Source: Endomicrobiales bacterium
GTDB taxonomy: Bacteria; Elusimicrobiota; Endomicrobiia; Endomicrobiales; JAFGGC01
Length of the DNA: 64,000 nt
Direction of reading: 5' to 3'
Assembly: GCA_016930715.1 (NCBI GenBank)
Contig: JAFGGC010000001.1
Location: forward strand, 124,001-188,000
The notes beneath the pieces are model-generated. The model had not been told where the DNA came from. It saw nothing but the letters and a program-made list of their open reading frames with translations, and searched no databases. Positions within the stretch are counted from its first letter, which is position 1; each line of letters starts with the position of its first letter. A program made the translations under genes and the position numbers. Of the stretch, positions 1 through 64,000 are shown piece after piece.

Positions 1-2185
1 CAATCACTCCGGCAAACACCCCACCCACGACGCTGTGAGCAAAGGCTGCGATGAGCAGGGCGGCCAAAAAGGGAAGTATCAGGGCCGCGCCGGCGGTATT
101 AAGAAGTGATTTGTTCCTCCACGCCGGGTTCCCTGTCGTTTTCCCGGGCTTCTCCGGCATTGCTTCTTCCGTTTTTTGACCTGCCGGTTTAAGGCTTCCG
201 GTAGCAATATCGTAAACCAGAGGCGACGAGACGTCTTTAGACCTGACAAGCACGAAATACTTGCCTTTTTCAGGGGCTTTGGTAAGCTTCACTTCCGCTT
301 CGGCCGATCCATCGATGCCAAACTCCTCAAGAAGGCCGGCCTGGGTTTTGGCTTCGAGCATCTGCTTTTTGACAACCTCTTCAATCTGCAGCAGTTGTTC
401 CGCGGAAAGAACCGCCTCCGGGCCGGCGGAAATATCACGCTCTCTCAATATCGCGTTGATGCCTTCCTGAAGCAGTATCCTTCCCCTTTCGCTGTCCGGG
501 TACTGGGACAACAGGAGCGTGCCTAACGATTGCGGATTTCGGATTGCGGATTGCGGATTCAAAACAAATTGGCGGCTGAAACCCGCGAGCAGTTTTGTCT
601 GATACCGGATTATCTCACCATAGATTTTCGAGGCTCTATCGGTGCTTTCGGACACGTTTGGCGTTACTACCATATAGGATACGCCGTTATTTTTCAGTAT
701 TTTTTTGAGGCCTTCGGTGTGGAAACCGCCGGCAACGACGGGTTTCAGGTCTTTGGATGCAAGCAGTTTGAGTACATCTTCCTGCGCGGTCCCGGACGTG
801 CCTGCTGCAGCGCCGCCACGTGGTGCTATACCGAGATTCCCGAAGAAACATTCATTTCTTTCGATATTCGCCCTGTAGTAGTCGTCGAGGGCATCAAGCT
901 GCGGCTTCAAACCTTCGAATGCCAAGTCATACGTGTATTTCTTCCAGAGAGTTTCGAATTTTTCGAGGTTTGAAGCGAAATACGAATGCTCGTCACTTGA
1001 CACTTCCGCCGAAAGATAATCCCTCAGGCGCGGCAGGAAATGCCTCGCGAACGCGACTTCTCTTTCGGTTTCATTTTTGGCGAGGCGCCAGGATATTTCG
1101 TTTATAAGCATCTTTTCTTCGATTACCAGCCCGGCGGCGTTGAGCTTCCTGCCGAGACCGGTATAATCAAGAAACTTCGCGAGGTTCGGATAGCCGGCGA
1201 ACAACTCCCTTCCTGCGCCGTTCTTGAAATCGCACAGCACCGCGTAAAGCTCTTCGGGTTTCGAGAAATTATCGGTCCTGTCCGCTATTTTTTGGAAGGT
1301 TTTGAACGGAAGCCTGCCCTTAAGGAACGTCAGAAACTCCTGGAGCTCGCGGCTCGTCCGCGAGTAGTTTATGCTTTTTCTCTCCCCGGCGAGGCGCTTC
1401 AATATGCCGAGATTTGCGAACTCGGAGGTATCGATGCCGAGCCTGTCCGAGTATTTCCACAGGAATTCGTAAAATTTTTCGCTCGTTATGTCGCCTCTTC
1501 TGTTTTTTTGAACGAATTTATCGAGGCGCTTCTGCCTCGGGTTCAGGAACCTTTCAAGGGAACCGGCGGTCTTTTCCATTCTTGAAAGGAGCCTCTCGGT
1601 CTCGGGCCTTTTTTCGAATATATCCGAAAGCCGGGCCGCGTTCTCGGCGTATATCTTGGCGTCCTCAAGACCGAAAAGCATTCCGCTCCGGCCCGTGATT
1701 ACGGAATAATATTCGGCTCCGGTCAGGCGGCCTTTGCCTACGAGAGCAGAAGCGATGTTCATTCTAAGTTTTTCGTCTTTTATCCCGCCTATCCAGGACG
1801 TGTCCACGGGCCCTGCGGCGGCCTCGACATAGGCGCGTTTGAACCTGCCGTGCTCTTCGAGCTTACGCAGCACCTCCGAGATGTTGTTCTGTACTTCGGG
1901 GTGGCAATGAAGGTCCTGTATCAGCACGACAGCCGGCCCGCTTCCGGCGTTCCAGAGCTCCGTTACCCGCCCGACGCTCTGGGGCAGGAGGAACTTCCCG
2001 AGGGATTCCTCGATTTTCCCGGATTCCCTGAAATTTTCGGCCGCCGCGAGCGCCGGTTGGGCTACGACGGAGGTGAACACGAAGCAGGCCGCCGTGGCAA
2101 CCGCCGCCAGCTTTTTAGTAGGGACAGCGCCTACTTTTTTCATCAATTTAAAACACGCTTGTGATATCCCAATATTGAGTTTCAT
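1..2185 (-). CDS. Large secreted protein of unknown function, C-terminus outside window
   Basis: This long gene is missing from the ORF track because it runs off the left edge. I checked the minus frame codon by codon from the ATG at 2185 to base 2 and found no stop (728 codons). An N-terminal hydrophobic stretch ending in a VVAQPALA-type cleavage site suggests export. The alternative ATG at 2143 would also leave a signal peptide. Residues near 85-95 read VVLIQDLHCHPE, and a later segment reads AGGFHTEGLKKIL. These resemble the metal-binding histidine segments of TraB/ChaN/Tiki-like proteins, but I infer that only from the motifs. A hydrophobic segment follows near the cut end. Its ATG overlaps the stop of the preceding gene (ATGA), so the two are probably translated together. 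Confidence 0.75.
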   Translation of the reverse strand, partial: MKLNIGISQACFKLMKKVGAVPTKKLAAVATAACFVFTSVVAQPALAAAENFRESGKIEESLGKFLLPQSVGRVTELWNAGSGPAVVLIQDLHCHPEVQNNISEVLRKLEEHGRFKRAYVEAAAGPVDTSWIGGIKDEKLRMNIASALVGKGRLTGAEYYSVITGRSGMLFGLEDAKIYAENAARLSDIFEKRPETERLLSRMEKTAGSLERFLNPRQKRLDKFVQKNRRGDITSEKFYEFLWKYSDRLGIDTSEFANLGILKRLAGERKSINYSRTSRELQEFLTFLKGRLPFKTFQKIADRTDNFSKPEELYAVLCDFKNGAGRELFAGYPNLAKFLDYTGLGRKLNAAGLVIEEKMLINEISWRLAKNETEREVAFARHFLPRLRDYLSAEVSSDEHSYFASNLEKFETLWKKYTYDLAFEGLKPQLDALDDYYRANIERNECFFGNLGIAPRGGAAAGTSGTAQEDVLKLLASKDLKPVVAGGFHTEGLKKILKNNGVSYMVVTPNVSESTDRASKIYGEIIRYQTKLLAGFSRQFVLNPQSAIRNPQSLGTLLLSQYPDSERGRILLQEGINAILRERDISAGPEAVLSAEQLLQIEEVVKKQMLEAKTQAGLLEEFGIDGSAEAEVKLTKAPEKGKYFVLVRSKDVSSPLVYDIATGSLKPAGQKTEEAMPEKPGKTTGNPAWRNKSLLNTAGAALILPFLAALLIAAFAHSVVGGVFAGVI

Positions 2186-2242
2186 AGTTTGCCGCCGCGC
2201 AATGGTTTGATAATCAAATCAAAAAAATAGGCGCTGTCCCCA
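2121..2242. repeat. Inverted repeat pair, GGGACAGCGCCTA family, spanning a gene junction
   Basis: GGGACAGCGCCTAC at 2121-2134 faces TAGGCGCTGTCCCC at 2229-2242. The similarity continues into the adjoining T-run and CATCAA/GATTTG bases, giving roughly 20-25 nt of mirrored sequence. One arm lies in the signal-peptide region of the large secreted protein and the other in the last codons of the upstream gene, so the repeat is translated in both. It resembles REP/REPIN-type dispersed repeats. Confidence 0.7.
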
Positions 2243-2790
2243 GACAAATAAAAAACCCGTCCTTCGACTTCTCTCAGGACGGGTAAAGATACACCCAAAA
2301 ACGGCATAACAAGCGCGTCTGCAAGGCCGCTCCGCGGCAAAATTACAAACATCATCATCAAAAGCAGCAGCAGTTCCACCGGCGGCCCCGGCGGATGATG
2401 AACCGATCCCGTTCCGAACACAGCGCCAATTTGCCGGCCCGGCAAATCCGCCGCTGCCGGGGACACGTTCTGTTTAATATCCGAGGTTTTTACCAAAGAG
2501 GAACCCTGGGTAAGTATCGTGAAATCACACGAGGAATTCCTTTTCGGCCCTTCCTTTCCGCTCTTTCCGGTATTTCCTGAAGTCGTTTTCATCATACCGG
2601 CGCCGTCAAAGAAACTATTCAATATCTTAACGGGAAAGTTGCAGAGAGAGGACGCGTACTGGAAGACTTTTACCCCGGCGGGCGCCTCAAAAGACGAAAA
2701 CGAACCGCCAAGGTCAAAGCGCAGAGCTCCCCCCAGGCAGTTCGAAAAAATAAAGACAAACGACAGCGTCAGAAAAAGGAGTTTTTTCAT
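2182..2790 (-). CDS. Small exported protein of unknown function
   Basis: The 202-residue product starts MKKLLFLTLSFVFIFSNC, a signal peptide with a cysteine where a lipoprotein could be processed, although FSNC is not a canonical lipobox. I recognise no domain. The middle is low-complexity, and a hydrophobic run (LLLLLMMMFVIL) lies near residue 145. The last 40 codons overlap two palindromic repeats (2229-2242 and 2255-2284), so the C-terminus may have been acquired by repeat insertion. The stop overlaps the next start by 4 nt. It is real by position and signal peptide, but its function is unknown. Confidence 0.6.
   Translation of the reverse strand: MKKLLFLTLSFVFIFSNCLGGALRFDLGGSFSSFEAPAGVKVFQYASSLCNFPVKILNSFFDGAGMMKTTSGNTGKSGKEGPKRNSSCDFTILTQGSSLVKTSDIKQNVSPAAADLPGRQIGAVFGTGSVHHPPGPPVELLLLLMMMFVILPRSGLADALVMPFLGVSLPVLREVEGRVFYLSGDSAYFFDLIIKPLRGGKL
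2255..2284. repeat. Palindromic hairpin, ACCCGTCCT family
   Basis: ACCCGTCCT at 2255-2263 and AGGACGGGT at 2276-2284 form a perfect 9-bp stem. The loop reads TTCGACTTCTCTC-like sequence, similar to the CTTCGAC...CTCAGG repeats common in environmental genomes. It lies inside the 3' end of the small exported protein gene. Confidence 0.6.
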
Positions 2791-3105
2791 AACTAAAGAA
2801 TTGCACTATAAATATAAGCGCAAACCCGTCAATTGTCAATGCTTTTTTGGCTTTTATTTTTCGTCCTTTTGAATGATACGGCCGGATATCGAATTTTTAT
2901 GAAAATCCTGTGAAAAAATCGAAAAATCCGATTTTTTAAGCCGCGGGCAAAAGGACAGCAATCCCCCGTGAATGCCTTGAAATCGATTTTTGGATTGCTT
3001 TTTTGGATTTATCCCCTAAGGACGTCAATATTTTATGATTTTTCAGCGTTAAAGTCAATAGAGACGCGTGGTTTCGGCCCCTGGCGAACCGCAAAACAAA
3101 AAACA

Positions 3106-3134
3106 TTGAAAAAAAGCCAAAAAAATACTAAAAT
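3106..3134 (+). promoter_or_regulatory. Sigma-70-type promoter for the first PorV/NHL module
   Basis: TTGAAA at 3106-3111 and TAAAAT at 3129-3134 are separated by 17 nt. Transcription would start near 3141, about 40 nt before the TTG start at 3181. The remainder of the AT-rich spacer 2791-3105 shows no gene. Confidence 0.65.
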
Positions 3135-3180
3135 GACATTGCTGAAAACCCTTTTTCTTCTTCCTATATACGGAGGCATC

Positions 3181-4110
3181 TTGAAAAGACTCGCTCTTCC
3201 CACGATAGCGCTTCTCGCCTTCTTTTCTGTAAAACTCGCTTTCTGCGCCGGAACGACTTCCGCCAATTTCCTGAAGCTTGGCGTGGGCGCGAGAAACGCC
3301 GCGATGGGCGAGACCGGTGCCACCGAGATAGGCGTCAACGCCGCGTGGTGGAACCCGGCCGGGCTCACCAAGGTCGAGAGCACAGAGCTTTCCTTCATGA
3401 ATTCCTCCTGGTTCGGGGACGTGAAGTTCCAGACCCTGGGGTTTGCCCACAAGATGCGCTCCGGCACCCTCGGCATAACCGCAGGCGTGGTCTCGATGAC
3501 GCCGATAGACAAATACGACAACTCCGGCCTCAAGATGGACGAGACCTTCCAACCGCAGGACTCGCTTCTTGCCGTGTCCTACGCCAAGGAAATCGAGTCA
3601 ATGCCCGAGAACATACCGATGGGCCTTACCTTCAAGTACATCAGCTCAAGAATAGATGACGCGACGGCGGATTCGGTGGCCGTCGACTTCGGTTTTTTCA
3701 TCCACCCGCTTTTTTTCCCGTTCATCGAGGGCCTGAAGGCCGGCGTGGCAGTGCAGAACCTCGGAAAATCGATGAAATTCAACAAGAAGCTCTACCCCCT
3801 GCCGCTCAACATAAAGGTCGGCGCTTCTTTCCCGATACTGGCGAACACGATAATGGCCGCGGACATAAACAAATGCATAGACACGGACCCGGTGGCGAAC
3901 ATCGGTTTTGAACACTATATGCTGATCGGCGAGGAAGCATTGTTCTCGCCGAGGATCGGCTACAGGACAAACGTTAAAGGCATCGAAGACGCTAACGGCA
4001 TCAGCTTCGGCATAGGGCTCTCCTACAGGAGGATAGCCTTCGATTACGCCTTCGTCCCGTACGGAGAGCTTGACAACGTCAACAAGCTGTCGATATTGTT
4101 CTTCTTTTAA
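3181..4110 (+). CDS. PorV/PorQ-like outer-membrane beta-barrel protein, copy 1
   Basis: This 309-residue member of the PorV/UPF0164-like family is probably an outer-membrane barrel. I chose the TTG at 3181 over the track start at 2968. GGAGG lies 4 nt upstream, the product then opens with a clean signal peptide (MKRLALPTIALLAFFSVKLA), and the promoter at 3106-3134 lies downstream of 2968. The family hallmark after cleavage is visible: AGTTSANFLKLGVGARNAAMGE, then WWNPAGL. In the type IX secretion systems of Bacteroidota, PorV carries C-terminal-domain cargo to the cell surface. The gene directly downstream, 2 nt away, encodes exactly such a cargo-like protein. A close paralogue lies at 6595. 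Confidence 0.85.
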   Translation: MKRLALPTIALLAFFSVKLAFCAGTTSANFLKLGVGARNAAMGETGATEIGVNAAWWNPAGLTKVESTELSFMNSSWFGDVKFQTLGFAHKMRSGTLGITAGVVSMTPIDKYDNSGLKMDETFQPQDSLLAVSYAKEIESMPENIPMGLTFKYISSRIDDATADSVAVDFGFFIHPLFFPFIEGLKAGVAVQNLGKSMKFNKKLYPLPLNIKVGASFPILANTIMAADINKCIDTDPVANIGFEHYMLIGEEALFSPRIGYRTNVKGIEDANGISFGIGLSYRRIAFDYAFVPYGELDNVNKLSILFFF

Positions 4111-4112
4111 AA

Positions 4113-6530
4113 ATGAAAAAAACATTTTTAGGAATCACCGTAGCGCTCTCATCGGCTCTGCTTTTTTCGGCGCCGGCGCTTTATGCCGGAATCATCACCA
4201 AAAAGGCTAACCTGGTTCTCGGCCAGCCCAACTTCACGTCCAACTCCAGCGCCCTTTTGTCCGAGCCTTACGGCATAGCCGTCGACACCACGTCCGACAG
4301 GGTATATGTCTCGGACACTCTGCACGACAAAGTCTTCTGGTGGGATAACATAACACAGCTCACCAACGGCCAGCAGCCGTCGGGCTCCATAGGAAAGACC
4401 GCCCTGCCCCCCGACGAATACTCGCTCAGCGTCCCAAAGCACATACATTGCGACCAGTACCAGATACTGTGGGTCGCCGACTCCGACAACCACAGGGTTA
4501 TAATGTACAAGCCGCCTCTCTTAAACGGCGCGAGCGGTTACTACCTGCTTGGACAAACCCTATGGACCACGAGGGTGCGCGGATGCTCAGGTTTTTACAT
4601 AAACGGGCCTTCCGATTTTGTCGTTGACTACGCGAACTCAATGACATTTATGATGGATACCACCAACAGCAGGGGCATCACGCACAACAGGACCTTAGGG
4701 GCTAAAGATTATCCTCCCAAAAACGCCCGCACTTCGCCCATTTTCGGCCAGCCGGACCTTAACACCAATACACCAAACAACGGCAATACAAAAGGCATCG
4801 GTTATCCCCAGGGAGCCTGCCTTGACGCCTCAGGGAACCTGTTTATCGCCGACACTGGGGGGAACAGAGTGCTTTATTTCACGAGAGCCTCGTTCAGCAT
4901 CTGGGACTATGCCGAAGCATGGATAGGGCAGCCGCTCTCATATGTCAGGTCGCCGGACTGCACGCAAAATAAAATGGACGGCCCGACCAAACCCTTTATC
5001 GACGCGGACGGCGACCTCTGGGTCGCCGATACCGGCAACAACAGGATACTGAAGTTCGTCCCGCCCTTCGCAAGCGGCATGGACGCCTCCGAGGTTTTCG
5101 GCCAGCCGGACTACGACACGCCCAACAGCGGGCTCTCCCAGACCGAATTCAACACCCCCACCGACGTCCTCTTCGACCACCACGGCTACATGTGGGTAGT
5201 CGACAGCCTGAACAACAGGGTCTTGAGGTTCGACCCGCTGGCAATAAACTCGTTCACGCCGGACAGCGTCGAACAGGGCGCGGAAAAGTACCTCGTCGTA
5301 CAGGGGCAGGGCATACCGAGCACCGGAATGACGGTGACCCTTTCAAAAACCGGTGAAACGGACATACAGGGCACCATCACATCCGTTTCCAACGAAAATG
5401 AAATGACGGTGAAATTCGACATAGCGTCCGCCGCGACGGGGACCTGGGACGTGACGGTCCTGGGATACGGCACTACCCAGCAGTTCGCCAACGCGCTTGA
5501 GGTTTACGCCGCCGGCACCGGCCCTTCGTACAAGTTCTCGATATCTTCCGTCACGCCCGACTCCGGCCAGATAGGAAAAACCGTCAACCTCGCCATATCC
5601 GGCTCCGGATTCCTCAACGGAAGCCAGGTGAAGCTAACCAAGACCGGCAAGAGCGACATCCCGAGCTCGAAAAACACGTATTCCGCGGCTCAGATAGTAT
5701 CGACTTTCGACCTTTCGGACGCCTCAAGGGGCTACTGGAACGTATCGGTCAGCTCAAAAGGGTACACCGCCATCCTGTCAAACGGCTTCCTTGTCACCAC
5801 CACGAGCTCGACCGCCAAGGAAGTCAACATATACATGGAAAACACGATATCCTTCGTCACGGACATAATAGACGCCAGGCTCCTTCTTCCGGTAGGCACC
5901 TTCACCGAGAACGTGACATTGACGGTCTCCGAACCGCCGAGCATCCCCGAGATGAACCAGCGGGAGTTCATCCCGACCAATCTCGTGTTGATGATAACAC
6001 CTTCAAAAGACATACAGCCGCGAGCCGCTTTCCGTCTGACGATGATATACAACGACGCGGACGTGCCGGGGCTTGATAAATCCAAGCTCGTCATCTGCTA
6101 TTACGATCCGGCGAAATTGAAATGGCTTCAGGTACCCTCGACCTCGTACCCTTCGGAGAACAAGGTGGTGGGCGAAGTTTCGCACATCAGTATATTCCGG
6201 ATGGCACAGCGCGTGCCGGAAGCAACCTTAGAGAACGCCTACGTCTATCCCAACCCGTACAAGCCGGGCTCCGGGACGCAGTTCGAAAATTCAAGTTTAG
6301 GCGAGGGCGTGGTCTTTGCCGGGCTCTGCTCCGGCGCTAAAATAAGGATATACACCATATCGGGCGACTTCGTTAAGGAACTTGTGGACGAGGACGGCGA
6401 CGGCTTCTGCCTTTGGGACACCAAAAACAAGAACGGGCAGGACGCCGCCTCGGGCGTCTATGTTTACGTCATAACCAACACTGAAAGAACTTCGGACAAG
6501 ACAAAGGGCAGGTTCACGATAATTAAGTGA
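4113..6530 (+). CDS. Secreted NHL-propeller protein with IPT/TIG domains and C-terminal sorting domain, copy 1
   Basis: The 805-residue protein has a signal peptide (residues 1-25, ending ALYA). It then has an NHL-type beta-propeller (about 30-375) with repeats such as LWVADTGNNRILKF. Two IPT/TIG-like immunoglobulin domains follow (about 377-470 and 480-575), then a ZU5-like segment. The last 85 residues begin VYPNPYKPGSG and contain IRIYTISGDFVKEL and ASGVYVYVI. That tail is the FlgD-like/type-A sorting fold used by type IX secretion cargo. It probably acts on the cell surface in adhesion or ligand binding, with no enzymatic motif. It is translationally close to the PorV-like gene (2-nt gap). 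Confidence 0.85.
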   Translation: MKKTFLGITVALSSALLFSAPALYAGIITKKANLVLGQPNFTSNSSALLSEPYGIAVDTTSDRVYVSDTLHDKVFWWDNITQLTNGQQPSGSIGKTALPPDEYSLSVPKHIHCDQYQILWVADSDNHRVIMYKPPLLNGASGYYLLGQTLWTTRVRGCSGFYINGPSDFVVDYANSMTFMMDTTNSRGITHNRTLGAKDYPPKNARTSPIFGQPDLNTNTPNNGNTKGIGYPQGACLDASGNLFIADTGGNRVLYFTRASFSIWDYAEAWIGQPLSYVRSPDCTQNKMDGPTKPFIDADGDLWVADTGNNRILKFVPPFASGMDASEVFGQPDYDTPNSGLSQTEFNTPTDVLFDHHGYMWVVDSLNNRVLRFDPLAINSFTPDSVEQGAEKYLVVQGQGIPSTGMTVTLSKTGETDIQGTITSVSNENEMTVKFDIASAATGTWDVTVLGYGTTQQFANALEVYAAGTGPSYKFSISSVTPDSGQIGKTVNLAISGSGFLNGSQVKLTKTGKSDIPSSKNTYSAAQIVSTFDLSDASRGYWNVSVSSKGYTAILSNGFLVTTTSSTAKEVNIYMENTISFVTDIIDARLLLPVGTFTENVTLTVSEPPSIPEMNQREFIPTNLVLMITPSKDIQPRAAFRLTMIYNDADVPGLDKSKLVICYYDPAKLKWLQVPSTSYPSENKVVGEVSHISIFRMAQRVPEATLENAYVYPNPYKPGSGTQFENSSLGEGVVFAGLCSGAKIRIYTISGDFVKELVDEDGDGFCLWDTKNKNGQDAASGVYVYVITNTERTSDKTKGRFTIIK

Positions 6531-6534
6531 ACCT

Positions 6535-6570
6535 GATTACACAGATTAATAAAGAGATTACACAGATAAA
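6535..6570. repeat. GATTACACAGAT dispersed repeat
   Basis: Two direct copies of GATTACACAGAT (6535-6546 and 6556-6567) sit in the spacer before the second PorV gene. Related copies occur at 48933-49017 and 61546-61587, which also share GATTAAAGACGTT. I see no coding role here. Confidence 0.6.
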
Positions 6571-6594
6571 CCTTAAACCATTCACGGAACAACG

Positions 6595-7536
6595 ATGACC
6601 AGACAGAAGAATGCTTTCATTTTATCGGCCATCATAGCGCTCTGCTGCCATTCGGCGGTTTTTGGAGGCGGCACGACTTCGGCCGATTTCTTGAAACTCG
6701 GCGCCGGCGCAAGAAACGGCGCGATGGGCGACACCGGCGCGGCTGATAATTCCGTCAACGCATCCTGGTGGAACCCGGCGGGCCTGACGCAGATACCCAA
6801 ATTCCAGTGCTCATTCATGTACTCCCCTCTTTTCGGAGGCGAGGCGGCCTTCCAGCACGCGGCGCTCGGCAAAAAATACGCTTTCGGCGCGTTCGCCCTG
6901 TCAGCGGGAATCTTGAGCGTGAAGCCGATAGACAAGTACGATAACACCGGCGCCAGGCTCGGCGAGACCTATGCCCCGCAGGACTCGGTTATAATGTTTT
7001 CCTTCGCCAAGGACGTCATAGACTACCGCGAAAGGATACCGGTCGGCATATCGGTGAAGTACGTTTCTTCCCAGCTTGACGACGTCTCCGCCGACACTTA
7101 CGCATTCGACATAGGGATGTTCGTCCACCCGGTACTCTTCCCGAACGTCCGGAACCTGAAAGTGGGCGTCGCGGTGCAGAACATAGGCAACGCGATGAAA
7201 TTCAAGAACAGGTCGTACCCTCTCTCGCAGATAACAAGGGCCGGAATGACCTACACCATACTCGGCAACTCGCTCATCGCGGCCGACGTTTACCAGTGCA
7301 CCGGCTCGGACGTTTCGTTCGGCTTCGGGTACGAATACTACACCCTCCTCGGCAGCATGATGCTCTTTTCGCCGAGGATCGGCTACAAACAGCAGGTGAC
7401 AGAAGCCGCCGACGCGCTCGGCGTCACACTCGGCTTCGGCTTGACGTACAACAGGTTAGTTTTCGATTACGCTTTCATACCGTACGGCGAACTCGAAACC
7501 GTTCACAAGATATCGGTGAAGTTCAGCATGTTTTAG
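6595..7536 (+). CDS. PorV/PorQ-like outer-membrane beta-barrel protein, copy 2
   Basis: This 313-residue paralogue of the 3181 product shares GTTSADFLKLGAGARNGAMGDTGA, WWNPAGLTQ, PIDKYDNTG and the C-terminal FDYAFIPYGELE block. It starts MTRQKNAFILSAIIALCCHSAVFG, a signal peptide. In copy 1 the cargo gene follows after 2 nt. Here 560 nt of repeats and a DUF559 gene intervene before the second NHL gene. It should have the same role, as an outer-membrane barrel that may shuttle its partner NHL protein. The stop codon abuts the first GTCCGCC hairpin. Confidence 0.85.
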   Translation: MTRQKNAFILSAIIALCCHSAVFGGGTTSADFLKLGAGARNGAMGDTGAADNSVNASWWNPAGLTQIPKFQCSFMYSPLFGGEAAFQHAALGKKYAFGAFALSAGILSVKPIDKYDNTGARLGETYAPQDSVIMFSFAKDVIDYRERIPVGISVKYVSSQLDDVSADTYAFDIGMFVHPVLFPNVRNLKVGVAVQNIGNAMKFKNRSYPLSQITRAGMTYTILGNSLIAADVYQCTGSDVSFGFGYEYYTLLGSMMLFSPRIGYKQQVTEAADALGVTLGFGLTYNRLVFDYAFIPYGELETVHKISVKFSMF

Positions 7537-7632
7537 TCCGCCAACGGTTCAGTGGCGGACTAACCCATCAAAGCCTCAGTGGCGGGTAATAAGTGACAGC
7601 AGGTCGACCCGCCGACGGTTCGGTGGCGGGTG
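7536..7632. repeat. Cluster of CCGCC...GGCGG hairpins
   Basis: GTCCGCC/GGCGGAC (7536-7542, 7554-7560) and ACCCGCC/GGCGGGT (7607-7613, 7625-7631) are two perfect 7-bp stems. Their loops are near-identical (AACGGTTCAGT and GACGGTTCGGT). A partial third copy (CCTCAGTGGCGGGT) lies between them at about 7574-7587. These are tandem dispersed palindromes, with no T-tract to suggest termination. Confidence 0.75.
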
Positions 7633-7650
7633 ATTAGCAGAATATTGATT

Positions 7651-7689
7651 CCCTCTCCCTAGATGGGAGAGGGCCAGGGTGAGGGTGAT
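7651..7689. repeat. CCCTCTCCC hairpin repeat, left flank of the DUF559 gene
   Basis: CCCTCTCCC and GGGAGAGGG (7651-7673) form a hairpin, followed by CCAGGGTGAGGGTGAT. Its reverse complement matches the repeat at 8026-8061, so the two bracket the nuclease gene as inverted copies. The end of this repeat supplies the Shine-Dalgarno-like GAGGGTG before the TTG start. Confidence 0.8.
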
Positions 7690-7691
7690 AC

Positions 7692-8102
7692 TTGAAGAGC
7701 AATCTAAGAGGACTTGCCAAAAATTTCAGAAAGAGTTCCACCAAAACAGAAAATTGTCTGTGGTTCTTAATAAAAAACAGACAATTGGAGGGAGTCAAAT
7801 TTCGCAGACAAGAACCGTTAGGCAGATATATAGTTGATTTTGTCAGTTACGATAAAAAGCTGATAATAGAACTGGATGGCGGACAACATACATTTAGCAG
7901 TGAACAAGATAAAAAAAGAGATGTATGGTTCAGAAAAAAAGGTTACGAAGTCCTGAGATTCTGGGACAACGAAGTATTAAAGAATAAAAACGGAGTATTG
8001 GAGATCATTCGCAAAAAGCTTCTAACCCCTCACCTAACCTCTCCCTCAAGGGGAGAGGAACAGATAGCTGGAAATAAGTCATTGATCTCGGAGCGAAAAT
8101 GA
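7692..8102 (+). CDS. DUF559/Vsr-like endonuclease-domain protein
   Basis: The 136-residue protein matches the DUF559 family (Vsr/very-short-patch-repair-like restriction-endonuclease fold). Family landmarks are the N-terminal TENCLWFLIKNRQLEGVKFRRQ, then YIVDFVSYDKKLIIELDGGQH with the catalytic-type D...E pattern, and KKGYEVLRFWDNEVL. The start is TTG. The C-terminal tail (TPHLTSPSRGEEQ) is the translation of the 8026-8061 repeat, so part of the protein comes from repeat DNA. Its TGA overlaps the next ATG (ATGA). It sits inside a module that is uninterrupted in the other copy, so I infer insertion. The true substrate is unknown. Confidence 0.85.
   Translation: MKSNLRGLAKNFRKSSTKTENCLWFLIKNRQLEGVKFRRQEPLGRYIVDFVSYDKKLIIELDGGQHTFSSEQDKKRDVWFRKKGYEVLRFWDNEVLKNKNGVLEIIRKKLLTPHLTSPSRGEEQIAGNKSLISERK
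8026..8061. repeat. CCCCTCACC...CTCTCCC hairpin repeat, right flank of the DUF559 gene
   Basis: CCTCTCCC TCAA GGGGAGAGG forms the hairpin, preceded by CCCCTCACCTAA. It is the inverted counterpart of 7651-7689. It is translated as the tail of the DUF559 protein. Confidence 0.8.
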
Positions 8103-10525
8103 AAAAATATTTTTTGACTTTATTCTTAATACTTATGGCGGCGGGCATAGCGAACGCCGGAATACAGACCAACAAGGCCAACAGGGCGCTTGGCCAGACC
8201 AGCCTCACTTCGAAACTGACGGGCTCCGCCATAACCCAGATGAACAAGCCGGAATACCTCCTTGTGGACAACGAGCGGGACAAGGTCTATGTGTCCGACA
8301 CTATGAACAACAGGGTGCTATGGTGGAACACGATTGACTCGTTCAACAACGGCACTTCAGCCGACGGGTACCTCGGCAACGTGAGCACCGGAACAGCAGC
8401 CGCGGCGTACAAGCTTTTTCAGCCAAGGGGCCTTTCGATAGACAAGGACGGCAACCTCTGGGTGGCGGATTCGGGTTACAACCGCGTCGTGCGTTTCAAT
8501 GCCCCACTGACCAACGGTGCGAGCGCTCAAATAGTCTTGGGGCAGGATAATTTTATTCAGGCAAATTATGAAGTAAACCAAAACTCAACACGAAAACCTT
8601 ACGCAGTTGCGGTCGACACCACGACCGAAATCGTCTGGGTGTGCGATACGAACAGTCACAGGATTCTAAAATTCCACGGCACTCTTTCTAACGGAATGAA
8701 CGCCACGCTGTTCATCGGACAGGCGACCCCCAACGCGGGCAACGCTAATGGAAATGCGACGCTGGGCCAAGTCAAGGCCAACTCGCTTAACCTTCCTTCT
8801 GACATAGTCGTTGACGTCAGCTCGAACATATGGGTGGCCGATTCAGGCAACCACCGCATACTGAGATTTGACGCCCCTTCATCGGGCGGCGCGGCGGAAT
8901 TGGCCGACCTCGTAATCGGGGCGACTAACTTCGTTCTGGGAAACCCCAATTTAGGCCAGGGCACCAACGGCTGTACCGCCGACAGCCTCTACACCCCGCT
9001 CGGGCTCTACATAGACACGCAGGAGAATTCTCTCTGGGTGGCCGACAGCATGAACAACAGGGTTCTCGGCTACGACCTGACCAACGCGACAAACTCAATC
9101 AGCGCCGCGGCGGTATTCGGTCAGAAGGACTATACCTCCCGTCTCGGCGGCGTCGGAGCTGAGAAATTCGACTACTGCAGCGACCTGGCCTTCGACAAGT
9201 CCGCCAACCTCTGGGTAGCCGACAAGAACAACAGCAGGGTAGTACGCTATGACTACATGAAAATAAGGTCCGTGACCCCCGACAGGGCAAGGGTCGGCAC
9301 CCAGAAGGACGTCACCATCATTGGCGAAGGGATGCCCGAAGACGCGACGATACTTCTCCTCAAGGAAGGCGAAGAATCCATCATATCAAGCAGCACCACC
9401 ATCACGAATGAAAGCGAGGCCGCATGCACGTTCGATTTCACAAACGCCGCCAAGGGCAAGTGGGATATCGGCATTTCATATAACGATTACGCCGAGGGGC
9501 TCGCCGAAGGGTTCGAGGTTTTCGGCCTCACGGTCTCGCAGGCGACGCCTAACAGCGCCTTCAACGGGCAGGTGAAGTACGTGGAGCTCACGGGTGACGG
9601 CTTCCTTGACGGAACGCTGGTCGCCTTCTCAAAAAGCGGGCAGAACAACCTCGTCGTCTCGACGCCGACGGTCGTCTCCGAAACAAGCCTCACCTGCACT
9701 ATCGACCTCGCGGGCGCCGCCACCGGCTGGTGGAACATAACTGTCACGAGCGGCACTGAAACATCGACCCTCACCGACGGCTTTTTTGTCGGGACGTCGA
9801 CGCACTCGTTCAAGAACATCTCGCTTTTCGGCTACACCGTCCTGAGCATCTTAAACAGCAGCGTTGAAGCCACTATATACATACCCACCGGCACCTTCCG
9901 CTCGCAGGTGGGCCTTGCGATGTACCTGCCGGAAGCCATACCGCCGGTGAGCCAGAGCGAGTTCATCGCCACACCGGCCGCGGTGGAGATACTGGCCGAT
10001 TCCAGCGCGCAGGCGACCGACGAATTCACCCTCACGCTAAAATACGCCGAATCGCTGATAGGATACCTCGACAAGACAAAGCTCGTGATATGCTACTACG
10101 ACGTCAACCGCGCCCGCTGGATACAGATACCGTCCGTTTCCTACCCCGAACTTAACACCGTTGTCGGCAAGATGAAACACCTGAGCATTTTCTGCGTGAT
10201 GCAGAGGTCCCCGGAGCGGAACCTCTCGAATATGATAGTCTTCCCCAACCCCTACAAGCCCGACTCGGGCACGGCCTACGACAACCCCGCGCTCGGCTAC
10301 GGCGTGGTTTTCTCGGGAATGACCTCAAGGGTCCGCATAAAGATATTCACGATTTCGGGAGAACTCGTGAGAGACGTTGAAGACACCGACGGCGACGGGA
10401 TGTATTTCTGGGACACGAAGAACTCGGACAACTACGAGGTCGCCTCCGGCGTCTACATATACATAGTGACCAACCTCGACAACTCCTCCGACAAGGTCAA
10501 GGGTAAGCTCGCGATAGTCAGGTAA
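8099..10525 (+). CDS. Secreted NHL-propeller protein with IPT/TIG domains and C-terminal sorting domain, copy 2
   Basis: This 808-residue paralogue of the 4113 product has the same domain order. A signal peptide (ending ANA) comes first, then an NHL propeller to about residue 385 with LWVADSGYNRVVRF and similar repeats. Two IPT/TIG-like domains and a ZU5-like segment follow. The C-terminal sorting domain begins VFPNPYKPDSGTAYDN and ends DKVKGKLAIVR. The start overlaps the stop of the inserted DUF559 gene. It is a cell-surface protein of unknown ligand, expected to be exported with help from its neighbouring PorV-like protein. Confidence 0.85.
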   Translation: MKKYFLTLFLILMAAGIANAGIQTNKANRALGQTSLTSKLTGSAITQMNKPEYLLVDNERDKVYVSDTMNNRVLWWNTIDSFNNGTSADGYLGNVSTGTAAAAYKLFQPRGLSIDKDGNLWVADSGYNRVVRFNAPLTNGASAQIVLGQDNFIQANYEVNQNSTRKPYAVAVDTTTEIVWVCDTNSHRILKFHGTLSNGMNATLFIGQATPNAGNANGNATLGQVKANSLNLPSDIVVDVSSNIWVADSGNHRILRFDAPSSGGAAELADLVIGATNFVLGNPNLGQGTNGCTADSLYTPLGLYIDTQENSLWVADSMNNRVLGYDLTNATNSISAAAVFGQKDYTSRLGGVGAEKFDYCSDLAFDKSANLWVADKNNSRVVRYDYMKIRSVTPDRARVGTQKDVTIIGEGMPEDATILLLKEGEESIISSSTTITNESEAACTFDFTNAAKGKWDIGISYNDYAEGLAEGFEVFGLTVSQATPNSAFNGQVKYVELTGDGFLDGTLVAFSKSGQNNLVVSTPTVVSETSLTCTIDLAGAATGWWNITVTSGTETSTLTDGFFVGTSTHSFKNISLFGYTVLSILNSSVEATIYIPTGTFRSQVGLAMYLPEAIPPVSQSEFIATPAAVEILADSSAQATDEFTLTLKYAESLIGYLDKTKLVICYYDVNRARWIQIPSVSYPELNTVVGKMKHLSIFCVMQRSPERNLSNMIVFPNPYKPDSGTAYDNPALGYGVVFSGMTSRVRIKIFTISGELVRDVEDTDGDGMYFWDTKNSDNYEVASGVYIYIVTNLDNSSDKVKGKLAIVR

Positions 10526-10534
10526 TCGTTTTGA

Positions 10535-10644
10535 CCCCGTTAGAGGCCCGCTTATTTATTCCAAATATCCGACAGAAATGTCAATCGTGTCAAAAAATAG
10601 TTTATACTTGAATTACCGTATATATTTGATGGCCTCTAACGGGG
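10535..10644. mobile_element. MITE-like 110-bp element with 14-bp terminal inverted repeats
   Basis: CCCCGTTAGAGGCC at 10535-10548 is the perfect reverse complement of GGCCTCTAACGGGG at 10631-10644. The interior is AT-rich and non-coding. TTGAATTACCGTATATAT (10608-10625) recurs with 16/18 identity at 26873-26890. It fills most of the spacer before dnaE. No transposase is visible. Confidence 0.6.
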
Positions 10645-10778
10645 CGAGATTTGACTTTCCGCGCCGCAAGAGCTAAAATTTATGTGTAGATAACCTACCG
10701 GGTGGAATTATTTTATAACTTACGCCTGTCCGCCCCAAGGGCGGTAACACATTACTCAAAACTCATTACTGATTTTAT

Positions 10779-13700
10779 ATGACACATTCTGAATTCGTAC
10801 ATCTCCACAACCACACCGAGTATTCCCTCCTTGACGGCGCCTGCCGAATCGTTGACGACCGCGGAAAACCGGCCGAGCTCCTGCACGTGATAGCAAAGGA
10901 GTTCAGGATGCCCGCCCTCGCGATAACCGACCACGGCAACATGTACGGCGCGATGGAATTTTTCTCGGCCTGCAGGGATTCCGGCGTGAAACCCATCATA
11001 GGATGCGAGGTCTACCTCGCGCCGGGCTCGCGTTTCGACAGGAAGGTCGAAAGAAACGGCAACGAGGGCGCGTACTACTACCACCTGACGCTGCTGGCGA
11101 GGGATTTCGAGGGCTACCAGAACCTGATGCAGCTCGTCAGCCTCGGGTTCCTCGAGGGTTTTTACTACAAACCACGCGTTGATAAGGAACTGCTGCGCAA
11201 GTATTCAAAAGGGCTGATAGCTCTTTCGGGATGCCTGAAAGGCGAGATAGCCGGCCTGCTCCTCAAGGAACGTTTCGCCGACGCCGAAAAGGCGGCCGCG
11301 GAATACGCCTCTTTGTTCGACAAGGGCTCGTTCTACCTTGAGATGATGGACAACGGCCTTCAGGAGCAGAAAGCCGTCATACCGCACCTGATGGAGCTCT
11401 CGAAAAAACTCTCGATACCGCTCGTAGCCACTAACGACTGCCACTACCTCAAAAAAGAGGACTCTTACGACCACGACGTCCTGCTCTGCATCGGAACGGC
11501 AAGGACGCTGGACGACCCAGCGCGCCTGAGGTTTTCGTCGGACCAGTTCTACTACAAGTCCCCCGCCGAGATGGCAAAGCTTTTTTCATACGCGCCGGAA
11601 GCCATAAAAAACACGCTGGCCATAGCCGATATGGTCAACCTCGACGTGAATTTCGACCAGCTCCTCCTTCCGCACTACCCCGTGCCTAAAGGCGAGACCG
11701 CCGAAAACTATCTGAGGAAACTCTGCGAAGAAGGAATGAAAAAAAGATACTCTTCCGTGACCGACACCCACACAAGAAGGCTCGAACACGAGCTCGGTAT
11801 AATAAACCGGATGGGTTTCGCGGCGTACTTCCTGATAGTCTGGGACTTCATACATTACGCCAAATCGAACGGCATCCCCGTCGGCCCGGGCAGGGGCTCG
11901 GGCGCCGGCTCTATTGTAGCGTACGCTTTAGGGATAACCGATATCTGCCCGCTCCACTACGGCCTTCTTTTTGAGCGTTTTTTGAACCCCGACAGGCGTT
12001 CGATGCCTGACCTCGACATAGATTTCGCCGACACGGGCCGCGACAGGGTGATCGAGTACGTGCGCAACAAATACGGCGCCAACAACTGCGCCCAAATCAT
12101 TACCTTCGGCTCGATGCAGGCGCGCCTGGTGCTGCGCGACGTGGCAAGGACGATGGGGTTCACGCCTTCGGAATCCGACAGGATAGCCAAGCTCGTCCCT
12201 TTCGGCTCGAACATCTACTCCGCGATGCAGGCGGTACCGGAACTAAAAACCCTCGCCAAGTCCGACGAGAGAATATCAAAGCTCCTTTCGACGTCCCAGA
12301 AGCTCGAAGGCCTAAAAAGACATTCCGGCGTGCACGCCGCGGGGATGGTCATAGCAAAGGAAGAGATTACGAAATACTCGCCCCTTGCCAAGGGTTCAAG
12401 GGACATAGTCACCACGCAGTACGACGGCACAATACTGCCGAAGCTGGGTCTTCTGAAGGTGGATTTCCTGGGCTTGAGGACACTCACCGTCATCGAAGAC
12501 ACGATGAACCTGATAAAAAAGGAACCAAAACCCGATTTCACGCTGGAAAACCTTGACCTGAACGACAAAAACACCTTCAAGCTCTTCCACGACGCGAAAA
12601 CCCTCGGCGTGTTCCAGCTCGAGTCCCGCGGGATGAGGGACCTCCTTCGCAAGCTCAAGCCCACCGACATCGAGGACATAATAGCCCTGATATCCCTTTA
12701 CCGCCCCGGCCCGATGGGCTCGGGCATGATAGACGATTTCGTCGCCAGAAAACACGGCAGGACAAAGATAAAGTACGAGCATCCGCTTCTTGAGCCGGTA
12801 CTCAAGGATACGTACGGCACGATCGTCTATCAGGAACAGGTGATGAGGATAGCTACGGAATTCGCCGGGTTCTCCGCCGGGCAGGCCGACGGCCTCAGGC
12901 GCGCGATGGGCAAAAAGATCCCCGAAGAAATAGAAAAGCAGAGAGAAAATTTCGTGAACGGAGCCAAGTCCAAGAACATAGACAGGAAGCTCGCCGAAAA
13001 GATATTCGACCATATAGTCCATTTTGGCGGCTACGGCTTCAACAAATCCCACGCGGCCGCCTACGGGATGCTCTCCTACCAGACGGCGTACCTCAAGGCG
13101 AACTACCCTCTCGAATACTTCACGGCGCTCCTGAATTCGGAGATAGGCCGCTCGGTCGTGGGCAAGGAGGACGAGGAAAGCAAGCTCGTCACCTACATAC
13201 AGGACGCCGACAAGTTCGGCATCGCGGTGCTCCCGCCCGACATACAGAAATCGGAGACAACATTTAAAATAGAGGACGGGAACATCCGCTTCGGCCTCTT
13301 GGCGATCAAGAACGTCGGCGAGGGAGCGGTCGAATCGATAGTCGCCTCAAGAAAGAAGAAACCCTTCAGGAACTGGGAGGACTTCATCAGCCGCATAGAC
13401 CTGCGCGCGGCAAACAGGAAAGTCCTTGAATCGCTGATAAAAGCCGGCGCGTTCGATTCCTTCGGCTCCAAATACACCCAGCTGCGGGCGGATCTGACGG
13501 CAAAACTCGACAAATCCCTCGATTGGGCGGTAAACCACAAGAAGGACACCTCCATCGGGCAGGGACTGCTGTTTGAAGCCGAAGAAATCGCGCATCCGGA
13601 CATCAATAACGTGAAAACCGAGCCGTGGTCGGAGCACGACGCGCTGTCGCAGGAAAAAGAGGTGCTCGGCTTCTTCCTTTCCGGCCACCCGCTGGCAAAG

Positions 13701-14288
13701 CGCCAGCACGACCTCGTCGCTTACTCCCAGTTCCGGCTCGACAGGCTGCCTAATCCCGCCACGGACCCCAGGGCTTCGGGCCTGATACGGGTATCTGGTA
13801 TGATAATAAGCCTCAAAAAACTCGTAACGCGCGAAAAAAAGGAGCAGTACGCCCGCTTCAAGCTCGAGGACCTGCACGGCGAGATCGAGGTCGTGGTGTT
13901 CCCGAAAGCCTTCAGAAATTTCGCGAACTACCTCGTCCAGAACAACATCGTCGTAGTCAAGGGCAGGCTGTCCAACAGGGATTCCGAAAACGAGCTCCTG
14001 GCCGAAGACATAATGAGCCTTGAAGAGGCGAAAAAGAAGCTGACGCCCTATATCGGCTCAATCCACATAAAGCTCACCACCACCGGGTTAGAGGACGAGT
14101 CGCTCGAGTCCATAAAAAAGATAATCGGCGGCTACCCGGGAAAATCACCCATCATTCTTGATATTTCCGTGCCAGGCCAGGGCGAATATTCCATAGAGAC
14201 CGACCTGAGCGTCAAATTCGGCACGCAGTTCTTCACGGAAGTCGAAAAACTGCTCGGCCCCGAATCCTGGGAAATAAGGTCAATATAG
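10779..14288 (+). CDS. dnaE: DNA polymerase III alpha subunit
   Basis: This replicative polymerase has 1169 residues, the usual length for DnaE. The N-terminal PHP domain starts FVHLHNHTEYSLLDG. The palm carries GPGRGSGAGS and the catalytic aspartates in MPDLDIDF. The fingers contain YRPGPMGSG and YQEQVMR. A helix-hairpin-helix region follows, then an OB-fold segment near residue 1000 (IRVSGMIISLKKLVTREKK). It acts in the cytoplasm in chromosome replication. No exonuclease domain is present, as expected for DnaE rather than PolC. It stands alone after the MITE-like spacer. Confidence 0.97.
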   Translation: MTHSEFVHLHNHTEYSLLDGACRIVDDRGKPAELLHVIAKEFRMPALAITDHGNMYGAMEFFSACRDSGVKPIIGCEVYLAPGSRFDRKVERNGNEGAYYYHLTLLARDFEGYQNLMQLVSLGFLEGFYYKPRVDKELLRKYSKGLIALSGCLKGEIAGLLLKERFADAEKAAAEYASLFDKGSFYLEMMDNGLQEQKAVIPHLMELSKKLSIPLVATNDCHYLKKEDSYDHDVLLCIGTARTLDDPARLRFSSDQFYYKSPAEMAKLFSYAPEAIKNTLAIADMVNLDVNFDQLLLPHYPVPKGETAENYLRKLCEEGMKKRYSSVTDTHTRRLEHELGIINRMGFAAYFLIVWDFIHYAKSNGIPVGPGRGSGAGSIVAYALGITDICPLHYGLLFERFLNPDRRSMPDLDIDFADTGRDRVIEYVRNKYGANNCAQIITFGSMQARLVLRDVARTMGFTPSESDRIAKLVPFGSNIYSAMQAVPELKTLAKSDERISKLLSTSQKLEGLKRHSGVHAAGMVIAKEEITKYSPLAKGSRDIVTTQYDGTILPKLGLLKVDFLGLRTLTVIEDTMNLIKKEPKPDFTLENLDLNDKNTFKLFHDAKTLGVFQLESRGMRDLLRKLKPTDIEDIIALISLYRPGPMGSGMIDDFVARKHGRTKIKYEHPLLEPVLKDTYGTIVYQEQVMRIATEFAGFSAGQADGLRRAMGKKIPEEIEKQRENFVNGAKSKNIDRKLAEKIFDHIVHFGGYGFNKSHAAAYGMLSYQTAYLKANYPLEYFTALLNSEIGRSVVGKEDEESKLVTYIQDADKFGIAVLPPDIQKSETTFKIEDGNIRFGLLAIKNVGEGAVESIVASRKKKPFRNWEDFISRIDLRAANRKVLESLIKAGAFDSFGSKYTQLRADLTAKLDKSLDWAVNHKKDTSIGQGLLFEAEEIAHPDINNVKTEPWSEHDALSQEKEVLGFFLSGHPLAKRQHDLVAYSQFRLDRLPNPATDPRASGLIRVSGMIISLKKLVTREKKEQYARFKLEDLHGEIEVVVFPKAFRNFANYLVQNNIVVVKGRLSNRDSENELLAEDIMSLEEAKKKLTPYIGSIHIKLTTTGLEDESLESIKKIIGGYPGKSPIILDISVPGQGEYSIETDLSVKFGTQFFTEVEKLLGPESWEIRSI

Positions 14289-14293
14289 ACTTC

Positions 14294-14367
14294 AGGTAAA
14301 TGGTAAAAGGTAAACGGTGAGAGTTAATGACCTGCCGACCTTAACCTTCAGCATTTACCATTTACCT
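14294..14367. repeat. Inverted repeat AGGTAAATGGTAAA
   Basis: AGGTAAATGGTAAA (14294-14307) is a perfect 14-nt inverted match to TTTACCATTTACCT (14354-14367). It fills the spacer between dnaE and the radical SAM gene. This is another palindromic family, unrelated to the others. Confidence 0.7.
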
Positions 14368-14386
14368 TTCAACATTCTTATTTGAA

Positions 14387-15451
14387 ATGCGGGAAATACT
14401 TTTTTCTTTTATTTTATTGGCAAGTATCGCCGCAATTACCGGGTCAGAAGAAGCCCGGTATTACACCACCCTGCCGACCGGCGAAGTGGCCTGCCAGCTC
14501 TGCCCGAGGGCCTGCGTCCTCCGTGAGGGACAGACGGGCAACTGCAGGGTCAGAAAGAACGTCAAAGGCAAGCTCCAGAGCCTCGTCTACGCCCGGCCCT
14601 GCTCGGTCAACATCGACCCCATTGAAAAAAAACCCCTTTTCCACTTCCTGCCGGCATCGGACACCTTTTCCATAGCCACGGTCGGCTGCAACCTGCGCTG
14701 CGTGTTCTGCCAGAACTGGACCATATCGCAGGCCGAGCCGGACAGCGTCGACACCAAGGAACTGCCTCCCGAAGACATCGTGTTCCTGGCACGGCAGAAA
14801 AAGTGCGCCTCGATATCATACACCTACAGCGAACCCACGGTTTTCTACGAATACATGTATGACTGCGCCTTCCTGGCCAGGGAACACGGCATAAAAAACG
14901 TCTGGGTTACCTGCGGGGTCATAAACAAGAAACCGCTGGAGGACCTGTGCGGCGTTCTTGACGCCGCTAACGTCGACCTGAAGGGCTTCACCGACGCGAC
15001 TTACATGAAAATGGCGGCGGCGAAACTTTCGTACGTGCTCGGGACGCTTAAGACACTCAAAGAGCGCGGAGTGTGGCTTGAGATAGGATATCTAGTCATA
15101 CCGGAAGTAAACGACTCGGACAGTGAGATAGGCGAAATGGTAAAATGGGTGCGCGAGAACCTCGGCGACGACGTGCCCGTTCATTTCTTGAGGTTTTTCC
15201 CGATGCACAAGCTCACCAACCTCCCCCCGACGCCGGTCGCGAGCCTCGAGAAGGCCTACAATATAGCCAAAAACGCCGGCATTAATTACGTCTACGTTGG
15301 CAACGTGCCGGGGCACCCGGGCAACAACACCTACTGTCCGAAGTGCAAGAAACTCATCATCGAAAGGAAAGGCTACTTTTTAGCGCAGTTTCACGTAAAA
15401 AACGGCAAATGTGAATTCTGCGGCAAGAAGATCGCGGGAGTGTGGAAATGA
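14387..15451 (+). CDS. AmmeMemoRadiSam-system radical SAM enzyme with N-terminal hydrophobic segment
   Basis: The 354-residue enzyme belongs to the radical SAM family that partners AMMECR1 and MEMO proteins. An N-terminal cysteine motif (CQLCPRACV...GNC) precedes the cluster motif CNLRCVFC. C-terminal CPKC and CEFC pairs probably bind metal. The conserved domain begins at about residue 22. Ahead of it sits MREILFSFILLASIAAITGS, a hydrophobic segment unusual for a SAM-dependent enzyme. No start codon downstream of that segment would preserve the conserved EARYY beginning, and the start has no clear Shine-Dalgarno sequence. The partner fusion gene lies 126 nt downstream. The reaction catalysed is unknown for the family. 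Confidence 0.9.
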   Translation: MREILFSFILLASIAAITGSEEARYYTTLPTGEVACQLCPRACVLREGQTGNCRVRKNVKGKLQSLVYARPCSVNIDPIEKKPLFHFLPASDTFSIATVGCNLRCVFCQNWTISQAEPDSVDTKELPPEDIVFLARQKKCASISYTYSEPTVFYEYMYDCAFLAREHGIKNVWVTCGVINKKPLEDLCGVLDAANVDLKGFTDATYMKMAAAKLSYVLGTLKTLKERGVWLEIGYLVIPEVNDSDSEIGEMVKWVRENLGDDVPVHFLRFFPMHKLTNLPPTPVASLEKAYNIAKNAGINYVYVGNVPGHPGNNTYCPKCKKLIIERKGYFLAQFHVKNGKCEFCGKKIAGVWK

Positions 15452-15487
15452 ATCGGTTCATGGTCCGGAATCGGCGTAGAAGTATTT

Positions 15488-15541
15488 AAACACTAAACTC
15501 AAAACAAATACAAACAGCCAAATCTAAAAAGTTTAGGGTTT
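15488..15541. repeat. Inverted repeat AAACACTAAACT / AGTTTAGGGTTT
   Basis: The two 12-nt arms (15488-15499 and 15530-15541) match at 11 of 12 positions when inverted. A direct GTTTAGGGTTTAGGGTTT run follows. It occupies the spacer before the MEMO-AMMECR1 gene. Confidence 0.55.
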
Positions 15542-15577
15542 AGGGTTTCAAGTTGCGATTAAAAATGGGAGCAATTC

Positions 15578-17104
15578 ATGAAAAGGACACTTTTCATTCT
15601 TTTCTTGTTTCTGTACGGATGCGGCAACGCGTCGGACATCAGGAAACCTGCCGTAGCGGGACAGTTCTATCCGTGCGACACCTGCGAGCTGACAGGCGTC
15701 GTCGACGGCTATATGAACGGCTGCGAGCCGGCCGACGTCAAAGGCGCGCCCGTGGCTATCCTCGTGCCGCACGCGGGTTATGTCTATTCGGCACGGACGG
15801 CTGCGCACGCCTTCAAGCTTCTTGAAGGGATGGACATCGAAACCGTCATACTGGTGGGCAACAGCCACAATTTCAGGCTTGACAAGGGCGCGGTCTATGC
15901 TTCGGGAAGCTTCAATACCCCTTTAGGGAACGTGGCGATAAACCAAAAACTCGCCAATAAACTCCTTGAAAACACCGCGCTTTTTGAAGACAACCCGCGC
16001 GCGCACGGGCCGGAGCACTCGCTTGAAGTAGAACTCCCTTTCTTGCAGAGAGCTTTGAAGGATTTCACCATAGTGCCCGTTCTATTCAGCGAAGCCGGCC
16101 TCAAAAGGTGCGAGGAGTACGGCAGGGCCATGGCGCGGGCCGTCAAGGAGCTCGGTATCGCCAGGAAAACCGTGATTGTCATCTCATCCGACATGTCCCA
16201 CTATCCTTCCTGGGCCAACGCCAACATGGTTGACGGCGCGGCTCTTAAAGCGCTTGAATCCTTCGACCCTGAACTACTTAAAAAAACCATCAAGGGATGC
16301 ATGTCGTCCTCAGTTCCGAACCTCGCCTGCGTCTTCTGCGGCGAGGAATCATTATACGCGGCGATGTACGCGTCAAAGGAACTTGGAGCCACCAAAGCAA
16401 AGGTTCTAAAATACACGAACTCGGCCGAGGCGAGCGGCGACAAGTCGCGCGTGGTGGGCTACGGGGCGGCGGTATTCCTTGACGAGACAAGGACCGCTGA
16501 AAGGCCCGCAAGAAAAGGCCCGGGGAAGAGAATACCGGAGGGTGTAAAAATGAGCGATTTCAAGGTCAGTGAAAAAAACCAGAAGGAGCTGTTGAAACTC
16601 GCGCGAGAATCCATAAGCCACTACCTAGACAAAGGCAAATTCTTGGACTACAAGACCAAAGACCCGGAACTCCTCGCGCCGGGGGCGGTCTTCGTGACGC
16701 TCACGCAGAACGGAGCCTTGCGCGGATGCATAGGAACGACCGAGGCGCGCTCCCCCCTTTACAGAGCGGTGCTCGAGCTCGCGGTGGCCGCCGCCGTCGA
16801 CGACTACAGGTTCAACAAGCTTACCCCAAGGGAGCTCGAAAGGACACGCATAGAGATATCGGTGCTCTCGCCGATGTCGCGCACCAGGAGCGCGGACGAT
16901 ATTAAACAGAACGTCCACGGCGTCGTGGTCAGGAAAGGCGGACGGGGCGGGCTCTTCCTTCCGCAGGTCTGGGAGCATTTTTCAAGGAAAGAAGATTTCC
17001 TGGGCGAACTGTGCTCGCAGAAGGCCGGCCTTTCCCGGGACGCCTGGAAAGACCCTTCGGTAGAGCTTTACATATTCACGGTATTCGCGTTCGAAGAAAA
17101 ATAA
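15578..17104 (+). CDS. MEMO-AMMECR1 fusion protein, predicted lipoprotein
   Basis: The 508-residue protein fuses the two other members of the AmmeMemoRadiSam set. Residues 1-20 (MKRTLFILFLFLYGCGNAS) end in a lipobox-like LYGC. MEMO spans about 22-305, with AVAGQFYP, VPHAGYVYS, EHSLEVELPFLQ, SSDMSHY and VVGYGAAVF carrying the conserved His/Cys positions. AMMECR1 spans about 325-508 with the signature LRGCIGTTEAR. A GGGAG Shine-Dalgarno sequence precedes the ATG. An internal in-frame ATG at 16550 with its own strong Shine-Dalgarno sequence could yield AMMECR1 alone. The biochemical role is unknown. Export of the full-length form is inferred only from the signal sequence. Confidence 0.9.
   Translation: MKRTLFILFLFLYGCGNASDIRKPAVAGQFYPCDTCELTGVVDGYMNGCEPADVKGAPVAILVPHAGYVYSARTAAHAFKLLEGMDIETVILVGNSHNFRLDKGAVYASGSFNTPLGNVAINQKLANKLLENTALFEDNPRAHGPEHSLEVELPFLQRALKDFTIVPVLFSEAGLKRCEEYGRAMARAVKELGIARKTVIVISSDMSHYPSWANANMVDGAALKALESFDPELLKKTIKGCMSSSVPNLACVFCGEESLYAAMYASKELGATKAKVLKYTNSAEASGDKSRVVGYGAAVFLDETRTAERPARKGPGKRIPEGVKMSDFKVSEKNQKELLKLARESISHYLDKGKFLDYKTKDPELLAPGAVFVTLTQNGALRGCIGTTEARSPLYRAVLELAVAAAVDDYRFNKLTPRELERTRIEISVLSPMSRTRSADDIKQNVHGVVVRKGGRGGLFLPQVWEHFSRKEDFLGELCSQKAGLSRDAWKDPSVELYIFTVFAFEEK
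16537..16552 (+). promoter_or_regulatory. Internal Shine-Dalgarno and in-frame ATG for a free AMMECR1 domain
   Basis: GGAGGG (16537-16542) lies 7 nt before ATG 16550, which is in frame with the fusion (codon 325) and falls at the start of the AMMECR1 domain. Initiation here would give a 184-residue cytosolic protein. Confidence 0.5.
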
Positions 17105-17117
17105 CAGCGTGCAGCGG

Positions 17118-17187
17118 ATAGCGTTTAGCATATAGAAAACCATAATTTGTCTTTAAGCTGAACCATCCGATATGCGCTATACGCTAT
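17118..17187. repeat. Inverted repeat ATAGCGTTTAGC / GCTATACGCTAT
   Basis: The arms at 17118-17129 and 17176-17187 match at 11 of 12 positions when inverted. The right arm overlaps the ATG of the next gene, so the repeat supplies that gene's start region. Confidence 0.55.
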
Positions 17188-17800
17188 GGCTTTTATCAGT
17201 GGTATCCTGCTTGGCCTTTCCAATAACCTGACTTGCGCCGGTGTGTGCGCTCCGGTCCTTCTGCCCTACCTCGTATCCGAACAAAAAGGTTCCGCGAAAG
17301 CCACCGGGCTTTTTCTCCTGGGAAGGCTTGCCGCTTACGCTGCCTTCGGGGTCCTGTCAGGAGCGGCGGGAATCTATTTCGAAGCAAGGCTGAACCCCAG
17401 GATATTCGGGGTATTCCTGGCCGTCTTCGCGCTGTGGCTGATGCTCTATTCCACGGGAAAAGCGGGCGTGAACCTTTCGCTCTGCCGGGTCTTCGCGTCA
17501 ACGGCTTCCGCAGGCACGCTGCCTTTCTACGCGGGCTTCATTATGGGGATGAACCTCTGCCCGCCGTTCCTCCTCGCGCTTGCGCTGGCCCTTGACTATG
17601 GGAGCGTAATGGGGGCTCTGGCGCTTTTTATGGGGTTCTACGCCGGCTCAAGCGCCTGGATGATACCCCTTTTCTTCGCGGACAGGGTGAAGATGCATCC
17701 CGTGATAGTGAAGTCTTTAAGGGTTTTTCTTTTCCTGGTTGGCTCGTACTTCCTCTGGCGGGGAATAACGGTGTTTATCAGCCCTTCGTCTCGCCTGTGA
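17186..17800 (+). CDS. CcdA/DsbD-like (UreH/SafE-type) membrane protein
   Basis: The 204-residue integral membrane protein has about six hydrophobic helices. It opens with FISGILLGLSNNLTCAGVCAPVLLPYL, where the Cys-x3-Cys-Ala-Pro pattern resembles DsbD_2/UreH-like cytochrome-biogenesis or sulfite-exporter proteins. GMNLCPPFLLAL near residue 125 is the second half of the internal duplication. Electron transfer across the membrane is likely from the family but unproven. In-frame upstream sequence reaches a stop quickly without another start, so the ATG stands. It follows the AMMECR1 fusion by 82 nt and ends convergently, overlapping the response-regulator gene by 23 nt. Confidence 0.8.
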   Translation: MAFISGILLGLSNNLTCAGVCAPVLLPYLVSEQKGSAKATGLFLLGRLAAYAAFGVLSGAAGIYFEARLNPRIFGVFLAVFALWLMLYSTGKAGVNLSLCRVFASTASAGTLPFYAGFIMGMNLCPPFLLALALALDYGSVMGALALFMGFYAGSSAWMIPLFFADRVKMHPVIVKSLRVFLFLVGSYFLWRGITVFISPSSRL

Positions 17801-18155
17801 GCCTGGCTACAATCTCCAACATTTTTTCTATCTCGAACGGTTTTGAAAGATAAACCGCGTTTTCCTTCCCCTCGGCGGGGTTCTTGGCAAGGTCGCCGGC
17901 TATCATGCCCGAAATGTAGATTATCGGTATTTTTTTAGCGGTTATCCTTGTCTTCAAGTCATATGAAACCGACGCCCCGTCCATCTCGGGCATCATAAGG
18001 TCCAGTATCAAAAGGTCAAGGTGTTCGTCCTTGAGCTTTTTTATGGTCTCTTCACCCGTCGTGGCGGTCAGGACCTCGTAGCCTTCCAGCTTGAGGATGT
18101 TCTCAAGGGTGTCCTGTATGTTCTTGTCGTCGTCAGCAACGAGTATTCGCTTCAC
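17778..18155 (-). CDS. Single-domain response regulator (CheY-like receiver)
   Basis: The 125-residue product is one receiver domain. The acidic pocket is DDD at residues 8-10, the phosphorylatable Asp is in LLILDLMMPEMDG (about residue 52), the Ser/Thr switch is in YISG, and the Lys is in LSKPFE. There is no output domain, so it would act through protein-protein contacts after phosphorylation by an unseen kinase. The start is GTG with only a weak ribosome site. It converges with and overlaps the CcdA-like gene at the 3' end. Confidence 0.9.
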   Translation of the reverse strand: MKRILVADDDKNIQDTLENILKLEGYEVLTATTGEETIKKLKDEHLDLLILDLMMPEMDGASVSYDLKTRITAKKIPIIYISGMIAGDLAKNPAEGKENAVYLSKPFEIEKMLEIVARLTGETKG

Positions 18156-18254
18156 CTGAAAAAACCCCGCAAATCAACCGTGATTAAATGCAAAATGATA
18201 TGAAGTCATTTATGCGCCGCTAAACCACCAAACCTAAGGTGACCCGCTGAAGCA

Positions 18255-18295
18255 GTGAAATTGACACGCCGAATAGGTGTGGCTATCAATTTCAC
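18255..18295. repeat. Palindrome GTGAAATTGA...TCAATTTCAC
   Basis: A perfect 10-bp stem (18255-18264 and 18286-18295) encloses a smaller imperfect inner stem. It lies in the spacer between the response regulator and the symporter gene. It has no T-tract in either direction. Confidence 0.55.
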
Positions 18296-18386
18296 GTTCT
18301 GCGCAGGCGCGGTCGTTTTCATTCTCGAATTTTAAACCTTTCAATGCTTCATATTATAACACTTCAAAACCAAGTAGGCAATGATA

Positions 18387-19322
18387 TCACGGCTCGGAGC
18401 TTTTCGACCATATCCTTGCCAGCACCGACGCCGTCACTATGCACCATACCGCGAAAAGCGCGTTGGGAAGCGCGGTCTGCGAAGAAAAATGCTTGAGCGC
18501 GAGGACTGCCCCGAGCCCGGCGTTCTGCATGCCCACCTCGAAGGAAAGGGTCCTTCTCCTTTTCCTGTCAAACCCGTACATAACGCCTGCCCCGTAGCCG
18601 GACGCCATACCGAACAGGTTGTGCAGGAAGATGGCGATGAATATCAAGAAGGTAACGTTCAGTATGTAATCGCGGTTGAGCGCCACCACGAGCCCGCATA
18701 TGAGCGCTATGAAAAAAGCCGAAAAGGCCGGGAAAAACTCTATGTACTGTTCCACGTATTTCCTGAAATAGTGCTTTATGGCAAAACCCGCGATGAGCGG
18801 CAGTATAACCATCTTGATTATCGAGAAGAACATGGGCCAGAAGGGTATGTCAAGGTAAGTCCTGCCGTAGAGATAGGTCAACAGAGGCGTCAGTACCGGC
18901 GCAAGGAAAGTAGACGTGGAAGTAAGGGCCACCGAATAGGCGACGTCGGCCTTAGCCAGGTACGATATGACGTTGGAAGCCATCGCTCCGGGGGTCGCTC
19001 CGACTATTATGAGGCCGAGGGCAAGCTCTGGAGGCAGGCGCAGCGCTTTGGCGATAGCAAACCCCAGGGCGGGCATTATGGCGAACTGCGCCAGGCTTCC
19101 GAGAAGCACGAGCTGGGGCTTCATTATCACGGGCTTGAAATCCTCGAAATTCAGGACCGCCCCTATCCCCACCATCGTCAGCGCGAAAAGCCACTCGATA
19201 TGCGGCTTGAAAACTATCAGTACCTCGGGTAAAAAATACGCAACGAGGCCCGCTACAAGGACCCAAAGCACCATTAGTTTCGTGAAATACCTGAATACCG
19301 CGTTAAGAGCGTTAAGCATCAT
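18387..19322 (-). CDS. Bile acid:sodium symporter (SBF) family transporter
   Basis: The 311-residue, roughly ten-helix membrane protein is of the BASS/SBF family. It carries the typical GIGAVLNFEDF and GATPGAMASNVISYLAKADVAYSVALT segments, and FEVGMQNAGLGAVLA in the second half. The family couples sodium entry to uptake of organic anions. The substrate cannot be read from sequence. I start at ATG 19322, which overlaps the DUF1846 stop as TGATG, instead of the upstream track start. The two genes are therefore translationally coupled. Confidence 0.9.
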   Translation of the reverse strand: MMLNALNAVFRYFTKLMVLWVLVAGLVAYFLPEVLIVFKPHIEWLFALTMVGIGAVLNFEDFKPVIMKPQLVLLGSLAQFAIMPALGFAIAKALRLPPELALGLIIVGATPGAMASNVISYLAKADVAYSVALTSTSTFLAPVLTPLLTYLYGRTYLDIPFWPMFFSIIKMVILPLIAGFAIKHYFRKYVEQYIEFFPAFSAFFIALICGLVVALNRDYILNVTFLIFIAIFLHNLFGMASGYGAGVMYGFDRKRRRTLSFEVGMQNAGLGAVLALKHFSSQTALPNALFAVWCIVTASVLARIWSKSSEP

Positions 19323-20839
19323 CAGTTGATAAAGAGGCTTTTCGTCGAAAAATCCGAATCGCACGTGAGGTTGACTCCGAGCTTTCTCAAGCCCGCCTCG
19401 TCTCCCGGGGTCGGGATATGGGTAAGGTGGACCTCGCAGCCTTTTAGCTCCTTTAGTTTTTCGACCGCCAGCTGTGCCGCGGTGTTGGTGGTGGAACTAA
19501 TGCTCAACGCTATGAGCGTTTCCTCAAGGTCGAGGCTTATCATCTTCTTGTTCAAAACCTCTTTTTTAAGATGCGCCAGCGAATCGATGACGTTCTGCGG
19601 CAAAAGGTGTATCTTCTTCGGCAGGTCCGCAAGGCGCTTCACGGCGTTGAGTATCAGGGCCGAAGACGCGTGCATTAGCGGTGAATTTTCCCCGGTCACT
19701 ATCGTCCCGTCTTTCAGTTCTATGGCGGCCCCGCAGAAAACCCCTTCGTTCCCTTTTTCTTTTTCCTGCGCCTTTTTAGACGCCTCCCTCGCCGGCAAAA
19801 CGACGGGGCGGTCCTCGACTTTCGCGCCGACGTTCTTCATCACCAGCTCGGCGAGGTCCAGTGTCTCCTTGTCGGCAAGCCCCATGACGTACTCGCAGGC
19901 GCACCTGAAATACCTGCGCACTATCTCCTGGTGAGCCGCGCGCTGAACCGCATCGTCGTCTATCACGCCGAACCCGGCGCGGTTGACGCCCATATCGGTC
20001 GGGGACTTGTAGAATGATTCCCCTCCCGTTATCTTTTCGATTATTCGCCTGAGAAGCGGAAAGGCCTCCACGTCGCGGTTGTAATTGACGGTTTTCTCGT
20101 TGTAAGCCTCGAGATGGTGATGGTCTATCAGGTTAAAATCCTTGAGGTCGACCGTTGCGGCCTCGTAAGCTACGTTGACCTTGTGCGTGAGGGGCAGGTT
20201 CCATATGGGGAAGGTCTCGAATTTCGCGTACCCCGCCTTGACCCCTCTTTTGTATTCGTGGTAGAGCTGTCCGAGACAGGTCGCAAGCTTTCCGCTCCCC
20301 GGGCCGGGACCGGTCACGACGACGATTGGTTTTGAGGTTTTTATGTATTCGTTGGCCCCGTAGCCTTCATCGCTCACAATCAGGTCGACGTCGGTGGGAT
20401 AGCCCTTGGTCTTGTAATGCGTGTAGACCTTGATGCCCCTTCTCTCGAGCTTGTTCTTGAAGATCTTCGCTGACGGCTGGTTCTCGAACCTGGTGACGAC
20501 CACCGCGGTTATGTCAATCCCCCATTCCTTGAAATCATCGATGGTCTTCAAGGCGTCGGAATCGTACGTTATGCCGAAATCCCCTCTCATTTTTTTTCTT
20601 TCTATGTCGCCGGCGAATATGCACAGGACAACTTCAGCATTGTCTTTAATCCTCTGAAGAAGGCGCATCTTGACGTTCGGGTCGAACCCCGGCAGGACCC
20701 TCGCCGCGTGATAGTCGTAGAGAATCTTTCCCCCGAACTCAAGGTAAAGTTTGTTGTTGAAGCGCGTGACGCGTTCGCTTATTGAAGCTGTCTGTTCGGC
20801 GAGGTATTTCTCGTTGTCAAAACCAATCTTCGCAGGCAT
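19322..20839 (-). CDS. DUF1846 family protein
   Basis: The 505-residue product matches the full-length DUF1846 (PF08903) family. Landmarks are the N-terminal [17 protein letters not shown], a glycine-rich [22 protein letters not shown] segment resembling a nucleotide-binding loop, and [21 protein letters not shown]. Structures exist for the family, but to my knowledge no firm function does. AAGGGG precedes the ATG. It is the first gene of a two-gene unit with the SBF transporter. That pairing could hint at a small-molecule function, but I only infer it. Confidence 0.9.
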
Positions 20840-20893
20840 CTGGACGCCCCTTCTTCTGGAATTTTGACATATTGTATCAAATTATTCGCCAAT

Positions 20894-20940
20894 AAAAAAT
20901 ACGAGCCGCAGCCCGCAGCGGGCACAAAGGCACGTATTTT
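20894..20940 (-). terminator. Terminator-like hairpin downstream of the 21010-24140 cluster
   Basis: On the minus strand AAAATACG and CGTATTTTTT bracket an inner GCCCGC/GCGGGC stem, and the outer stem runs into a T-run. It is positioned to end transcription of the lipoprotein genes. Confidence 0.55.
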
Positions 20941-21009
20941 GAGCGTCTGAACGAAAAAGGCACTAATGATTCTTCGAAGGTTACTGAAAGCGCGTTGTCC
21001 CGTCGGTGA

Positions 21010-21534
21010 TCATCCTTTTAGAGTGACGAAACACTGGTGTATGCTTTCGCGTATCGCTTTTTGGTAGAGTTTTTCAAGATACTCATGCGAAACGCTCATT
21101 GATTTTATCTCAAGAAGGGCTTCTCCGGACGCGTATTCCGTCCTGTCTTTGAGCTTGAACTCCATTTTGACGGCGAACTTCACTTCTTCGAACTTGCCCG
21201 TCAGCCTGCTTTTGTACCCTTTTTCCCCTTTTTTAACGAATACAGTCAGGTCCACGGGCGAGCCTTCCGTGCTTAGGTGCCTTTCGGTTTCTCTTTTTAT
21301 CAACTCCCTGTGCTCGGGCGTCAGCGCCGGGAAAAGGCTTGCCTCTTTCTTCTTCAACGGGAACGAAACAATGTCGGATACCCCGACTCTCTCGTCCACG
21401 ATATTGAACGAATTGAGCGCCAGGCCTTCGAAATACGCCTGACTGTAGTCGAATGTGTCTATTAGGTAGTTTTTCTTCGCCGCGCAGCCGAGCAGTAAAA
21501 CCGACAAGAGACCGATATAAACGGTTTTCCTCAT
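21010..21534 (-). CDS. Lipoprotein of unknown function
   Basis: The 174-residue protein begins MRKTVYIGLLSVLLLGCAAKK, a clear lipoprotein signal with lipobox LLGC. The rest is soluble, alpha/beta-like, with no family I recognise. It ends a same-direction cluster with a VWA-like lipoprotein and an integral membrane protein, suggesting an envelope complex. A terminator-like hairpin follows. Confidence 0.75.
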   Translation of the reverse strand: MRKTVYIGLLSVLLLGCAAKKNYLIDTFDYSQAYFEGLALNSFNIVDERVGVSDIVSFPLKKKEASLFPALTPEHRELIKRETERHLSTEGSPVDLTVFVKKGEKGYKSRLTGKFEEVKFAVKMEFKLKDRTEYASGEALLEIKSMSVSHEYLEKLYQKAIRESIHQCFVTLKG

Positions 21535-21622
21535 AAGAACCTCTCTGTAGTCACTATTGTTTTATTTTTCCCCAAACCGGCCACGCCTTATGAAATATCA
21601 GGGGAAATGGTTTAAAGACGCG

Positions 21623-22906
21623 TCAGTCGATGAGGTTTCTTACCGACTCCCTGGTAAACTTGCCTTTTTCCTTCAGGTTCTCGAACATGTGGTACTTGAC
21701 CTGTATCTTGCTCTTTTTGCCGCCAGCTCCCAGCAGTTTCGCCCAGGAATCCAGCACGTCGGTGTTGTACCTCTTCTGCGGTACGCAGAACTTGACGCTG
21801 ACTTCTTTCAGGGAGTCGTCCGACACCCCGGAGATGAGCTGCCCGCTTTCAGGCCTGAATACCTTTTCTATACCGGAGAGCAGGTCGCGGTCGTACCCCA
21901 CGCCGTCCTCGTATTTACCCTTCGGGTCATTCTTGCCGTCGCCGACAATGATGAAACTCACCTTCATGCCGATGTCCTGGTCGAAGTCTTCCCAGCTGTT
22001 AACGAGATTGCTTATCTCGCTGAAGCTTCTTTGGATAAATACCTCGTAGTTGGACGAGCCGTTGAACACCTTCACCCCTTTTTCATAACTGGCGTTGATG
22101 AGCTTGTCTATGGCAGAATCGATTTCCTTGCCCCTGGGCTTGCAGACGGTGGACCCGGCATTCCCGATGATGAAATATACTGCCGGGTTCAGTTCTTTCA
22201 ATTTTCCGTAGATACCGCTCTCTACCCATCTTTCATCGATCGGCACGGCGTTTTTCCGGCCCAGCGAATCGTCGATAATATTCAAGAGCGCGTATATATC
22301 GTCTTTGAGCTGACTGAGAAGCGCCGGCTGGTTCGGAACGCTGACCGTGTACGTGAACTTGTCCAGTTCAGCGTTTACCCTGCTTATTTGCTTGTTCACG
22401 CGCACCATCGAAGCGGGATTTATGCCCTCGTTGTATTCCGGGGCGTTCGAACTTTCGGGAATCCTGATGTAATTTCGTTTTTTGAGGGCGAGTTTCAGCT
22501 CGCTCATGCTGTATTTAATCCTGTCGGAAAGGTATCCCTTGTCGTAGGAGCTTCCCGCGCTGTCCGAAAGCATTGTTATCATTTCTATGGAATTCTCTAT
22601 TTGCGTTCGTATGAGCTCTCTGTCCACGGTTTTAACGAACGTGCCGGCCTCAAGGCGCGTTCTCACTATGAAATCCGGGCTCTCCGTTATGACGTTGAGC
22701 TCATTGAGGTATTCCCTTATCCTGTAAGAAATTTCCCGTATTCTTGTCCTCGAAAGATCGGTGAAACGCTTCTCGCTGACCAGGCTCGTGCTCCAGAAAG
22801 AGCGCGAGCAATCCACTCCTATGACGTATATGTGCGGTGCTTCGGGGGCACTTCCGCACCCCAACAACAGAACGACTGCCGCAAGTATAAATATTTTTTT
22901 ACGCAT
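21623..22906 (-). CDS. Lipoprotein with VWA-like domain
   Basis: The 427-residue protein has a lipoprotein signal (LLLGCGSAP). The sequence directly after it, HIYVIGVDCSRSFWS, has the D-x-S-x-S MIDAS arrangement of von Willebrand A domains. KVSFIIVGDGKND near residue 315 is another Rossmann-like strand. The intervening 200 residues look helical. A MIDAS would bind a divalent metal and mediate protein contacts in the periplasm. It overlaps the membrane-protein gene by 8 nt, so the two are coupled. The long plus-strand ORF across it (21557-22957) is a shadow. Confidence 0.7.
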   Translation of the reverse strand: MRKKIFILAAVVLLLGCGSAPEAPHIYVIGVDCSRSFWSTSLVSEKRFTDLSRTRIREISYRIREYLNELNVITESPDFIVRTRLEAGTFVKTVDRELIRTQIENSIEMITMLSDSAGSSYDKGYLSDRIKYSMSELKLALKKRNYIRIPESSNAPEYNEGINPASMVRVNKQISRVNAELDKFTYTVSVPNQPALLSQLKDDIYALLNIIDDSLGRKNAVPIDERWVESGIYGKLKELNPAVYFIIGNAGSTVCKPRGKEIDSAIDKLINASYEKGVKVFNGSSNYEVFIQRSFSEISNLVNSWEDFDQDIGMKVSFIIVGDGKNDPKGKYEDGVGYDRDLLSGIEKVFRPESGQLISGVSDDSLKEVSVKFCVPQKRYNTDVLDSWAKLLGAGGKKSKIQVKYHMFENLKEKGKFTRESVRNLID

Positions 22907-24140
22907 TCCTTTTCCTTCCTATCGACAGGATCTCGTCTTGAACCTTTTTCCATGTAAGTACCGTCTTGTCAAGAAAATAAGACTGAAAGCCGTTCGAGCT
23001 GAAAACTATCAGCGGCACGAAGACTATCAGCACTAGTATGCCCATTAGTATGCCGCCTATCGGCACGCCCGAAGCTTTCGACATATTGAGATAGGCGTAG
23101 GCCATACCGCTCACGCAGACTATGCTCTCAAGGTACATCCCGAGCACCAGTATCTCATTTATCCTTCTTTCGTCCCTCACGGCCCGCGCTTCTTCGGCCA
23201 GTTTCGGGAATATCTTGGAAAGAAGCGGCGCGTAGAGATACGATATCCCGGTTCTGTAAAAAAGCACGACGTAGTCAATATTATGGCCCTCTTTCCGGGC
23301 GTCATGCCTTGAAAGTATGTAGCTGCCTATCGTCGTTATGAGCGGAACTACGACGACAATCGGCACGAGGACCAGGTCCAGGAATATCTTGAACTTGATG
23401 GGCATCCAGAAAATGAACTGTCTTAAGCCCTCACCGCCGTCAACGAAAGGTATAAGCCCTTTGTGAAACAGAGGCAGGAAGCCGACGTATATCAGCGTTA
23501 TCTCGGCGGTATACAGCAGGGCGAACAGGCAGAAAAAACCCGCAAGCGGAAGCATTTTTTTCAGGAACCAGGCTGTTCCCCTGTAGGTCATGCCGAGAGG
23601 GTACAAAACGATGGTGTAAACCGAAGCAAGCGTCGAATGAATAGACGCGAAAGGAACGAAGAACAATATTATGAAAACACGGAACAGCACGGACGCTGAA
23701 GGCATCCAGCCGGATACGGCGAGCTCCGGAAACTGGGAAGAAACCACCTCAAGCAGCCTGTTGAAGACAGGGCCGGCAATCTTCGCGCATATCGGAGCAA
23801 AAAGCACGAAAAACGTCAGACTGAAAAACGGGAACCTCAGGAAAAAATCGACGAGCCTTTCGTTGAAGGGACCGTGGCCCGGAAAATGCTCGTCCCTTGA
23901 GGTACTGAAGGCTTTTTTGACCTTTCCCTTGTCGTCTTTGATGAATCCCGGATAGAACCGCCTGTAGTCGTATTTTACCGCGAATTTCGGGAAGAAGAGG
24001 TAAACAATGCTGTCTATGGCGCTGAAGATCGCGTATTTTCCAACACCGACGAAAAGCAGGAATAGATTAATAAGCGCAAAAACCAACAGGATCAGGTCGA
24101 GGTCCGTCACGTAAAGGGTGAAATTCGGTATTTTGAACAA
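22899..24140 (-). CDS. Polytopic membrane protein of unknown function
   Basis: The 413-residue protein has about eight hydrophobic segments and a basic cytoplasmic loop (KVKKAFSTSRDEHFPGHGPFNERLV, about residues 85-110). I recognise no family. I start at TTG 24140 instead of the track start because AAGGAGG lies 5 nt upstream and the sequence then reads MFKIPNFTLYV. It is the first gene of the cluster with the two lipoproteins. Confidence 0.7.
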   Translation of the reverse strand: MFKIPNFTLYVTDLDLILLVFALINLFLLFVGVGKYAIFSAIDSIVYLFFPKFAVKYDYRRFYPGFIKDDKGKVKKAFSTSRDEHFPGHGPFNERLVDFFLRFPFFSLTFFVLFAPICAKIAGPVFNRLLEVVSSQFPELAVSGWMPSASVLFRVFIILFFVPFASIHSTLASVYTIVLYPLGMTYRGTAWFLKKMLPLAGFFCLFALLYTAEITLIYVGFLPLFHKGLIPFVDGGEGLRQFIFWMPIKFKIFLDLVLVPIVVVVPLITTIGSYILSRHDARKEGHNIDYVVLFYRTGISYLYAPLLSKIFPKLAEEARAVRDERRINEILVLGMYLESIVCVSGMAYAYLNMSKASGVPIGGILMGILVLIVFVPLIVFSSNGFQSYFLDKTVLTWKKVQDEILSIGRKRNA

Positions 24141-24272
24141 GCTGTCCTCCTTGTTCCGGCAGCAGATTCTTCTGACGTCAAAGGCCAAGCGGCATCACAA
24201 ATAACATACATAATTCCGGCTGATTTTTCAAGTATTACTCCGAAATGGACGCCCGTTTACGGCAAAACCCGC

Positions 24273-25940
24273 TTAACCGGCCGAAGAAACGTCTTTGCGC
24301 GACCTGAGCATATCGGCGAGCGCTTCACCGGTCATGCAGTACGGCACGAGCACCTCATCGGCCCCTTCTTCTTTCATCCTGTCGGCGTGGTCCTGAAAAT
24401 CAGCGGTGGCTATAATGAAAGCGTCTGGGGCAAGCAGCCGGCAGGTCTTGACCAGCTCCGCGTTCGTCGTGCCTTTCAGCAATATGTCGGGTATCGTAGA
24501 CAGGATGACCTCGGCTTCCCTGATGTGGGCGTGTTCGAGCGTGTCCACGCTTGAAATGTCCCCGAACACGCCTTCGATACCGAGTTTTTTTAGCTCCCTC
24601 AGGCTCTCGAGGTTGAAATCTATCACGAGTATCTGGTTCAACAGCCCGGGAAACTTCTCCGCAATAACCTTTATGAGCGACTGCGCTCCCCTGTGGTACC
24701 CGAGAATCATTATCGGGTAAGTCGGCACCACGTCGCAGGTCTCCTTGTCGCCCGTCAGACTGTCGCAGGGCTTGAAGACCGCTATCAGGCGCTCCAGTTG
24801 AAGGTATATCTCATGGTTATACTTGATCAGGTACGATGAAATCACGGAAGTAAACGCCATAGCGTAGGTCAGAAGCGACATCATATCGGCCCGTATGTGC
24901 CCGTAAACCACGCCGAGCGACGCCACGACGAGGGAAAACTCGCTTATCTGCGAAAGGTTGAGGCTCGTGATGAAAGCCGTCCTCCTGCCGGCGCCGGTTA
25001 TCGAAAGGAGCGGATATATGGTCGCGAACCTCGAAAGTATAACGAACACGACTATGACGGACGCCATTAAAAGAACCTCCGGCGTGGGCGCGCTTATCTT
25101 CATTCCGAGCGAAATGAAGAACAGCGTGAGGAAAAAATCCCGCAGCGGCAGGGTTTTCGCCGTTATGTGCACGCTGTACGGGAAAGTGGATATGGAAACG
25201 CCGGCGATCAGCGCGCCCATCTCCTTCGAAAGACCTATCATGTCGGCCGTGCCGGCCACGAGCGCGCACCATCCTATCGAGACCGCCACTATCATCTCGG
25301 GGCTTTTCGAGAGCATCCGGCAGACGTACTGCAGAACGAGCTTGCTTACCAGGAAACCGCCGGCTAAAAGAAACGCGCTTTTGACGAGAGCCATCAGGAA
25401 CAGCGCGACCTTGGGGTTCATGAAGTTCGGCTGAAAGGCAAGTATCGCTATCGCCCAGAGGTCCTGTATGATGAGTATCCCGAGGGTTATCTTCCCGTGC
25501 AGGCAGTCAAGCTCGAGCTTGTCGTAAAGAAGCTTTATCACTATCGCGGTGCTGCTCAACGCGCAGGCGAGCGCGAGGTACAGGGCGCTCAAGTCAGCGG
25601 GATTCAGCTGGTATTTTATCAGCATGAAAAACCCGAGCCCGAGCCCCGAACAGAACAGGAACTGGCCGATACCCGTCACGAGCAGCTGCCTTCCGGACGA
25701 GACTATCGTGTGGATGTCCATTTCAAGGCCGATGATGAAAAGGAGCAGTATCAGGCCGATTTCCGAGATTATCTCTATGCTATAGGGGTCGGTTATCAGT
25801 TTCAAACCGATATTGGGCCCTATGAGAGCTCCGGCAAAAAGGTAGGCAAGTATTATCGGCTGTTTGAGCCGGAAGGCGACTATCCCGAGAACGGTGGCAG
25901 CTACTATCGCTATCCCTATGTCAGTGATGAACCCGTGCAT
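24273..25940 (-). CDS. KefB-type monovalent cation:proton antiporter with RCK domain
   Basis: The 555-residue protein has about twelve helices of the CPA2/KefB family. It starts IGIAIVAATVLGIVAFRLKQP and includes the core LIAGVSISTFPYS and FISLGMKI. A cytoplasmic Rossmann RCK/TrkA_N domain follows from about residue 410 (PIMILGYHRGAQSLIKVI...VIDFN...GVFGDISSVDTLE). It should exchange potassium or sodium for protons, gated by nucleotide at the RCK domain. AAGGA precedes the ATG, with a promoter at 26004-26032. Confidence 0.93.
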   Translation of the reverse strand: MHGFITDIGIAIVAATVLGIVAFRLKQPIILAYLFAGALIGPNIGLKLITDPYSIEIISEIGLILLLFIIGLEMDIHTIVSSGRQLLVTGIGQFLFCSGLGLGFFMLIKYQLNPADLSALYLALACALSSTAIVIKLLYDKLELDCLHGKITLGILIIQDLWAIAILAFQPNFMNPKVALFLMALVKSAFLLAGGFLVSKLVLQYVCRMLSKSPEMIVAVSIGWCALVAGTADMIGLSKEMGALIAGVSISTFPYSVHITAKTLPLRDFFLTLFFISLGMKISAPTPEVLLMASVIVVFVILSRFATIYPLLSITGAGRRTAFITSLNLSQISEFSLVVASLGVVYGHIRADMMSLLTYAMAFTSVISSYLIKYNHEIYLQLERLIAVFKPCDSLTGDKETCDVVPTYPIMILGYHRGAQSLIKVIAEKFPGLLNQILVIDFNLESLRELKKLGIEGVFGDISSVDTLEHAHIREAEVILSTIPDILLKGTTNAELVKTCRLLAPDAFIIATADFQDHADRMKEEGADEVLVPYCMTGEALADMLRSRKDVSSAG

Positions 25941-26003
25941 TTATCGTCCTTAGTCCTTAATGAATGAATTCTGCCGGCATCGCCGTCGCCGCATTGACAA
26001 TTG

Positions 26004-26032
26004 ATTTTACTACTTCCGTCGAATTTTTTCAA
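26004..26032 (-). promoter_or_regulatory. Promoter of the KefB-type antiporter gene
   Basis: On the minus strand TTGAAA (26027-26032) and TAAAAT (26004-26009) are 17 nt apart. It begins immediately after the upstream terminator T-tract. Confidence 0.6.
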
Positions 26033-26060
26033 GAAAAAAACCCCGCACTTTCGTGCAAGG
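26033..26060 (-). terminator. Rho-independent terminator of the mscS gene
   Basis: On the minus strand CCTTGCAC-GAAA-GTGCGGGG forms an 8-bp stem with a GAAA tetraloop, followed by eight T. The 18-mer GCACTTTCGTGCAAGGTT of its plus strand recurs at 30216-30233, where the T-tract is absent. Confidence 0.8.
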
Positions 26061-26124
26061 TTGACGGCACTGTCCGTTAAGCGGCTTCATTTCTTGATTA
26101 CGGGATGTCCTGGTATTTAACGCG

Positions 26125-26766
26125 TTACTTTTTAATATCTTCTTCTTTGAGCGAATGATTTATGATCTTGTTAGTGCACAAATCCACGTTGGGAATGATG
26201 ATTACCGCGTTGTCATCGCGCATGAACATTGTCCTGCGTATGCCAATATTGAGCACTCTCGCCTTTTCACCCGAGGGAACGGTAACGATATCGCCCCTGC
26301 GGAACGGAACGTCCAGAAGGATCATAAAACCGGCTATTATATTGGCGATAAAATCCTTTGCCGCAAGCCCGATCGCCAGGGAACTTACCCCTATCGCCGC
26401 CACAAGTGCGCTTATGTTCACCCCGTAAACCGGCAAGATGATCAACAGCACCATTATCCAGATCGTAACGCGCATGACACGCTGAATAAAAGGAAGGAGG
26501 TCGTCATCAAGCGTTGTGGCGGTATTGACCGCAACGTTGTTCTGATACCATATGATGATCCCGTCACCGATGCGTTGAATAATCAATCCCAGCACGATGA
26601 GAAATAACGTGTAAAAGAACTTTTGCACGCTGAACCCCATGACACTAAGAGTGATGTAACCCTGACGATGCAGGCTGTAGATTCCCAGAAGCGCGCAAAA
26701 TACCAGAACTGGAATTAACGACGTTTTTACGGCCTGCCATACCGCGTTACTGTAACGGATTTTCAT
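26125..26766 (-). CDS. Short MscS-family mechanosensitive channel
   Basis: The 213-residue protein has about four membrane segments. It carries the MscS pore-helix region LVAAIGVSSLAIGLAAKDFIANIIAGFMIL and the beta domain DVPFRRGDIVTVPSGEKARVLNIGIRRTMF...IIIPN. It stops soon after IINHSL, so the usual C-terminal alpha/beta vestibule domain (about 90 residues) is missing. GGAAT lies before the ATG. It should act as a stretch-activated inner-membrane channel. Whether the truncated form gates normally is unknown. Confidence 0.9.
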   Translation of the reverse strand: MKIRYSNAVWQAVKTSLIPVLVFCALLGIYSLHRQGYITLSVMGFSVQKFFYTLFLIVLGLIIQRIGDGIIIWYQNNVAVNTATTLDDDLLPFIQRVMRVTIWIMVLLIILPVYGVNISALVAAIGVSSLAIGLAAKDFIANIIAGFMILLDVPFRRGDIVTVPSGEKARVLNIGIRRTMFMRDDNAVIIIPNVDLCTNKIINHSLKEEDIKK

Positions 26767-26845
26767 GATTCCTTCCTTGCCAGAAGATTAAATACATATG
26801 CCATATTTGTCATACAATAGGGATTGGGCCCCCACTGCGCGCCGT

Positions 26846-26890
26846 TAGAACCCCTTTGAATAAAGAACGTGCTTAAATTACCGTGTATAT
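26846..26890. repeat. Partial relict of the 10535-10644 MITE-like element
   Basis: GCCGTTAGAACCCC near 26841-26854 and TTAAATTACCGTGTATAT at 26873-26890 (16/18 match to 10608-10625) suggest a degraded copy. The rest of the 26767-27031 spacer is AT-rich, with no gene seen. Confidence 0.35.
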
Positions 26891-27031
26891 AGTATTAAAT
26901 AATCGGCGTTTTTTCAAATTCAGCAGTTCAATACAGCATTCTGCATATTTTTATTCCGGAACAGTTTTTTTCATTCATTTGAACCTTCCTGCAATACGCT
27001 TCCATTCAATTTTCCAAGGCCCGAGGAACGA

Positions 27032-27952
27032 TCATCCCGATTTTATGAACATATCAGGATTAAATGCCGTCTTTCGTTTTACTTTGTTCCGCTGCAGCTT
27101 ATCTTCATACATTTTATCCTCAGCTTCTTTAACGGTAAACTCTATCCTTTTATCTGACCTATTTTTTGTCGCGCTGCCCAATGCTATATTGGGCTGAATG
27201 GCGATCCCCTTTGAATGCGCGCATCTCATCTTAATCTGCTTCATGATCCTTCCCGCGGTGATGTTGTTTGTTCCCGGCAGGATAATGATGAATTCATCGC
27301 CACCCCAGCGCGCGACAACGTCGCTGCTCCTGCAGCAGCTTTGTATTATCTCAGCCATTTTCTTCAACAATTTGTCGCCTTCGGAGTGCCCGTAGGTGTC
27401 GTTTGCATTTTTCAGGTTGTTAATGTCCCCGACTATTATGCTTATAGGCAGTTTCCTGCCGGTATCCGTCCTTCTCAATTCCTCTTCGAAATAGGCCCTG
27501 TTGTACAGGCCCGTCAGGCTGTCATGAAAGCTCATGTAGCGCATATGCTCTTCAGCGCCTTTACGTTCCGTTATATCCTCCATGGCAAGAAGGATCAATT
27601 TCCTCCGGCCGCCCCCCTGGTTGATCCTCCTGCCGCTAAGCAGCATTATTCTTGTTCCGATACGGGGGAATGTATGCTTCACCTCGAAATTATCGAACTT
27701 TCCGTTCCGCGGGATGATCTTTTCAAGCAATCTGCGCAGGGCACCGATATCCCACTGCCCGTCCCCGAGGTCGTAAATCACTTTACCCTTGATTTCCTTG
27801 TGCGTTACGTGAAATGTCCTTAGAAACGCCCTGTTCACGGCTATCACGCACAGTTTCTTATCAAGGATCAGCAGTGATTCGTTTATTGTCTCGATTATGC
27901 TTTCCGCCAAAACGCGGGCATCATTGACCGCTTGACTCATTTTTTTAGCCAC
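27032..27952 (-). CDS. PAS-GGDEF diguanylate cyclase
   Basis: In the 306-residue protein a PAS domain (about residues 10-130: SIIETINESLLILDKKLCVIAVNRAF ... MEDITERKGAEE) leads into a GGDEF domain (about 140-290). The domain has HDSLTGLYNRAYFEEEL, DINNLKNANDTYGHSEGD and the intact active-site RWGGDEF. It should make cyclic di-GMP in the cytoplasm in response to an unidentified PAS signal. A PilZ protein at 45676 and the type IV pilus cluster are plausible downstream targets. No I-site RxxD is visible just ahead of GGDEF. Confidence 0.92.
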   Translation of the reverse strand: MAKKMSQAVNDARVLAESIIETINESLLILDKKLCVIAVNRAFLRTFHVTHKEIKGKVIYDLGDGQWDIGALRRLLEKIIPRNGKFDNFEVKHTFPRIGTRIMLLSGRRINQGGGRRKLILLAMEDITERKGAEEHMRYMSFHDSLTGLYNRAYFEEELRRTDTGRKLPISIIVGDINNLKNANDTYGHSEGDKLLKKMAEIIQSCCRSSDVVARWGGDEFIIILPGTNNITAGRIMKQIKMRCAHSKGIAIQPNIALGSATKNRSDKRIEFTVKEAEDKMYEDKLQRNKVKRKTAFNPDMFIKSG

Positions 27953-27961
27953 AGGCGCTCC

Positions 27962-28444
27962 TCAGGCAACATCGGTTTTGCGCTTCGACGATCTGAAATC
28001 CGGCATTGCGTGGCCCGTTACCGTCCTTGAACGCTCCCTTCTGTCTTTGTCGTGGAAGTACCCCCGGACTTTTGCCGCGATCTGATTATCGGTCATTTTG
28101 CCGGATGTTTGGGTGACGGCTATCCGCCCTGACAGGCCGCTGTTGTTTATCTTTTTCACGAGCCCCCCCTTTGACTCACCAGGGCCGAAAATCAGTATGG
28201 ATTCCGCACCGCGAAGCCGCAAAATTATCTTCTTAAAAAATATTCCGGAATGCTCGGTAAAAACCCTTTCCTGGATATCGTCAGGAGTAACATTTCGCCT
28301 GCCGTTAGGATTTCCGTCTTTTTTACCCGAGGGAGACCGGAAATGCCTGTTCACATTTGATTCCAGGGTCACTATTTGTTCTTTTTTGCCCGTGATGCCT
28401 ACAATTACCGCCTTGGCATGGTCGACCCATAGGCCTACTTTCAT
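27962..28444 (-). CDS. Small eRF1-domain-like protein
   Basis: The 160-residue protein starts MKVGLWVDHAKAVIVGI and contains SILIFGPGESKGGLVKKI and MTDNQIAAKVRGYF. This pattern resembles small bacterial proteins annotated as translational-machinery or baeRF/eRF1-domain-like. The family role is thought to be ribosome-associated, but I cannot confirm it here. AGGAG precedes the ATG. It lies 9 nt upstream of the PAS-GGDEF gene, so they probably share a transcript. Confidence 0.65.
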   Translation of the reverse strand: MKVGLWVDHAKAVIVGITGKKEQIVTLESNVNRHFRSPSGKKDGNPNGRRNVTPDDIQERVFTEHSGIFFKKIILRLRGAESILIFGPGESKGGLVKKINNSGLSGRIAVTQTSGKMTDNQIAAKVRGYFHDKDRRERSRTVTGHAMPDFRSSKRKTDVA

Positions 28445-28500
28445 GTATTTCTCCTGTTTCTATGTATTTTTTTAAATACTCAGCCTTTTACAATCACCGG

Positions 28501-29862
28501 TTAGCCAAGGACCGGCACCTTCCCGGCTCTTTCGATTCTCTCTGGAATTATGCTCGGGCAAGACTCAAATATCTTATCCCGCAGGCCTGGCAAACGGCGC
28601 GTATCAACTTTGACGTTTTCCCTTATGCCGAGGTTCATGGCCAGATATATGAGCGGATGGGACAGGTTGCCTGGAAATCTCCTCAATATCGAAGACAGCC
28701 TGCTGAATTCCTTCTTTACCCATATCTCCCCGGACTGGAGCTCGTACGGCGTCATATTCCTGGGCTTGAAAACAACCGTGGAGTGGTCGTAATATTTCCA
28801 GTTGGCGGTCAGAAGACGGCCTTCCGCGGCAAACTGTTCATAAACCCGCGTGCCGGGGTACGGCGTTAAAATATTCAGCGAAGCCGTGCCGATCTTATTA
28901 CGGTTCAAAAAATCCAGGGTTTCGGGGAATATGGATCTGGTATCCGAGTCAAAACCAAACACCACGGAAGCGTGGAAGTAGATACCCATATCCTTGACCT
29001 TCCGGATCGCTTCTTCCATCTGCCCCACCTGTTTTATGGATTTCTTCATTCTCCTGAGCTGTGTTTCGGATACGCTCTCTATCCCGAAGAAAAGGGCGGC
29101 GCACCCGCTTTCGGCGGCAAGCCTTATTATTTCGGCATCGTGGACAAAAGAAACGGATGACTGCCCCACCCATTTTATCTTGAGAGGTTTAATAGCTTTA
29201 AAAAGCTCTTTTGCGTAGACCGGATCCCCAACTATGTTATCATCAAGAAAAATATAGGTTTTATTATCGGATTCCTCCAGTTCGCGGACAATGTTCCTTA
29301 CAGGCACATGGCGTATCTTTTTTCCGTACATACCTGAAACGCAGCAAAATTCGCAGCTGTAAGGGCAGCCGCGCGTCGTCATTACAGGGATAATGTTAAA
29401 CAGCCTTTTTTTCGTAGACTGTTTAAATTTCATGGAAATGTACCTGTCCAGGGACGGAACCGCTTCGCGGTATATTCTTTGAAGGCCCCCTTTCTGGAAA
29501 TCCTCAAGCACCCGCTCCCATGCGGCTTCCGCCTCTCCCACGACCACCGCGTCGCAGTGTTCCATCGCCTCTTCGCTCAAGATAGTGGGATGAACACCTC
29601 CCAGGACGACTTTTTTCCCCCTTTTCCTGAACTCATCGGAAAGATAATACGCTCTGGGCGCGTTGGAAGTCATACAGCTTATACCCACTAGATCGCATTC
29701 TGTTTCAAGATCGATGCTTTCGATCTCTTCTTCTACGATCCTTACTTCATGCCGCAAAGGGGTCAGTCCCTCCAGGATGTGGAGCGCCAGCTGGGGTATC
29801 ATAAGACCTTTTGGGGTTTTTGTCCCGGGATCAGTGCTGGGCGAGATTAGCAAAATTTTCAT
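28501..29862 (-). CDS. B12-binding-domain radical SAM protein
   Basis: The 453-residue enzyme has an N-terminal cobalamin-binding Rossmann domain (MKILLISPSTDPG ... KVVLGGVHPTILSEEAMEHCD, residues 1-140). A radical SAM TIM-barrel follows, with cluster motif CPYSCEFC at about residue 175 and FFGIESVSETQLRRMKKS. This architecture is shared by methyltransferases and cyclases of lipid or cofactor pathways, and the exact substrate is not readable. It is a separate unit upstream of the eRF1-like gene. Confidence 0.9.
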   Translation of the reverse strand: MKILLISPSTDPGTKTPKGLMIPQLALHILEGLTPLRHEVRIVEEEIESIDLETECDLVGISCMTSNAPRAYYLSDEFRKRGKKVVLGGVHPTILSEEAMEHCDAVVVGEAEAAWERVLEDFQKGGLQRIYREAVPSLDRYISMKFKQSTKKRLFNIIPVMTTRGCPYSCEFCCVSGMYGKKIRHVPVRNIVRELEESDNKTYIFLDDNIVGDPVYAKELFKAIKPLKIKWVGQSSVSFVHDAEIIRLAAESGCAALFFGIESVSETQLRRMKKSIKQVGQMEEAIRKVKDMGIYFHASVVFGFDSDTRSIFPETLDFLNRNKIGTASLNILTPYPGTRVYEQFAAEGRLLTANWKYYDHSTVVFKPRNMTPYELQSGEIWVKKEFSRLSSILRRFPGNLSHPLIYLAMNLGIRENVKVDTRRLPGLRDKIFESCPSIIPERIERAGKVPVLG

Positions 29863-30303
29863 ATTCCCTCATCCGATTGCGCGTCCTATATATAAATAAG
29901 CATGCCACTGTCTCGGTGACGTGATGCGTTTCACCTGATCTTGGATATTTCACTTATCGGAATAGTTGCGGATAGCGGTCGACAACGGTCCTAATGTTGT
30001 CCGGAAGCGGGATGATTGGTGACACGGTACGGTGGATTTGCTTCATCGTTCTGTAGTTATGGTACCACTTATTCCTCATTTGCGCAAGCGGCAGGACAAT
30101 CATTGGAATCCGGCTGGTCCGTATACCGTGCGCTGGCATGGAAAAACTGCCCCTTGGCGGAGCGGTCTCTGATTGTCTCGCCATATGAACGATATAATGC
30201 TGATAGTTCCACCTTGCACTTTCGTGCAAGGTTTCAAGGCCGGCTTGACGGCCCACCCTGCATGGCGCTTGTTTCGTCTTAAATACAGTATTTTAAAAAG
30301 AAC
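29863..30303. other. Stretch without a supported gene
   Basis: Short ORFs on both strands (29954-30256 minus, 30016-30282 plus) overlap each other, lack ribosome sites and resemble nothing I know. A palindrome CCTTGCAC-TTTC-GTGCAAGG lies at 30212-30231 and shares 18 nt with the terminator at 26041. The stretch could hold decayed mobile DNA. Confidence 0.5.
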
Positions 30304-30324
30304 TTGGGGTGGCTAACGGGATTT
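30304..30324. repeat. att-like copy of the tRNA-His 3' end
   Basis: TTGGGGTGGCTAACGGGATTT matches 32065-32085 (the tRNA-His T-arm/acceptor end) at 20 of 21 positions in the same orientation. The direct repeat brackets the GIY-YIG and ATPase genes, as expected for the outer end of an element integrated at a tRNA. Confidence 0.7.
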
Positions 30325-30376
30325 CCTTCGCCAAGCTCAGGATAAAGTGAATTTACCCTGAAGGGTTTGGCGAAGG
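30325..30376. repeat. Palindrome CCTTCGCCAA...TTGGCGAAGG
   Basis: A perfect 10-bp stem (30325-30334 and 30367-30376) has inner CTCAGG/CCCTGA arms. It resembles the widespread CTTCG...CTCAGG repeats and is translated as the C-terminus of the GIY-YIG gene. Confidence 0.7.
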
Positions 30377-30579
30377 GCTTTCAAATTTGCCATTGCCAGT
30401 TTCTTATCCCGTTTCCAGCTTTTTATCTGCTTTTCCCGTTTGGCTGCCTGCTTTGCTTCTATGTGTTTTTCCTGATAGATCAGTTCTGAAGTCTTGTGTT
30501 GCCTTAAGCGATTATGAAGATCAGTAGTGATACCCGTGTAAAGCTTGTTCCCCTTTTTGCATATATAAACATACCACAT
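30337..30579 (-). CDS. GIY-YIG nuclease-domain protein, internally shortened
   Basis: The 80-residue protein starts MWYVYICKKGNKLYTGITTDLHNRLRQH, the GIY-YIG core with its tyrosines and arginine. It continues SELIYQEKHIEAKQAAKREKQIK with the catalytic-type Glu. Compared with the YhbQ-like family, roughly 20-25 residues between RQH and the LIYQE strand are missing, so activity is doubtful. I chose ATG 30579 over the track start because the family begins there and the upstream codons lie in a perfect hairpin. The tail is palindrome-derived. It lies within the tRNA-His att-like bracket. Confidence 0.75.
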   Translation of the reverse strand: MWYVYICKKGNKLYTGITTDLHNRLRQHKTSELIYQEKHIEAKQAAKREKQIKSWKRDKKLAMANLKALRQTLQGKFTLS

Positions 30580-30612
30580 GGCAAATTTGAAATGTCCAAA
30601 CCTGGAATTACC

Positions 30613-30666
30613 GACCCCAAATTTTCCATCGGTGCCCATGAAGGGCACCTTGAAAAATTTGGGGTC
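30613..30666. repeat. Two-stem palindrome GACCCCAAATTTT / AAAATTTGGGGTC
   Basis: A perfect 13-bp outer stem (30613-30625 and 30654-30666) contains a perfect 7-bp inner stem GGTGCCC/GGGCACC (30631-30637, 30643-30649). It lies just upstream of the GIY-YIG start and could form in its leader. It is followed by CGCCGCTAGAACC, faintly like the MITE end. Confidence 0.75.
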
Positions 30667-30746
30667 CCCGGCTGAACGCCGCTAGAACCTGTTTGACGTA
30701 GCAATTATAGCACTAATATCCCGGCAATATCAATCATTTCTGAGAG

Positions 30747-31856
30747 TTAGACAAGACCGTTGAGGAAAGCGATTGCCGGGGCTACGCGTATTCCTTCAGG
30801 AGTCTTATAATCCTTGTTGCCTGCAGCGTGTATCTGCCAAGACGCTACTTCCGGATACCTTACTTTCAGATATCTCAATCCTTTGCTTACTTCATCATCC
30901 CCCCACTTCACCTCAATGAAAGTAATGGGCTTTTCGTTTTCTATGACAACAAAGTCGACTTCCCTGCCGTCTATGTCGCGGAAGTACCGCAACTCCAGAT
31001 CCCTGCCTTTTGTATCTTCTTCAAAATGGACCCATTTCAAAAGATGCGAAGCCACCAGGTTTTCAAATCTCTTCGGCATGTCGCTGACAAGAGACCAGTC
31101 AAAATGATAATGTTTCTGCTCCTTTTTTACAGCCCTTATTTTAGGAGCGCCGAAAGGAGATATCCTGAAAATGGAATACATTCTTTCGAGAATATCCACC
31201 CATTTAGAAAGCGTCTTGTGGCTTAACTGCAGGTCTTCCCTTAATGCATTAATCGAAAGAGGGCTTCCAACCAGTTCCGGAAGCCTCAATACAAGTAGTT
31301 CGAGGTTGCCCAGATCTTTGACATGCTCCAATGATACTACATCTTCCCTCAGGAACCTGTTCCTGTATTCCCTTGACCATCTTTTTGCTTCAACTTTTGA
31401 TTCTCCCAGAAATGGTTCGGGAAAACCGCCTAATTCCAGAAGGTCCATCAGCCCCGAGTTGTTATGCGCTCCGATTTCTTTTACCGACAGTGGATGCAGA
31501 CGCAAATAGTGATAACGCCCCTGCAGCGAATCCCCGCCAAACCTGTACAAGTCAAGCCTTGCGCTTCCCGTGACAAGGATATGCGTTTCCTTGCCGGACT
31601 TGTCGAAAAGCCCTTTGAGGAAGTTCCTCCAGGAACGGTATTTGTGTATTTCATCGAAAATCAATGACTTGGATGCCGGCAGCTGGCCCTTCAAAATCCT
31701 TTCCCTGTGTTCCGGTACATCCCAGTTCAGATAACTTTTCCCGTCAGTAATAACCTGCTTCGCAAGCGTAGTTTTACCCACCTGCCTGGGCCCGCCCAGA
31801 AAAACCATTTTTCTAGACAAATCCCTGCCGATCTGTTCCATCAAATATCTTTTCAT
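30747..31856 (-). CDS. AAA ATPase with DUF4143 nuclease-like domain
   Basis: The 369-residue protein is of the AAA_14-DUF4143 type. Walker A is GGPRQVGKTT (about residues 21-30), Walker B is LIFDEIHK, and the sensor-like VTGSARLD follows. A C-terminal PD-(D/E)XK-like core is present in REVDFVV...ITFIEVKWG. The family is common in mobile and accessory DNA, with unclear function (defence or toxin-like roles have been suggested). It lies between the two att-like copies of the tRNA-His end. Its codon use looks more AT-rich than the neighbouring core genes, consistent with transfer. Confidence 0.88.
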   Translation of the reverse strand: MKRYLMEQIGRDLSRKMVFLGGPRQVGKTTLAKQVITDGKSYLNWDVPEHRERILKGQLPASKSLIFDEIHKYRSWRNFLKGLFDKSGKETHILVTGSARLDLYRFGGDSLQGRYHYLRLHPLSVKEIGAHNNSGLMDLLELGGFPEPFLGESKVEAKRWSREYRNRFLREDVVSLEHVKDLGNLELLVLRLPELVGSPLSINALREDLQLSHKTLSKWVDILERMYSIFRISPFGAPKIRAVKKEQKHYHFDWSLVSDMPKRFENLVASHLLKWVHFEEDTKGRDLELRYFRDIDGREVDFVVIENEKPITFIEVKWGDDEVSKGLRYLKVRYPEVASWQIHAAGNKDYKTPEGIRVAPAIAFLNGLV

Positions 31857-31923
31857 GGTTTAAGTATACTACTATTTATACCCTATGTCAAATATACTCG
31901 CGAGTATTTTTGCCTCTCCCGCA

Positions 31924-31977
31924 AACAAAAAAACAACAGGTTCGTCTGCCCGCTGATGAGGTTCGAACCTGTTGTTT
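31924..31977 (-). terminator. Rho-independent terminator downstream of tRNA-His
   Basis: On the minus strand AACAACAGGTTCG (revcomp 31964-31976) pairs perfectly over 13 bp with CGAACCTGTTGTT, followed by a T7 run. It lies about 90 nt past the tRNA-His CCA end, ahead of the ATPase gene start. Confidence 0.75.
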
Positions 31978-32064
31978 CCGTCTAAGAACGCCGTTTACGC
32001 CCCCCTAGGGGTGTATTGCTTTTCTGTTCAATATCTTACTGATATTTCAATCTGTTTCTAAAAG

Positions 32065-32085
32065 TTGGGGTGGCTGACGGGATTT
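32065..32085. repeat. att-like core within the tRNA-His 3' end
   Basis: TTGGGGTGGCTGACGGGATTT is the tRNA-proximal copy of the 21-nt direct repeat also found at 30304-30324. Confidence 0.7.
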
Positions 32086-32143
32086 GAACCCGCAACCTCC
32101 GGAGCCACAGTCCAGCGCTCTAACCAATTGAGCTACAACCACC
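32066..32143 (-). tRNA. tRNA-His (anticodon GTG)
   Basis: The minus strand folds as a complete cloverleaf: acceptor GTGGTTG/CAGCCAC, D-arm GCTC/GAGC, anticodon arm CTGGA-CTGTGGC-TCCGG with GTG, and T-loop TTCAAAT. An extra 5' G opposite discriminator C is the His-specific G-1 identity element. The 3' CCA is encoded. Confidence 0.95.
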
Positions 32144-32152
32144 AATTTCGCG

Positions 32153-32239
32153 CCCTTTCGGGCTTATCCCGCCTGCGGCGGGATTGTTCCGGCTTGTCGG
32201 CGCCGGAACGCTCTACAAGGGGAAACCTAAGGTTTCCCC
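32153..32239. repeat. Run of small hairpins between the two tRNA genes
   Basis: Four palindromes stand in series: GCCCTTTCGGGC, CCCGCC-TGC-GGCGGG-type, TTCCGGC...GCGCCGGAA and GGGGAAACC-TAA-GGTTTCCCC (32219-32239, perfect 9-bp stem). None has a T-tract. They may be RNA-processing sites or stacked repeat insertions. No gene is seen between 32144 and 32532. Confidence 0.55.
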
Positions 32240-32371
32240 GTTTCATCGTCGCTCGGCTTCGGTTCTTATGAATCTACCAGTCCTCAGCCTCGCTGAACCC
32301 CTTCCTGAGTTGAAAGAACCTTTAAGTAGTTTGTCAGGCCAACCCGTTCATACCTTTAGCATTCCAAGGTG

Positions 32372-32528
32372 CTTTGTCAGGGGCACTCGGTTTCCAGCGA
32401 AAGAGCGAAATTTGAGGCGAAACGAAGGAATTTTCGACGAAGCTTAGCAACGCTAAGTTAGGAGAAAATTCTTAAGTCGCAGCCCAAATTTCGCTCTTGC
32501 AGCGGAAATAAGGGTGCCCCTGCCAAAG
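32372..32528. repeat. 157-nt multi-stem palindrome beside tRNA-Arg
   Basis: Nested arms pair in order. CTTTGTCAGGGGCAC (32372-32386) pairs with GTGCCCCTGCCAAAG (32514-32528), 14/15. AGAGCGAAATTTG (32402-32414) pairs with CAAATTTCGCTCT (32485-32497), perfect 13. GAATTTTC (32428-32435) pairs with GAAAATTC (32464-32471). TTAGC-AAC-GCTAA (32444-32456) closes the hairpin. It ends 4 nt from the tRNA-Arg 3' end. Confidence 0.8.
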
Positions 32529-32571
32529 TACACGTCTCCGGCGTGACTCGAACACGCAACCCTCTGCTTAG

Positions 32572-33225
32572 CTTACTACTCTGAATTGCTTCAGCCCCCG
32601 CCGAGGCGGGGTTGTAGTCTGGACTATGTCTTCACCGTTTCAGGTGTGCAGCGTATAGTCTCTGAGGGCTCTCTATTTAAGCAACAAATAGTCTTTTGCC
32701 CATTTAACATGCCTTAACTGGTTATTGCCAGTTTTTTCAAAACGAATTGCTTTTGGACAACCCTTTTTGTTAGGCAAATACACAACAACGTCTTTCTCGG
32801 GACAATAGATCGCATAGCAATCGAAATCACTCGGCTGATATGTTCTGGTATGAACACCCTTGCTGTCGCTCCAGCTTGTTCTGAATTTGACATCAATGGT
32901 GCCGTTACTTCTAAGAGCAGCATACTTTACCTGCAGCTTTATTGCCTTTCCTTTTCTGCTTACGGCAATTAAATCAAAAGGTTGATGTTCCGACAAAGGC
33001 ACACATGGAACAAATCCTTTCAAAGTAAGGTCAGCAATAACGTTTGCCACTCCACTATCAGCCTTGATCTTCGTGTGATGCAATCCTTGCCCTCCCCTTA
33101 AAGACTTGGACAAGACTACCGTTCTCAATAGGTTGCCTGCAAATTGCCCCGATTTGTGAAGGGGTGTTCTTGCAAATAGCTGCATGCATTCCACATATTT
33201 TTTTCTATGTGGAAGCTCCTTAATG
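32572..33225 (-). ncRNA. Group I self-splicing intron in tRNA-Arg, 654 nt, with endonuclease ORF
   Basis: All paired elements occur in canonical order. P1 is CCTT/AAGG around the 5' splice site after T. P2 is TTCCACATA/TATGTGGAA (33189-33214). The P3 5' strand TGCAGC (33179-33184) pairs with GCTGCA (32647-32652). P7 is GACTA (32656-32660) with TAGTC (32622-32626). P8 is CACC/GGTG (32633-32646). P9 is CCCCGCC/GGCGGGG (32596-32611). The last intron base is G. The ORF occupies the loop region between the P3 5' strand and P7. The P1 pair at the splice site reads U-A in the best register, not the usual U-G, so the exact IGS register is unsure. Confidence 0.9.
32673..33083 (-). CDS. Group I intron-encoded PD-(D/E)XK homing endonuclease
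   Basis: The 136-residue protein starts at TTG 33083 with GGGGAGG upstream. The track start at 33194 would run through intron core structures. It reads MHHTKIKADSGVANVIADLTLKGFVPCVPLSEHQPFDLIAV...IKLQVKYAAL, matching the group I intron-associated PD-(D/E)XK family typified by I-Ssp6803I. The candidate active site is Asp of PFDLI plus Gln-x-Lys of QVKY. It should cut intronless tRNA-Arg alleles and drive intron homing. The TAG stop lies just before the 3' core. No LAGLIDADG or HNH motif is present. Confidence 0.9.
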   Translation of the reverse strand: MHHTKIKADSGVANVIADLTLKGFVPCVPLSEHQPFDLIAVSRKGKAIKLQVKYAALRSNGTIDVKFRTSWSDSKGVHTRTYQPSDFDCYAIYCPEKDVVVYLPNKKGCPKAIRFEKTGNNQLRHVKWAKDYLLLK

Positions 33226-33305
33226 AAGGCAGATGCTCTATCCAGTTGAGCTACGGAGACACTAATTTACAACATTTAAAAGAGCAACTTTGGGTTCGCT
33301 AAAGC

Positions 33306-33335
33306 ATTATAACAAAGAACCAACATCATAGTCAA
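33306..33335 (-). promoter_or_regulatory. Promoter of the tRNA-Arg/intron transcript
   Basis: On the minus strand TTGACT (33330-33335) and TATAAT (33306-33311) are 18 nt apart. Initiation near 33299 would give a short tRNA leader. Confidence 0.7.
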
Positions 33336-33377
33336 TTTACCGTCAATGTACAGTTCGAAATATAGCTGTATTTTTAG

Positions 33378-34319
33378 CTATTTTCCGCAGAACCTGGCAG
33401 CGGCAAGCAGGGCTTCGGCCATCGAACCGGGGTCGGCAACGCCTTTTCCCGCTATGTCGAACGCAGTCCCGTGGCCGGGAGAGGTACGCACGTACGGAAG
33501 GCCAACTGTAATGTTCACAACTTTTTCCGGAGCGAAAAATTTTAGAGGTATCATCACCTGTTCGTGGTACATCGCGACGAGAAGGTCGTATTTACCCTGT
33601 TTCATCTTGACCCAGGCCGCGTCGGGCGGCATCGGGCCCGAAACGTCAATACCTTTGCGAGTCAGCACCCTTACGGCAGGGGCGACTATTTTCTCATCTT
33701 CATTCCCTATGAGCCCGCCATCGCCGGCGTGGGGGTTCAAAGAGCACACTACCACTCTTGGCCTGCGTATCCCGGCGTATTTCCTAATAAAACTCTCGGC
33801 CAGGACCGCCGTCTCCGCTATCTTTCCTGGAGTCAGCTTGGCGCTGACCTTCGCTACCGGCACGTGCCTCGTGACCATCACCGTGTTGTACGGCCCGGCC
33901 GACATCATCATTCCGAACTTCCTGACTTTCGCGATACCTGCTATCAGCTCGGTATGGCCGATGAAGTCCAGCCCCGCCGATTTTATGACTTCCTTTGAGA
34001 CGGGGGCCGTCACTATGCCGGGCACTTCCCTTTTCATCGCCATCCCGGCGGCCCTTACCACGCATTCGTAAGCCAGCCGGCCGGTAACCGCCGAGGGCTT
34101 CCCGAACCTTATCTTCCCGCCCCCTGGCACCTTCACGTCGGCAAGTTCGAAGTCAAAACCGGCCCTGAACAGCCCGGCTTTTTTCAATACCTCGGCGTTG
34201 CCCACTATGACGGGCCTGAGCGCCCTTTTCACGGACGGGTACATAAGCGCCCTGACCAGTATCTCAGGGCCTATGCCCGCCGGGTCTCCCATGGTAATGG
34301 CGATTTTCGGAGCAACCAT
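33378..34319 (-). CDS. pdxA: 4-hydroxythreonine-4-phosphate dehydrogenase
   Basis: The 313-residue enzyme oxidises 4-phosphohydroxy-L-threonine in the DXP-dependent pyridoxal-phosphate pathway. Family landmarks are the opening KIAITMGDPAGIGPEIL, GHTELIA (metal-ligand His), SLNPHAGDGGLIGNED and the C-terminal GLPYVRTSPGHGTAFDIAGKG. Its length is typical. It is the last gene of a run with two parvulin-type chaperones upstream (47-nt gap). A weak AT-rich hairpin overlaps its stop. Confidence 0.96.
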   Translation of the reverse strand: MVAPKIAITMGDPAGIGPEILVRALMYPSVKRALRPVIVGNAEVLKKAGLFRAGFDFELADVKVPGGGKIRFGKPSAVTGRLAYECVVRAAGMAMKREVPGIVTAPVSKEVIKSAGLDFIGHTELIAGIAKVRKFGMMMSAGPYNTVMVTRHVPVAKVSAKLTPGKIAETAVLAESFIRKYAGIRRPRVVVCSLNPHAGDGGLIGNEDEKIVAPAVRVLTRKGIDVSGPMPPDAAWVKMKQGKYDLLVAMYHEQVMIPLKFFAPEKVVNITVGLPYVRTSPGHGTAFDIAGKGVADPGSMAEALLAAARFCGK

Positions 34320-34365
34320 CCTGTTTCAGGAAAGAAGTTTACGGTATGGCGTTCTGCCGGAACGC

Positions 34366-35418
34366 TTATTCAATGGAGTTTATCTTGATATTTGATTTCG
34401 CGCGAAGGTCCTTGAGCCACGCCTCGTACTTTTTCGCGATATTTTTCTGGGCGATATAGTTCATCAGGTCGTTCTTGAGGTCCTCGTAGTTTATCTTTTT
34501 GGCCGCGCGTTTTTCCTCAACCTTTATTATATGATAGCCGAAATCGGTCAGAACCGGCTGAGAAACTTCGCCCACGGCAAGCGCAAAAGCCGCCTTCTCG
34601 AATTCCGGCGTCATATCGCCTTTCACGAAATAACCGAGGTCCCCGCCCCTGTCGCGCGAGCCGGGGTCATCAGAATACTTCGCTGCAAGCGCGTCGAAAT
34701 CTCCGGATTTTTTTAGTTCCGCTTGTATCTTTTTTATCTTCTTCAGGGCCTGGGATTTCACGCTCATGCCGGAGTTCGGCGGAACGGCCACAAGTATGTG
34801 CTTTGCCCTGACCTGTTCCGAAGTTATCCTGTTGAGGTACTTGGAAAGCCCCTGAAGCTCCTCTTCTTCCTTCTTGTCGAGCCCGAGGTCCTTGCCGTCC
34901 ATTTTCTTCTGAATCTTGTCGTAGAAAGCCCTGACTTCCTCTTCCGCGGGCTGTTCGGCTTTCCCCTTTATTTCCTGTTCGATGAGCTTCATCACCATCA
35001 GCTGGCCTTCTATTCTTTTCTCGAACTGGGCCATGCTGATGTCTTCTTTCTCTAGTTCGGCCTGAAATTCCGACTCCGTTTCAAAACGCTTCTTGACCTG
35101 GCGGATCCCATCATCAACGTCACGCTTTGAAACCCGCACCTTCTTCTTCTTGGCCTCCTGCTTTAGTATTTTATCGTCTATCATCTGGTCGAGGAGCTTC
35201 TGTTTGAGCTCAAGCTGTTTGTCCTTGGTTTGTTCGGCCATCGGAGTGACCTGGCGGTACTGCTCCACCACGGGCTCTATGGTCCTTTCGAACTCGGAAG
35301 ACATAATGGCCTCGCCGTTTACTATGGCTATGGTCCTGTCCACGACCTTGGCCGCAGAAACCGCCGCAAACACCGCCGCACAGGAAACAACAAAAAACGC
35401 TTTTCTAAAGAACATCAC
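34366..35418 (-). CDS. SurA-like periplasmic peptidyl-prolyl isomerase
   Basis: The 350-residue protein has a signal peptide (ending AAVSA), a SurA_N-like domain (VVDRTIAIVNGEAIMSSEFERTIEPVV) and a helical chaperone region. It has one parvulin PPIC domain at about 205-310 (RAKHILVAVPPNS ... YSDDPGSRDRGGDLGYFVKGDMTPEFEKAAFAL ... DFGYHIIKVE). It should help fold outer-membrane proteins such as the PorV-like barrels. E. coli SurA has two parvulin domains and this has one. Confidence 0.9.
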   Translation of the reverse strand: MMFFRKAFFVVSCAAVFAAVSAAKVVDRTIAIVNGEAIMSSEFERTIEPVVEQYRQVTPMAEQTKDKQLELKQKLLDQMIDDKILKQEAKKKKVRVSKRDVDDGIRQVKKRFETESEFQAELEKEDISMAQFEKRIEGQLMVMKLIEQEIKGKAEQPAEEEVRAFYDKIQKKMDGKDLGLDKKEEEELQGLSKYLNRITSEQVRAKHILVAVPPNSGMSVKSQALKKIKKIQAELKKSGDFDALAAKYSDDPGSRDRGGDLGYFVKGDMTPEFEKAAFALAVGEVSQPVLTDFGYHIIKVEEKRAAKKINYEDLKNDLMNYIAQKNIAKKYEAWLKDLRAKSNIKINSIE

Positions 35419-35447
35419 AGTTACCCCTTTCGTTAATTATCGGCCTT

Positions 35448-36356
35448 TCATTCAACCGCCGCCGGCTGGCTGCCGGGTTCCGCGCCCTGGGCTCCGGCGG
35501 GCTTTTGCGCCTGAAGAGCGGAAAGCGCGTCATAGTCGACTTTCACGTTCAAATTCTTCCTGGCCCTTTCAAGCCAGGCGTCGAACCTTGATTTCTCAAG
35601 CACCTTTCTTATCTCGAATTTGGCTTCGTCCATTGACATGGCCGGAAGAGTTTTCTCGGAAATTTTCTTTATTATGTGATACCCGAACTGGGTCTTGACT
35701 ATGCCAGAAACCTGGCCTCTATTCAAGGGGAACACGGCTTTTTCGAACTCCGGGACCAGGTCGCCTCTCTTGAAAGGACCAATTTCGCCGCCCCTCATGG
35801 CGGAAATCGGATCGCCCGAAAGCTCCTTGGCGAGCTTCGCGAAATCTTCCCCTTTTTTGACCCGCGCCAGCCCCGCCTTGGCGTCTTGTTCCGACATAAA
35901 CAGTATATGCCTTGCGACTATTTCAACCGGCTTTTGATACTCTTTCTTGTGTTCTTCGTAGTAGGCCATCACGTCTTCGTCTTTCACCGCGAGCTCCTTG
36001 TCGTGGAGCTCTCTCACGTAGAGCTCCATAAGGAGGTTCTCCTGATAATCCTTGAGTTTCCTCTGCTGGTCTTTCTTGAACTCCGAGAGCGCCTGCTTGT
36101 ACTCCTTGGTACTCTTTACGCCGGATTTGACGGCAGATTCTATTACTATGCGCTCCCTGAGCATTATGTCGAAAAACTGCTTGCGCCCGGCCTGAGTGTT
36201 CAAATAGTTCTGGTATATCGGCGGGGCGTCCTGAATGCGTTCCTTGATCATGCCTATGTTAATTTTCTGAGACCCTACATTGGCCACAACGGGCCCTTTT
36301 TTTGAACAACCGGCGGCCAGCAGAACAACGAAAAGGAACGGCAGTATTTTCTTCAT
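35448..36356 (-). CDS. Parvulin-type foldase lipoprotein
   Basis: The 302-residue protein starts MKKILPFLFVVLLAAGCSKK, a canonical lipoprotein signal. A SurA_N-like helical region precedes the PPIC domain (ARHILFMSEQDAKAGL ... LSGDPISAMRGGEIGPFKRGDLVPEFEKAVFPL ... TQFGYHIIKKI). The last 20 residues are Ala/Gln/Pro-rich. It resembles PrsA-type foldases and is a sequence relative of the next gene. GGGAG precedes the ATG. The promoter at 36441-36469 probably drives it with surA-like and pdxA. Confidence 0.9.
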   Translation of the reverse strand: MKKILPFLFVVLLAAGCSKKGPVVANVGSQKINIGMIKERIQDAPPIYQNYLNTQAGRKQFFDIMLRERIVIESAVKSGVKSTKEYKQALSEFKKDQQRKLKDYQENLLMELYVRELHDKELAVKDEDVMAYYEEHKKEYQKPVEIVARHILFMSEQDAKAGLARVKKGEDFAKLAKELSGDPISAMRGGEIGPFKRGDLVPEFEKAVFPLNRGQVSGIVKTQFGYHIIKKISEKTLPAMSMDEAKFEIRKVLEKSRFDAWLERARKNLNVKVDYDALSALQAQKPAGAQGAEPGSQPAAVE

Positions 36357-36440
36357 TTTTTCTCCCTTATGCTTTATACGCGCGAATTTTTATCCCCGTT
36401 CTAATATCCTCGTCTGTACGCGGCAAAAACGGATTTTTTA

Positions 36441-36469
36441 ATATTACCAGATTATATCTGCAAAGTCAA
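36441..36469 (-). promoter_or_regulatory. Promoter of the foldase-pdxA run
   Basis: On the minus strand TTGACT (36464-36469) and TAATAT (36441-36446) are 17 nt apart, about 80 nt before the foldase lipoprotein ATG. Confidence 0.65.
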
Positions 36470-36494
36470 TCAAATTCTGTTTTTTCGTTCAACT

Positions 36495-38846
36495 TCATTC
36501 CTCAGGGGTTATTGCCCGCAGCAATCCGTGTTTCTTGGCAATATCCAGGAGTTCGCCCCTCTGTTTGATGAGAGTCTTGCTGTACACCGAGCTTATCTCC
36601 ATCCCCTTTTCCAGGTATTCGAAAGCATTTTTGAGGTAAGCGAGGGCGTTCTTCTTGTCCTTCTCGTTGAGGTAATTCTTCGCCTTGAGATAATAGCTTT
36701 TGCTTATCTTGCCGTAAAGCGTGAGAACCGTGTACAAATCGGCCATATTAACGTGCTCGAGGGCCTTGCGGTAGTTCGCGACGGACTTTTCAAGCGTGTC
36801 CGTCTTAGTATCCAGTTTTCCCCGCTTTTCACGTATGACGGCCTCGTTCAGATACGCGTTCCCGAGCCCGAACGAAACGTCGAACATATCCTTGTCCCCG
36901 TAAAGCAGAAGCGCTTCCTCGGCCTTATTCAAGAACTCCGTCGCCTTGCCGAACTCTCCCTTTTCTATGCAGTAATTTACGAATCCGTCCGTGAACAGGT
37001 CTATGTACCTGGAAGAGATCGGGAATGAATCGGCGCCCGCCCGGGCAAACCTTGCGGCAAGTTCCAATCCTTCAAGAGAAACCGCCTCGTATTTTTTAAA
37101 CGACTTCTCGGACCTGTAGAATTCTTTCAGCAGGTTAAGCGCGTTCATCTTGAAAAGCATTTTCAATGGGCCCCATTTTTCCGAAGCTGGACCGTCAAAA
37201 TCAAAAATCTTCTCCGCCCTTTCGGGGTCGGTTCTGTACCCGGACATAAAATCCCTGCTCCTCTTTGCAAGTTCTTCCAAGAATGGTTTATCTTCCTTGT
37301 CGGAGACCACCACGAGGTTGGCTATGATGAGGTCCGGAGTCACGAAATGCGTGGCGAGTTTGAAAACGAGCTCCTGCGTCTTCGGAACATCTTTAAGCTT
37401 ATTGTAGTTGCTTAAAAGCATATTATGAGCGTTAATGGAATATTCGTGTTCCAAGACATAATTCTCGATGGCGCTGGCAGATTCCCTGTTTTTCCCCAGC
37501 GCGTTGTACGCGAAATCAAGTATCACCAAATTCGTTTCACTGGGATCCTTCAGGTAAGCGTTTCGGTAATGCTCGATTTTTTCCTTGGAGTTCATTTTGC
37601 CATCCAGCCTGATGTTTACCCATTCGTTCACTATTAGAAAGTTTTTAAATCCCCATTCCACGCCGAAACGCTTGGCAAGAATCGAGTTTTTGGTGTCGTG
37701 CAATACAAGAATGCCGCCTGGGCGCAGGAGTTTCTTCCAGTAATCCTTTCTTTTCTGTATGGCGCCGTCTTCGAGATAAAAAAGCACGTTCAAGATAGAA
37801 ATAAGGTCATACGGAGGCGCGAACCTCTCCTCGATGTCGCCCGGAAGGGCGTTTAAAAGGTCGTGATTGATGAATTTTATCCTCTTTTTGAAGAACTCCG
37901 GGTCCTTCGGTTCCCAAAGATTCCCTTCTTTTTCATATACGAAGTGTTTTTTCAGCCTGCCCTGTATTTCGAACGGAAGGTTAGAAAAGGAAGCGTTCGG
38001 ATACTTCATTTTAGCCGCGAAGACAAGGCTCGGGTCGTTTATGTCGGAAGCAAGAATGGTAAAATCGTTTATGCCGGACTCCAGCAGTTCGACCGCGTAA
38101 GTGAAAACCTCCTCGCCCGTCGAACAGGCAAAGACCTTGGCCTTGAAAATCCGCTTTTCTTCGGCCATATCCCTCTTTATGGGTTCAAGGTACGGCTTGA
38201 ACTCCTTTATCTTGGCCCATTCCCTGTAGAAGGACGTGGTATTTAGCATGTAGAACTTGTTGACTATCATATCCGCCATTTTGGGGTTGTCGTAGAGCTG
38301 TTCAAGCTTCTCTATGCCGTTCGACTTGAGGTAATTGTAAAGCGCCTCGCTTATTTTTTTGAGCGACTTCTTGCTCATTATCTGCTCTATCGTAACGTTG
38401 GTCATTTTCTCTATTATTCCGGCGGTTCTTGAGTGGAGCCCTTCCGCGGAATACGACGGTTCCGTTTCCCTGAACGCATCAAGGGAAACGAATATCCTTT
38501 TTGACATTTTATCCAGCTCGCCTTTGTGCTTTTGGAAAAAACCGGACACGAATTTCAGGTCGTCTTCGCTTGAAACATAGTAGAAGAAATCCACCGGCTC
38601 GCCGTAGAGCCTGGTAAAATGCAGCACTGGTTTGCCGTCTATGGTAAGCATGTAGTCGTCGTAAAAAGTCGGGTCGTAGAACTCGGCTTCACCGGTCAGC
38701 GTGGCAATGTAGTAGTTTTGCGTGGTCGGCTTTATTTCAAGGGTTTTTTCGGTGCCGGTGAAAATCGGCGCGGCGCCCGAACCGCGGACAACCGCGAAAA
38801 TTAAAAAAAGCGTGAAAATAAGGCGTATTTTAACAACAGTTTTCAT
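36495..38846 (-). CDS. CheR-like methyltransferase fold with predicted signal peptide and helical-repeat C-terminus
   Basis: The product has 783 residues from ATG 38846 (AAGGA upstream), shorter than the track start. It opens MKTVVKIRLIFTLFLIFAVVRGSGAAP, a signal peptide. Residues about 190-430 look like CheR: FYREWAKI, KAKVFACSTGEEVFTYAVEL (SAM motif I), ILASDINDPSL, FINHDLLNALP and PYDLISILNVLFYLEDG. The rest is helical, probably TPR-like. CheR-type enzymes methylate glutamates of chemoreceptors in the cytoplasm using SAM. Export would separate this protein from that substrate, so either the signal is an anchor or the domain has another role. Confidence 0.75.
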   Translation of the reverse strand: MKTVVKIRLIFTLFLIFAVVRGSGAAPIFTGTEKTLEIKPTTQNYYIATLTGEAEFYDPTFYDDYMLTIDGKPVLHFTRLYGEPVDFFYYVSSEDDLKFVSGFFQKHKGELDKMSKRIFVSLDAFRETEPSYSAEGLHSRTAGIIEKMTNVTIEQIMSKKSLKKISEALYNYLKSNGIEKLEQLYDNPKMADMIVNKFYMLNTTSFYREWAKIKEFKPYLEPIKRDMAEEKRIFKAKVFACSTGEEVFTYAVELLESGINDFTILASDINDPSLVFAAKMKYPNASFSNLPFEIQGRLKKHFVYEKEGNLWEPKDPEFFKKRIKFINHDLLNALPGDIEERFAPPYDLISILNVLFYLEDGAIQKRKDYWKKLLRPGGILVLHDTKNSILAKRFGVEWGFKNFLIVNEWVNIRLDGKMNSKEKIEHYRNAYLKDPSETNLVILDFAYNALGKNRESASAIENYVLEHEYSINAHNMLLSNYNKLKDVPKTQELVFKLATHFVTPDLIIANLVVVSDKEDKPFLEELAKRSRDFMSGYRTDPERAEKIFDFDGPASEKWGPLKMLFKMNALNLLKEFYRSEKSFKKYEAVSLEGLELAARFARAGADSFPISSRYIDLFTDGFVNYCIEKGEFGKATEFLNKAEEALLLYGDKDMFDVSFGLGNAYLNEAVIREKRGKLDTKTDTLEKSVANYRKALEHVNMADLYTVLTLYGKISKSYYLKAKNYLNEKDKKNALAYLKNAFEYLEKGMEISSVYSKTLIKQRGELLDIAKKHGLLRAITPEE

Positions 38847-38859
38847 GATTTTCCTTGAA

Positions 38860-38890
38860 TTGACAAGATGTGCTTCATTTTTGCTATAAT
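38860..38890 (+). promoter_or_regulatory. Consensus promoter of the hydrolase lipoprotein gene
   Basis: TTGACA (38860-38865) and TATAAT (38885-38890) are both exact consensus, with a slightly long 19-nt spacer. The ATG at 38934 lies about 37 nt past the expected start. Confidence 0.7.
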
Positions 38891-38933
38891 ATCGCATATT
38901 ATCGCAAAAAAATATTACTTTTTCAATTACAAT

Positions 38934-39743
38934 ATGAAAAAAATCCTGTTTCTGCCTTTCATCATCCTGTTTTCGGCCTGCTCGACCGCACCCGTCAACG
39001 AACCCGAACCCAAACCCGTCCTTGCCGGCGAAGAACTCATATCAACGCAGACAAGCGACAAAGTAACCCTCGAGGGCTCCATTTTTTATCCCAAAGGATT
39101 CATCAAGGAACAATCTGCCGGAAACGGCACGAAGAAGTATCCGGCCGTCGTTCTTTACCATATGTGGAACAGGAACCGGTACGAGTGGCTGCCCCTCATA
39201 CCGCGGCTCCAGGACTCCGGATACGTCGTTATAGCGTTTAATCTCAGGGTAAATTCCAGCAGGAAGCGCAAGGTGTTCGAATACACGAAATACCTCAGGT
39301 TGATGTCAAAGGACGCCCTTGCCTGCTATGACTACCTGAAAGCCAGGGAGTTCGTGGACCTTGATAATATCCATATCGTCGGCGCAAGCATCGGAACCAC
39401 TCTCGGAATAAAGCTCACCGCAAGGCTCATCTCAGACGATGAGGACCCGCAGGGCGTGCGCTCCCTCACGCTCATATCCCCGGCGGTCAACTACTTCGCC
39501 GCTTACGTGGATGAAGACATAGAAATATGCAGGGAAATACCGATGTATTTCGTGCTTGAAAAATTCGACCCCAAAGAAAAGCGGAACTCCAACTACAAAT
39601 CGGGCATGCAGCTATACGAGATGTTCGAAGGCAAGAAGAAACTCACCGTATACGAGGGCGTGGGGCACGGGACCAAGATGCTCGCCAGGGAAGAACTGCT
39701 GGATATGATAACTGCCTGGATAAAAGACCACTCCAAGCCGTGA
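38934..39743 (+). CDS. Alpha/beta-hydrolase lipoprotein
   Basis: The 269-residue protein begins at ATG 38934, MKKILFLPFIILFSACSTAP, with lipobox FSAC. The track start lies inside the promoter. The hydrolase fold shows an oxyanion-region strand PAVVLYHMWNRNRYEW, nucleophile elbow GASIGT, an acid-side FVLEKFDPKE and catalytic His in GVGHGTKM. It is probably a periplasm-facing esterase or peptidase-like dienelactone hydrolase relative, with unknown substrate. It is convergent with the amino-acid permease gene (7-nt gap). Confidence 0.85.
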   Translation: MKKILFLPFIILFSACSTAPVNEPEPKPVLAGEELISTQTSDKVTLEGSIFYPKGFIKEQSAGNGTKKYPAVVLYHMWNRNRYEWLPLIPRLQDSGYVVIAFNLRVNSSRKRKVFEYTKYLRLMSKDALACYDYLKAREFVDLDNIHIVGASIGTTLGIKLTARLISDDEDPQGVRSLTLISPAVNYFAAYVDEDIEICREIPMYFVLEKFDPKEKRNSNYKSGMQLYEMFEGKKKLTVYEGVGHGTKMLAREELLDMITAWIKDHSKP

Positions 39744-39750
39744 ATGAAAC

Positions 39751-41151
39751 CTAATGTCTCTTGTCTTTGTCGAAATTCAACACGTAGTATAGCGGTATTC
39801 CGACGGTCAATATGCAGATTCCGGCCAGCGTTTCATAGGGCTTGAACTCTATCGCACCCCAGATAAGCCCGACAATAATCAATAAGAACATTATCGGAAA
39901 GAACGGGAAAAGCGGCACCTTGAAAGGAATCCGTTCCGGCGGAAGCTGCCGCCGTAAAAGGATCAGACTTATTATCACGAGCCCGATGAAATACCAGAAA
40001 ACACCGGAAGTGTAGTAGGTCAGGTTCTCTATGTATTCTATCCTTCCGCGGCTCAACACGAGAAGGACGGCCGTTATAACAAGATTGGCGAAAAGAGCGT
40101 TCCTCGGGGTCCTGTATTCCGAATGAAGGGTCGCTATGTTGCTGAGTCCCGAAAAATCCTTCGATATGGCGTAGCTCATCCTGCCGCCCGTGAATATGAG
40201 GGCGTTTATGGCCCCAATAGCCGATATTGAGATTATCAACGACATTATCAGGCTGCCGTTTATGCCGAACCACTTGAGCATCAGGTCGGACGCGGGGTTC
40301 GATGTTTCGGATAACCCCTGCGGCGTCAGGTGGCCGATGTATACGATGTTTATCATCACGTAGAGTATGGTCACGAGAAAAATCCCGGAGAACAGGGCCT
40401 TGGGTATGTCCTTTGAAGGATTTTTAGTTTCCTCGGCAACATAAGCCGCTTCGTTCCACCCGCCGTAAACCCACATTGTCAGGACAAGGGCGCTCCAGAA
40501 ACCCGCCATCAGCTTGAAAAGATCCTCGCCGTTAGTGCCGAAGAAAGGCGAGAAGTTGGCGAAACACGCGTTCGAGCAGTTCATTAAACCGAAACCGATT
40601 ATGAAGATGATCCCGGCTACCTTGAGGGCCGTGATGAGGTTCTGGAACTTTTTACCTACCTTTATGTCAAGAATGTTCGTGAGCGTGAGGATGGTGACCA
40701 CGAAGACAGCGATAGTGAAATTGCTGCCCAGGGGCGAATGCCGGCAGTATTCAAGGAGCTTGTTGGTTTCATTCCCGACTATTAGGGCAAGAGCGGCTAT
40801 GGAGCTCGGGCGTATGACAAACACCTGGCTCCACGCGAACAAAAACGAGACGAGGCTCTCTCCCCTGAAAGAATAGACCTTCCTCAGGTATGTGTAATCC
40901 CCGCCCGCGGTCGGAAATATCGAGGCAAGCTCTGCGTAGCACATCGAGCCGAACCACGCGAACACCCCTCCGAAGACCCAGACTAGTATTATCATGCCGA
41001 CCGATAGATGGTGGCCGGCTATGAGCATCGGAAAAACGCTGAAGATACCGCTTCCGATTATTATAGAAAGTATGATGCTCGAGCAGTCAAAAAGCCCGAG
41101 CTCTTTTTTGAGGCATAGTTCCTGGTTCTCAAGCTGTTTTTCCGGACACAT
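39751..41151 (-). CDS. APC-family amino acid permease
   Basis: The 466-residue membrane protein has about twelve helices. It carries the APC signature near the start (GLFDCSSIILSIIIGSGIFSVFP), AGGDYTYLRKVYS, WVYGGWNEAAYVAEETKNPSKDIPKAL and INALIFTGGRMSYAISKD. It imports or exchanges amino acids, with substrate unknown (LAT/serine-threonine-like). No Shine-Dalgarno sequence is visible, and the promoter at 41163-41191 predicts a leader of only a few nucleotides, so it may be translated leaderless. Confidence 0.92.
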   Translation of the reverse strand: MCPEKQLENQELCLKKELGLFDCSSIILSIIIGSGIFSVFPMLIAGHHLSVGMIILVWVFGGVFAWFGSMCYAELASIFPTAGGDYTYLRKVYSFRGESLVSFLFAWSQVFVIRPSSIAALALIVGNETNKLLEYCRHSPLGSNFTIAVFVVTILTLTNILDIKVGKKFQNLITALKVAGIIFIIGFGLMNCSNACFANFSPFFGTNGEDLFKLMAGFWSALVLTMWVYGGWNEAAYVAEETKNPSKDIPKALFSGIFLVTILYVMINIVYIGHLTPQGLSETSNPASDLMLKWFGINGSLIMSLIISISAIGAINALIFTGGRMSYAISKDFSGLSNIATLHSEYRTPRNALFANLVITAVLLVLSRGRIEYIENLTYYTSGVFWYFIGLVIISLILLRRQLPPERIPFKVPLFPFFPIMFLLIIVGLIWGAIEFKPYETLAGICILTVGIPLYYVLNFDKDKRH

Positions 41152-41162
41152 ACAATATTTAG

Positions 41163-41191
41163 TATATAGTCAATATTGATTGATTTGTCAA
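41163..41191 (-). promoter_or_regulatory. Promoter immediately upstream of the permease gene
   Basis: On the minus strand TTGACA (41186-41191) and TATATA (41163-41168) are 17 nt apart. The predicted start lies about 5 nt before the ATG at 41151. Confidence 0.55.
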
Positions 41192-41205
41192 CAGGAATTT
41201 ATGTT

Positions 41206-44200
41206 TCACGTTTGTTTTCCCGGCACGTACTCGGCCAGCTTTTTTATGAACTCCCCGACAAAAAGCGGCGGAGAACAGTCCATACCGCTTTTTTTTAGCT
41301 TGATGCCGTAAGCTTCGCCTCTTATGAACTCTATCAGCCCCGAAAAATCCCGCGCCAGCGCCAGTATGCTGTCTTGAGTGAAACAAATATCCTTCGGGAA
41401 AAAAAGCGTTACGAACGATCCCTCCTCTATTATGCTTTTTATCCCCAGTTTTTCGGCCAGAAGGCGAAGTTCCGTGAGCTTGAAGAGGTTCCCGGCGGGC
41501 TCCGGCAGAGAGCCGAACCTGTCGGCAAGTTCGCTCTTCACGCTCTCTATATTTTCAGCGGTCTCCGCCGAGGCGATCCTGCGGTAGAACATTATCCTCA
41601 GGTCCTCCTGCTCAACATAATCCGGCGGGAGGTGCGCGGCAAGTTTGAAGTCGATGACGGTCTTCGCCTTCTTCTCCTCCTGCTTGCCGGGCCTTGCGCC
41701 TTTGAGGTTCTTTGAAACCTCGTCTATCAGCCGAGAATAAAGCTCAAAACCTATGTCCCTGACAAAACCGTGCTGGCGCCCGGAAAGTATGTTGCCCGCT
41801 CCCCTTATTTCCAGATCCCTCAAGGCCAGCCTGAACCCCGACCCAAGTTCCGAAAACTCCTGAAGGGCCTTGAGGCGCTTTGTTGACTCGTCGTTCAGGA
41901 ATTCCGGAGTGTAAAAAAGGTAACAGTACGCCTTCTGTTTCTCCCTGCCTATCCTGCCTCTCAGCTGATAGAGCTGGGCAAGGCCGAAATTCTCGGCTTC
42001 TTCGACGACCATGGTGTTGGCGCTCGGTATGTCAAGGCCGGATTCGATTATGGTCGTCGCGACCAGGACATCCGTCTTACCGTGCATGAAGTCCCACATG
42101 TTCTTTTCTATTTCGCCGGCCGGCATCTGACCGTGGACCACGGCGACTTTCGCGTCGGGCACGAGTTTCGAAATGTAGGCCGCGCGCGAAAAAATGGTTT
42201 CGACCCTGTTGTGCACGTAAAATACCTGACCGCCCCGGGCAAGCTCCGCCTCCAATATCCGTTTCACAGTTTTTTCGTCGTAAGGCCCGAGGTGCGTTTC
42301 GATGGGCAGGCGGCCGTACGGCGGGGTCTCTATCACGGAGAGGTCCCTTAAATTCGAAAGAGCCATTGAGAGCGTCCGCGGTATCGGGGTGGCGGATAAA
42401 AGAAGCACGTCAACGTTCTTTTTAAGCTGCTTGATTTTTTCTTTCTGTTTGACACCGAACCGGTGTTCCTCGTCTATTATCAAAAGCCCGAGGTCCTTGA
42501 AGGCAACGTCCTTCTGCAGAAGCCTGTGCGTGCCTATTACCACGTCAACGGTGCCGGCGGAAAGCCCCTCGATAACCTGCTTCTGTTCCTTTTTCGACTG
42601 GAACCTCGACAGCATCGCGACCCTGACGGGAAAAGGCGACAGGCGGTTCGAAAAAGTGTTCCAGTGCTGCTCCGCAAGGACCGTCGTGGGCACGAGAACC
42701 GCCGCTTGTTTCGAGTCCTGCACGGCCTTGAAAGCCGCCCGGACTGCCACCTCGGTTTTCCCGAAACCCACGTCGCCGCAGACAAGCCGCTCCATGGGGC
42801 TGGAAGACATCAGCCCTTCCTTGACCTCGGCTATGGCGCGTGACTGGTCATCCGTTTCCTCGTAGGGGAAGGAATCTGAAAGTTCTTTCTCCCAGTTGTT
42901 ATCCTGGCCGAACGCGTGCCCTTGAGCGCTATTTCTCGCGGCGTATAGCCTGAGGAGCTCTGCGGCCATGTCCTGGGCGCCCTTTTTAGCACGCTGTTTG
43001 GCCCTTTCCCACGCGGCGGTGTCGAGGGAATAGAGTTTCGGCTTGTGGCCTTCTATTCCCACGTATTTCTGGACTATCCTGAAATCGTCCACGGGAACGT
43101 AGAGCTTGTCGCCGCCCTTGTACATTAGATGCAGGTACTCGTTTTCCTGTTCCCCTCTGGCTATCTTTTTAAGGCCGAGATATTTGCCTATCCCGTACTT
43201 TTCGTGAACGACGTAGTCGCCGGAGTTTATCTCCCACAACCCTTCAAGCCGCCTCCCGGCCTTGAACTTCGGGAAACTAACCGGCCTCTTTTTATAAAGC
43301 ACCTGCGCCGAAGAGAATACGGCAAGCTTCCTCTTTGAAGACGCGAAACCTTCAGATAACGGGCCTATCATTATCTCGGGCGCTTGCCCCTTGAAAGAGT
43401 TCTCCTCGAGTATTTCCTCGATGCGCTCTTTTTCCCCGTTGTTCTGGGCGAAAACAACAGTCTTATAGCCGTCCTTGCCGTACTTTTCAAGCTCGGAAGC
43501 AAAAAGCCTGAAATTGCCCCCGATCAAGCCGAATGACACGAAATTTCCGTCTTCCGACGCCGAGGGCCCACGGAACTTTTCGAAATCCGGCTCCAAGCCC
43601 CGGGAGGAAAAATTCAGGACCACGGTCTCTTTGCCGAGAAAGTCAAGAAGCGCGCCTTCTTCGCCTTCCTTCGCGGGTATGAGAACGAAAGAACTCACAA
43701 GCTCCCCGGAACGCTGCGTGCCTATTTCAAAATTCTTTATGGATTCGACGTTGTTGAGAGCGAAAACCAGGCGCAGAGGCCCGACCCTGTCCGGCGGCCA
43801 GATATCTATTACTTCGCCCCTCCTTGAAAACTGCCCCCTGTCCTCCACGAAATCGACCCTCGTATATCCGAACTCCGCGAGCTTGCCTATCAGCTCCTCA
43901 AACCTGAGCTCGCTTCCTAGCGATATCGCGACCCTTTTTGACGCGAATGTCCCCCGCAGGTACGTCCTTTTTAAAACCGCTTCATTGGAGGCGGCAACCA
44001 CGCCGGCTGTATTTCCTAGGAGCGAATTAATGCTTGAGATTCTCGCGAACTGGTCCGATAACGGGTATTCATAGACCGGAGGAGAACCGAAAAACACGCC
44101 CAGCGCGGCCAGGTTGTCGCGCCAGAGCCGGATGTCGTCATCTTCAACGACGCAGAGAACTAACCCGTTTTCCGGTCTTGCCTCAAGCGCGAAGAAAGCA

Positions 44201-44244
44201 CCCGCCCCGCAAGAAAGAGACTGATAGCCGCTTTTTGTCGTCAT
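41206..44244 (-). CDS. mfd: Transcription-repair coupling factor
   Basis: The 1012-residue Mfd removes stalled RNA polymerase and recruits UvrA. It has a UvrB-like N-terminal part, then the polymerase-interacting domain (NSGDYVVHEKYGIGKYLGL). The RecG-like motor follows, with Walker A GDVGFGKTEVA, IIDEEHRFGV, ATPIPRTL and QLRGRIGREKQKAYCYLFY. A TRCF C-terminal domain closes it. It is about 130 residues shorter than E. coli Mfd, with the loss in the N-terminal half. Its ATG follows the DUF3795 stop with no gap, so it is translationally coupled. Confidence 0.96.
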   Translation of the reverse strand: MTTKSGYQSLSCGAGAFFALEARPENGLVLCVVEDDDIRLWRDNLAALGVFFGSPPVYEYPLSDQFARISSINSLLGNTAGVVAASNEAVLKRTYLRGTFASKRVAISLGSELRFEELIGKLAEFGYTRVDFVEDRGQFSRRGEVIDIWPPDRVGPLRLVFALNNVESIKNFEIGTQRSGELVSSFVLIPAKEGEEGALLDFLGKETVVLNFSSRGLEPDFEKFRGPSASEDGNFVSFGLIGGNFRLFASELEKYGKDGYKTVVFAQNNGEKERIEEILEENSFKGQAPEIMIGPLSEGFASSKRKLAVFSSAQVLYKKRPVSFPKFKAGRRLEGLWEINSGDYVVHEKYGIGKYLGLKKIARGEQENEYLHLMYKGGDKLYVPVDDFRIVQKYVGIEGHKPKLYSLDTAAWERAKQRAKKGAQDMAAELLRLYAARNSAQGHAFGQDNNWEKELSDSFPYEETDDQSRAIAEVKEGLMSSSPMERLVCGDVGFGKTEVAVRAAFKAVQDSKQAAVLVPTTVLAEQHWNTFSNRLSPFPVRVAMLSRFQSKKEQKQVIEGLSAGTVDVVIGTHRLLQKDVAFKDLGLLIIDEEHRFGVKQKEKIKQLKKNVDVLLLSATPIPRTLSMALSNLRDLSVIETPPYGRLPIETHLGPYDEKTVKRILEAELARGGQVFYVHNRVETIFSRAAYISKLVPDAKVAVVHGQMPAGEIEKNMWDFMHGKTDVLVATTIIESGLDIPSANTMVVEEAENFGLAQLYQLRGRIGREKQKAYCYLFYTPEFLNDESTKRLKALQEFSELGSGFRLALRDLEIRGAGNILSGRQHGFVRDIGFELYSRLIDEVSKNLKGARPGKQEEKKAKTVIDFKLAAHLPPDYVEQEDLRIMFYRRIASAETAENIESVKSELADRFGSLPEPAGNLFKLTELRLLAEKLGIKSIIEEGSFVTLFFPKDICFTQDSILALARDFSGLIEFIRGEAYGIKLKKSGMDCSPPLFVGEFIKKLAEYVPGKQT

Positions 44245-44565
44245 TTATTTTTTCGCTGTTTTTTTGGATACGAAACGCGCCATTCCCTCGGCGCGAATGC
44301 GTTCTAGGTTGCCTATGCGGTTTGATTTGGTGAAAAATCCGATTATTTTGCTGATGATGTTGTTAAGATTCCCGCAGTCATTCAGGTCTTTAAAATCACC
44401 GCAGTCGGCGCAGGTGGCAAGTTTCTTCTTTTCTGAACAGCGTTTTATCGGGCAGTTCCTGAACATCTGCGTTCCGCTCAGGCACCCCCCGCATTTTCCC
44501 CCGGTGAACGCGCCGCAGGACGTGCACACGAGCCCGCATCTTGCCACAATGACGCCGTCCGACAT
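44245..44565 (-). CDS. DUF3795 cysteine-rich protein
   Basis: The 106-residue protein begins at ATG 44565 with GGAGGG upstream. The track's longer start has no support. It reads VARCGLVCTSCGAFTGGKCGGCLSG...CPIKRCSEKKKLATCADCGDF, the closely spaced cysteines of the DUF3795 family, which probably bind metal. The function is unknown. It abuts mfd and lies 40 nt after the kinase gene. Confidence 0.85.
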   Translation of the reverse strand: MSDGVIVARCGLVCTSCGAFTGGKCGGCLSGTQMFRNCPIKRCSEKKKLATCADCGDFKDLNDCGNLNNIISKIIGFFTKSNRIGNLERIRAEGMARFVSKKTAKK

Positions 44566-44605
44566 ATATCCCTCCTGTAACTGAATGCTGGGGAACCGGT
44601 TCCCG

Positions 44606-45508
44606 CTACTTTTTATGCGCTTGAGAGTGGCCGTTGAGTTCGCGCCACAATTCCAGCGCCCCGATCGTCCGGGAATCGGCGTGCCTTCTGAGGGCTTTTT
44701 CCAGCGCGTGCTTGTACGGAGACGGAAGATACATTGCAAGCTCCCTGGGCCTGCCTTCAATAATCTCTTCCCTGGAAAAATGCAGTTCCTTGGACAACCC
44801 GACCTGAAGTAACAGAAGCGCCGACTGGTAAATGTCCATCCTGTGGTCGATCGGCCCGAACTCCGAAGGCATCAGTACCTCGGGCGGGACCATCCACTGG
44901 TTCAGGGTGTTCTTGGCGTCAACCTGAGAAAAAACCTTAGCCACGCCGAAATCACCGAGCTTGCATTGAACGGCTTTCTTCTCGGCGAGATTTATCTCGT
45001 TGTTCGGGAACATAACGAACACGTTGCCGGGGTGTATGTCCTGGTGGACGTAGCGGTGAAGGTGCATGAAATACACCGCCTGCAGAAGGCACCTTGCGAT
45101 GGGCATTATCCACATCGGGCCTTCAAAATCGCGTTCCGAGAACAGGTTCCTCACCGGGCAGTAACAGCGTTCGGTGATTATGTAGAACGTATCCCTGTAC
45201 TCGAAAGCGTCGTATATATGCGTGATGTACGGGTTGCGCAACTGCAATAATTTCGCGAATTCATAGTCGGCGGCCTCTTTGACGTTCTCGTAGGTATCTA
45301 TGGGCTTGAGCACCTTCACGGCAAGGTCGTTGTCCCAGGTGTCCTTGCAGGCGTAAACGATGCCGAAGCTTCCTTCGCCTATGAAATCGCCCATCACGTA
45401 GCTGTTGCCCGTTGCCTTGCTGGTTATCGTTTCCCCGGGCTGGGGCGTGACGAATTTCCGGTGCAGTTCTGTTTCGGAGGGTTTTTTCCCGCCTGGAGTT
45501 TTCGGCAT
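44606..45508 (-). CDS. Hanks-type serine/threonine protein kinase
   Basis: The 300-residue protein is a single soluble kinase domain with no membrane or PASTA segments. It shows the glycine loop GEGSFGIVYA, lysine in LAVKVLK, catalytic loop HQDIHPGNVF (HQD in place of the usual HRD) and metal-binding LGDFGVAK. MVPPEVLMPSE resembles the APE region. With Arg replaced, activation-loop control may differ, as in non-RD kinases. It would phosphorylate proteins in the cytoplasm, with unknown targets. It is followed by DUF3795 and mfd, and driven by the promoter at 45578-45606. Confidence 0.92.
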   Translation of the reverse strand: MPKTPGGKKPSETELHRKFVTPQPGETITSKATGNSYVMGDFIGEGSFGIVYACKDTWDNDLAVKVLKPIDTYENVKEAADYEFAKLLQLRNPYITHIYDAFEYRDTFYIITERCYCPVRNLFSERDFEGPMWIMPIARCLLQAVYFMHLHRYVHQDIHPGNVFVMFPNNEINLAEKKAVQCKLGDFGVAKVFSQVDAKNTLNQWMVPPEVLMPSEFGPIDHRMDIYQSALLLLQVGLSKELHFSREEIIEGRPRELAMYLPSPYKHALEKALRRHADSRTIGALELWRELNGHSQAHKK

Positions 45509-45577
45509 ATGTCACTCGTTTTTTATGCGCTCTGCCCGTGCGTGCGCGCAGGCAATACCTCTTCAATAATCAACAAT

Positions 45578-45606
45578 ATTTTACTTCTTTTTTTGACACC
45601 GGTCAA
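45578..45606 (-). promoter_or_regulatory. Promoter of the kinase-DUF3795-mfd unit
   Basis: On the minus strand TTGACC (45601-45606) and TAAAAT (45578-45583) are 17 nt apart, about 65 nt upstream of the kinase ATG. Confidence 0.6.
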
Positions 45607-45675
45607 GGAAAACGGTCCCAAATGAGGCCCGTGCCGTGACTAATACAGCGCGTGGACGCAGGGGATCCGGATTTA

Positions 45676-46005
45676 TCAATAGTGGGAAAGCTGCTGGGCG
45701 AGTTTAAACAGAAAAGGCGCCTGGCCGGGCATGAATTTCACGCCGTAGGACGTGGCGTCCGCATTTTTACGGGAGTATACTACTCTAGTCATAAGGTCAA
45801 ATTCCCAGCCGTTGGGAGTGTTGAAATTCAAGAGAATCCTTTTTCCTATCTCGATGTCGTGAGACGCGATGACGCACAGCCCGCCTTCGCTCCAGTTGGC
45901 GATATAACCCTTGCCGACCATCGTCCTTTCCTCGCCGGAAAAGATCCTGACCGTGCTTACGAACGGTTTCCTCTGAAGCCTGCGTTTTTCCTGATAAATC
46001 AGCAT
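45676..46005 (-). CDS. PilZ-domain protein
   Basis: The 109-residue protein has the c-di-GMP-binding PilZ fold: EKRRLQRKPFVSTVRIFSG (RxxxR-type motif) followed by GYIANWSEGGLCVIAS (the D/NxSxxG element). I start at ATG 46005. The track start TTG at 46083 is itself the -35 box of a promoter, so it cannot be the start codon. It should sense c-di-GMP, possibly made by the PAS-GGDEF protein at 27032, and might control pili or motility. Confidence 0.85.
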   Translation of the reverse strand: MLIYQEKRRLQRKPFVSTVRIFSGEERTMVGKGYIANWSEGGLCVIASHDIEIGKRILLNFNTPNGWEFDLMTRVVYSRKNADATSYGVKFMPGQAPFLFKLAQQLSHY

Positions 46006-46054
46006 TTGAGTTTTTAGAATCCCCTGGTGGACCAGGAGTTTCGCCTCTGAAAAA

Positions 46055-46083
46055 ATGCTACCTCTTTGACACCCGAATGTCAA
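46055..46083 (-). promoter_or_regulatory. Promoter of the PilZ gene
   Basis: On the minus strand TTGACA (46078-46083) and TAGCAT (46055-46060) are 17 nt apart, placing the start near 46048. This settles the PilZ start codon as ATG 46005. Confidence 0.65.
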
Positions 46084-46097
46084 GCGCCGCCGCAGGC

Positions 46098-46134
46098 AAA
46101 AAAAGAGCTCCCGGAACGCCTGTCCCGGGAGCTC
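46098..46134 (-). terminator. Rho-independent terminator of ppdK
   Basis: On the minus strand GAGCTCCCGG (revcomp 46125-46134) pairs perfectly over 10 bp with CCGGGAGCTC, followed by T7. It lies 30 nt past the ppdK stop. Confidence 0.9.
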
Positions 46135-46163
46135 CTTCGGTCTTATATCAGGCGCTTTTTCGC

Positions 46164-48905
46164 CTATTTTTTCTTCGATTTACCTTTTAGCGCCGCCTGC
46201 GCCGCGGCAAGGCGCGCGATGGGCACCCTGAAAGGCGAACAGGAAACGTAGTTCATCCCTATGTTGTGGCAGAACTCGACAGAATCCGGGTCGCCGCCGT
46301 GCTCTCCGCATATGCCCACTTTGAGGTCTTTTCTCGTCTTTCTGCCGCGCTCTATGCCTACCTTCATCAGCTGACCCAAGCCTTCCTGGTCTATCGTCTG
46401 GAAGGGGTCTGCGGGCAGTATTTTCTTGCCGATGTAGTCCGGCAGGAAACCGCCTATGTCGTCGCGCGAGAACCCGAAGCTCATCTGCGTAAGGTCGTTG
46501 GTGCCAAAGCTGAAGAACTCTGCGGTCTCGGCCATTTTGTGGGCCATGAGCGCCGCTCTCGGTATCTCTATCATGGTGCCGTATGAGAAGGGTATCTTGA
46601 CCCCCAGCGCCTTCTGGACCTCAGCGTGGACCTTGTCCACTATCGCCTTCTGGTGGTTGAGTTCGTTGACCGCGCAGGTGACAGGTATCATTATCTCAGG
46701 CACGGCTTTCTTTCCGGCCTTTATCAGCTCGCCGGCGGCTTCAAGGATAGCGCGGACCTGCATTTCTGTGACCTCGGGGTAAGTTATGCCAAGGCGCACG
46801 CCGCGGTGTCCGAGCATCGGGTTGCTTTCTTTCAGGCCGTCGCCGCGCCTTTTCGCCTCTTCGACGCTTATGCCGAGCTCGCGCGCCATGTCGGCTATCT
46901 TGTCGTCTGAATGCGGGACGAACTCGTGGAGCGGCGGGTCAAGCAGCCTTATCGTGAGAGGATAACCTTTCAGAACTTCCATCGTGGACTTTATGTCGCT
47001 TTTTACGAAAACCGCGAGCTCTTTGAGCGCGGCCTTGCGTTCCTCAAGCGTCTTTGACATTATCATCTTCCTTAAAAGGAAGAGGGGCTTATCGGAATTC
47101 TCGCCGTAGAACATATGCTCGGTGCGGAAAAGGCCTATGCCCTCGGCCCCGAAATCTATGGCCTTCTGGGTGTCCTTCGGCGTGTCGGCGTTGGTGCGGA
47201 CCTTCATGGTGCGCGCCTTATCAACAAGCTTCATGAGCTCACCGTACGACTGATTTGATCCCATGACAGGGTCTATCAGCTGGAGTTTTCCGGTATACAC
47301 CAGGCCTTTGGTGCCGTTCAGGGTTATCCAGTCGCCTTCCTTTACAGTGACCCCGCTCTTGGTGGTAAAGCTTTTCTCGTCGTCGGCTATCTCGAGGCCC
47401 TCGCAACCTACTATGCAGCATTTGCCCCAGCCGCGCGCGACAAGCGCCGCGTGAGAGGTCATGCCGCCTTTTGAGGTCAGGATTGCCTGCGACTTGTGCA
47501 TGCCGTCGACGTCCTCGGGCGAGGTCTCCTCGCGGACAAGTATGACTTTCTCGCCTCTTTCGGCCCATTTCACGGCTTCTTGCGAGGTAAATACAACCCG
47601 GCCCAGCGCTCCGCCGGGGCCCGCCGGCAGACCCTTCGCTATCGGCTTGTTCCCGCCTTCAAGCTTTGGGTCTATCATAGGGAGCAGAAGCTCCACGAGC
47701 TGATGGGGCGGAACTCGAAGGACGGCGGTCCTGGCGTCGATGAGCTTTTCCTTGTACATGTCAACAGCCATCTTCACCGCGGCCGTGCCGTTGCGTTTGC
47801 CCACGCGGCACTGGAGCATGAAAAGCTTGCCTTTTTCTATGGTGAACTCTATGTCCTGCATATCCTTGTAGTGCTTCTCGAGGCGGCCCTGTATGCTGAA
47901 AAGCTGCTTATATATCTCGGGCATAGTCTTTTCAAGCGTCGGGAGGTTTCTTGACTGGTCGTTTGCCGAGTTGTCATTAATGGGGGCGGGTGTCCTGATG
48001 CCGGCGACCACGTCTTCGCCCTGGGCGTTGACGAGGTACTCGCCGTAGAAATGCGCGTCCCCGTTGCCGGGATTTCGGGTGAATGCCACGCCGGTGGCGC
48101 AGTCGTCGCCCATGTTGCCGAAAACCATCGTCTGGACGTTAACGGCGGTTCCCCATTCGTCCGGTATGCGCTCTATGCGGCGATACTCAATGGCGCGCTT
48201 GCCGTTCCAGGACATGAAAACCGCGCCTATGCCTCCCCAAAGCTGTTCCTGAGGGGTCTCCGGAAAGGGCTTGCCGAGCTCGGATTGGACCATGTCCTTG
48301 AAAACTTTAACAAGGCCCTTAAGGTCGTCGGCTGTGAGCTCGGTGTCGTTCTTGACGCCCTTCCCGTGCTTGAGCTCCTCCATCTTTTCATCCATCAGCT
48401 TTCTGATACCCTTGCCTCTGGCAGGTTCCCTGCCTTCGGCCTTTTCCATCACGACGTCGGCGTACATCATTACAAGCCTGCGGTACGCGTCGTAGGCAAA
48501 ACGCGGATTGTTGGTCTTTTCAATGAGCCCGTGAACCGTCTGTTCCGTGAGGCCGACGTTGAGCACGGTGTCCATCATCCCCGGCATCGACCTGCGGGCG
48601 CCGGAGCGGACCGACACTAGAAGCGGGTCCTTCGGGTCGCCGAACTTCTTGCCCATTATGGCCTCTATCTTTTTCATGGCCGCCGCAACCTCGGCTTTGA
48701 GTGTCGTGGGGTATTTCTTTTTGTTGGCGTAGTAGTGGGTACAAACCTCCGTGGTTATCGTGAAACCGGGCGGCACCGGAAGCCTCAGGTTCTTGTGTCC
48801 GGCCATCTCGGCGAGATTGGCGCCTTTTCCGCCCAGCAGGTTCTTCATGCTTTCGTTTCCGTCGGCTTTTCCGCCGCCGAAAAAGTAAACGTTCTTTTTT
48901 GGCAT
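46164..48905 (-). CDS. ppdK: Pyruvate, phosphate dikinase
   Basis: The 913-residue enzyme interconverts pyruvate, ATP and phosphate with PEP, AMP and pyrophosphate. The N-terminal ATP-grasp part starts YFFGGGKADGNESMKNLLGGKGANLAEMA. The phosphohistidine is in GGMTSHAALVARGWGKCC. The C-terminal PEP barrel has FFSFGTNDLTQMSFGFSRDD and catalytic-Cys CGEHGGDP. Length and motifs are typical of the AMP-type enzyme used for glycolysis or gluconeogenesis in anaerobes. GGAG precedes the ATG, and a strong terminator follows. Confidence 0.97.
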   Translation of the reverse strand: MPKKNVYFFGGGKADGNESMKNLLGGKGANLAEMAGHKNLRLPVPPGFTITTEVCTHYYANKKKYPTTLKAEVAAAMKKIEAIMGKKFGDPKDPLLVSVRSGARRSMPGMMDTVLNVGLTEQTVHGLIEKTNNPRFAYDAYRRLVMMYADVVMEKAEGREPARGKGIRKLMDEKMEELKHGKGVKNDTELTADDLKGLVKVFKDMVQSELGKPFPETPQEQLWGGIGAVFMSWNGKRAIEYRRIERIPDEWGTAVNVQTMVFGNMGDDCATGVAFTRNPGNGDAHFYGEYLVNAQGEDVVAGIRTPAPINDNSANDQSRNLPTLEKTMPEIYKQLFSIQGRLEKHYKDMQDIEFTIEKGKLFMLQCRVGKRNGTAAVKMAVDMYKEKLIDARTAVLRVPPHQLVELLLPMIDPKLEGGNKPIAKGLPAGPGGALGRVVFTSQEAVKWAERGEKVILVREETSPEDVDGMHKSQAILTSKGGMTSHAALVARGWGKCCIVGCEGLEIADDEKSFTTKSGVTVKEGDWITLNGTKGLVYTGKLQLIDPVMGSNQSYGELMKLVDKARTMKVRTNADTPKDTQKAIDFGAEGIGLFRTEHMFYGENSDKPLFLLRKMIMSKTLEERKAALKELAVFVKSDIKSTMEVLKGYPLTIRLLDPPLHEFVPHSDDKIADMARELGISVEEAKRRGDGLKESNPMLGHRGVRLGITYPEVTEMQVRAILEAAGELIKAGKKAVPEIMIPVTCAVNELNHQKAIVDKVHAEVQKALGVKIPFSYGTMIEIPRAALMAHKMAETAEFFSFGTNDLTQMSFGFSRDDIGGFLPDYIGKKILPADPFQTIDQEGLGQLMKVGIERGRKTRKDLKVGICGEHGGDPDSVEFCHNIGMNYVSCSPFRVPIARLAAAQAALKGKSKKK

Positions 48906-48932
48906 TTTACTGCTCCTTTCGATATTTACTTC

Positions 48933-49017
48933 GATTACACCGATTATAACTCGGATTGCACAGATACACCAACGTCTTTAATCAGTGTAATCTCTTTTTT
49001 TTATCTGTGTAATCAAA
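48933..49017. repeat. GATTACAC-type dispersed repeat upstream of ppdK
   Basis: On the minus strand several GATTACAC(T/A)GAT-like units occur with GATTAAAGACGTT, matching the spacer repeats at 6535 and 61546-61587. TATAAT (48943-48948) with TTGGTG 18 nt upstream (48967-48972) could make this repeat the ppdK promoter. Confidence 0.5.
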
Positions 49018-49039
49018 GGGTTTTTGTCTTCCAAAACCC

Positions 49040-49273
49040 TTATTTCTTGCAGTTGTTGTAGATTTCAGATTTTGCGAGGTTATCTATGGAAGGTTTGTAG
49101 ACCTTTTCCTTGTATTCCATCAGAATCCTGTATACCTCGTCCAGGGATTCCTTGACCACCATCCTGTTGTTTGTGTAAAGGTTTATAACCGTATCAGGCA
49201 CGGACTCTATGCTTTCAATGAGCTCTGCATTGACTATTATTTCCTGACCGTTGAGACGGTGAAGCCTTATCAT
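49040..49273 (-). CDS. flbD: FlbD-family flagellar protein
   Basis: The 77-residue protein starts at ATG 49273: MIRLHRLNGQEIIVNAELIESIESVPDTVINLYTNNRMVVKESLDEV, the hallmark of the FlbD family. In spirochaetes, Firmicutes and others flbD is next to motA/motB. Here motA is 14 kb away at the window edge and no other flagellar gene is beside flbD. The role is flagellar assembly or regulation, poorly defined. The track's longer start has no support. Confidence 0.85.
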   Translation of the reverse strand: MIRLHRLNGQEIIVNAELIESIESVPDTVINLYTNNRMVVKESLDEVYRILMEYKEKVYKPSIDNLAKSEIYNNCKK

Positions 49274-49308
49274 ACAAGATTTGATTTTACTATTTCGCCT
49301 GCTAAAAG

Positions 49309-51168
49309 TCAAGGGCGCGGGTCGCCATCGCCGTCTTTTCCAGGCATGCCGCCGCCGGGGAACATGGCAGATATTCGCTCTATCTGCTCCTGCAGCAGCT
49401 TTTTATCGCCAGTAGTCCTCGCGAGGTTTATGAGATTTATCAGAGCGCCGACGTACTGCGGCTCAAATTCAAGCGACTTGTTAAAATATTCGCGGGCTTT
49501 TCCGTACTTTCTTTTCCTCGCGTAATACACGCCGAGGTCATTATAGGCGTATCTATCCGGCAGGATTTCAATGCTGGTTTTAAGAAGGTTGTAGGCCGTT
49601 TCGTCGTTGCCTTCGTCAAGAAGCAGTCCGGCGAGGTTGTTGAGCGTTTTTTTTCGAGGGAAAGCGAAAAGCTGCCTCACGTAATATCTCCTCGCGTTTT
49701 CGTGTTCTCCCAGGCGTTCATAACAGATGCCCATCAGATGCCACATGTCGTCCTTTTTATAAAGGGGGCATTTTTTGTCGACGAAAGAAAAATTATCTAT
49801 GGCCTCCTTGAAATCTCCCCTGACCATATTTGCGATGGCATAATTATAGCGCACCCTGATATTGTCAGGCACGCGCTTCATGGCATCGGAATAAAGCGAA
49901 TAACCGTTGTAAAATAAAGGGTTTCTTTGAACGGTAATCCAGCCGTAAACAAGTATGATCAGAACGCTCAATGATATTTTGACGAGTTTTTCACGTGTTT
50001 TGTCCATTAGACTGATGTCCGATATCAGCGCCGGCACAAGCACCGAAAAACCTGCCATGGGCAGATACATGTAGCGGTCGTTTATCGTATTAATGAGCGG
50101 GATTATATTGCTGACGGGTATGTAGCTGATAAAGGCAAAACCGAGACCGAATTTCACGAGCTGGTTCTTTGTTTTTACGAACAACAGGGCCAGAAGCGCT
50201 AATACAGCTACGGCCAGCACGTTCCCGAACCCGAAAACAGGGCCTGAAACGTTTAGCTCGTAATCAATCGCAAGCCAGAAAGGGAAAAGCAGTGTTTTTA
50301 CGTAGTGAAGGAACGACAAGAGCAGCGTATTCACGTATTTGTCCAGACCGCTCAATGGCGACATATTGCCGGCTATATTCGGGTATATCGTGGAATAGAG
50401 CTGGTAACTGATCCGCCCGCTCCAGAAAAACACGAGAAACCCGATCGAAAGAACGGCAAGACCCGAAATTGTCAGCAAGTGGGTGAGGGTGAGCTTTTTC
50501 CTGCGGAAAAGGAACACATACATGAACAGGACAACCGGCAGAGTAACCGCGATCTCCTTCGAAAAAAGCCCGAGTATAAAGGCCAGCAGCGCCAGGGCGT
50601 AAAAAACAAGGGAACCGGTAGTTTTACCCGCGATGGCCGTTACGAAAAAAACCAGCGAAAACAGATAGAGGAAGGTCGTGAGAAGGTCAGCCCTGAAAGA
50701 CGCGATGTTGATCACCTCGGCCTGGACCGGGTGCACTGCAAAAACGCACGCGGCCATGAACGATATGGCAAGCGCGTTCGATTTTTGCCTGTCCTGCGGG
50801 AAGTATTCCCCGTTCTTTTTGAAAAGGAACAGCGCCAGCATGAATATCAAAACGGAATTAAAGGAATGAAGGAGCAGGTTCGTCAGATGGTAACCGAAAG
50901 GGTTTTTTCCCCATATTTTGTGGTCAATCATCAACGAAAGCACCGTGAGGGGCCTTGCGCCGCACTTGAAGGGGTAAGGCACGAGGAAATGCCGCGGACT
51001 GAGTATTATTCGGGCGTTGTTGATGTCGGAAATGAAATCATTGGTGAGTATAAGCCTGAAATCGTCAAGAACATAGTAGTTCCTCAACACTCTTAGATGA
51101 CTGACACCTGACAGCAGGAACACGACAACGGCGGCTATCAGGTATTTCCTTGTTTTTTTATTTGTCAT
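49309..51168 (-). CDS. TMTC-like membrane glycosyltransferase with TPR repeats
   Basis: The 619-residue protein has a GT-C-type membrane half (about ten helices). Its first loop YYVLDDFRLIL carries the acidic pair, followed by RPLTVLSLMIDHKIWGKNPFGYHLTNLLLH, as in TMTC/DUF1736 O-mannosyltransferases. The last 180 residues are tetratricopeptide repeats (about 440-600: YAIANMVRGDFKEAIDNF, YNDLGVYYARKRKYGKAREYFNKSLEFEP). It probably transfers a lipid-linked sugar to exported proteins, and pilins nearby are plausible substrates but unproven. Confidence 0.88.
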   Translation of the reverse strand: MTNKKTRKYLIAAVVVFLLSGVSHLRVLRNYYVLDDFRLILTNDFISDINNARIILSPRHFLVPYPFKCGARPLTVLSLMIDHKIWGKNPFGYHLTNLLLHSFNSVLIFMLALFLFKKNGEYFPQDRQKSNALAISFMAACVFAVHPVQAEVINIASFRADLLTTFLYLFSLVFFVTAIAGKTTGSLVFYALALLAFILGLFSKEIAVTLPVVLFMYVFLFRRKKLTLTHLLTISGLAVLSIGFLVFFWSGRISYQLYSTIYPNIAGNMSPLSGLDKYVNTLLLSFLHYVKTLLFPFWLAIDYELNVSGPVFGFGNVLAVAVLALLALLFVKTKNQLVKFGLGFAFISYIPVSNIIPLINTINDRYMYLPMAGFSVLVPALISDISLMDKTREKLVKISLSVLIILVYGWITVQRNPLFYNGYSLYSDAMKRVPDNIRVRYNYAIANMVRGDFKEAIDNFSFVDKKCPLYKKDDMWHLMGICYERLGEHENARRYYVRQLFAFPRKKTLNNLAGLLLDEGNDETAYNLLKTSIEILPDRYAYNDLGVYYARKRKYGKAREYFNKSLEFEPQYVGALINLINLARTTGDKKLLQEQIERISAMFPGGGMPGKDGDGDPRP

Positions 51169-51255
51169 GGCAAATGCCGCTCGATACGGGTTCCCGTCAA
51201 AAGCAGAACCAGGAAAGAAAAACTGCAGAATACGATTTGAAGTGAAAAGGCACCG

Positions 51256-52344
51256 TCAAGGAATGACAGGCATGCTCATTTCGTAATTTACGAGTTCCAT
51301 CAGAGCCGAAGCCTCGGCGTTGGTCCTGTCGGCTTCCAGCGCGAGCATTAGCTGTTCCTGAGCTTTTCTGTATCTTTCCATTTTTATATTGCCTACCGCG
51401 ACGTTCAAGAGCTTCATGGACCTCTTCCGGTCGGACTTATCGACTTCATGGTAAGTAGCTATCGCAAGAAAATTGTCCAGCCAGGCGTAGTACGGCTGAA
51501 GTTCTCTGAACGTCTTTGCGGCGGCGCTGAAGTTCTCGTTTGAAAAGTCCTCAATCGCGGCGTTAACCCTGTTCCTGTCGGCGCCTTTCAGGGAGTTAAG
51601 CAGAGTGCTTCTTTCCACCATGACTGAATTCAGCAGCGTTTTCGCCTTCTCGGACTGAGGATCGAGCTTGAGTGATCTTTTCACGTACAAAAGCGCGTCG
51701 AGCATGTTGTCCTGACGGTAGAAGGATTCTGCCCTGTAGTACAGACGTTCCGCCACGTCACGCCTGGCGACACCCATACGTGAATCGACGTAGGTTATCT
51801 TATTTTTCAGACTCATCGCCTTCGCGTTCTGAGGGTCCGCTTTCAACAGCTCATCGACCGCCGCCGCGGCCTCCTGCATCCTGCCACGGACATAAGCTTC
51901 GTTGGCTTCTATGTAAAGCTTATCGGGCTTCGTACCACCGCCCATAACTCTCGAGAAAAGCCCGCTTCTGCCCCTTTTTACTTTTGCGGGGGCTTCCGTT
52001 TTCATGGGTTTTACTCTTCTCCTGCGGGTGGTCTTTGAACTTCCCGTGCTCTCTATTTTTGTTTTTTTCTTGGAATCAACAGTTGACCTGGTCCTGCCTC
52101 TTGAATATGGGTAAGACGGGGTTAATTTCCTTTGAGATACAGCCGGCGAGGCATTGGACTTTGGGTTAATTTTCGGCTCGTTTTCGGATTTTTCGAACGG
52201 AGATTTATACGTGGTATCCGATTTCTCCGCGTCTTGAGGCTTCAGCGCGTCGGGTATATTCTCGTCCTCGGCGAACGAGAGCCCTACGCCGGAGATGACC
52301 ACCGCCGCAATAACGAACATCATTGTCAGAATTTTCTTGCTCAT
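51256..52344 (-). CDS. Exported TPR-type protein of the pilus cluster
   Basis: The 362-residue protein has a signal peptide (residues 1-25). A low-complexity basic linker (about 30-130: TRSTVDSKKKTKIESTGSSKTTRRRRVK) is followed by helical TPR-like repeats such as AYVRGRMQEAAAAVDELLKADPQNAKA and AQEQLMLALEADRTNAEA. It is the last gene of the pilus operon, 20 nt after the response regulator, and may act as a periplasmic pilotin or scaffold for the secretin. Confidence 0.75.
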   Translation of the reverse strand: MSKKILTMMFVIAAVVISGVGLSFAEDENIPDALKPQDAEKSDTTYKSPFEKSENEPKINPKSNASPAVSQRKLTPSYPYSRGRTRSTVDSKKKTKIESTGSSKTTRRRRVKPMKTEAPAKVKRGRSGLFSRVMGGGTKPDKLYIEANEAYVRGRMQEAAAAVDELLKADPQNAKAMSLKNKITYVDSRMGVARRDVAERLYYRAESFYRQDNMLDALLYVKRSLKLDPQSEKAKTLLNSVMVERSTLLNSLKGADRNRVNAAIEDFSNENFSAAAKTFRELQPYYAWLDNFLAIATYHEVDKSDRKRSMKLLNVAVGNIKMERYRKAQEQLMLALEADRTNAEASALMELVNYEMSMPVIP

Positions 52345-52363
52345 CTTTTCACCTCTTGAGTTT

Positions 52364-52936
52364 TTATTTGACGTCCCATAAAAACCGCTTCAGCGACTTG
52401 ACTATCGTCAACGGCAATAGAAGTATCGAAGTAAAAATATTGCCTTTCGCCGAAGGCCCGCCTTCGCTGTTTTCAACTATAACGTCGATGGCGTTTTCGT
52501 CGGAATACTCCAGGCCGCTTATCGCTTTTTGGAAAACTTCCTTGCCGCGCCTTGCCTCCTCTTTTTCAAACAAGATATTTTCTATGGTCCTCTTGAACTC
52601 GCTGATGTCCACGGGCTTGACGAGATAATCGTGCGCTCCCATTCGCATGGCCTCCACGGCTATTTCAAGCGAACTCAGCGCCGTAACCACCACGGGAACG
52701 GCGTCTTTGGATACTTCGAGCGCCTGCCGGATGAATTCCGTCCCCGTCATGTCCGGAAGCTTGTAATCCACGAGAAAAATGTCGAAATGCTGCTTTTTTA
52801 CAAGCTCCAGGGCTTTCGCGCCCGTGTCGGTTTCAAGGATTTCGTAGCCTTCCGCCGACAGCAGTTCCTTGTAGCTCACTCTCGTGGGCTCTTCGTCTTC
52901 CAGCAGGAGTATCAATATGTTAGCTTTTCGTTCCAT
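52364..52936 (-). CDS. Response regulator with hydrophobic C-terminal tail
   Basis: The 190-residue protein has a receiver domain at 1-125, with EDEE acidic pocket, phosphorylatable Asp in FLVDYKLPDMTG, switch Thr in VVTALSS and Lys in LVKPVD. A helix and a short linker lead to an amphipathic or hydrophobic end (NIFTSILLLPLTIVKSLKRFLW), which may bring it to the membrane. No DNA-binding domain is present. It sits 8 nt after the secretin, so it could tune pilus function directly. Confidence 0.88.
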   Translation of the reverse strand: MERKANILILLLEDEEPTRVSYKELLSAEGYEILETDTGAKALELVKKQHFDIFLVDYKLPDMTGTEFIRQALEVSKDAVPVVVTALSSLEIAVEAMRMGAHDYLVKPVDISEFKRTIENILFEKEEARRGKEVFQKAISGLEYSDENAIDVIVENSEGGPSAKGNIFTSILLLPLTIVKSLKRFLWDVK

Positions 52937-52944
52937 GTGTTCGT

Positions 52945-54213
52945 TTACTTAATTATTTTTGCCGTTATGAAAATCGTGAGTTCCGTCCTGATCTTTTCCT
53001 TGGCGTACTTCTTGAACAGGAACCCCACGACAGGTATGTCGCCGAGAAGCGGCACTTTATACTCGCTCTTCGATTCCGTTTCCTTGATAAGCCCGCCTAT
53101 GATTACCGTTTCTCCGTTCTGAAGCATGAAAGTCGTGTTGGTCATGCTTTTCGATATGACCGGAGTATTGGCCTGCGTTTCGCCGGTCCTGAAACTCTGT
53201 TCCGGGTTCACGTTGAGTATTATCGAACCGTCCCGATTGATGTGCGGCTTGACCTTTAGCTTGATTCCGACCTCCTTGAAAGCCACGGTCGTCTTCGAGG
53301 TTCCGGCGCTTATTGAAGTTTCATCAGTCTCTATATACGGTATCTCTTCGACGATATCAATCACCGCTTCGTTATTATTGAGAACTACTATCCGAGGGCT
53401 CGTTATGAGCTTGGCATTGTTGTCTATTTTAACGGCTTCAAGTATCGCGTTGAGCCTGTAATCGTCCTGGACAACGGCCATGCTCAGCCAGGAACTTGCC
53501 GCTTCCCCCGGAGCGTAGTTCTGCTGGTAATTGGCTTCTTTGTCTCCCGAGGAGCTCACACGCGAATCCCTGTATAGCTCGTTGACCTGAAGCCCGAATT
53601 TCGACTGCGTGCCGAGCCTAACGTCGACCACTTTTGCCTCAAGAAGTATCTGAAGCGGCGGGATGTCGAGAGCCCTCAGAAGCTCTTCCATTTTGTCAAC
53701 GTTGTCGGCAACGTCGGTCACTATCAGGCTGTTGTTTTTTTCGTCGGCCGTCACGTTGCCGTGCTGGGAAACCTTTGTCTGTATCGCCGCAAGAAGGTCC
53801 TTTGCCGAATGATAATTAATGAAAAATACCTTGGACACCGTCGTGACAATGGCGTCCTTCTTGCTTTTGATAACATAGATATCCGTTTCGCCCTGCTTGA
53901 CGTAATAGAGGTCATAGGTGTCAAGCAGCGCGTTAAGGGCCTCGTCGGCAGTGACATTCTTGAGACTCAGGACTATCCGCTTCTGGGAAAGATTAGCGTC
54001 GGCAATGAATTTTTTCCCGGTTTTCAGGCTCAACACGCCCATTACGGTGCTCAAGGGAGTGTTTGGAAAATCCAAGGAAATCTTTTTTACCGGTTCCTGC
54101 TCCTGGGCGGCATCAACATCCTCGTACTCCAAGGATTGCGGAGCGATAGTCTCTAGACCATAAACACCTACAGCAAAAAACATCAAAAACACCGAGAAAA
54201 GCAGCTTTTTCAC
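52945..54213 (-). CDS. pilQ: Type IV pilus secretin
   Basis: The 422-residue protein forms the outer-membrane pore. I start at GTG 54213 because GGAGG lies 7 nt upstream and it gives a compact signal peptide. An STN/N0 domain (KISLDFPNTPLSTVMGVLSLKTGKKFIADANL) precedes one secretin N1 domain (VFFINYHSAKDLLAAIQTKVS). The secretin core has LITSPRIVVLNNNEAVIDIVEEIPY and ends VPLLGDIPVVGFLFKKYAKEKIRTELTIFITAKII. It is shorter than PilQ of proteobacteria and lacks AMIN domains. Confidence 0.93.
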   Translation of the reverse strand: MKKLLFSVFLMFFAVGVYGLETIAPQSLEYEDVDAAQEQEPVKKISLDFPNTPLSTVMGVLSLKTGKKFIADANLSQKRIVLSLKNVTADEALNALLDTYDLYYVKQGETDIYVIKSKKDAIVTTVSKVFFINYHSAKDLLAAIQTKVSQHGNVTADEKNNSLIVTDVADNVDKMEELLRALDIPPLQILLEAKVVDVRLGTQSKFGLQVNELYRDSRVSSSGDKEANYQQNYAPGEAASSWLSMAVVQDDYRLNAILEAVKIDNNAKLITSPRIVVLNNNEAVIDIVEEIPYIETDETSISAGTSKTTVAFKEVGIKLKVKPHINRDGSIILNVNPEQSFRTGETQANTPVISKSMTNTTFMLQNGETVIIGGLIKETESKSEYKVPLLGDIPVVGFLFKKYAKEKIRTELTIFITAKIIK

Positions 54214-54241
54214 CTTGTACCTCCTTTTGGTCGCCGCCACG

Positions 54242-54287
54242 GTAAAGCTTGGGGCGGGCAGTTGCCCGGCAGGCCGGGAGACTTTAC
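54242..54287. repeat. Structured spacer hairpin between pilO and pilQ
   Basis: GTAAAG (54242-54247) and CTTTAC (54282-54287) bracket CCCGGC/GCCGGG arms. The right arm overlaps the pilO stop. No T-tract follows, so it may tune downstream expression instead of terminating it. Confidence 0.45.
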
Positions 54288-55180
54288 TTCTTTAGAGTAT
54301 ACGTCTTTGAGCGCCATTTGACTTTTATGTCATCTTCGTTTATCTTTATGATTTCCACCCCGTTTATTTCCTCCCCTTCCTTCCAAGCCCTCCCGTCGAT
54401 AACGACAACCGGAGTCGAAGGGTCCCAGAAAATGCTGTCTACTTTCACCGGCGGGCGCGGCGCCTGTTTCTGAACGCGGATTTTAGGTTTCTTTTCCTGT
54501 GGAAAAATAGTCTCGGCAAAACTCATCGGGTCCCTTGGCGGAACATCCGAAACGTCAAGGTCCACGTCTTTCTCTTCTATGGCGGACACATCCGACGCCA
54601 CGTCGTTCAGAGTAACGAAAAAATCCACGCCCTCCGGCTTGGGGAAACCGAAATTCGGGGCTATTGCCTCAATAGTCATTTCAACGGCATTCACCGGTTC
54701 GTTTTCGCCGCTTTTAACAGTAAGGTTCTGCAGTTTAAAATTTTTCTCTATCCTGGCTATGAACCGGACTAAATTCGTGTATTTGGCGGTAAATGCCACA
54801 CCCCAGGTCTTTTCTGACGGGGATATCTTGTCTATTTTCACGCCGGTTTCCGACGCTATGGCCGATATCTCATCAAGGTAGTTCCTGTTCTGGGCTTCGG
54901 ACGATGCAAGGTTTACCCTGAACTTTTCCATCATCTCGGATATTTTCAGGCGCAATTCCCCTATTACCGGTTTTTTCTCTTCGAAACTCCGGTAATTCTG
55001 GAACCTTGCTTCTACCGAAGCCATTTCTTCCTTCAGCTCCGCCAGATTCTTCTCGTACGGTTTTATGAAAAACAGAAAAAGCGAGGCCGTCGAAACCACG
55101 AGGGCAGCCAGCACGATGCCCTGCCTGATGTATTCCGCTCCCGAAAACCAACCGATGATTTCCTTTATGCTGTGTTTCAT
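54284..55180 (-). CDS. PilO-like protein fused to a PilP/GspC-like domain
   Basis: In the 298-residue protein residues 15-45 are one membrane helix (GIVLAALVVSTASLFLFFI), followed by a coiled coil and a ferredoxin-like PilO domain to about residue 165. A proline- and acid-rich linker leads to a C-terminal 55-residue segment (VDSIFWDPSTPVVVIDGRAWKEGEEINGVEIIKI) like the beta domain of PilP or GspC that contacts the secretin. No separate pilP is present in the operon, so one polypeptide probably fills both roles. It overlaps pilN by 4 nt. Confidence 0.8.
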   Translation of the reverse strand: MKHSIKEIIGWFSGAEYIRQGIVLAALVVSTASLFLFFIKPYEKNLAELKEEMASVEARFQNYRSFEEKKPVIGELRLKISEMMEKFRVNLASSEAQNRNYLDEISAIASETGVKIDKISPSEKTWGVAFTAKYTNLVRFIARIEKNFKLQNLTVKSGENEPVNAVEMTIEAIAPNFGFPKPEGVDFFVTLNDVASDVSAIEEKDVDLDVSDVPPRDPMSFAETIFPQEKKPKIRVQKQAPRPPVKVDSIFWDPSTPVVVIDGRAWKEGEEINGVEIIKINEDDIKVKWRSKTYTLKK

Positions 55181-55746
55181 GAAATCGGCACCAGCAACCT
55201 ATAAAGTTCGAGTTCCCTGCCGTTCATCTCACGCCGTTCCTGTGATTCGATTTTAATTTCCTGTGAAATGGAACCCGCCGACTGGACGGCCCTTATCAGC
55301 CCGTCTAAAAGGTCGAAACCCTTCTTTTCCTGCGCCAGGGCCAGGACCTGCAGCCTGACCACGTTCTTGTTGTTCTGGACCTGCAGGGTTATGTCGGTAA
55401 GGCACGCCCCCTGCGGGAGACCGAGCGAAAGACTTTTTAGAAGAGGGCTGATATTCGTCCTCCTGCTGACTATGTCGCGAATGGTCTTCATATTGGGATA
55501 ATACGCGTCCCATTCCACCTCGAGTTCGGCGATGCCGTGACCTTCCTTTATCTCGTTTATCTGCTGCCTGAAGTATTGTATCTTGTTCGTGTACTGCGCT
55601 ATTTCGCCGGTCAGCATAAAAAGTTTCACGATCAGGAACACCGCGAAGCCGCCTACGGCCAGATAAAGCAGCCTTATTGCTGCGGTAAGCTTCTTCTGCG
55701 TCCGTATGACGCTCACCCTGCTGCGTATAAGATTCAGCTCATACAT
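55177..55746 (-). CDS. pilN: Type IV pilus alignment protein PilN
   Basis: The 189-residue protein has a short cytoplasmic N-terminus (MYELNLIRSRVSVIRTQKK) carrying the NLI motif that binds PilM. One membrane helix (LLYLAVGGFAVFLIVKLFML), a coiled coil and a ferredoxin-like periplasmic domain follow. It forms the inner-membrane alignment platform with PilM and PilO. It overlaps pilM by 8 nt and pilO by 4 nt. Confidence 0.88.
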   Translation of the reverse strand: MYELNLIRSRVSVIRTQKKLTAAIRLLYLAVGGFAVFLIVKLFMLTGEIAQYTNKIQYFRQQINEIKEGHGIAELEVEWDAYYPNMKTIRDIVSRRTNISPLLKSLSLGLPQGACLTDITLQVQNNKNVVRLQVLALAQEKKGFDLLDGLIRAVQSAGSISQEIKIESQERREMNGRELELYRLLVPIS

Positions 55747-56746
55747 TTTTAATATCCCTCATCGCCAAGCCCAGTGCCACAGCCAGAAAAGGACCGTACT
55801 TTTTTCTGGCATTCCCCTTTATTTCAACATGGTTCAGTGGATTCCAGCACTCCGTCTGTATCCCAAGGGTTTCGAATATGAACGAATCCAATCCGAAAAG
55901 ACAGGACGTGCCGCCGGTAACAAGGATTTTGTCTATGTTCACTATTTTTTTTCTGGACATGCAGTATTCGACCGAACGGTAAATGGCTTCAAGGACTTCC
56001 GGCGAGGTCTTTCGCAGAATGTTCTTGATGTTGAGCCCGATATCTTTCCAAACGCGCGGCTGTTTCTTTATTTCTTCGGCCATTTCAGGCTTGATGTTGA
56101 AGTGCGCGGCTATCTCGGCGGTTACGCTCTTGCCGCCGAAAGCGACGTTCCTCGCGAAACGAAGCGCTCCGCTGTCAACCACGGATATCGTCGAAACACT
56201 GTGGCCGATATCCACCAGCACAACGGATTGCTTTTCGGCGCCTTCATAAAACGCGAGAAAAGAATTCGCCAGCGCAAGGTTATTGATATCCACGCACAGC
56301 GGCTCAAGACCCGCGTTTCTCAGCGGCTGAAGCTGGTTGTCCACGTTAGCCTGGGGCACGGCCACAAAAAGGACGTCAAGCTTGCCGCTTTCGTTCCTTG
56401 AAAGAACCTGGTAATCGGAATACATCTGGCCGAGGTCAAGCGACACGTTTTGCTGCGCTTCGATACTGACCGCGCCGTCGAGTTCTTCGCCGGAAAGATC
56501 GGGAAGCGTGAAATTGCGCGTCACCACCTGCCCGCCGCCCACGGACACCCCCACGGAGGAGTCAAACACCTCTCCGACTTTTGCGATGTTTTTGATTTTT
56601 TCGGCCAAAAGCGCGTGATTTTTCGGGTTGTTCTCCACCACAGCGGGGTTCCTGCCCATCACCGCGGAAACGACGTGGAACTTGGCGTCCTTCTTGTGCA
56701 CTTTGCAGATCTTGATGTTCTTTGAGCCGATATCGACAGCAATCAA
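55739..56746 (-). CDS. pilM: Type IV pilus assembly ATPase-like protein PilM
   Basis: The 335-residue, actin-like cytoplasmic protein opens LIAVDIGSKNIKICKV (phosphate-1 loop). It continues VVLVDIGHSVSTISVV (phosphate-2) and ILVTGGTSCLFGLDSFI (adenosine loop). I start at TTG 56746, with GAGAGGG upstream and a TTGA overlap with the preceding stop. The track's upstream ATG lies inside the previous gene. It binds the PilN N-terminus and links the alignment complex to the motor. Confidence 0.9.
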   Translation of the reverse strand: MIAVDIGSKNIKICKVHKKDAKFHVVSAVMGRNPAVVENNPKNHALLAEKIKNIAKVGEVFDSSVGVSVGGGQVVTRNFTLPDLSGEELDGAVSIEAQQNVSLDLGQMYSDYQVLSRNESGKLDVLFVAVPQANVDNQLQPLRNAGLEPLCVDINNLALANSFLAFYEGAEKQSVVLVDIGHSVSTISVVDSGALRFARNVAFGGKSVTAEIAAHFNIKPEMAEEIKKQPRVWKDIGLNIKNILRKTSPEVLEAIYRSVEYCMSRKKIVNIDKILVTGGTSCLFGLDSFIFETLGIQTECWNPLNHVEIKGNARKKYGPFLAVALGLAMRDIKNV

Positions 56747-57255
56747 TGAATTACCCTCTCGATCGGAAATTCCTTCCACGAACCGATGACCTGCCTGACC
56801 CTCCACGGGCCCGTGGTTATCTCAATAACGTTCTCCGTCCTCTGGCGAAAATCTTCGGAACCGGTAACGTTTGTAGTGTACAAGCCCTGAGTTTCCACCA
56901 GATAGTACCCGGCCGTCTGCGCGCTTGTCGAAACGTTCGCGTCAAACGGATCGATGCTTACGGTCATCTGTACCTGGTAATTGGCGCCGCTTTCTATTAT
57001 CCTCGCGTTATGAACATAGAAGGGATTCGTGTCGTCGCTGTGGCCCGGCCTGTTTTCCGGGAATACCTGAAGGTAATACAGCCACGATCTGGCCAGTTCC
57101 GCCCCGCTTTCAGCGGCGTACAGCGCCTTGGTTGTTGTACTTGCCTGTATCGCCTGCATCCTCTGTTCGCCGTATATATATATCAAGGCCATGCCAATTA
57201 TGCTCAGGACAAAACTGAATATAAGCACCGTGAATAATATCGCACCCTTTTTCAT
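56743..57255 (-). CDS. PilX-like pilus assembly protein
   Basis: The 170-residue protein begins MKKGAILFTVLIFSFVLSIIGMALIYIYGEQRM, the PilX_N-type leader and helix. It continues STTTKALYAAESGAELARSWLYYL, typical of minor pilin PilX or GspK-like proteins. It probably belongs to the initiation complex at the pilus tip. It is coupled to pilM by a 4-nt overlap. Confidence 0.8.
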   Translation of the reverse strand: MKKGAILFTVLIFSFVLSIIGMALIYIYGEQRMQAIQASTTTKALYAAESGAELARSWLYYLQVFPENRPGHSDDTNPFYVHNARIIESGANYQVQMTVSIDPFDANVSTSAQTAGYYLVETQGLYTTNVTGSEDFRQRTENVIEITTGPWRVRQVIGSWKEFPIERVIH

Positions 57256-57258
57256 TTT

Positions 57259-57834
57259 CTATCTGAGATTCCTGGTCTTTATTTTGAACTTGGTCTTGAC
57301 GTTTATCTGTTTGCCGCTCGGAAGGTTGCGTGTCTGTTCAAGATCAACCGATACATCCGTAGAATCCACGGTATAGTTCAGGTTGCTGATATCCCCTAAA
57401 AGCATCATCACCCCGTCGGTCGTCGCAGGATACGATATTAATCCGCCTCCGCCGGTCTCCGCGTAAGTGTAATTGTACTCGAGGAACTCGCCGCTTCTTA
57501 TGAACCTGTCACGCTTATACCTCGCAGATCCCGTTGTCCGGTCGACAACGTCGAATATGAGCGTGTTTCCGCTCTGCCTGAAGTTGTAGGACGAGCCGCC
57601 AGTGGGGTCAGTCACGGCGCTTCTTACCTGGAACTCGAATATGCTTCTGAAACCCCTGCTCTCGTTTATCATACGGGTCATCTCTTCCGCTTTTTTCCAG
57701 GACTCGATAGTATATATGATTATCAAGCCGGCAAATATGAAAATCACCGCGCTGATGACCATCGAAACCAACATCTCGATTAGCGTCATTCCCGTTTCAT
57801 ACCTGTCCATCAAGCTCACCGCAGCCGCGCTCAT
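57259..57834 (-). CDS. Minor pilin, PilW/GspJ-like
   Basis: The 191-residue protein has a prepilin site at ETG|MTLIEMLVSMVISAVIFIFAGLIII, with Met at +1 and the conserved Glu at +5. The body (FRQSGNTLIFDVVDRTTGSARYKRDRFIRSGEFLEYNYTYAETGGGG) resembles PilW/GspJ. It is a minor pilin for priming assembly, 6 nt after the PilV-like gene. Confidence 0.85.
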   Translation of the reverse strand: MSAAAVSLMDRYETGMTLIEMLVSMVISAVIFIFAGLIIIYTIESWKKAEEMTRMINESRGFRSIFEFQVRSAVTDPTGGSSYNFRQSGNTLIFDVVDRTTGSARYKRDRFIRSGEFLEYNYTYAETGGGGLISYPATTDGVMMLLGDISNLNYTVDSTDVSVDLEQTRNLPSGKQINVKTKFKIKTRNLR

Positions 57835-57840
57835 AAAACC

Positions 57841-58248
57841 TCACTGAAAACTGTTCGAATCAACCAGATACCTTGTAAACACCATATTACTAGTTTCCCC
57901 CCCGGACTGCCAGTCCACCGCCGCCTGCAGGCGTTTGTAGGGGTAAGGCTGTCCCGCCTCGACTGCCGGGAACCATCCGGACGATACGTCGAAATTAAGG
58001 TTAAAAACAGTGCCGATATCCGCAAGGCGGTCGATGGCGCTCGTATAGGTTACCACAAGGCTGAAATCTTCGGCGCAAGCCGTTTCTATCGCGGCCCTCG
58101 ATACCTCCTGTGCCACGTTCTCCGCTCTCGCCACGACAACGTGTTTTTCTCCCAGCGTGAAAAAAGCTACCCCGGCGAGCATCACGATGGAAAACACCGC
58201 GATGCCGACAAGAACTTCAATCAGCGTAAAACCGTTTTTTATCGTCAT
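57841..58248 (-). CDS. Minor pilin, PilV/GspI-like
   Basis: The 135-residue protein starts MTIKNG|FTLIEVLVGIAVFSIVMLAGVAFFTLG, a classic prepilin leader with Glu at +5. The short body carries no other motif. It is a minor pilin, just downstream of the start-less second pilin. Confidence 0.88.
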   Translation of the reverse strand: MTIKNGFTLIEVLVGIAVFSIVMLAGVAFFTLGEKHVVVARAENVAQEVSRAAIETACAEDFSLVVTYTSAIDRLADIGTVFNLNFDVSSGWFPAVEAGQPYPYKRLQAAVDWQSGGETSNMVFTRYLVDSNSFQ

Positions 58249-58269
58249 TTTATCGGCTAAATGCAGATA

Positions 58270-58659
58270 CTACAGGTTGTCCGCTATCGTCGGTCCGGCA
58301 GCGGTCGGCTGGCTGTACGTTACCATCATCCACGACGCTTCGCCCGAGCCGGTGGTATAGACATCGAACGCCGACCCGGTGACAGTGACCCTGTAGCTCG
58401 TGAAGTATTTATTCTGTGTCGCATCCACCTTCAGTTGAGCATCCATCTCTGTCGCGACGGCAACCGCACGAAATGAGCTGTTCTGCGCCATAAAGGCCTT
58501 CTCGGCATTCGCGACGGAAGACACGAGAGCCCTTCCTTCTGCGGCTATGGCACCGCGTGTGTAGCCCCTGTAGATAGGCACGGAAACCGCAGCGAGTATG
58601 CCTATAATCACAAGAACCACCATCAGATCAATAAGCGCGAAGCCAGCGCAGTTCTTTTT
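58270..58659 (-). pseudogene. Second major-pilin copy lacking a start codon
   Basis: The body is about 75% similar by eye to the pilin at 58745 ([23 protein letters not shown]...[15 protein letters not shown]...TAAGPTIADNL). In frame upstream of the track ATG (58623) the leader reads VKKNCAGFALIDLMVV, then continues without ATG, GTG or TTG to a TAG about 33 codons upstream of 58623. Using 58623 would delete the leader and the Gly-Phe cleavage site. The +5 Glu is replaced by Asp and no Shine-Dalgarno sequence is visible. It looks like a silent cassette or dying duplicate, unless ATA/ATT initiation is used. Confidence 0.7.
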
Positions 58660-58744
58660 GACGCAACTACTTATAGCAAAAGAACTCTCGTCCCTTTTAT
58701 GAGAACCTGTTATACGAAACTTCTATCAGCGGATAATCGCGAGA

Positions 58745-59143
58745 TTACAGATTGTCCGTGATCGTGGGACCCGCAGTAGCAGGCTGAATGTACGTAACGT
58801 TAATGCCTGACGCTTCGCTGGCACCGGCACCAGTCGTTATAACTGTGAAAGCCGCTCCCGCGACGGTAACCGTGTAGTCCCTGAAGTATCTGTTCTGGGT
58901 GGCATCCACCTTAAGCTGAGCGTCCATCGCCGTTACAGTGCCGACAGGGCGGTAGGATGAGTTCTGCGCCATGAATATCTTCTCGGCATTCGCGACCGCG
59001 GAAGCCAGAGCCCTCCCTTCTGCAGCCATGGCGCCCTGCGTGTAATTCCTGTAGATGGGCACTGAAACTGCCGCAAGGATGCCTACGATAACGATAACCA
59101 CCATCAACTCGACAAGCGTGAAACCTTTTGCCTTCTTGGACAT
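58745..59143 (-). CDS. pilA: Major type IV pilin
   Basis: The 132-residue protein has prepilin leader MSKKAKG, then [27 protein letters not shown] with the conserved Glu at +5. GGGAGGACAAA precedes the ATG, the strongest ribosome site in the cluster. The body ends GPTITDNL with no disulfide cysteines, so it lacks the usual D-loop and resembles pseudopilin-like or geopilin-like short pilins. It should be cleaved by a prepilin peptidase not in this window. Confidence 0.92.
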
Positions 59144-59209
59144 TTTGTCCTCCCTTTATTTAATTTCCTTCTCTCTTGCTGCTCGAAACTGGCGTCATCA
59201 CCTCCGGTT

Positions 59210-60457
59210 CTATTGTTTCATCATGGCCGAACCAAGCTTGAATATCGGAAGATACATGACAATGACCACAACCCCTATCAGCCCCCCCAGCGAAACTATC
59301 AGTATAGGCTCTATTATAGAGCTCATCGCCACGACGGCCGCGTCGACCTCATCCGTGTAATAATCCGATATCTTCTCGAACATCTCGTCGAGCTTGCCCG
59401 ATTTTTCCCCTACCGAGGTCATCCTTGCGACCATTTTGGGAAATACCGCCATTTTCATCATTTCATCCGATACGGTCGAACCCTCTATGACCTTCGTCCT
59501 TATCTCAAGAATTTTTGATTCCACGTAGGCGTTGTCGGCGACGCGGGCCGCCACTTCGAGCGAAACGACTATATCGTTGCCGCTTTTTAGAAGCGTCGCG
59601 AAAGTCTGAAAAAATCTGGCAAATACGATCTTCCTGTTTATCTCGCCGAATATGGGCAAGTTCAAAAGGGCCGTGTCCATTATCATCCTGCCTGATGAGG
59701 TTTTATACCAGAAGGCGAACGTCAGCACTACTCCCGCAAAAACTATCATCAAATAGGGTATGTTCTGGATCATAAACTCCGAAATGGCTATTGTAATGAG
59801 TGTCGGCGTCGGAAGCTGCGCCCCGAAAGAGGCGAACATAGCCTTGAATTTCGGTATCAGGAAAAACACCAGCCCGCCGAGCGCCAGGAGGAAGAAACCA
59901 GCCACGAACGCCGGATACATACTCGCCGCCTGGACCTTTCTTTTGAGTTTCACCGTATTCTCCAGGTACAGGGCGAGGTCCAGAAGGATTTTCGCGAGCT
60001 TCCCGCTCCTCTCGCCCGCGGCTACAAGGGAAACGAAAACCCTGCCGAAGACCGACTGGTATTTCTTCATCGAATCGGACATCGTGCTTCCGCCCCTGAT
60101 GTCGTTAGCTATCTCTTTGAGCATCTTCTTGAACGAAAGCCTGACGGACATTTCGGAAACATCGTCTATGGATTCCAGTATCGGCACGCCCGCGTTTATC
60201 AGCGTCGCCAGCTGGCGGCAGAATACCGCTATCTCCTGAAGGGTGACGCTCACGCGCACGGAACCCTTCGCTGTTTTTTCCGCGGCGGGCGCGGCGCCGC
60301 CTTTCGAGGTTTTCGAGCCCTTGGCGCCGGTCACCGAGAACACTACAAGCCCCTCGGCGTTCAACATCGCCACGAGCTCTCTTTCGGACGCGGCCATCCT
60401 TGAGCCCTCAACGAGCTCGTTGTTCGCGTTCCTTGCCCTGAATAAAAATTTAGGCAT
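59210..60457 (-). CDS. pilC: Type IV pilus inner-membrane platform protein PilC
   Basis: The 415-residue protein starts PKFLFRARNANNELVEGSRMAASERELVAML. Two T2SSF domains (about 80-205 and 280-405) carry FCRQLATLINAGVPILESIDD and FARFFQTFATLLKSGNDIVVSLEVAA, with three membrane helices. It couples the motor ATPases to pilin insertion. It overlaps pilT by 8 nt. Confidence 0.95.
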   Translation of the reverse strand: MPKFLFRARNANNELVEGSRMAASERELVAMLNAEGLVVFSVTGAKGSKTSKGGAAPAAEKTAKGSVRVSVTLQEIAVFCRQLATLINAGVPILESIDDVSEMSVRLSFKKMLKEIANDIRGGSTMSDSMKKYQSVFGRVFVSLVAAGERSGKLAKILLDLALYLENTVKLKRKVQAASMYPAFVAGFFLLALGGLVFFLIPKFKAMFASFGAQLPTPTLITIAISEFMIQNIPYLMIVFAGVVLTFAFWYKTSSGRMIMDTALLNLPIFGEINRKIVFARFFQTFATLLKSGNDIVVSLEVAARVADNAYVESKILEIRTKVIEGSTVSDEMMKMAVFPKMVARMTSVGEKSGKLDEMFEKISDYYTDEVDAAVVAMSSIIEPILIVSLGGLIGVVVIVMYLPIFKLGSAMMKQ

Positions 60458-61535
60458 AATTCTCCTGCCCGAGAAGCCTGCCCAGTTCCTTGTCCCTCTT
60501 TGTTTTCGTCATTGCGAATTCCGGGCTTATCTTTCCGCCCTTGACCAGATCAGAAAGCGACTGGCTCATAGTCTGCATTCCTAGACCAGTCCCCATCTGA
60601 ATGTGGGAATGTATCTGTTCTACCTTATTTTCTCTTATGATGTTCTGTATGGCGGGCGTGACGATCATTATCTCGCTGGCCATGACGCGCCCCTGTCCGT
60701 CCTTCTTCGGCAGAAGCATCTGGTTTATGACGCCGCGCAGGACGTAGGATATCTGCGTCGAGATCTGCGTCTGGTGAGTTGCCGGGAACGAATCGACCAT
60801 CCTTCTTATAGACTCGCTGGCATCGCCGGTATGGAGCGTGGCGAACACCAGATGCCCCGTCTCCGCGATGGTGAGAGCCGATGTCATCGTCTCGGTATCC
60901 CTCATCTCGCCTATCACTACTATGTCCGGGTCCTCCCTCAGTATGAACTTCAACGCGTCTATGAAATTCGGCGTGTCCTGTTTCACTTCCCTCTGATGTA
61001 TCAGCGCCTTGTTGTTCTTGTGTATGTATTCTATCGGATCCTCGATGGATATCACGTGGCAGTTCCTTGTCTTGTTTATGTAATCTATCATTGAAGCCAG
61101 CGTCGTCGTTTTTCCGCTGCCCACCGGCCCGCAAACGAGCACAAGGCCGTGCGGAAGCGAACAGAACTTCTTCAGCGGTTCGGCGGGTATCCCGAGGTAG
61201 TCTATCCCGATTATTTCTAGAGGGAGAAGCCGTATCGCGGCCGAGATCGTGCCCCTTTGCTGGTATATGTTGACCCTGAACCTCCCGAGTTCGTGCTCTC
61301 CGAAAGAAAAATCGAGCGTTTTGGTTTCCAGATACGCCTTTTTTTCGTCTTCGTTCAAAAGGCTGTAGAGAAGGTTCTCGAGCTCTTCCTTCGACACGGG
61401 AGGGAGTTCGGACTGGACGATCTTGCCGTTGACCCTAATGTGAGGAACGCTGCCGACCGTCAGATGAAGGTCGGACGCCCCCTTGCCGCTCATATATTGC
61501 AGCATGGATATCATTTTTTCGTGCCAGTTGACCAT
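60450..61535 (-). CDS. pilT: Type IV pilus retraction ATPase
   Basis: The 361-residue ATPase has Walker A GPVGSGKTTTLA, the Asp box ISIEDPIEYIH, Walker B DIVVIGEMRDTET and His box TGHLVFATLHTGDA. The N-terminal SDLHLTVGSVPHIRVNGK is typical of PilT/PilU. It powers pilus retraction, hence twitching or DNA uptake. It lies in the same operon as pilB and pilC. Confidence 0.95.
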   Translation of the reverse strand: MVNWHEKMISMLQYMSGKGASDLHLTVGSVPHIRVNGKIVQSELPPVSKEELENLLYSLLNEDEKKAYLETKTLDFSFGEHELGRFRVNIYQQRGTISAAIRLLPLEIIGIDYLGIPAEPLKKFCSLPHGLVLVCGPVGSGKTTTLASMIDYINKTRNCHVISIEDPIEYIHKNNKALIHQREVKQDTPNFIDALKFILREDPDIVVIGEMRDTETMTSALTIAETGHLVFATLHTGDASESIRRMVDSFPATHQTQISTQISYVLRGVINQMLLPKKDGQGRVMASEIMIVTPAIQNIIRENKVEQIHSHIQMGTGLGMQTMSQSLSDLVKGGKISPEFAMTKTKRDKELGRLLGQENYA

Positions 61536-61545
61536 ATAGATCCTT

Positions 61546-61587
61546 GATTACACAGATTTCAACAATATTCCACAGATTAAAGACGTT
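61546..61587. repeat. GATTACACAGAT repeat between pilB and pilT
   Basis: GATTACACAGATTT (61546-61559) and CACAGATTAAAGACGTT (61571-61587) match the 48933-49017 repeat (16/17 for the second block). The right part covers the pilB stop codon. Confidence 0.6.
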
Positions 61588-63280
61588 ATCCCGCCGCCGT
61601 GACCGACAATACCTCATCGACCGTGGTTTTCCCGGCTAAAAGATTCTCTATCGCGCTGTCCCTCAAGGTTTTCATGCCTTCCTTGATCGCCTGTTCCTTG
61701 ATGACAACATCCCCTTCGCCCGCAAGTATCATTTTCTTAATAGGAGTAGAAAGCTTGAGCACCTCGCTTATGACGCTGCGGCCCTTGTAACCAGTCCCGA
61801 AGCATTTCTCGCATCCCACTCCGTGGTATACTTTCGCGTGCTTGTCCTTAAGGTCTAGCTTTTCAAGCATCTTGGCGGGCAGTTCGTGCAATTCCTTGCA
61901 ATTCGGGCATATCTTTCGTATCAGCCTCTGGGCTATGACAAGGTCCACCGCATCGGCTATGAGTATCGGCTCTATCCCCATGTAGCCAAGCCGCGAAAGT
62001 GAGCTCACGGCGTCGTTCGTGTGAAGTGTCGAAAGGACCAGGTGCCCCGTGAGCGCGGCCTGCACGGCTATCTCGGCGGTCTCCTTGTCCCTGATTTCTC
62101 CGACCATTATGACGTCCGGGTCCTGCCTCAGGACAGAACGAAGCACGTGCGCGAAACTCAGCCCTATCTGCGGCTTCACCTGCACCTGGTTGATTTTTTT
62201 CAGCTCGTATTCCACCGGGTCCTCAACGGTCACTATGTTCTTTTCAGGCGTGTTGATGAAGCTAAGCCCCGTGTAAAGCGTCGTCGTCTTTCCGCTGCCC
62301 GTGGGTCCGGTCACGAGTATCATACCGTGGGGCCTCTGCAGGGCCTCGCGGAATTTCTCGGCGTCTTCCTTAGAAAAACCGAGATCATCAAGCTGGAGGC
62401 TGACCGTTGTGCGGTCAAGGACTCTCAACACGACCTTCTCCCCGTATATGGTTGGCAGGGTCGAGACACGGACGTCCACCTTCTTGTCGCCGATCTTCAT
62501 CTTGCACTTGCCGTCCTGCGGCAGGCGGCGCTCTGCGATATCGAGGTTCGCGATTATTTTTATCCTCGAAACGATAGCGTTGAAGAACTTTTTCGGCGGA
62601 GGCGGGGACTCCCTGAGCTCCCCGTCAAGCCTCATTCTTAAAGCAACCCCGTTTTCCTCCGGTTCAAGGTGAATGTCGCTGGCCGATTTTGTCACCGCCT
62701 CGTAGAGAAGGGCATTGACGTACTTTATTATGGGCGCCGCGTCAGCCGCCTCGTAATCGTCCTTCGAAAGTTCCTCAAGCTCGTCTGTTTTTATCTCGCC
62801 GACGGCCTGGTCGGGAAGGTCCTTGACGTCCATAAGCCCGCCCGCGTAGTGCCTTTCGATCGCCTCTTTCAGTTCTTTTTCGCTCGAGAGAGAAACGGAA
62901 ACTTTCAGTTTCGTTTCGGCCTCTATCTCGTCTATCGCGTTGACGTTTGACGGGTCCGCCATCGCTATCTGCACGGCCCCTTCCCTCTTCGCTACCGGGA
63001 GCGCCATAAAACGCCGCGCCATTTTTTCCGGTACGAGCTTTAGCACCGCATCGTCGACCTTCAAATCAACAAGCCTGACGTAAGGAATGCGGAAAGATAT
63101 TGCCAGGCACTTCATCAGGTCTTCTTCCTTGATGTAGCCGCGTTTTATGAGTATGGTCCCGATTTTTTCCTTGGTTTTCTGCTGTTCGGAGAGGGCTTCC
63201 TTTAGCTGTTCTTTGGTTATGAAGTTATTTTCCAGAAGGATTTCGCCTATGTATTTCTTTCTCAGGGGCGCAATTGCCAT
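61586..63280 (-). CDS. pilB: Type IV pilus extension ATPase
   Basis: The 564-residue protein has an N-terminal MshEN domain (LRKKYIGEILLENNFITKEQLKEAL ... LAISFRIPYVRL), of the kind that binds c-di-GMP in relatives. Then come Walker A GPTGSGKTTTLY, Asp box VTVEDPVEY, Walker B DVIMVGEIRDKETAE, His box TGHLVLSTLHTNDA and the zinc tetracysteine CPNCKE...CEKCFGTGYKGR. It drives pilus extension. It is the first gene of the leftward operon. Confidence 0.96.
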   Translation of the reverse strand: MAIAPLRKKYIGEILLENNFITKEQLKEALSEQQKTKEKIGTILIKRGYIKEEDLMKCLAISFRIPYVRLVDLKVDDAVLKLVPEKMARRFMALPVAKREGAVQIAMADPSNVNAIDEIEAETKLKVSVSLSSEKELKEAIERHYAGGLMDVKDLPDQAVGEIKTDELEELSKDDYEAADAAPIIKYVNALLYEAVTKSASDIHLEPEENGVALRMRLDGELRESPPPPKKFFNAIVSRIKIIANLDIAERRLPQDGKCKMKIGDKKVDVRVSTLPTIYGEKVVLRVLDRTTVSLQLDDLGFSKEDAEKFREALQRPHGMILVTGPTGSGKTTTLYTGLSFINTPEKNIVTVEDPVEYELKKINQVQVKPQIGLSFAHVLRSVLRQDPDVIMVGEIRDKETAEIAVQAALTGHLVLSTLHTNDAVSSLSRLGYMGIEPILIADAVDLVIAQRLIRKICPNCKELHELPAKMLEKLDLKDKHAKVYHGVGCEKCFGTGYKGRSVISEVLKLSTPIKKMILAGEGDVVIKEQAIKEGMKTLRDSAIENLLAGKTTVDEVLSVTAAG

Positions 63281-63413
63281 AGGAGTGCTCCTTAAAACTT
63301 ATGCTTTCAGAATAACGGATTGCGCTGCGAATGTCTTTAATTTAAGACGGTTTTTCGATATAAACCCTTTAAAGACGCAAACATATTGATTTAGCAAATA
63401 CTTTTGTCATTTA

Positions 63414-63442
63414 ATTATATATAACACATTCTAAAAAGTCAA
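63414..63442 (-). promoter_or_regulatory. Promoter of the pil operon
   Basis: On the minus strand TTGACT (63437-63442) and TATAAT (63414-63419) are 17 nt apart. The pilB leader would be about 125 nt. No riboswitch is evident to me. Confidence 0.75.
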
Positions 63443-63494
63443 CGGTTTTTTAGAGCTTTTTTTTACTTGCGCTGTCTCCGGCTTTTAAAAACTC

Positions 63495-63523
63495 TTGACA
63501 ATCGGGGATTAATTTTAGATAAT
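63495..63523 (+). promoter_or_regulatory. Promoter of motA
   Basis: TTGACA (63495-63500) and GATAAT (63518-63523) are 17 nt apart. It is divergent from the pil promoter, with about 60 nt of leader to the motA ATG. A sigma-28-type site is not seen, so motA here may be transcribed by the housekeeping factor. Confidence 0.7.
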
Positions 63524-63591
63524 TCAATAAAAATCAGCGAAAACCTAATCAAGGGTTGTAAGCCAAAACCCTTAAAAACGCGGAGATAAAA

Positions 63592-64000
63592 ATGGATATT
63601 GCAACGATTATCGGTATTCTGATAGGGTTGGGGCTGGTTATAATATCGGTCCTTATCGCCGAAGGGGCAAAGGGCTTCATCCCTTTCCTGAATTACGAGG
63701 CGTTCCTGGTGGTAATGGGAGGCACTTTCTGCGCTCTCCTCGTGAACTATCCTTTAAGCGAAGTCGTCAAGCTCACCAAAGTGACCAAGAAAGTCCTTAC
63801 TTCCACGGAAGAGGAAGACACCGCCGCGATAATCACGACTTTCGTGGATCTTGCCAAAAAAGCGCGTTCCGACGGTTTCCTGGCCCTTGAAAACGACGTC
63901 AAGAACATGCGCAACGACTTCCTGAAGCGCGGCGTCCAGATGGTGATAGACGGGCTCGACAAGGAATTCATAGCGAACATGATGGAAACGGAACTGGGGC
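63592..64000 (+). CDS. motA: Flagellar stator protein MotA, cut by the window end
   Basis: 136 residues are visible. MDIATIIGILIGLGLVIISVLIAEG is the first helix, NYEAFLVVMGGTFCALLVNYPL the second, followed by the cytoplasmic loop VDLAKKARSDGFLALENDV that interacts with FliG in the family. GGAG precedes ATG 63592. It would form the proton or sodium channel with MotB, expected just outside. With flbD at 49040 it suggests flagellar motility. Confidence 0.92.
   Translation, partial: MDIATIIGILIGLGLVIISVLIAEGAKGFIPFLNYEAFLVVMGGTFCALLVNYPLSEVVKLTKVTKKVLTSTEEEDTAAIITTFVDLAKKARSDGFLALENDVKNMRNDFLKRGVQMVIDGLDKEFIANMMETELG

Follow-up and report, generated by a model that had tools for sequence, protein, structure and literature searches.

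DUF559 nuclease genes flanked by inverted hairpin repeats suggest a widespread mobile unit in bacteria

A DUF559 gene between inverted hairpin repeats

The window, by which we mean the whole 64-kb stretch of an Endomicrobiales genome that was analyzed, carries a gene for a DUF559 (PF04480) Vsr/EDxHD-like nuclease at positions 7692 to 8102 of the plus strand, with a TTG start, a stop at 8102, and a product of 136 aa. The left hairpin, CCCTCTCCC-TAGAT-GGGAGAGGG, was located by sequence, pattern search, and folding at 7651 to 7673 on the plus strand and is followed, after a type-B-like CCA spacer, by the tail GGGTGAGGG (7677 to 7685, plus strand), which is a third copy of the right arm and is directed into the gene. 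The right hairpin, CCTCTCCC-CTTGA-GGGAGAGG, lies at 8038 to 8058 on the minus strand; its tail, GGTGAGGGG (8026 to 8034, minus strand), has a type A spacer, TTA, is likewise directed into the gene, and codes for part of the protein tail. A preliminary description of this DNA had reported that the DUF559 gene sits between opposed copies of a repeat and that one copy encodes the end of the protein. Both observations hold: the two ends span 7651 to 7685 and 8026 to 8058, the protein matches PF04480 with an E value of 1.5e-38, and the C-terminal end ...LLTPHLTSPSRGEEQ is coded by the downstream repeat copy. The hairpin pattern has exactly two matches in the window, which are the two ends of the unit, compared with 0.00 expected from 100 dinucleotide shuffles. 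The source genome contains 10 sites for this pattern and none for a reversed control pattern. When folded as single strands, the window hairpins give z values of -2.5 to -3.1.

The unit is located between two host genes on the plus strand, a paralog of the PorV-like protein at 2968 to 4110 (6595 to 7536) and an NHL-repeat protein gene (8099 to 10525) that is a paralog of 4113 to 6530. The flanking pair is 562 nt apart at the unit (7536 to 8099), whereas only 2 nt (4111 to 4112) separate the paralogous pair at its "empty" junction (stop at 4110, ATG at 4113), and therefore approximately 560 nt have been added at the unit locus. The insertion is thus visible by internal comparison, as first proposed, but the DUF559 unit is just a part of the extra sequence, because other palindromes occupy 7538 to 7637. 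These are three related palindromes of the CCGCCAACGGTTCAGTGGCGG type, an unrelated hairpin family immediately 5′ of the unit. An Rfam search at the unit returned no family, giving only sub-threshold NsiR4 and STnc40 matches, the former overlapping the first of the three palindromes. At its other boundary, the DUF559 stop overlaps the start of the next gene in the sequence ATGA (8099 to 8102). A 4-nt overlap of this kind (ATGA, GTGA, or TTGA) was observed at 36/125 DUF559 loci, including L014, L018, L093, L094, L099, L118, and L120, which suggests translational coupling or a preferred insertion register.

DUF559 proteins as predicted single-domain endonucleases

The window protein aligns with model positions 3 to 108 of the 109 in PF04480 at 131.4 bits (cutoff, 20.6), and the Pfam search otherwise yielded only a sub-threshold match to MTES_1575. 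In an alignment of 129 DUF559 domains, D49, E60, D73, and R76 are invariant and H66 and E20 almost so. A profile search of solved structures placed the Neisseria "endonuclease-like protein" 3HRL first (E = 5e-38), followed by the EDxHD homing endonuclease I-Bth0305I (3R3P; E = 1.5e-4); the remaining PDB matches, with E values above 0.2, were dismissed as chance. On these matches, DUF559 is predicted to be a single-domain Vsr/EDxHD-type endonuclease with conserved nuclease-type residues, whose equivalence to those of I-Bth0305I is putative. Two other assignments were considered and rejected. The protein is not a RAYT/HUH enzyme, given its Pfam family (PF04480) and its conserved E, D, E, H, D, and R residues, and membership in an anti-phage defense system was discarded because the PADLOC matches are short and partial (e.g., DpdF positions 84 to 166 of 1078). 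The literature searched yielded no experimental function for either 3HRL or the Escherichia coli family member YcjD.

One family member, Caulobacter VsrA, has been read as a mismatch-repair enzyme: it triggers the SOS response without a cytosine methylase, and its predicted fold is Vsr-like (PMC12907096). DUF559 might accordingly be a host DNA repair nuclease, acting either in Vsr-like very short patch repair or on hairpin or triplex lesions, that lies near repeats because it has been selected to act there, and the finding of some units within or next to genes for methylases or restriction enzymes would agree with such a role. The curated Vsr model TIGR00632, however, does not match the window protein, and its best match, to a Dyella protein, has an E value of 0.093 (13 bits against a cutoff of 97.85). 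A repair nuclease would also have no need for inverted ends, for the up to 10 DUF559 copies found per genome, for tandem copies, or for in-frame insertion into other genes, and we regard this explanation as very improbable.

The repeat corresponds to PIT/TMECO

The window repeat matches the PIT/TMECO intrastrand-triplex motif described in E. coli and over 260 genomes (PMC4666352). TMECO repeats have type A (TTA) or type B (CCG) spacers, and A/B pairs are inverted (PMC4666352); the window repeat fits this layout, with a C-arm, a G-arm, and a third G-rich arm and with the spacers CCA (near type B) and TTA (type A). Enterobacter 638 contains 100 copies of the repeat, and the genome paper proposed a termination role for the sequence CCCTCTCCCxx(x)GGGAGAGGG (PMC2869309). 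If the hairpins were ordinary transcription terminators or regulatory hairpins, their clustering around DUF559 would be incidental, an explanation that hardly merits credence. The hairpins flank the gene on both sides, inverted and with a conserved extra tail, and their 25-fold local enrichment (see below) is not what incidental clustering would give. PIT motifs had neither terminator nor promoter activity in earlier work, as that work is cited by PMC4666352. Moreover, copies that are translated in frame occur inside genes, and these already contradict a terminator reading. The repeat itself is known as PIT/TMECO, and its link with DUF559 is apparently new: no literature connecting the two was found by a search that left most subscription papers and preprints outside its scope, so that a prior description is possible.

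DUF559 genes and hairpin repeats are associated across bacteria

Among the six nearest relatives of the window protein in GTDB contigs, three (from Comamonadaceae, Muproteobacteria, and Dyella) share the hairpin of the window unit, with an identical inverted layout, and related hairpins occur at the locus of a WOR-3 relative. Across 249 Pseudomonadota genomes, at least three hairpins were present in 50/62 genomes with strong DUF559 matches, compared to 13/187 without. The corresponding odds ratio for co-occurrence in a genome is 56 (Fisher p 9e-29, in a calculation that ignores phylogeny). The hairpins are also concentrated at the gene itself. Exact canonical hairpins occur at 1.28 per kb within 200 bp of it and at 0.05 per kb beyond 400 bp, so that the density adjoining the gene is approximately 25 times that at 400 bp or more (113 versus 19 sites; p 4e-61).

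In other lineages, DUF559 is surrounded by other hairpins, including CCCCCTTT-AAAGGGGG, CCCCTCTTT-AAAGAGGGG, CTCCCCC-GGGGGAG, CCTCCCCC-GGGGGAGG, and more. Terminal inverted repeats were therefore examined independently of any motif, with a score of at least 30 taken as a pass and shifted windows as controls. The threshold was passed by 69% of 113 DUF559 loci and by 0/110 control windows (p 2e-20), and the two ends of a locus match each other better than they match ends from other loci (p 9e-17). In an enlarged set of 128 loci, 87 passed the threshold and 41 fell below it. Over these 128 loci, the similarity of the ends follows the similarity of the DUF559 proteins (Mantel r 0.26, with 0/2000 permutations as high, ignoring genome phylogeny); matching of paralogs to repeats within genomes was not significant (r 0.22, p 0.28, 27 pairs). 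Of the tails with an assignable direction, 68 face the gene and 30 face away from it, the Deinococcus and Synechocystis units being among those with outward tails. The type of repeat therefore varies by lineage, while the inverted layout persists. Three loci (L014, L099, and L120) have differing hairpin types 5′ of what seems to be one thiolase gene, where either the repeats have been swapped in place or the site has been struck repeatedly.

The preliminary description had proposed a genome-wide search for co-occurrence, and the association it anticipated is strong and extends across phyla. It had tied the association to a single CCCTCTCCC repeat; the association stands but is broader, since the hairpins of other lineages flank the same gene. 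It had also named two observations that would speak against its proposal. A lack of association was not found, and relatives that keep the gene without the repeats were encountered at a minority of loci.

The 13 Pseudomonadota genomes with at least three hairpins but no strong DUF559 include ten with at least five and two with over 100. Four genomes in this category (G204, G225, G118, and G263) contain 35 to 111 hairpins, which could be orphan repeats or could have another mobilizer. The reversed control pattern matches G118 and G263 12 to 15 times, and part of their hairpin count is therefore background.

Occupied and empty sites in Dyella and E. coli

Presence and absence of the unit at orthologous sites are observed in Dyella. 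A unit is located between hppD and hmgA, and three congeners lack it, having intergenic regions of 12 to 17 bp. Among 58 family members, the full unit is present at this site in 8 and absent from many. Because it is common to seven other family genomes, loss is possible as well as gain, and this family-wide distribution weakens the site as proof of recent gain. Dyella additionally contains three tandem units, 501 bp apart, and two gene-less, two-ended copies. One of the gene-less copies is inserted in frame within an ArgE-like gene (GFLKAFPPLPPGEGRGEGSGEAGITGDTEPSPQPLSRGERGYAYDA) that is uninterrupted in congeners, with the DNA sequence GFLGNEARDYDA; at this site the empty state is clearly ancestral. 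Approximately 15 bp were replaced by this insertion, with no visible target duplication. Target-site duplications of the kind made by DDE-type insertion sequences were likewise not visible at the Dyella and E. coli empty sites as a whole, which are diverged or altered.

In E. coli, a gene-less pair between hrpB and mrcB occurs as four alleles: present, absent (ST131), reduced to one hairpin (UTAK-12), and inverted (KY204). The inversion in JNEC-KY204 includes the spacer (L234 versus L056). A single hairpin is also left between alx and sstT in strain H22. The region between sapF and fabI contains ycjD in K-12 and an RND/MFS efflux operon in strains without ycjD (L169 and L173 versus L171). We rejected ycjD as a clean empty-site case, since occupation of the same site by the operon indicates replacement rather than simple insertion.

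These alleles bear on the possibility that the repeats were moved by another agent (a transposase, replication slippage, or recombination) and that DUF559 is a passenger caught between two copies. The inversion and the single-hairpin deletions can come from recombination, and both the E. coli strains that lack ycjD at sapF-fabI and the repeat-rich genomes without strong DUF559 are compatible with such an agent. Capture, however, would not place members of a single gene family within hairpins that differ from lineage to lineage across many phyla, nor would it make the ends track protein relatedness, and Holder et al. saw no mobility genes in the vicinity of the PIT/TMECO repeat (PMC4666352). 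We consider the passenger explanation unlikely.

Units within genes and operons

Whole units are present in frame in HsdM twice, at different positions and in unrelated lineages, in an adenine methylase, and, in a further case, at the end of an HsdR open reading frame that is truncated (L084, L240, L244, and L237). Some very long "fused" open reading frames in GC-rich genomes (L079, L127, and L151) apparently reflect spurious read-through and were excluded from the fusions. On plasmids, units are located in Deinococcus paa and hpa operons and in cyanobacterial restriction/BREX-like modules. Two Deinococcus loci with outward tails, L178 and L179, have inverted repeats that continue beyond the hairpins into TTCGCTTTG... 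and GCCAGCGTTGCTG..., which would fit an inverse duplication of flanking sequence. Carriage by phages was rejected as the main vehicle, with four weak records only.

The location of units within conserved genes such as HsdM, the replacement of ∼15 bp without target duplication, and the relation to I-Bth0305I, including the E..D..H..D pattern, would all suit a free-standing homing endonuclease. Such an enzyme would cut allelic sites that are unoccupied and spread in no other way, and the hairpins would be remnants or would belong to the target. Dispersed sites and gene-less derivatives are nevertheless numerous within one genome, which is atypical of allelic homing, and the ends are conserved where the targets vary. 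Homing as the only activity is therefore improbable, somewhat more so than passenger capture.

A proposed mobile element

We favor the reading, with a probability of roughly 60%, that the unit at 7651 to 8058 represents a copy of a mobile element that is widespread, consists of a DUF559 nuclease gene and inverted hairpin-plus-tail ends, and is mobilized by the nuclease. The anatomy of the unit, its association with hairpins, the lineage-specific ends, the presence/absence alleles, the in-frame insertions, and the conserved nuclease-type residues are observed. In the mechanism that we propose, the nuclease would drive the movement, with the hairpin as its likely substrate and repair as the probable route. 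The nuclease would recognize the hairpin ends, probably when these are extruded or single stranded during replication or repair, and would nick at or near them or at the target. Repair or strand annealing could then copy into the break either the whole unit or a pair of ends that lacks the gene, without duplicating the target, a route that can be likened to the action of a homing endonuclease or of RAYT/TnpA_REP. Its nonautonomous derivatives and remnants would be the two-ended copies without the gene, which are REPIN/MITE-like, and the single hairpins.

A broader proposal, for and against which we find the balance about even, is that DUF559 units form a distinct class of bacterial transposable element, in which a stand-alone Vsr/EDxHD-type nuclease uses hairpin (triplex-forming) ends to mobilize itself as well as derivatives without the gene, with some insertions in frame within genes. 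Many of the orphan G-rich palindromic repeats, namely, E. coli TMECO/PIT and the lineage-specific hairpins around DUF559 in other phyla, would then be explained by this class. The DUF559 family is common and has no accepted function, and the CCCTCTCCC/TMECO repeats, which are widespread, have no explanation so far; the link gives both a testable role and would add an enzyme fold hitherto not known to move dispersed repeats. E. coli K-12, with ycjD and its repeats, is a ready test bed. The in-frame units in restriction-modification genes suggest a route for adding peptides and domains to proteins. Taken together, the occurrence of the DUF559-repeat package across many phyla suggests a widespread, apparently undescribed mobile unit, to which common orphan repeats, the E. 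coli "triplex" repeats among them, may owe their existence.

Comparison with known systems

The unit shares with PIT/TMECO the GGGAGAGGG hairpin and GGGTGAGGG tail, the type A TTA and type B CC-purine spacers, and the inverted A/B pairs; it differs in that no mobility gene was reported for PIT/TMECO (PMC4666352), whereas here the motif forms the end of a nuclease-bearing unit. I-Bth0305I belongs to the described EDxHD homing endonuclease family (PMC3943268) and is alike in its profile match, in the putatively equivalent, near-invariant residues E20, D49, H66, and D73, and in being a mobile gene that encodes only a nuclease. DUF559, in contrast, consists of one domain (∼105 aa) and lacks the extended DNA-binding region of I-Bth0305I (PMC3943268); its unit lies outside introns and is bounded by hairpins. 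The PF04480 family also includes E. coli YcjD and Neisseria 3HRL; the window copy has two intact ends, whereas ycjD is flanked by one degenerate and one full TMECO-like hairpin. Rickettsia palindromic elements (RPE) and bacterial MITEs, compared by description only, are also short palindromic elements found in frame in protein genes, and the review consulted mentions no DUF559 partner.

The closest parallel in working style is that of RAYT (TnpA_REP) with REPs and REPINs, where an enzyme gene also lies between inverted palindromic repeats, gene-less inverted pairs are dispersed, and repeats are lineage specific. The enzyme of the DUF559 unit is PF04480 rather than an HUH Y1 tyrosine transposase, its hairpins have a G-rich third arm, and in-frame intragenic copies occur. 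The GTAG or CGTC tag of REPs is absent beside both window copies, where the tail is GGGTGAGGG. The initial suggestion that nuclease and repeat spread together like RAYT and REP thus finds its counterpart in the enzyme gene within an inverted pair and in the dispersed gene-less pairs; it is tempered by the lack of visible target duplication and by the 13 repeat-containing genomes without strong DUF559, and spread by the enzyme would be the inferred part of the analogy. By membership, the DUF559 unit is not a RAYT-REPIN system, but it resembles one in the way it appears to work.

Follow-up and report, generated by a model that had tools for sequence, protein, structure and literature searches.

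A putative integrase-free mobile element with a short GIY-YIG nuclease gene, a terminal stem-loop and a doubled tRNA 3′ end recurs at tRNA genes in several phyla

Genomic islands classically insert at tRNA genes, and tyrosine integrases are normally held responsible when such a gene is occupied. At integrase sites of the T-loop type, the repeated tRNA 3′ end starts in the T-loop. Homing endonucleases of the SegB type spread by homologous recombination without doubling their target. Elements of fungal mitochondria combine an endonuclease gene with a replaced or doubled 3′ end of a gene, and the host gene survives. SegB of phage T6 is reported to be a homing endonuclease of the GIY-YIG type with cleavage sites inside tRNA genes, and its enriched motif RAWTSGAAC, present at 23 of 83 sites, enhances cutting and is not strictly required (PMC13096335). 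On the other strand the motif becomes GTTCSAWTY, which we read as the T-loop consensus.

We analyzed a tRNA-His locus in the window (the whole stretch of 64,000 nucleotides under study, from an Endomicrobiales genome). The intact tRNA-His(gtg) gene (32066-32142, minus strand; ARAGORN; Rfam tRNA, 68.5 bits) is followed by a second copy of its own 3′ end. As the first-pass annotation had described, 20 of 21 bases are equal, in the same orientation, between 30304-30324 and 32065-32085. With up to 3 mismatches allowed, the 21-nt repeat occurs at two sites in the window and at none in 100 shuffles. Comparison of tRNA positions refined the repeated unit to A58-A76 (19 bases, 1 mismatch), with one copy inside the functional tRNA (32066-32084, minus strand) and the other at 30305-30323 (minus strand). 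We scanned the host genome (2.30 Mb, 45 contigs) for the 19-base core and found it with <3 mismatches only at the two window sites; two further places had 3 mismatches, and the reversed control likewise gave 2. The shuffles and the scan rule out a chance origin, and the presence of just two copies in the host genome rules out an ordinary dispersed repeat, which the annotation had named as evidence that would count against its proposal. The whole element (30305-32065, minus strand; 1.76 kb) is bounded by the two A58-A76 copies: it starts immediately after the tRNA-His gene and includes the second copy up to its last base. Our main reading, to which we assign a probability of roughly 0.7, is that this interval belongs to a recurrent class of integrase-free mobile elements at tRNA genes whose mobility would be driven by their nuclease.

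Pfam confirmed the two genes proposed between the repeats and returned only these: a GIY-YIG gene (PF01541) and an AAA_14+DUF4143 ATPase gene. Neither an integrase gene nor a Y1 (HUH) transposase was detected in the element by Pfam. The short GIY-YIG nuclease gene (30337-30579, minus strand) was identified by its PF01541 match (E=1.1e-8; 35.6 bits against a cut-off of 22.6) and by alignment to a short subfamily, and its structure model has a pLDDT of 81; 30579 is the likely start, and the ORF is open to 30648. Rfam searches of 29900-33400 at E values up to 1 found no intron core around this gene, and the sole intron match (32597-32781) lies outside the element. The palindromes noted earlier are real. 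A terminal stem-loop (30325-30377, minus strand; fold -27 kcal/mol) ends in GCGAAGG and adjoins R57 and the second copy; its end lies one base ahead of the tRNA fragment, at the same position as the stem-loops of the relatives described below. The palindrome search also returned a 15-bp perfect inverted repeat around the GIY-YIG core (30379-30393 and 30578-30592) and an intergenic hairpin upstream of the gene (30611-30672), where an Rfam region scan gave microRNA-family matches that were below threshold and were taken as chance. Just downstream of the tRNA, sequence inspection and the palindrome search bore out the suggested terminator, a terminator-like hairpin (31931-31977, minus strand) accompanied by a run of T residues in the strand of the tRNA. 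A further palindrome (31889-31912) occupies the DUF4143 promoter region; sequence similar to it, compared by eye, lies upstream of several DUF4143 homologues.

The window GIY-YIG protein lacks ~12 residues present in ordinary small GIY-YIG proteins, and its nearest solved structures are the UPF0213 proteins 1zg2 and 1ywl. In the alignment of the short subfamily, Y5, Y14, G16, R24 and E49 are invariant, and we take these to be the catalytic residues. The host genome encodes a second protein of the short type. Using both host proteins in a genome-contig scan, we identified close relatives among the best 80 matches (L101-L106), in records assigned to Desulfohalobiaceae, Desulfobacterales, Fermentibacteria/Aegiribacteria and Sumerlaeota. 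Five of these six genes lie 38-84 bp downstream of a same-strand tRNA, and the sixth starts near a contig end. Alignment searches found the short gene in 10 of 395 genomes of one phylum (that of G296) and in 7 of 42 of another (that of G295); the distribution of the subfamily is thus patchy. Phage and plasmid searches each returned one weak match (~40% identity), and viral contigs contained four weak relatives (32-35% identity). When the whole element was searched against plasmid DNA, no record covered 80% of the query, and the five plasmid matches listed span 76-98 bases at its tRNA end.

The second host gene also lies beside a tRNA. In the host, the tRNA-Asn gene (L248:683-756) lies 8,787 bp from a second copy of its 3′ end, the two being identical over 20 bases, and the second short GIY-YIG gene is located just ahead of the copy, with a terminal stem-loop between them. 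This 8.8-kb island contains a gene for a 2,019-aa RHS/teneurin-like protein and three smaller ORFs. Each of the two short GIY-YIG genes of the host thus stands at the end of an island that is bracketed by the 3′ end of the tRNA concerned. In a tree of the short subfamily, where branching is weak because the protein is short, the tRNA-Asn copy groups with L195-L198 and L200, and the tRNA-His copy falls outside this group.

We assembled 21 distinct loci of the short subfamily from at least four phyla: the window, the host tRNA-Asn copy (L088, within L248), L101-L106 and L192-L204. A same-strand tRNA lies upstream in 18 of the 21. Three of these 18, L195, L199 and L204, were set aside because the contig stops or the gene is truncated. 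Of the 15 that could be assessed, 13 have the 3′-end copy (the window, L248, L101 pieced with L191, L102-L105, L192-L194, L196, L202 and L203). At L197 and L198 gene and tRNA are present without a copy; at L200 tRNA and copy are both missing. Two loci start near the contig start with no tRNA in view: L201, which retains the stem-loop and the 3′-end copy, and L106, which lacks the copy. The order in copy-bearing loci is tRNA, GIY-YIG gene, terminal stem-loop and tRNA 3′-end copy from A58, and the targets of gene-bearing copies are tRNA-Asn, tRNA-Arg(ACG), tRNA-Arg(CCG) and tRNA-His. These loci show the architecture directly. We tabulated 12 loci, omitting L101/L191, which lies on two contigs. 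A58-A76 differs between the two copies by 0-1 mismatches in 19, and the 19 bases are doubled at the junction wherever the copy is present; R57 is equal in 11 of 12 loci and C56 in 0 of 12. The distance between the two 3′-end copies is 300-377 bp in 10 of the 12, and these small relatives therefore have no space for an integrase. The annotation had reasoned that conservation of the arrangement in distant relatives would speak against an integrated element. The arrangement does recur in distant relatives, but at different tRNAs and in scattered genomes, the pattern expected of a mobile element.

Relatives of the host provide evidence of insertion. Among 42 distinct tRNA-His loci in relatives, 36 of them read for at least 1.3 kb, none has a downstream copy of the 3′ end (0/42); of 106 background tRNAs, 1 has such a copy. 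This agrees with the proposal of an element inserted at the tRNA 3′ end that left the tRNA whole. The closest relatives compared share only the order with the host, and in most of 14 stretches from them tRNA-Arg(tct) and tRNA-His lie side by side. The suggested search for the empty site did not recover an exact one with both flanks in these 14 stretches, because the genes beyond the tRNA-Arg(tct)/tRNA-His pair are not conserved. The 2.4 kb read beside the nearest radical-SAM homologue (G001) contains no tRNA-His. The tRNA-His of G001 has the A allele of the window fragment, a single base that cannot date either copy. No convincing copy of the tRNA-Arg 3′ end lies between tRNA-Arg and tRNA-His (best, 4 mismatches in 16).

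Stem-loops of the terminal type also occur without the gene. We searched with a blind pattern, GTGARYTTRYCCTGAGC-N(2-20)-GAAGG, which sets no condition on the following sequence. It matched in 10 of 13 genomes, and the reversed pattern gave no match. At the 30 blind-pattern sites, RA follows in 28 and CCA falls exactly at nucleotides 18-20 in 22. Seventeen of the 30 have a same-strand tRNA within 1.5 kb upstream, and at 14 of these the following sequence matches the 3′ end of that tRNA (≤2 mismatches in 19). Such a match to the nearest tRNA was seen at 33 of 31,911 random positions. Since five of the 17 sites are gene-bearing loci already counted, the figure for gene-less sites is 9 of 12. These gene-less copies have the same ends as the gene-bearing ones, as is usual for MITE-like copies. 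The three mismatching sites are L206, L213 and the second site of L227; L206, near tRNA-Ser, is the only blind-pattern site in the host genome and has no full copy. Including a second pattern (49 sites, 26 loci examined), gene-less stem-loops occur at nine isoacceptors (Gln, Glu, Ala, Leu, Lys, Ser and three Arg), and in each case the sequence after the stem-loop duplicates the 3′ end of the tRNA resident there. The second pattern demands RANYC, so only agreement beyond RANYC counts there. In the shortest gene-less copies, 22 bp separate the tRNA from the stem-loop. The stem-loop alignment has 97.3% of its cells paired (slid controls, at most 45%), and two inner pairs co-vary (in 5 and 4 of 21 sequences). 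We considered whether the copy always starts at R57 and rejected this: R57 is equal in 11 of 12 GIY-YIG loci but in 8 of 16 gene-less copies, and we therefore write the start as (R57)A58. Among 42 genomes from a single phylum, all 7 that have the gene also have the stem-loop, as do 8 of the 35 that lack the gene; common descent may exaggerate the first figure. Mobilization in trans would be in keeping with this co-occurrence.

Islands of this plan differ in their cargo. The window DUF4143 gene (30747-31856, minus strand; Pfam) matches the PADLOC model PDC-S01, a candidate defense family, with E=4.6e-49, and close homologues at E≤1e-60 are patchily distributed (52 of 294 genomes). The gene is probably cargo of the element and a candidate defense gene; it could alternatively be a later, separate insertion. 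The host tRNA-Asn island carries the RHS/teneurin-like gene. In another genome, copies of the tRNA-Glu 3′ end are spaced up to 5.7 kb apart, and between two of them lies a Fic gene that matches SoFic.

We propose that the GIY-YIG protein would cut the T-loop of tRNA genes at the junction of GTTC with RAN, and that repair of the break would place the body and the stem-loop after the tRNA and double the 19-base 3′ end. The tRNA would never be lost, which would make an essential gene a safe landing site. The nuclease of an autonomous copy would also mobilize gene-less copies, much as a transposase mobilizes MITEs. The T-loop is the probable site of cutting, as the sharp edge after C56 suggests, and the T-loop-like motif of SegB supports such cutting independently. 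At every isoacceptor the copy agrees with the tRNA in residence, so the target itself is the most likely source of the doubled block, as in a target-site duplication. The end of the stem-loop could be joined to A58 by homing repair over the 19 bases or by a transposase-like step on the hairpin. The regenerated T-loop would be expected to be recut unless the recognition site is longer; self-cutting would be avoided if that site extended beyond the end of the tRNA.

The first-pass annotation favored a classical tRNA island or satellite, with an integrase that was lost or acts in trans. In this explanation a tyrosine integrase would have used the tRNA-His 3′ end as attB, and the GIY-YIG gene would be only cargo. 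A repeat starting in the T-loop does resemble integrase sites of the T-loop type, and the host genome has four integrase-family matches. None of the four is on the window's contig (C28), and the suggested search for an integrase elsewhere in the host genome with a tRNA-His att site gave none, since none of the four lies beside another tRNA-His 3′ end. The absence of an integrase from the window element and the lack of room for one in its 300-377 bp relatives also speak against this explanation, as do the occurrence of a single short GIY-YIG subfamily at this position in several phyla, the gene-less copies with down to 22 bp between tRNA and stem-loop, and the second case at tRNA-Asn. The lost integrase or satellite is thus unsupported, help in trans from one of the four integrase-family genes keeps a low probability, and we regard this explanation as unlikely.

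We consider it somewhat less likely still that another host or mobile function moves the stem-loop, the GIY-YIG gene being a hitch-hiker near tRNAs that perhaps cuts but does not drive insertion. Stem-loops in 8 of 35 genomes without the gene are compatible with a hitch-hiker, as are the 19-base copies at E. coli tyrT/tyrV, which have no GIY-YIG gene. Ordinary GIY-YIG genes also occur near tRNAs, at 5 of 11 loci outside the host genome and, in a second sample, within 1 kb of a tRNA in 11 of 74, with the 3′-end copy absent except at L124. Against this, the stem-loop is present in all seven genomes with the short gene, and at 13 of 15 assessable loci the element encloses the gene. Slippage or unequal recombination could also have doubled the tRNA 3′ end with no mobile element. 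This would account for the tandem 3′-end arrays at L104, at one tRNA-Glu locus and at E. coli tyrT/tyrV, and 19-base repeats can recombine. Yet across several phyla and at many isoacceptors, the copies start at (R57)A58 beside a conserved stem-loop. A fixed edge with a fixed neighbor indicates a specific process, because random duplication yields neither; this last explanation is largely refuted, and we give it very little weight. The reading we retain is that of an integrase-free element whose mobility, we infer, is driven by its GIY-YIG nuclease.

We compared this element with described systems. SegB, a free-standing gene of T-even phages, is its nearest functional relative: a GIY-YIG enzyme encoded beside tRNA genes and cutting inside them. 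It differs as a phage gene in a tRNA array, where amplification proceeds by homologous recombination, and the 19-base tRNA-end duplication, the terminal stem-loop and the gene-less copies of our element are absent from the sections of the SegB report considered here (PMC13096335). The Tsy transposon (Mol Cell 2023) can likewise carry a gene for a GIY-YIG nuclease, but it uses tyrosine recombinases at comM, and the GIY-YIG gene is not essential there (PMC10293859).

Tyrosine-integrase islands and satellites at tRNA genes are nearest in appearance. They share the occupied tRNA 3′ end, the direct repeat, the whole tRNA and defense-like cargo, whereas the present element has no integrase, a fixed stem-loop beside the repeat and complete units of 300-377 bp. 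Gene-less stem-loop copies that share an end of the gene-bearing copy recall REP/RAYT systems and MITEs, but here the gene encodes a GIY-YIG protein rather than a Y1 or DDE transposase, and insertion is tied to tRNA T-loops with a 19-base duplication. The doubled gene end and the endonuclease resemble the fungal mitochondrial elements, which, in contrast, occupy protein genes in organelles. The E. coli tyrT/tyrV repeats (rttR, tpr) each have a 19-base copy of the tRNA-Tyr 3′ end from A58, but they have no GIY-YIG gene, no such stem-loop and a different preceding sequence; a relationship to this class of elements is only a lead. Our searches of the open-license literature found no description of an integrase-free class with tRNA, GIY-YIG gene and stem-loop. 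The parts (GIY-YIG nucleases, tRNA targeting and MITE-like copies) are known; because the combination fits none of the families tested, we rate it as new relative to the open-license papers searched, with mobility as a proposed property.

A broader reading has, in our judgment, even odds: that the class is widespread and integrase-free, that GIY-YIG proteins of ~65-80 aa open T-loops and leave the 19-base duplication, that gene-less stem-loop copies and islands with defense or toxin-like cargo are moved in trans, and that long-known oddities, the E. coli tyrT repeats among them, are fossils left by this process or by one parallel to it. If this holds, tRNA islands without an integrase, many annotations of partial tRNAs and the stem-loop repeats beside tRNAs would share one explanation, and the biology of phage SegB would be linked to that of chromosomal islands. 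It would also offer a compact, testable system, consisting of one small protein, one stem-loop and one universal target.

The neighbour of tRNA-His in the window is a split tRNA-Arg(UCU) gene (32532-33261, minus strand). The gene is interrupted by a group I intron-like insert of 654 nt (approximately 33225-32572, minus strand), within which a PDDEXK_5 endonuclease is encoded (32673-33194, minus strand). ARAGORN did not call the split gene in the window, and joining its exons yields a clean tRNA-Arg(tct). The spacer of approximately 390 bp that separates tRNA-His from tRNA-Arg (32143-32530) contains inverted repeats, similar copies of which occur at other places in the same genome and in some relatives.

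A repeat similar to those of the spacer also borders the GIY-YIG gene in the second island of this genome, which spans 8.8 kb at tRNA-Asn on contig C30 (L248:683-9545). The island carries an RHS/teneurin-like gene encoding 2,019 aa and, from that family too, a C-terminal-like fragment. We note that a gene for a 23S rRNA intervening-sequence protein (PF05635; L248:277-636) lies directly upstream of tRNA-Asn. At a locus of another genome (L235:5555-19369), copies of a tRNA-Glu 3' end are arranged in tandem with genes in between. These genes include a Fic/SoFic gene; no Pfam match was found for the repeated ORFs of ~228 aa among the copies.

Ordinary small GIY-YIG genes, whose products are ~12 residues longer than those of the short subfamily tied to the tRNA elements, are also often near tRNAs. 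This was the case for 5 out of 11 loci in one set (L080, L082, L084, L086 and L087) and, among the matches listed in a second set (L107-L180), for 11 of 74 genes (≤ 1 kb from a tRNA). Such tRNA-adjacent genes are usually without a 3'-end copy. Separately, a DUF4143 gene and the compared flanks appear identical at two loci (L091 and L092) from genomes of different families (G085 and G203), reflecting either recent transfer or contamination.

We compared the elements to the tyrT/tyrV locus of E. coli K-12 (L247), where the A58-A76 unit of tRNA-Tyr, AATCCTTCCCCCACCACCA, occurs six times (twice within the tRNAs, plus four other occurrences). Unit length and breakpoint equal those of the GIY-YIG tRNA elements, whereas the E. 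coli locus has no GIY-YIG gene. The tyrT repeats have TGAGGAGCGAAGCGACGA in common with a stretch in the relative G001, which precedes a copy of the tRNA-Ala(ggc) 3' end located 156 bp beyond that tRNA (L070:9901-10150). In the same relative, an open stretch with copies of TAAGTATTGTGTCCCCAAAT at its bounds lies after tRNA-His (L070:1-1330), another sign that small insertions gather at this spot.
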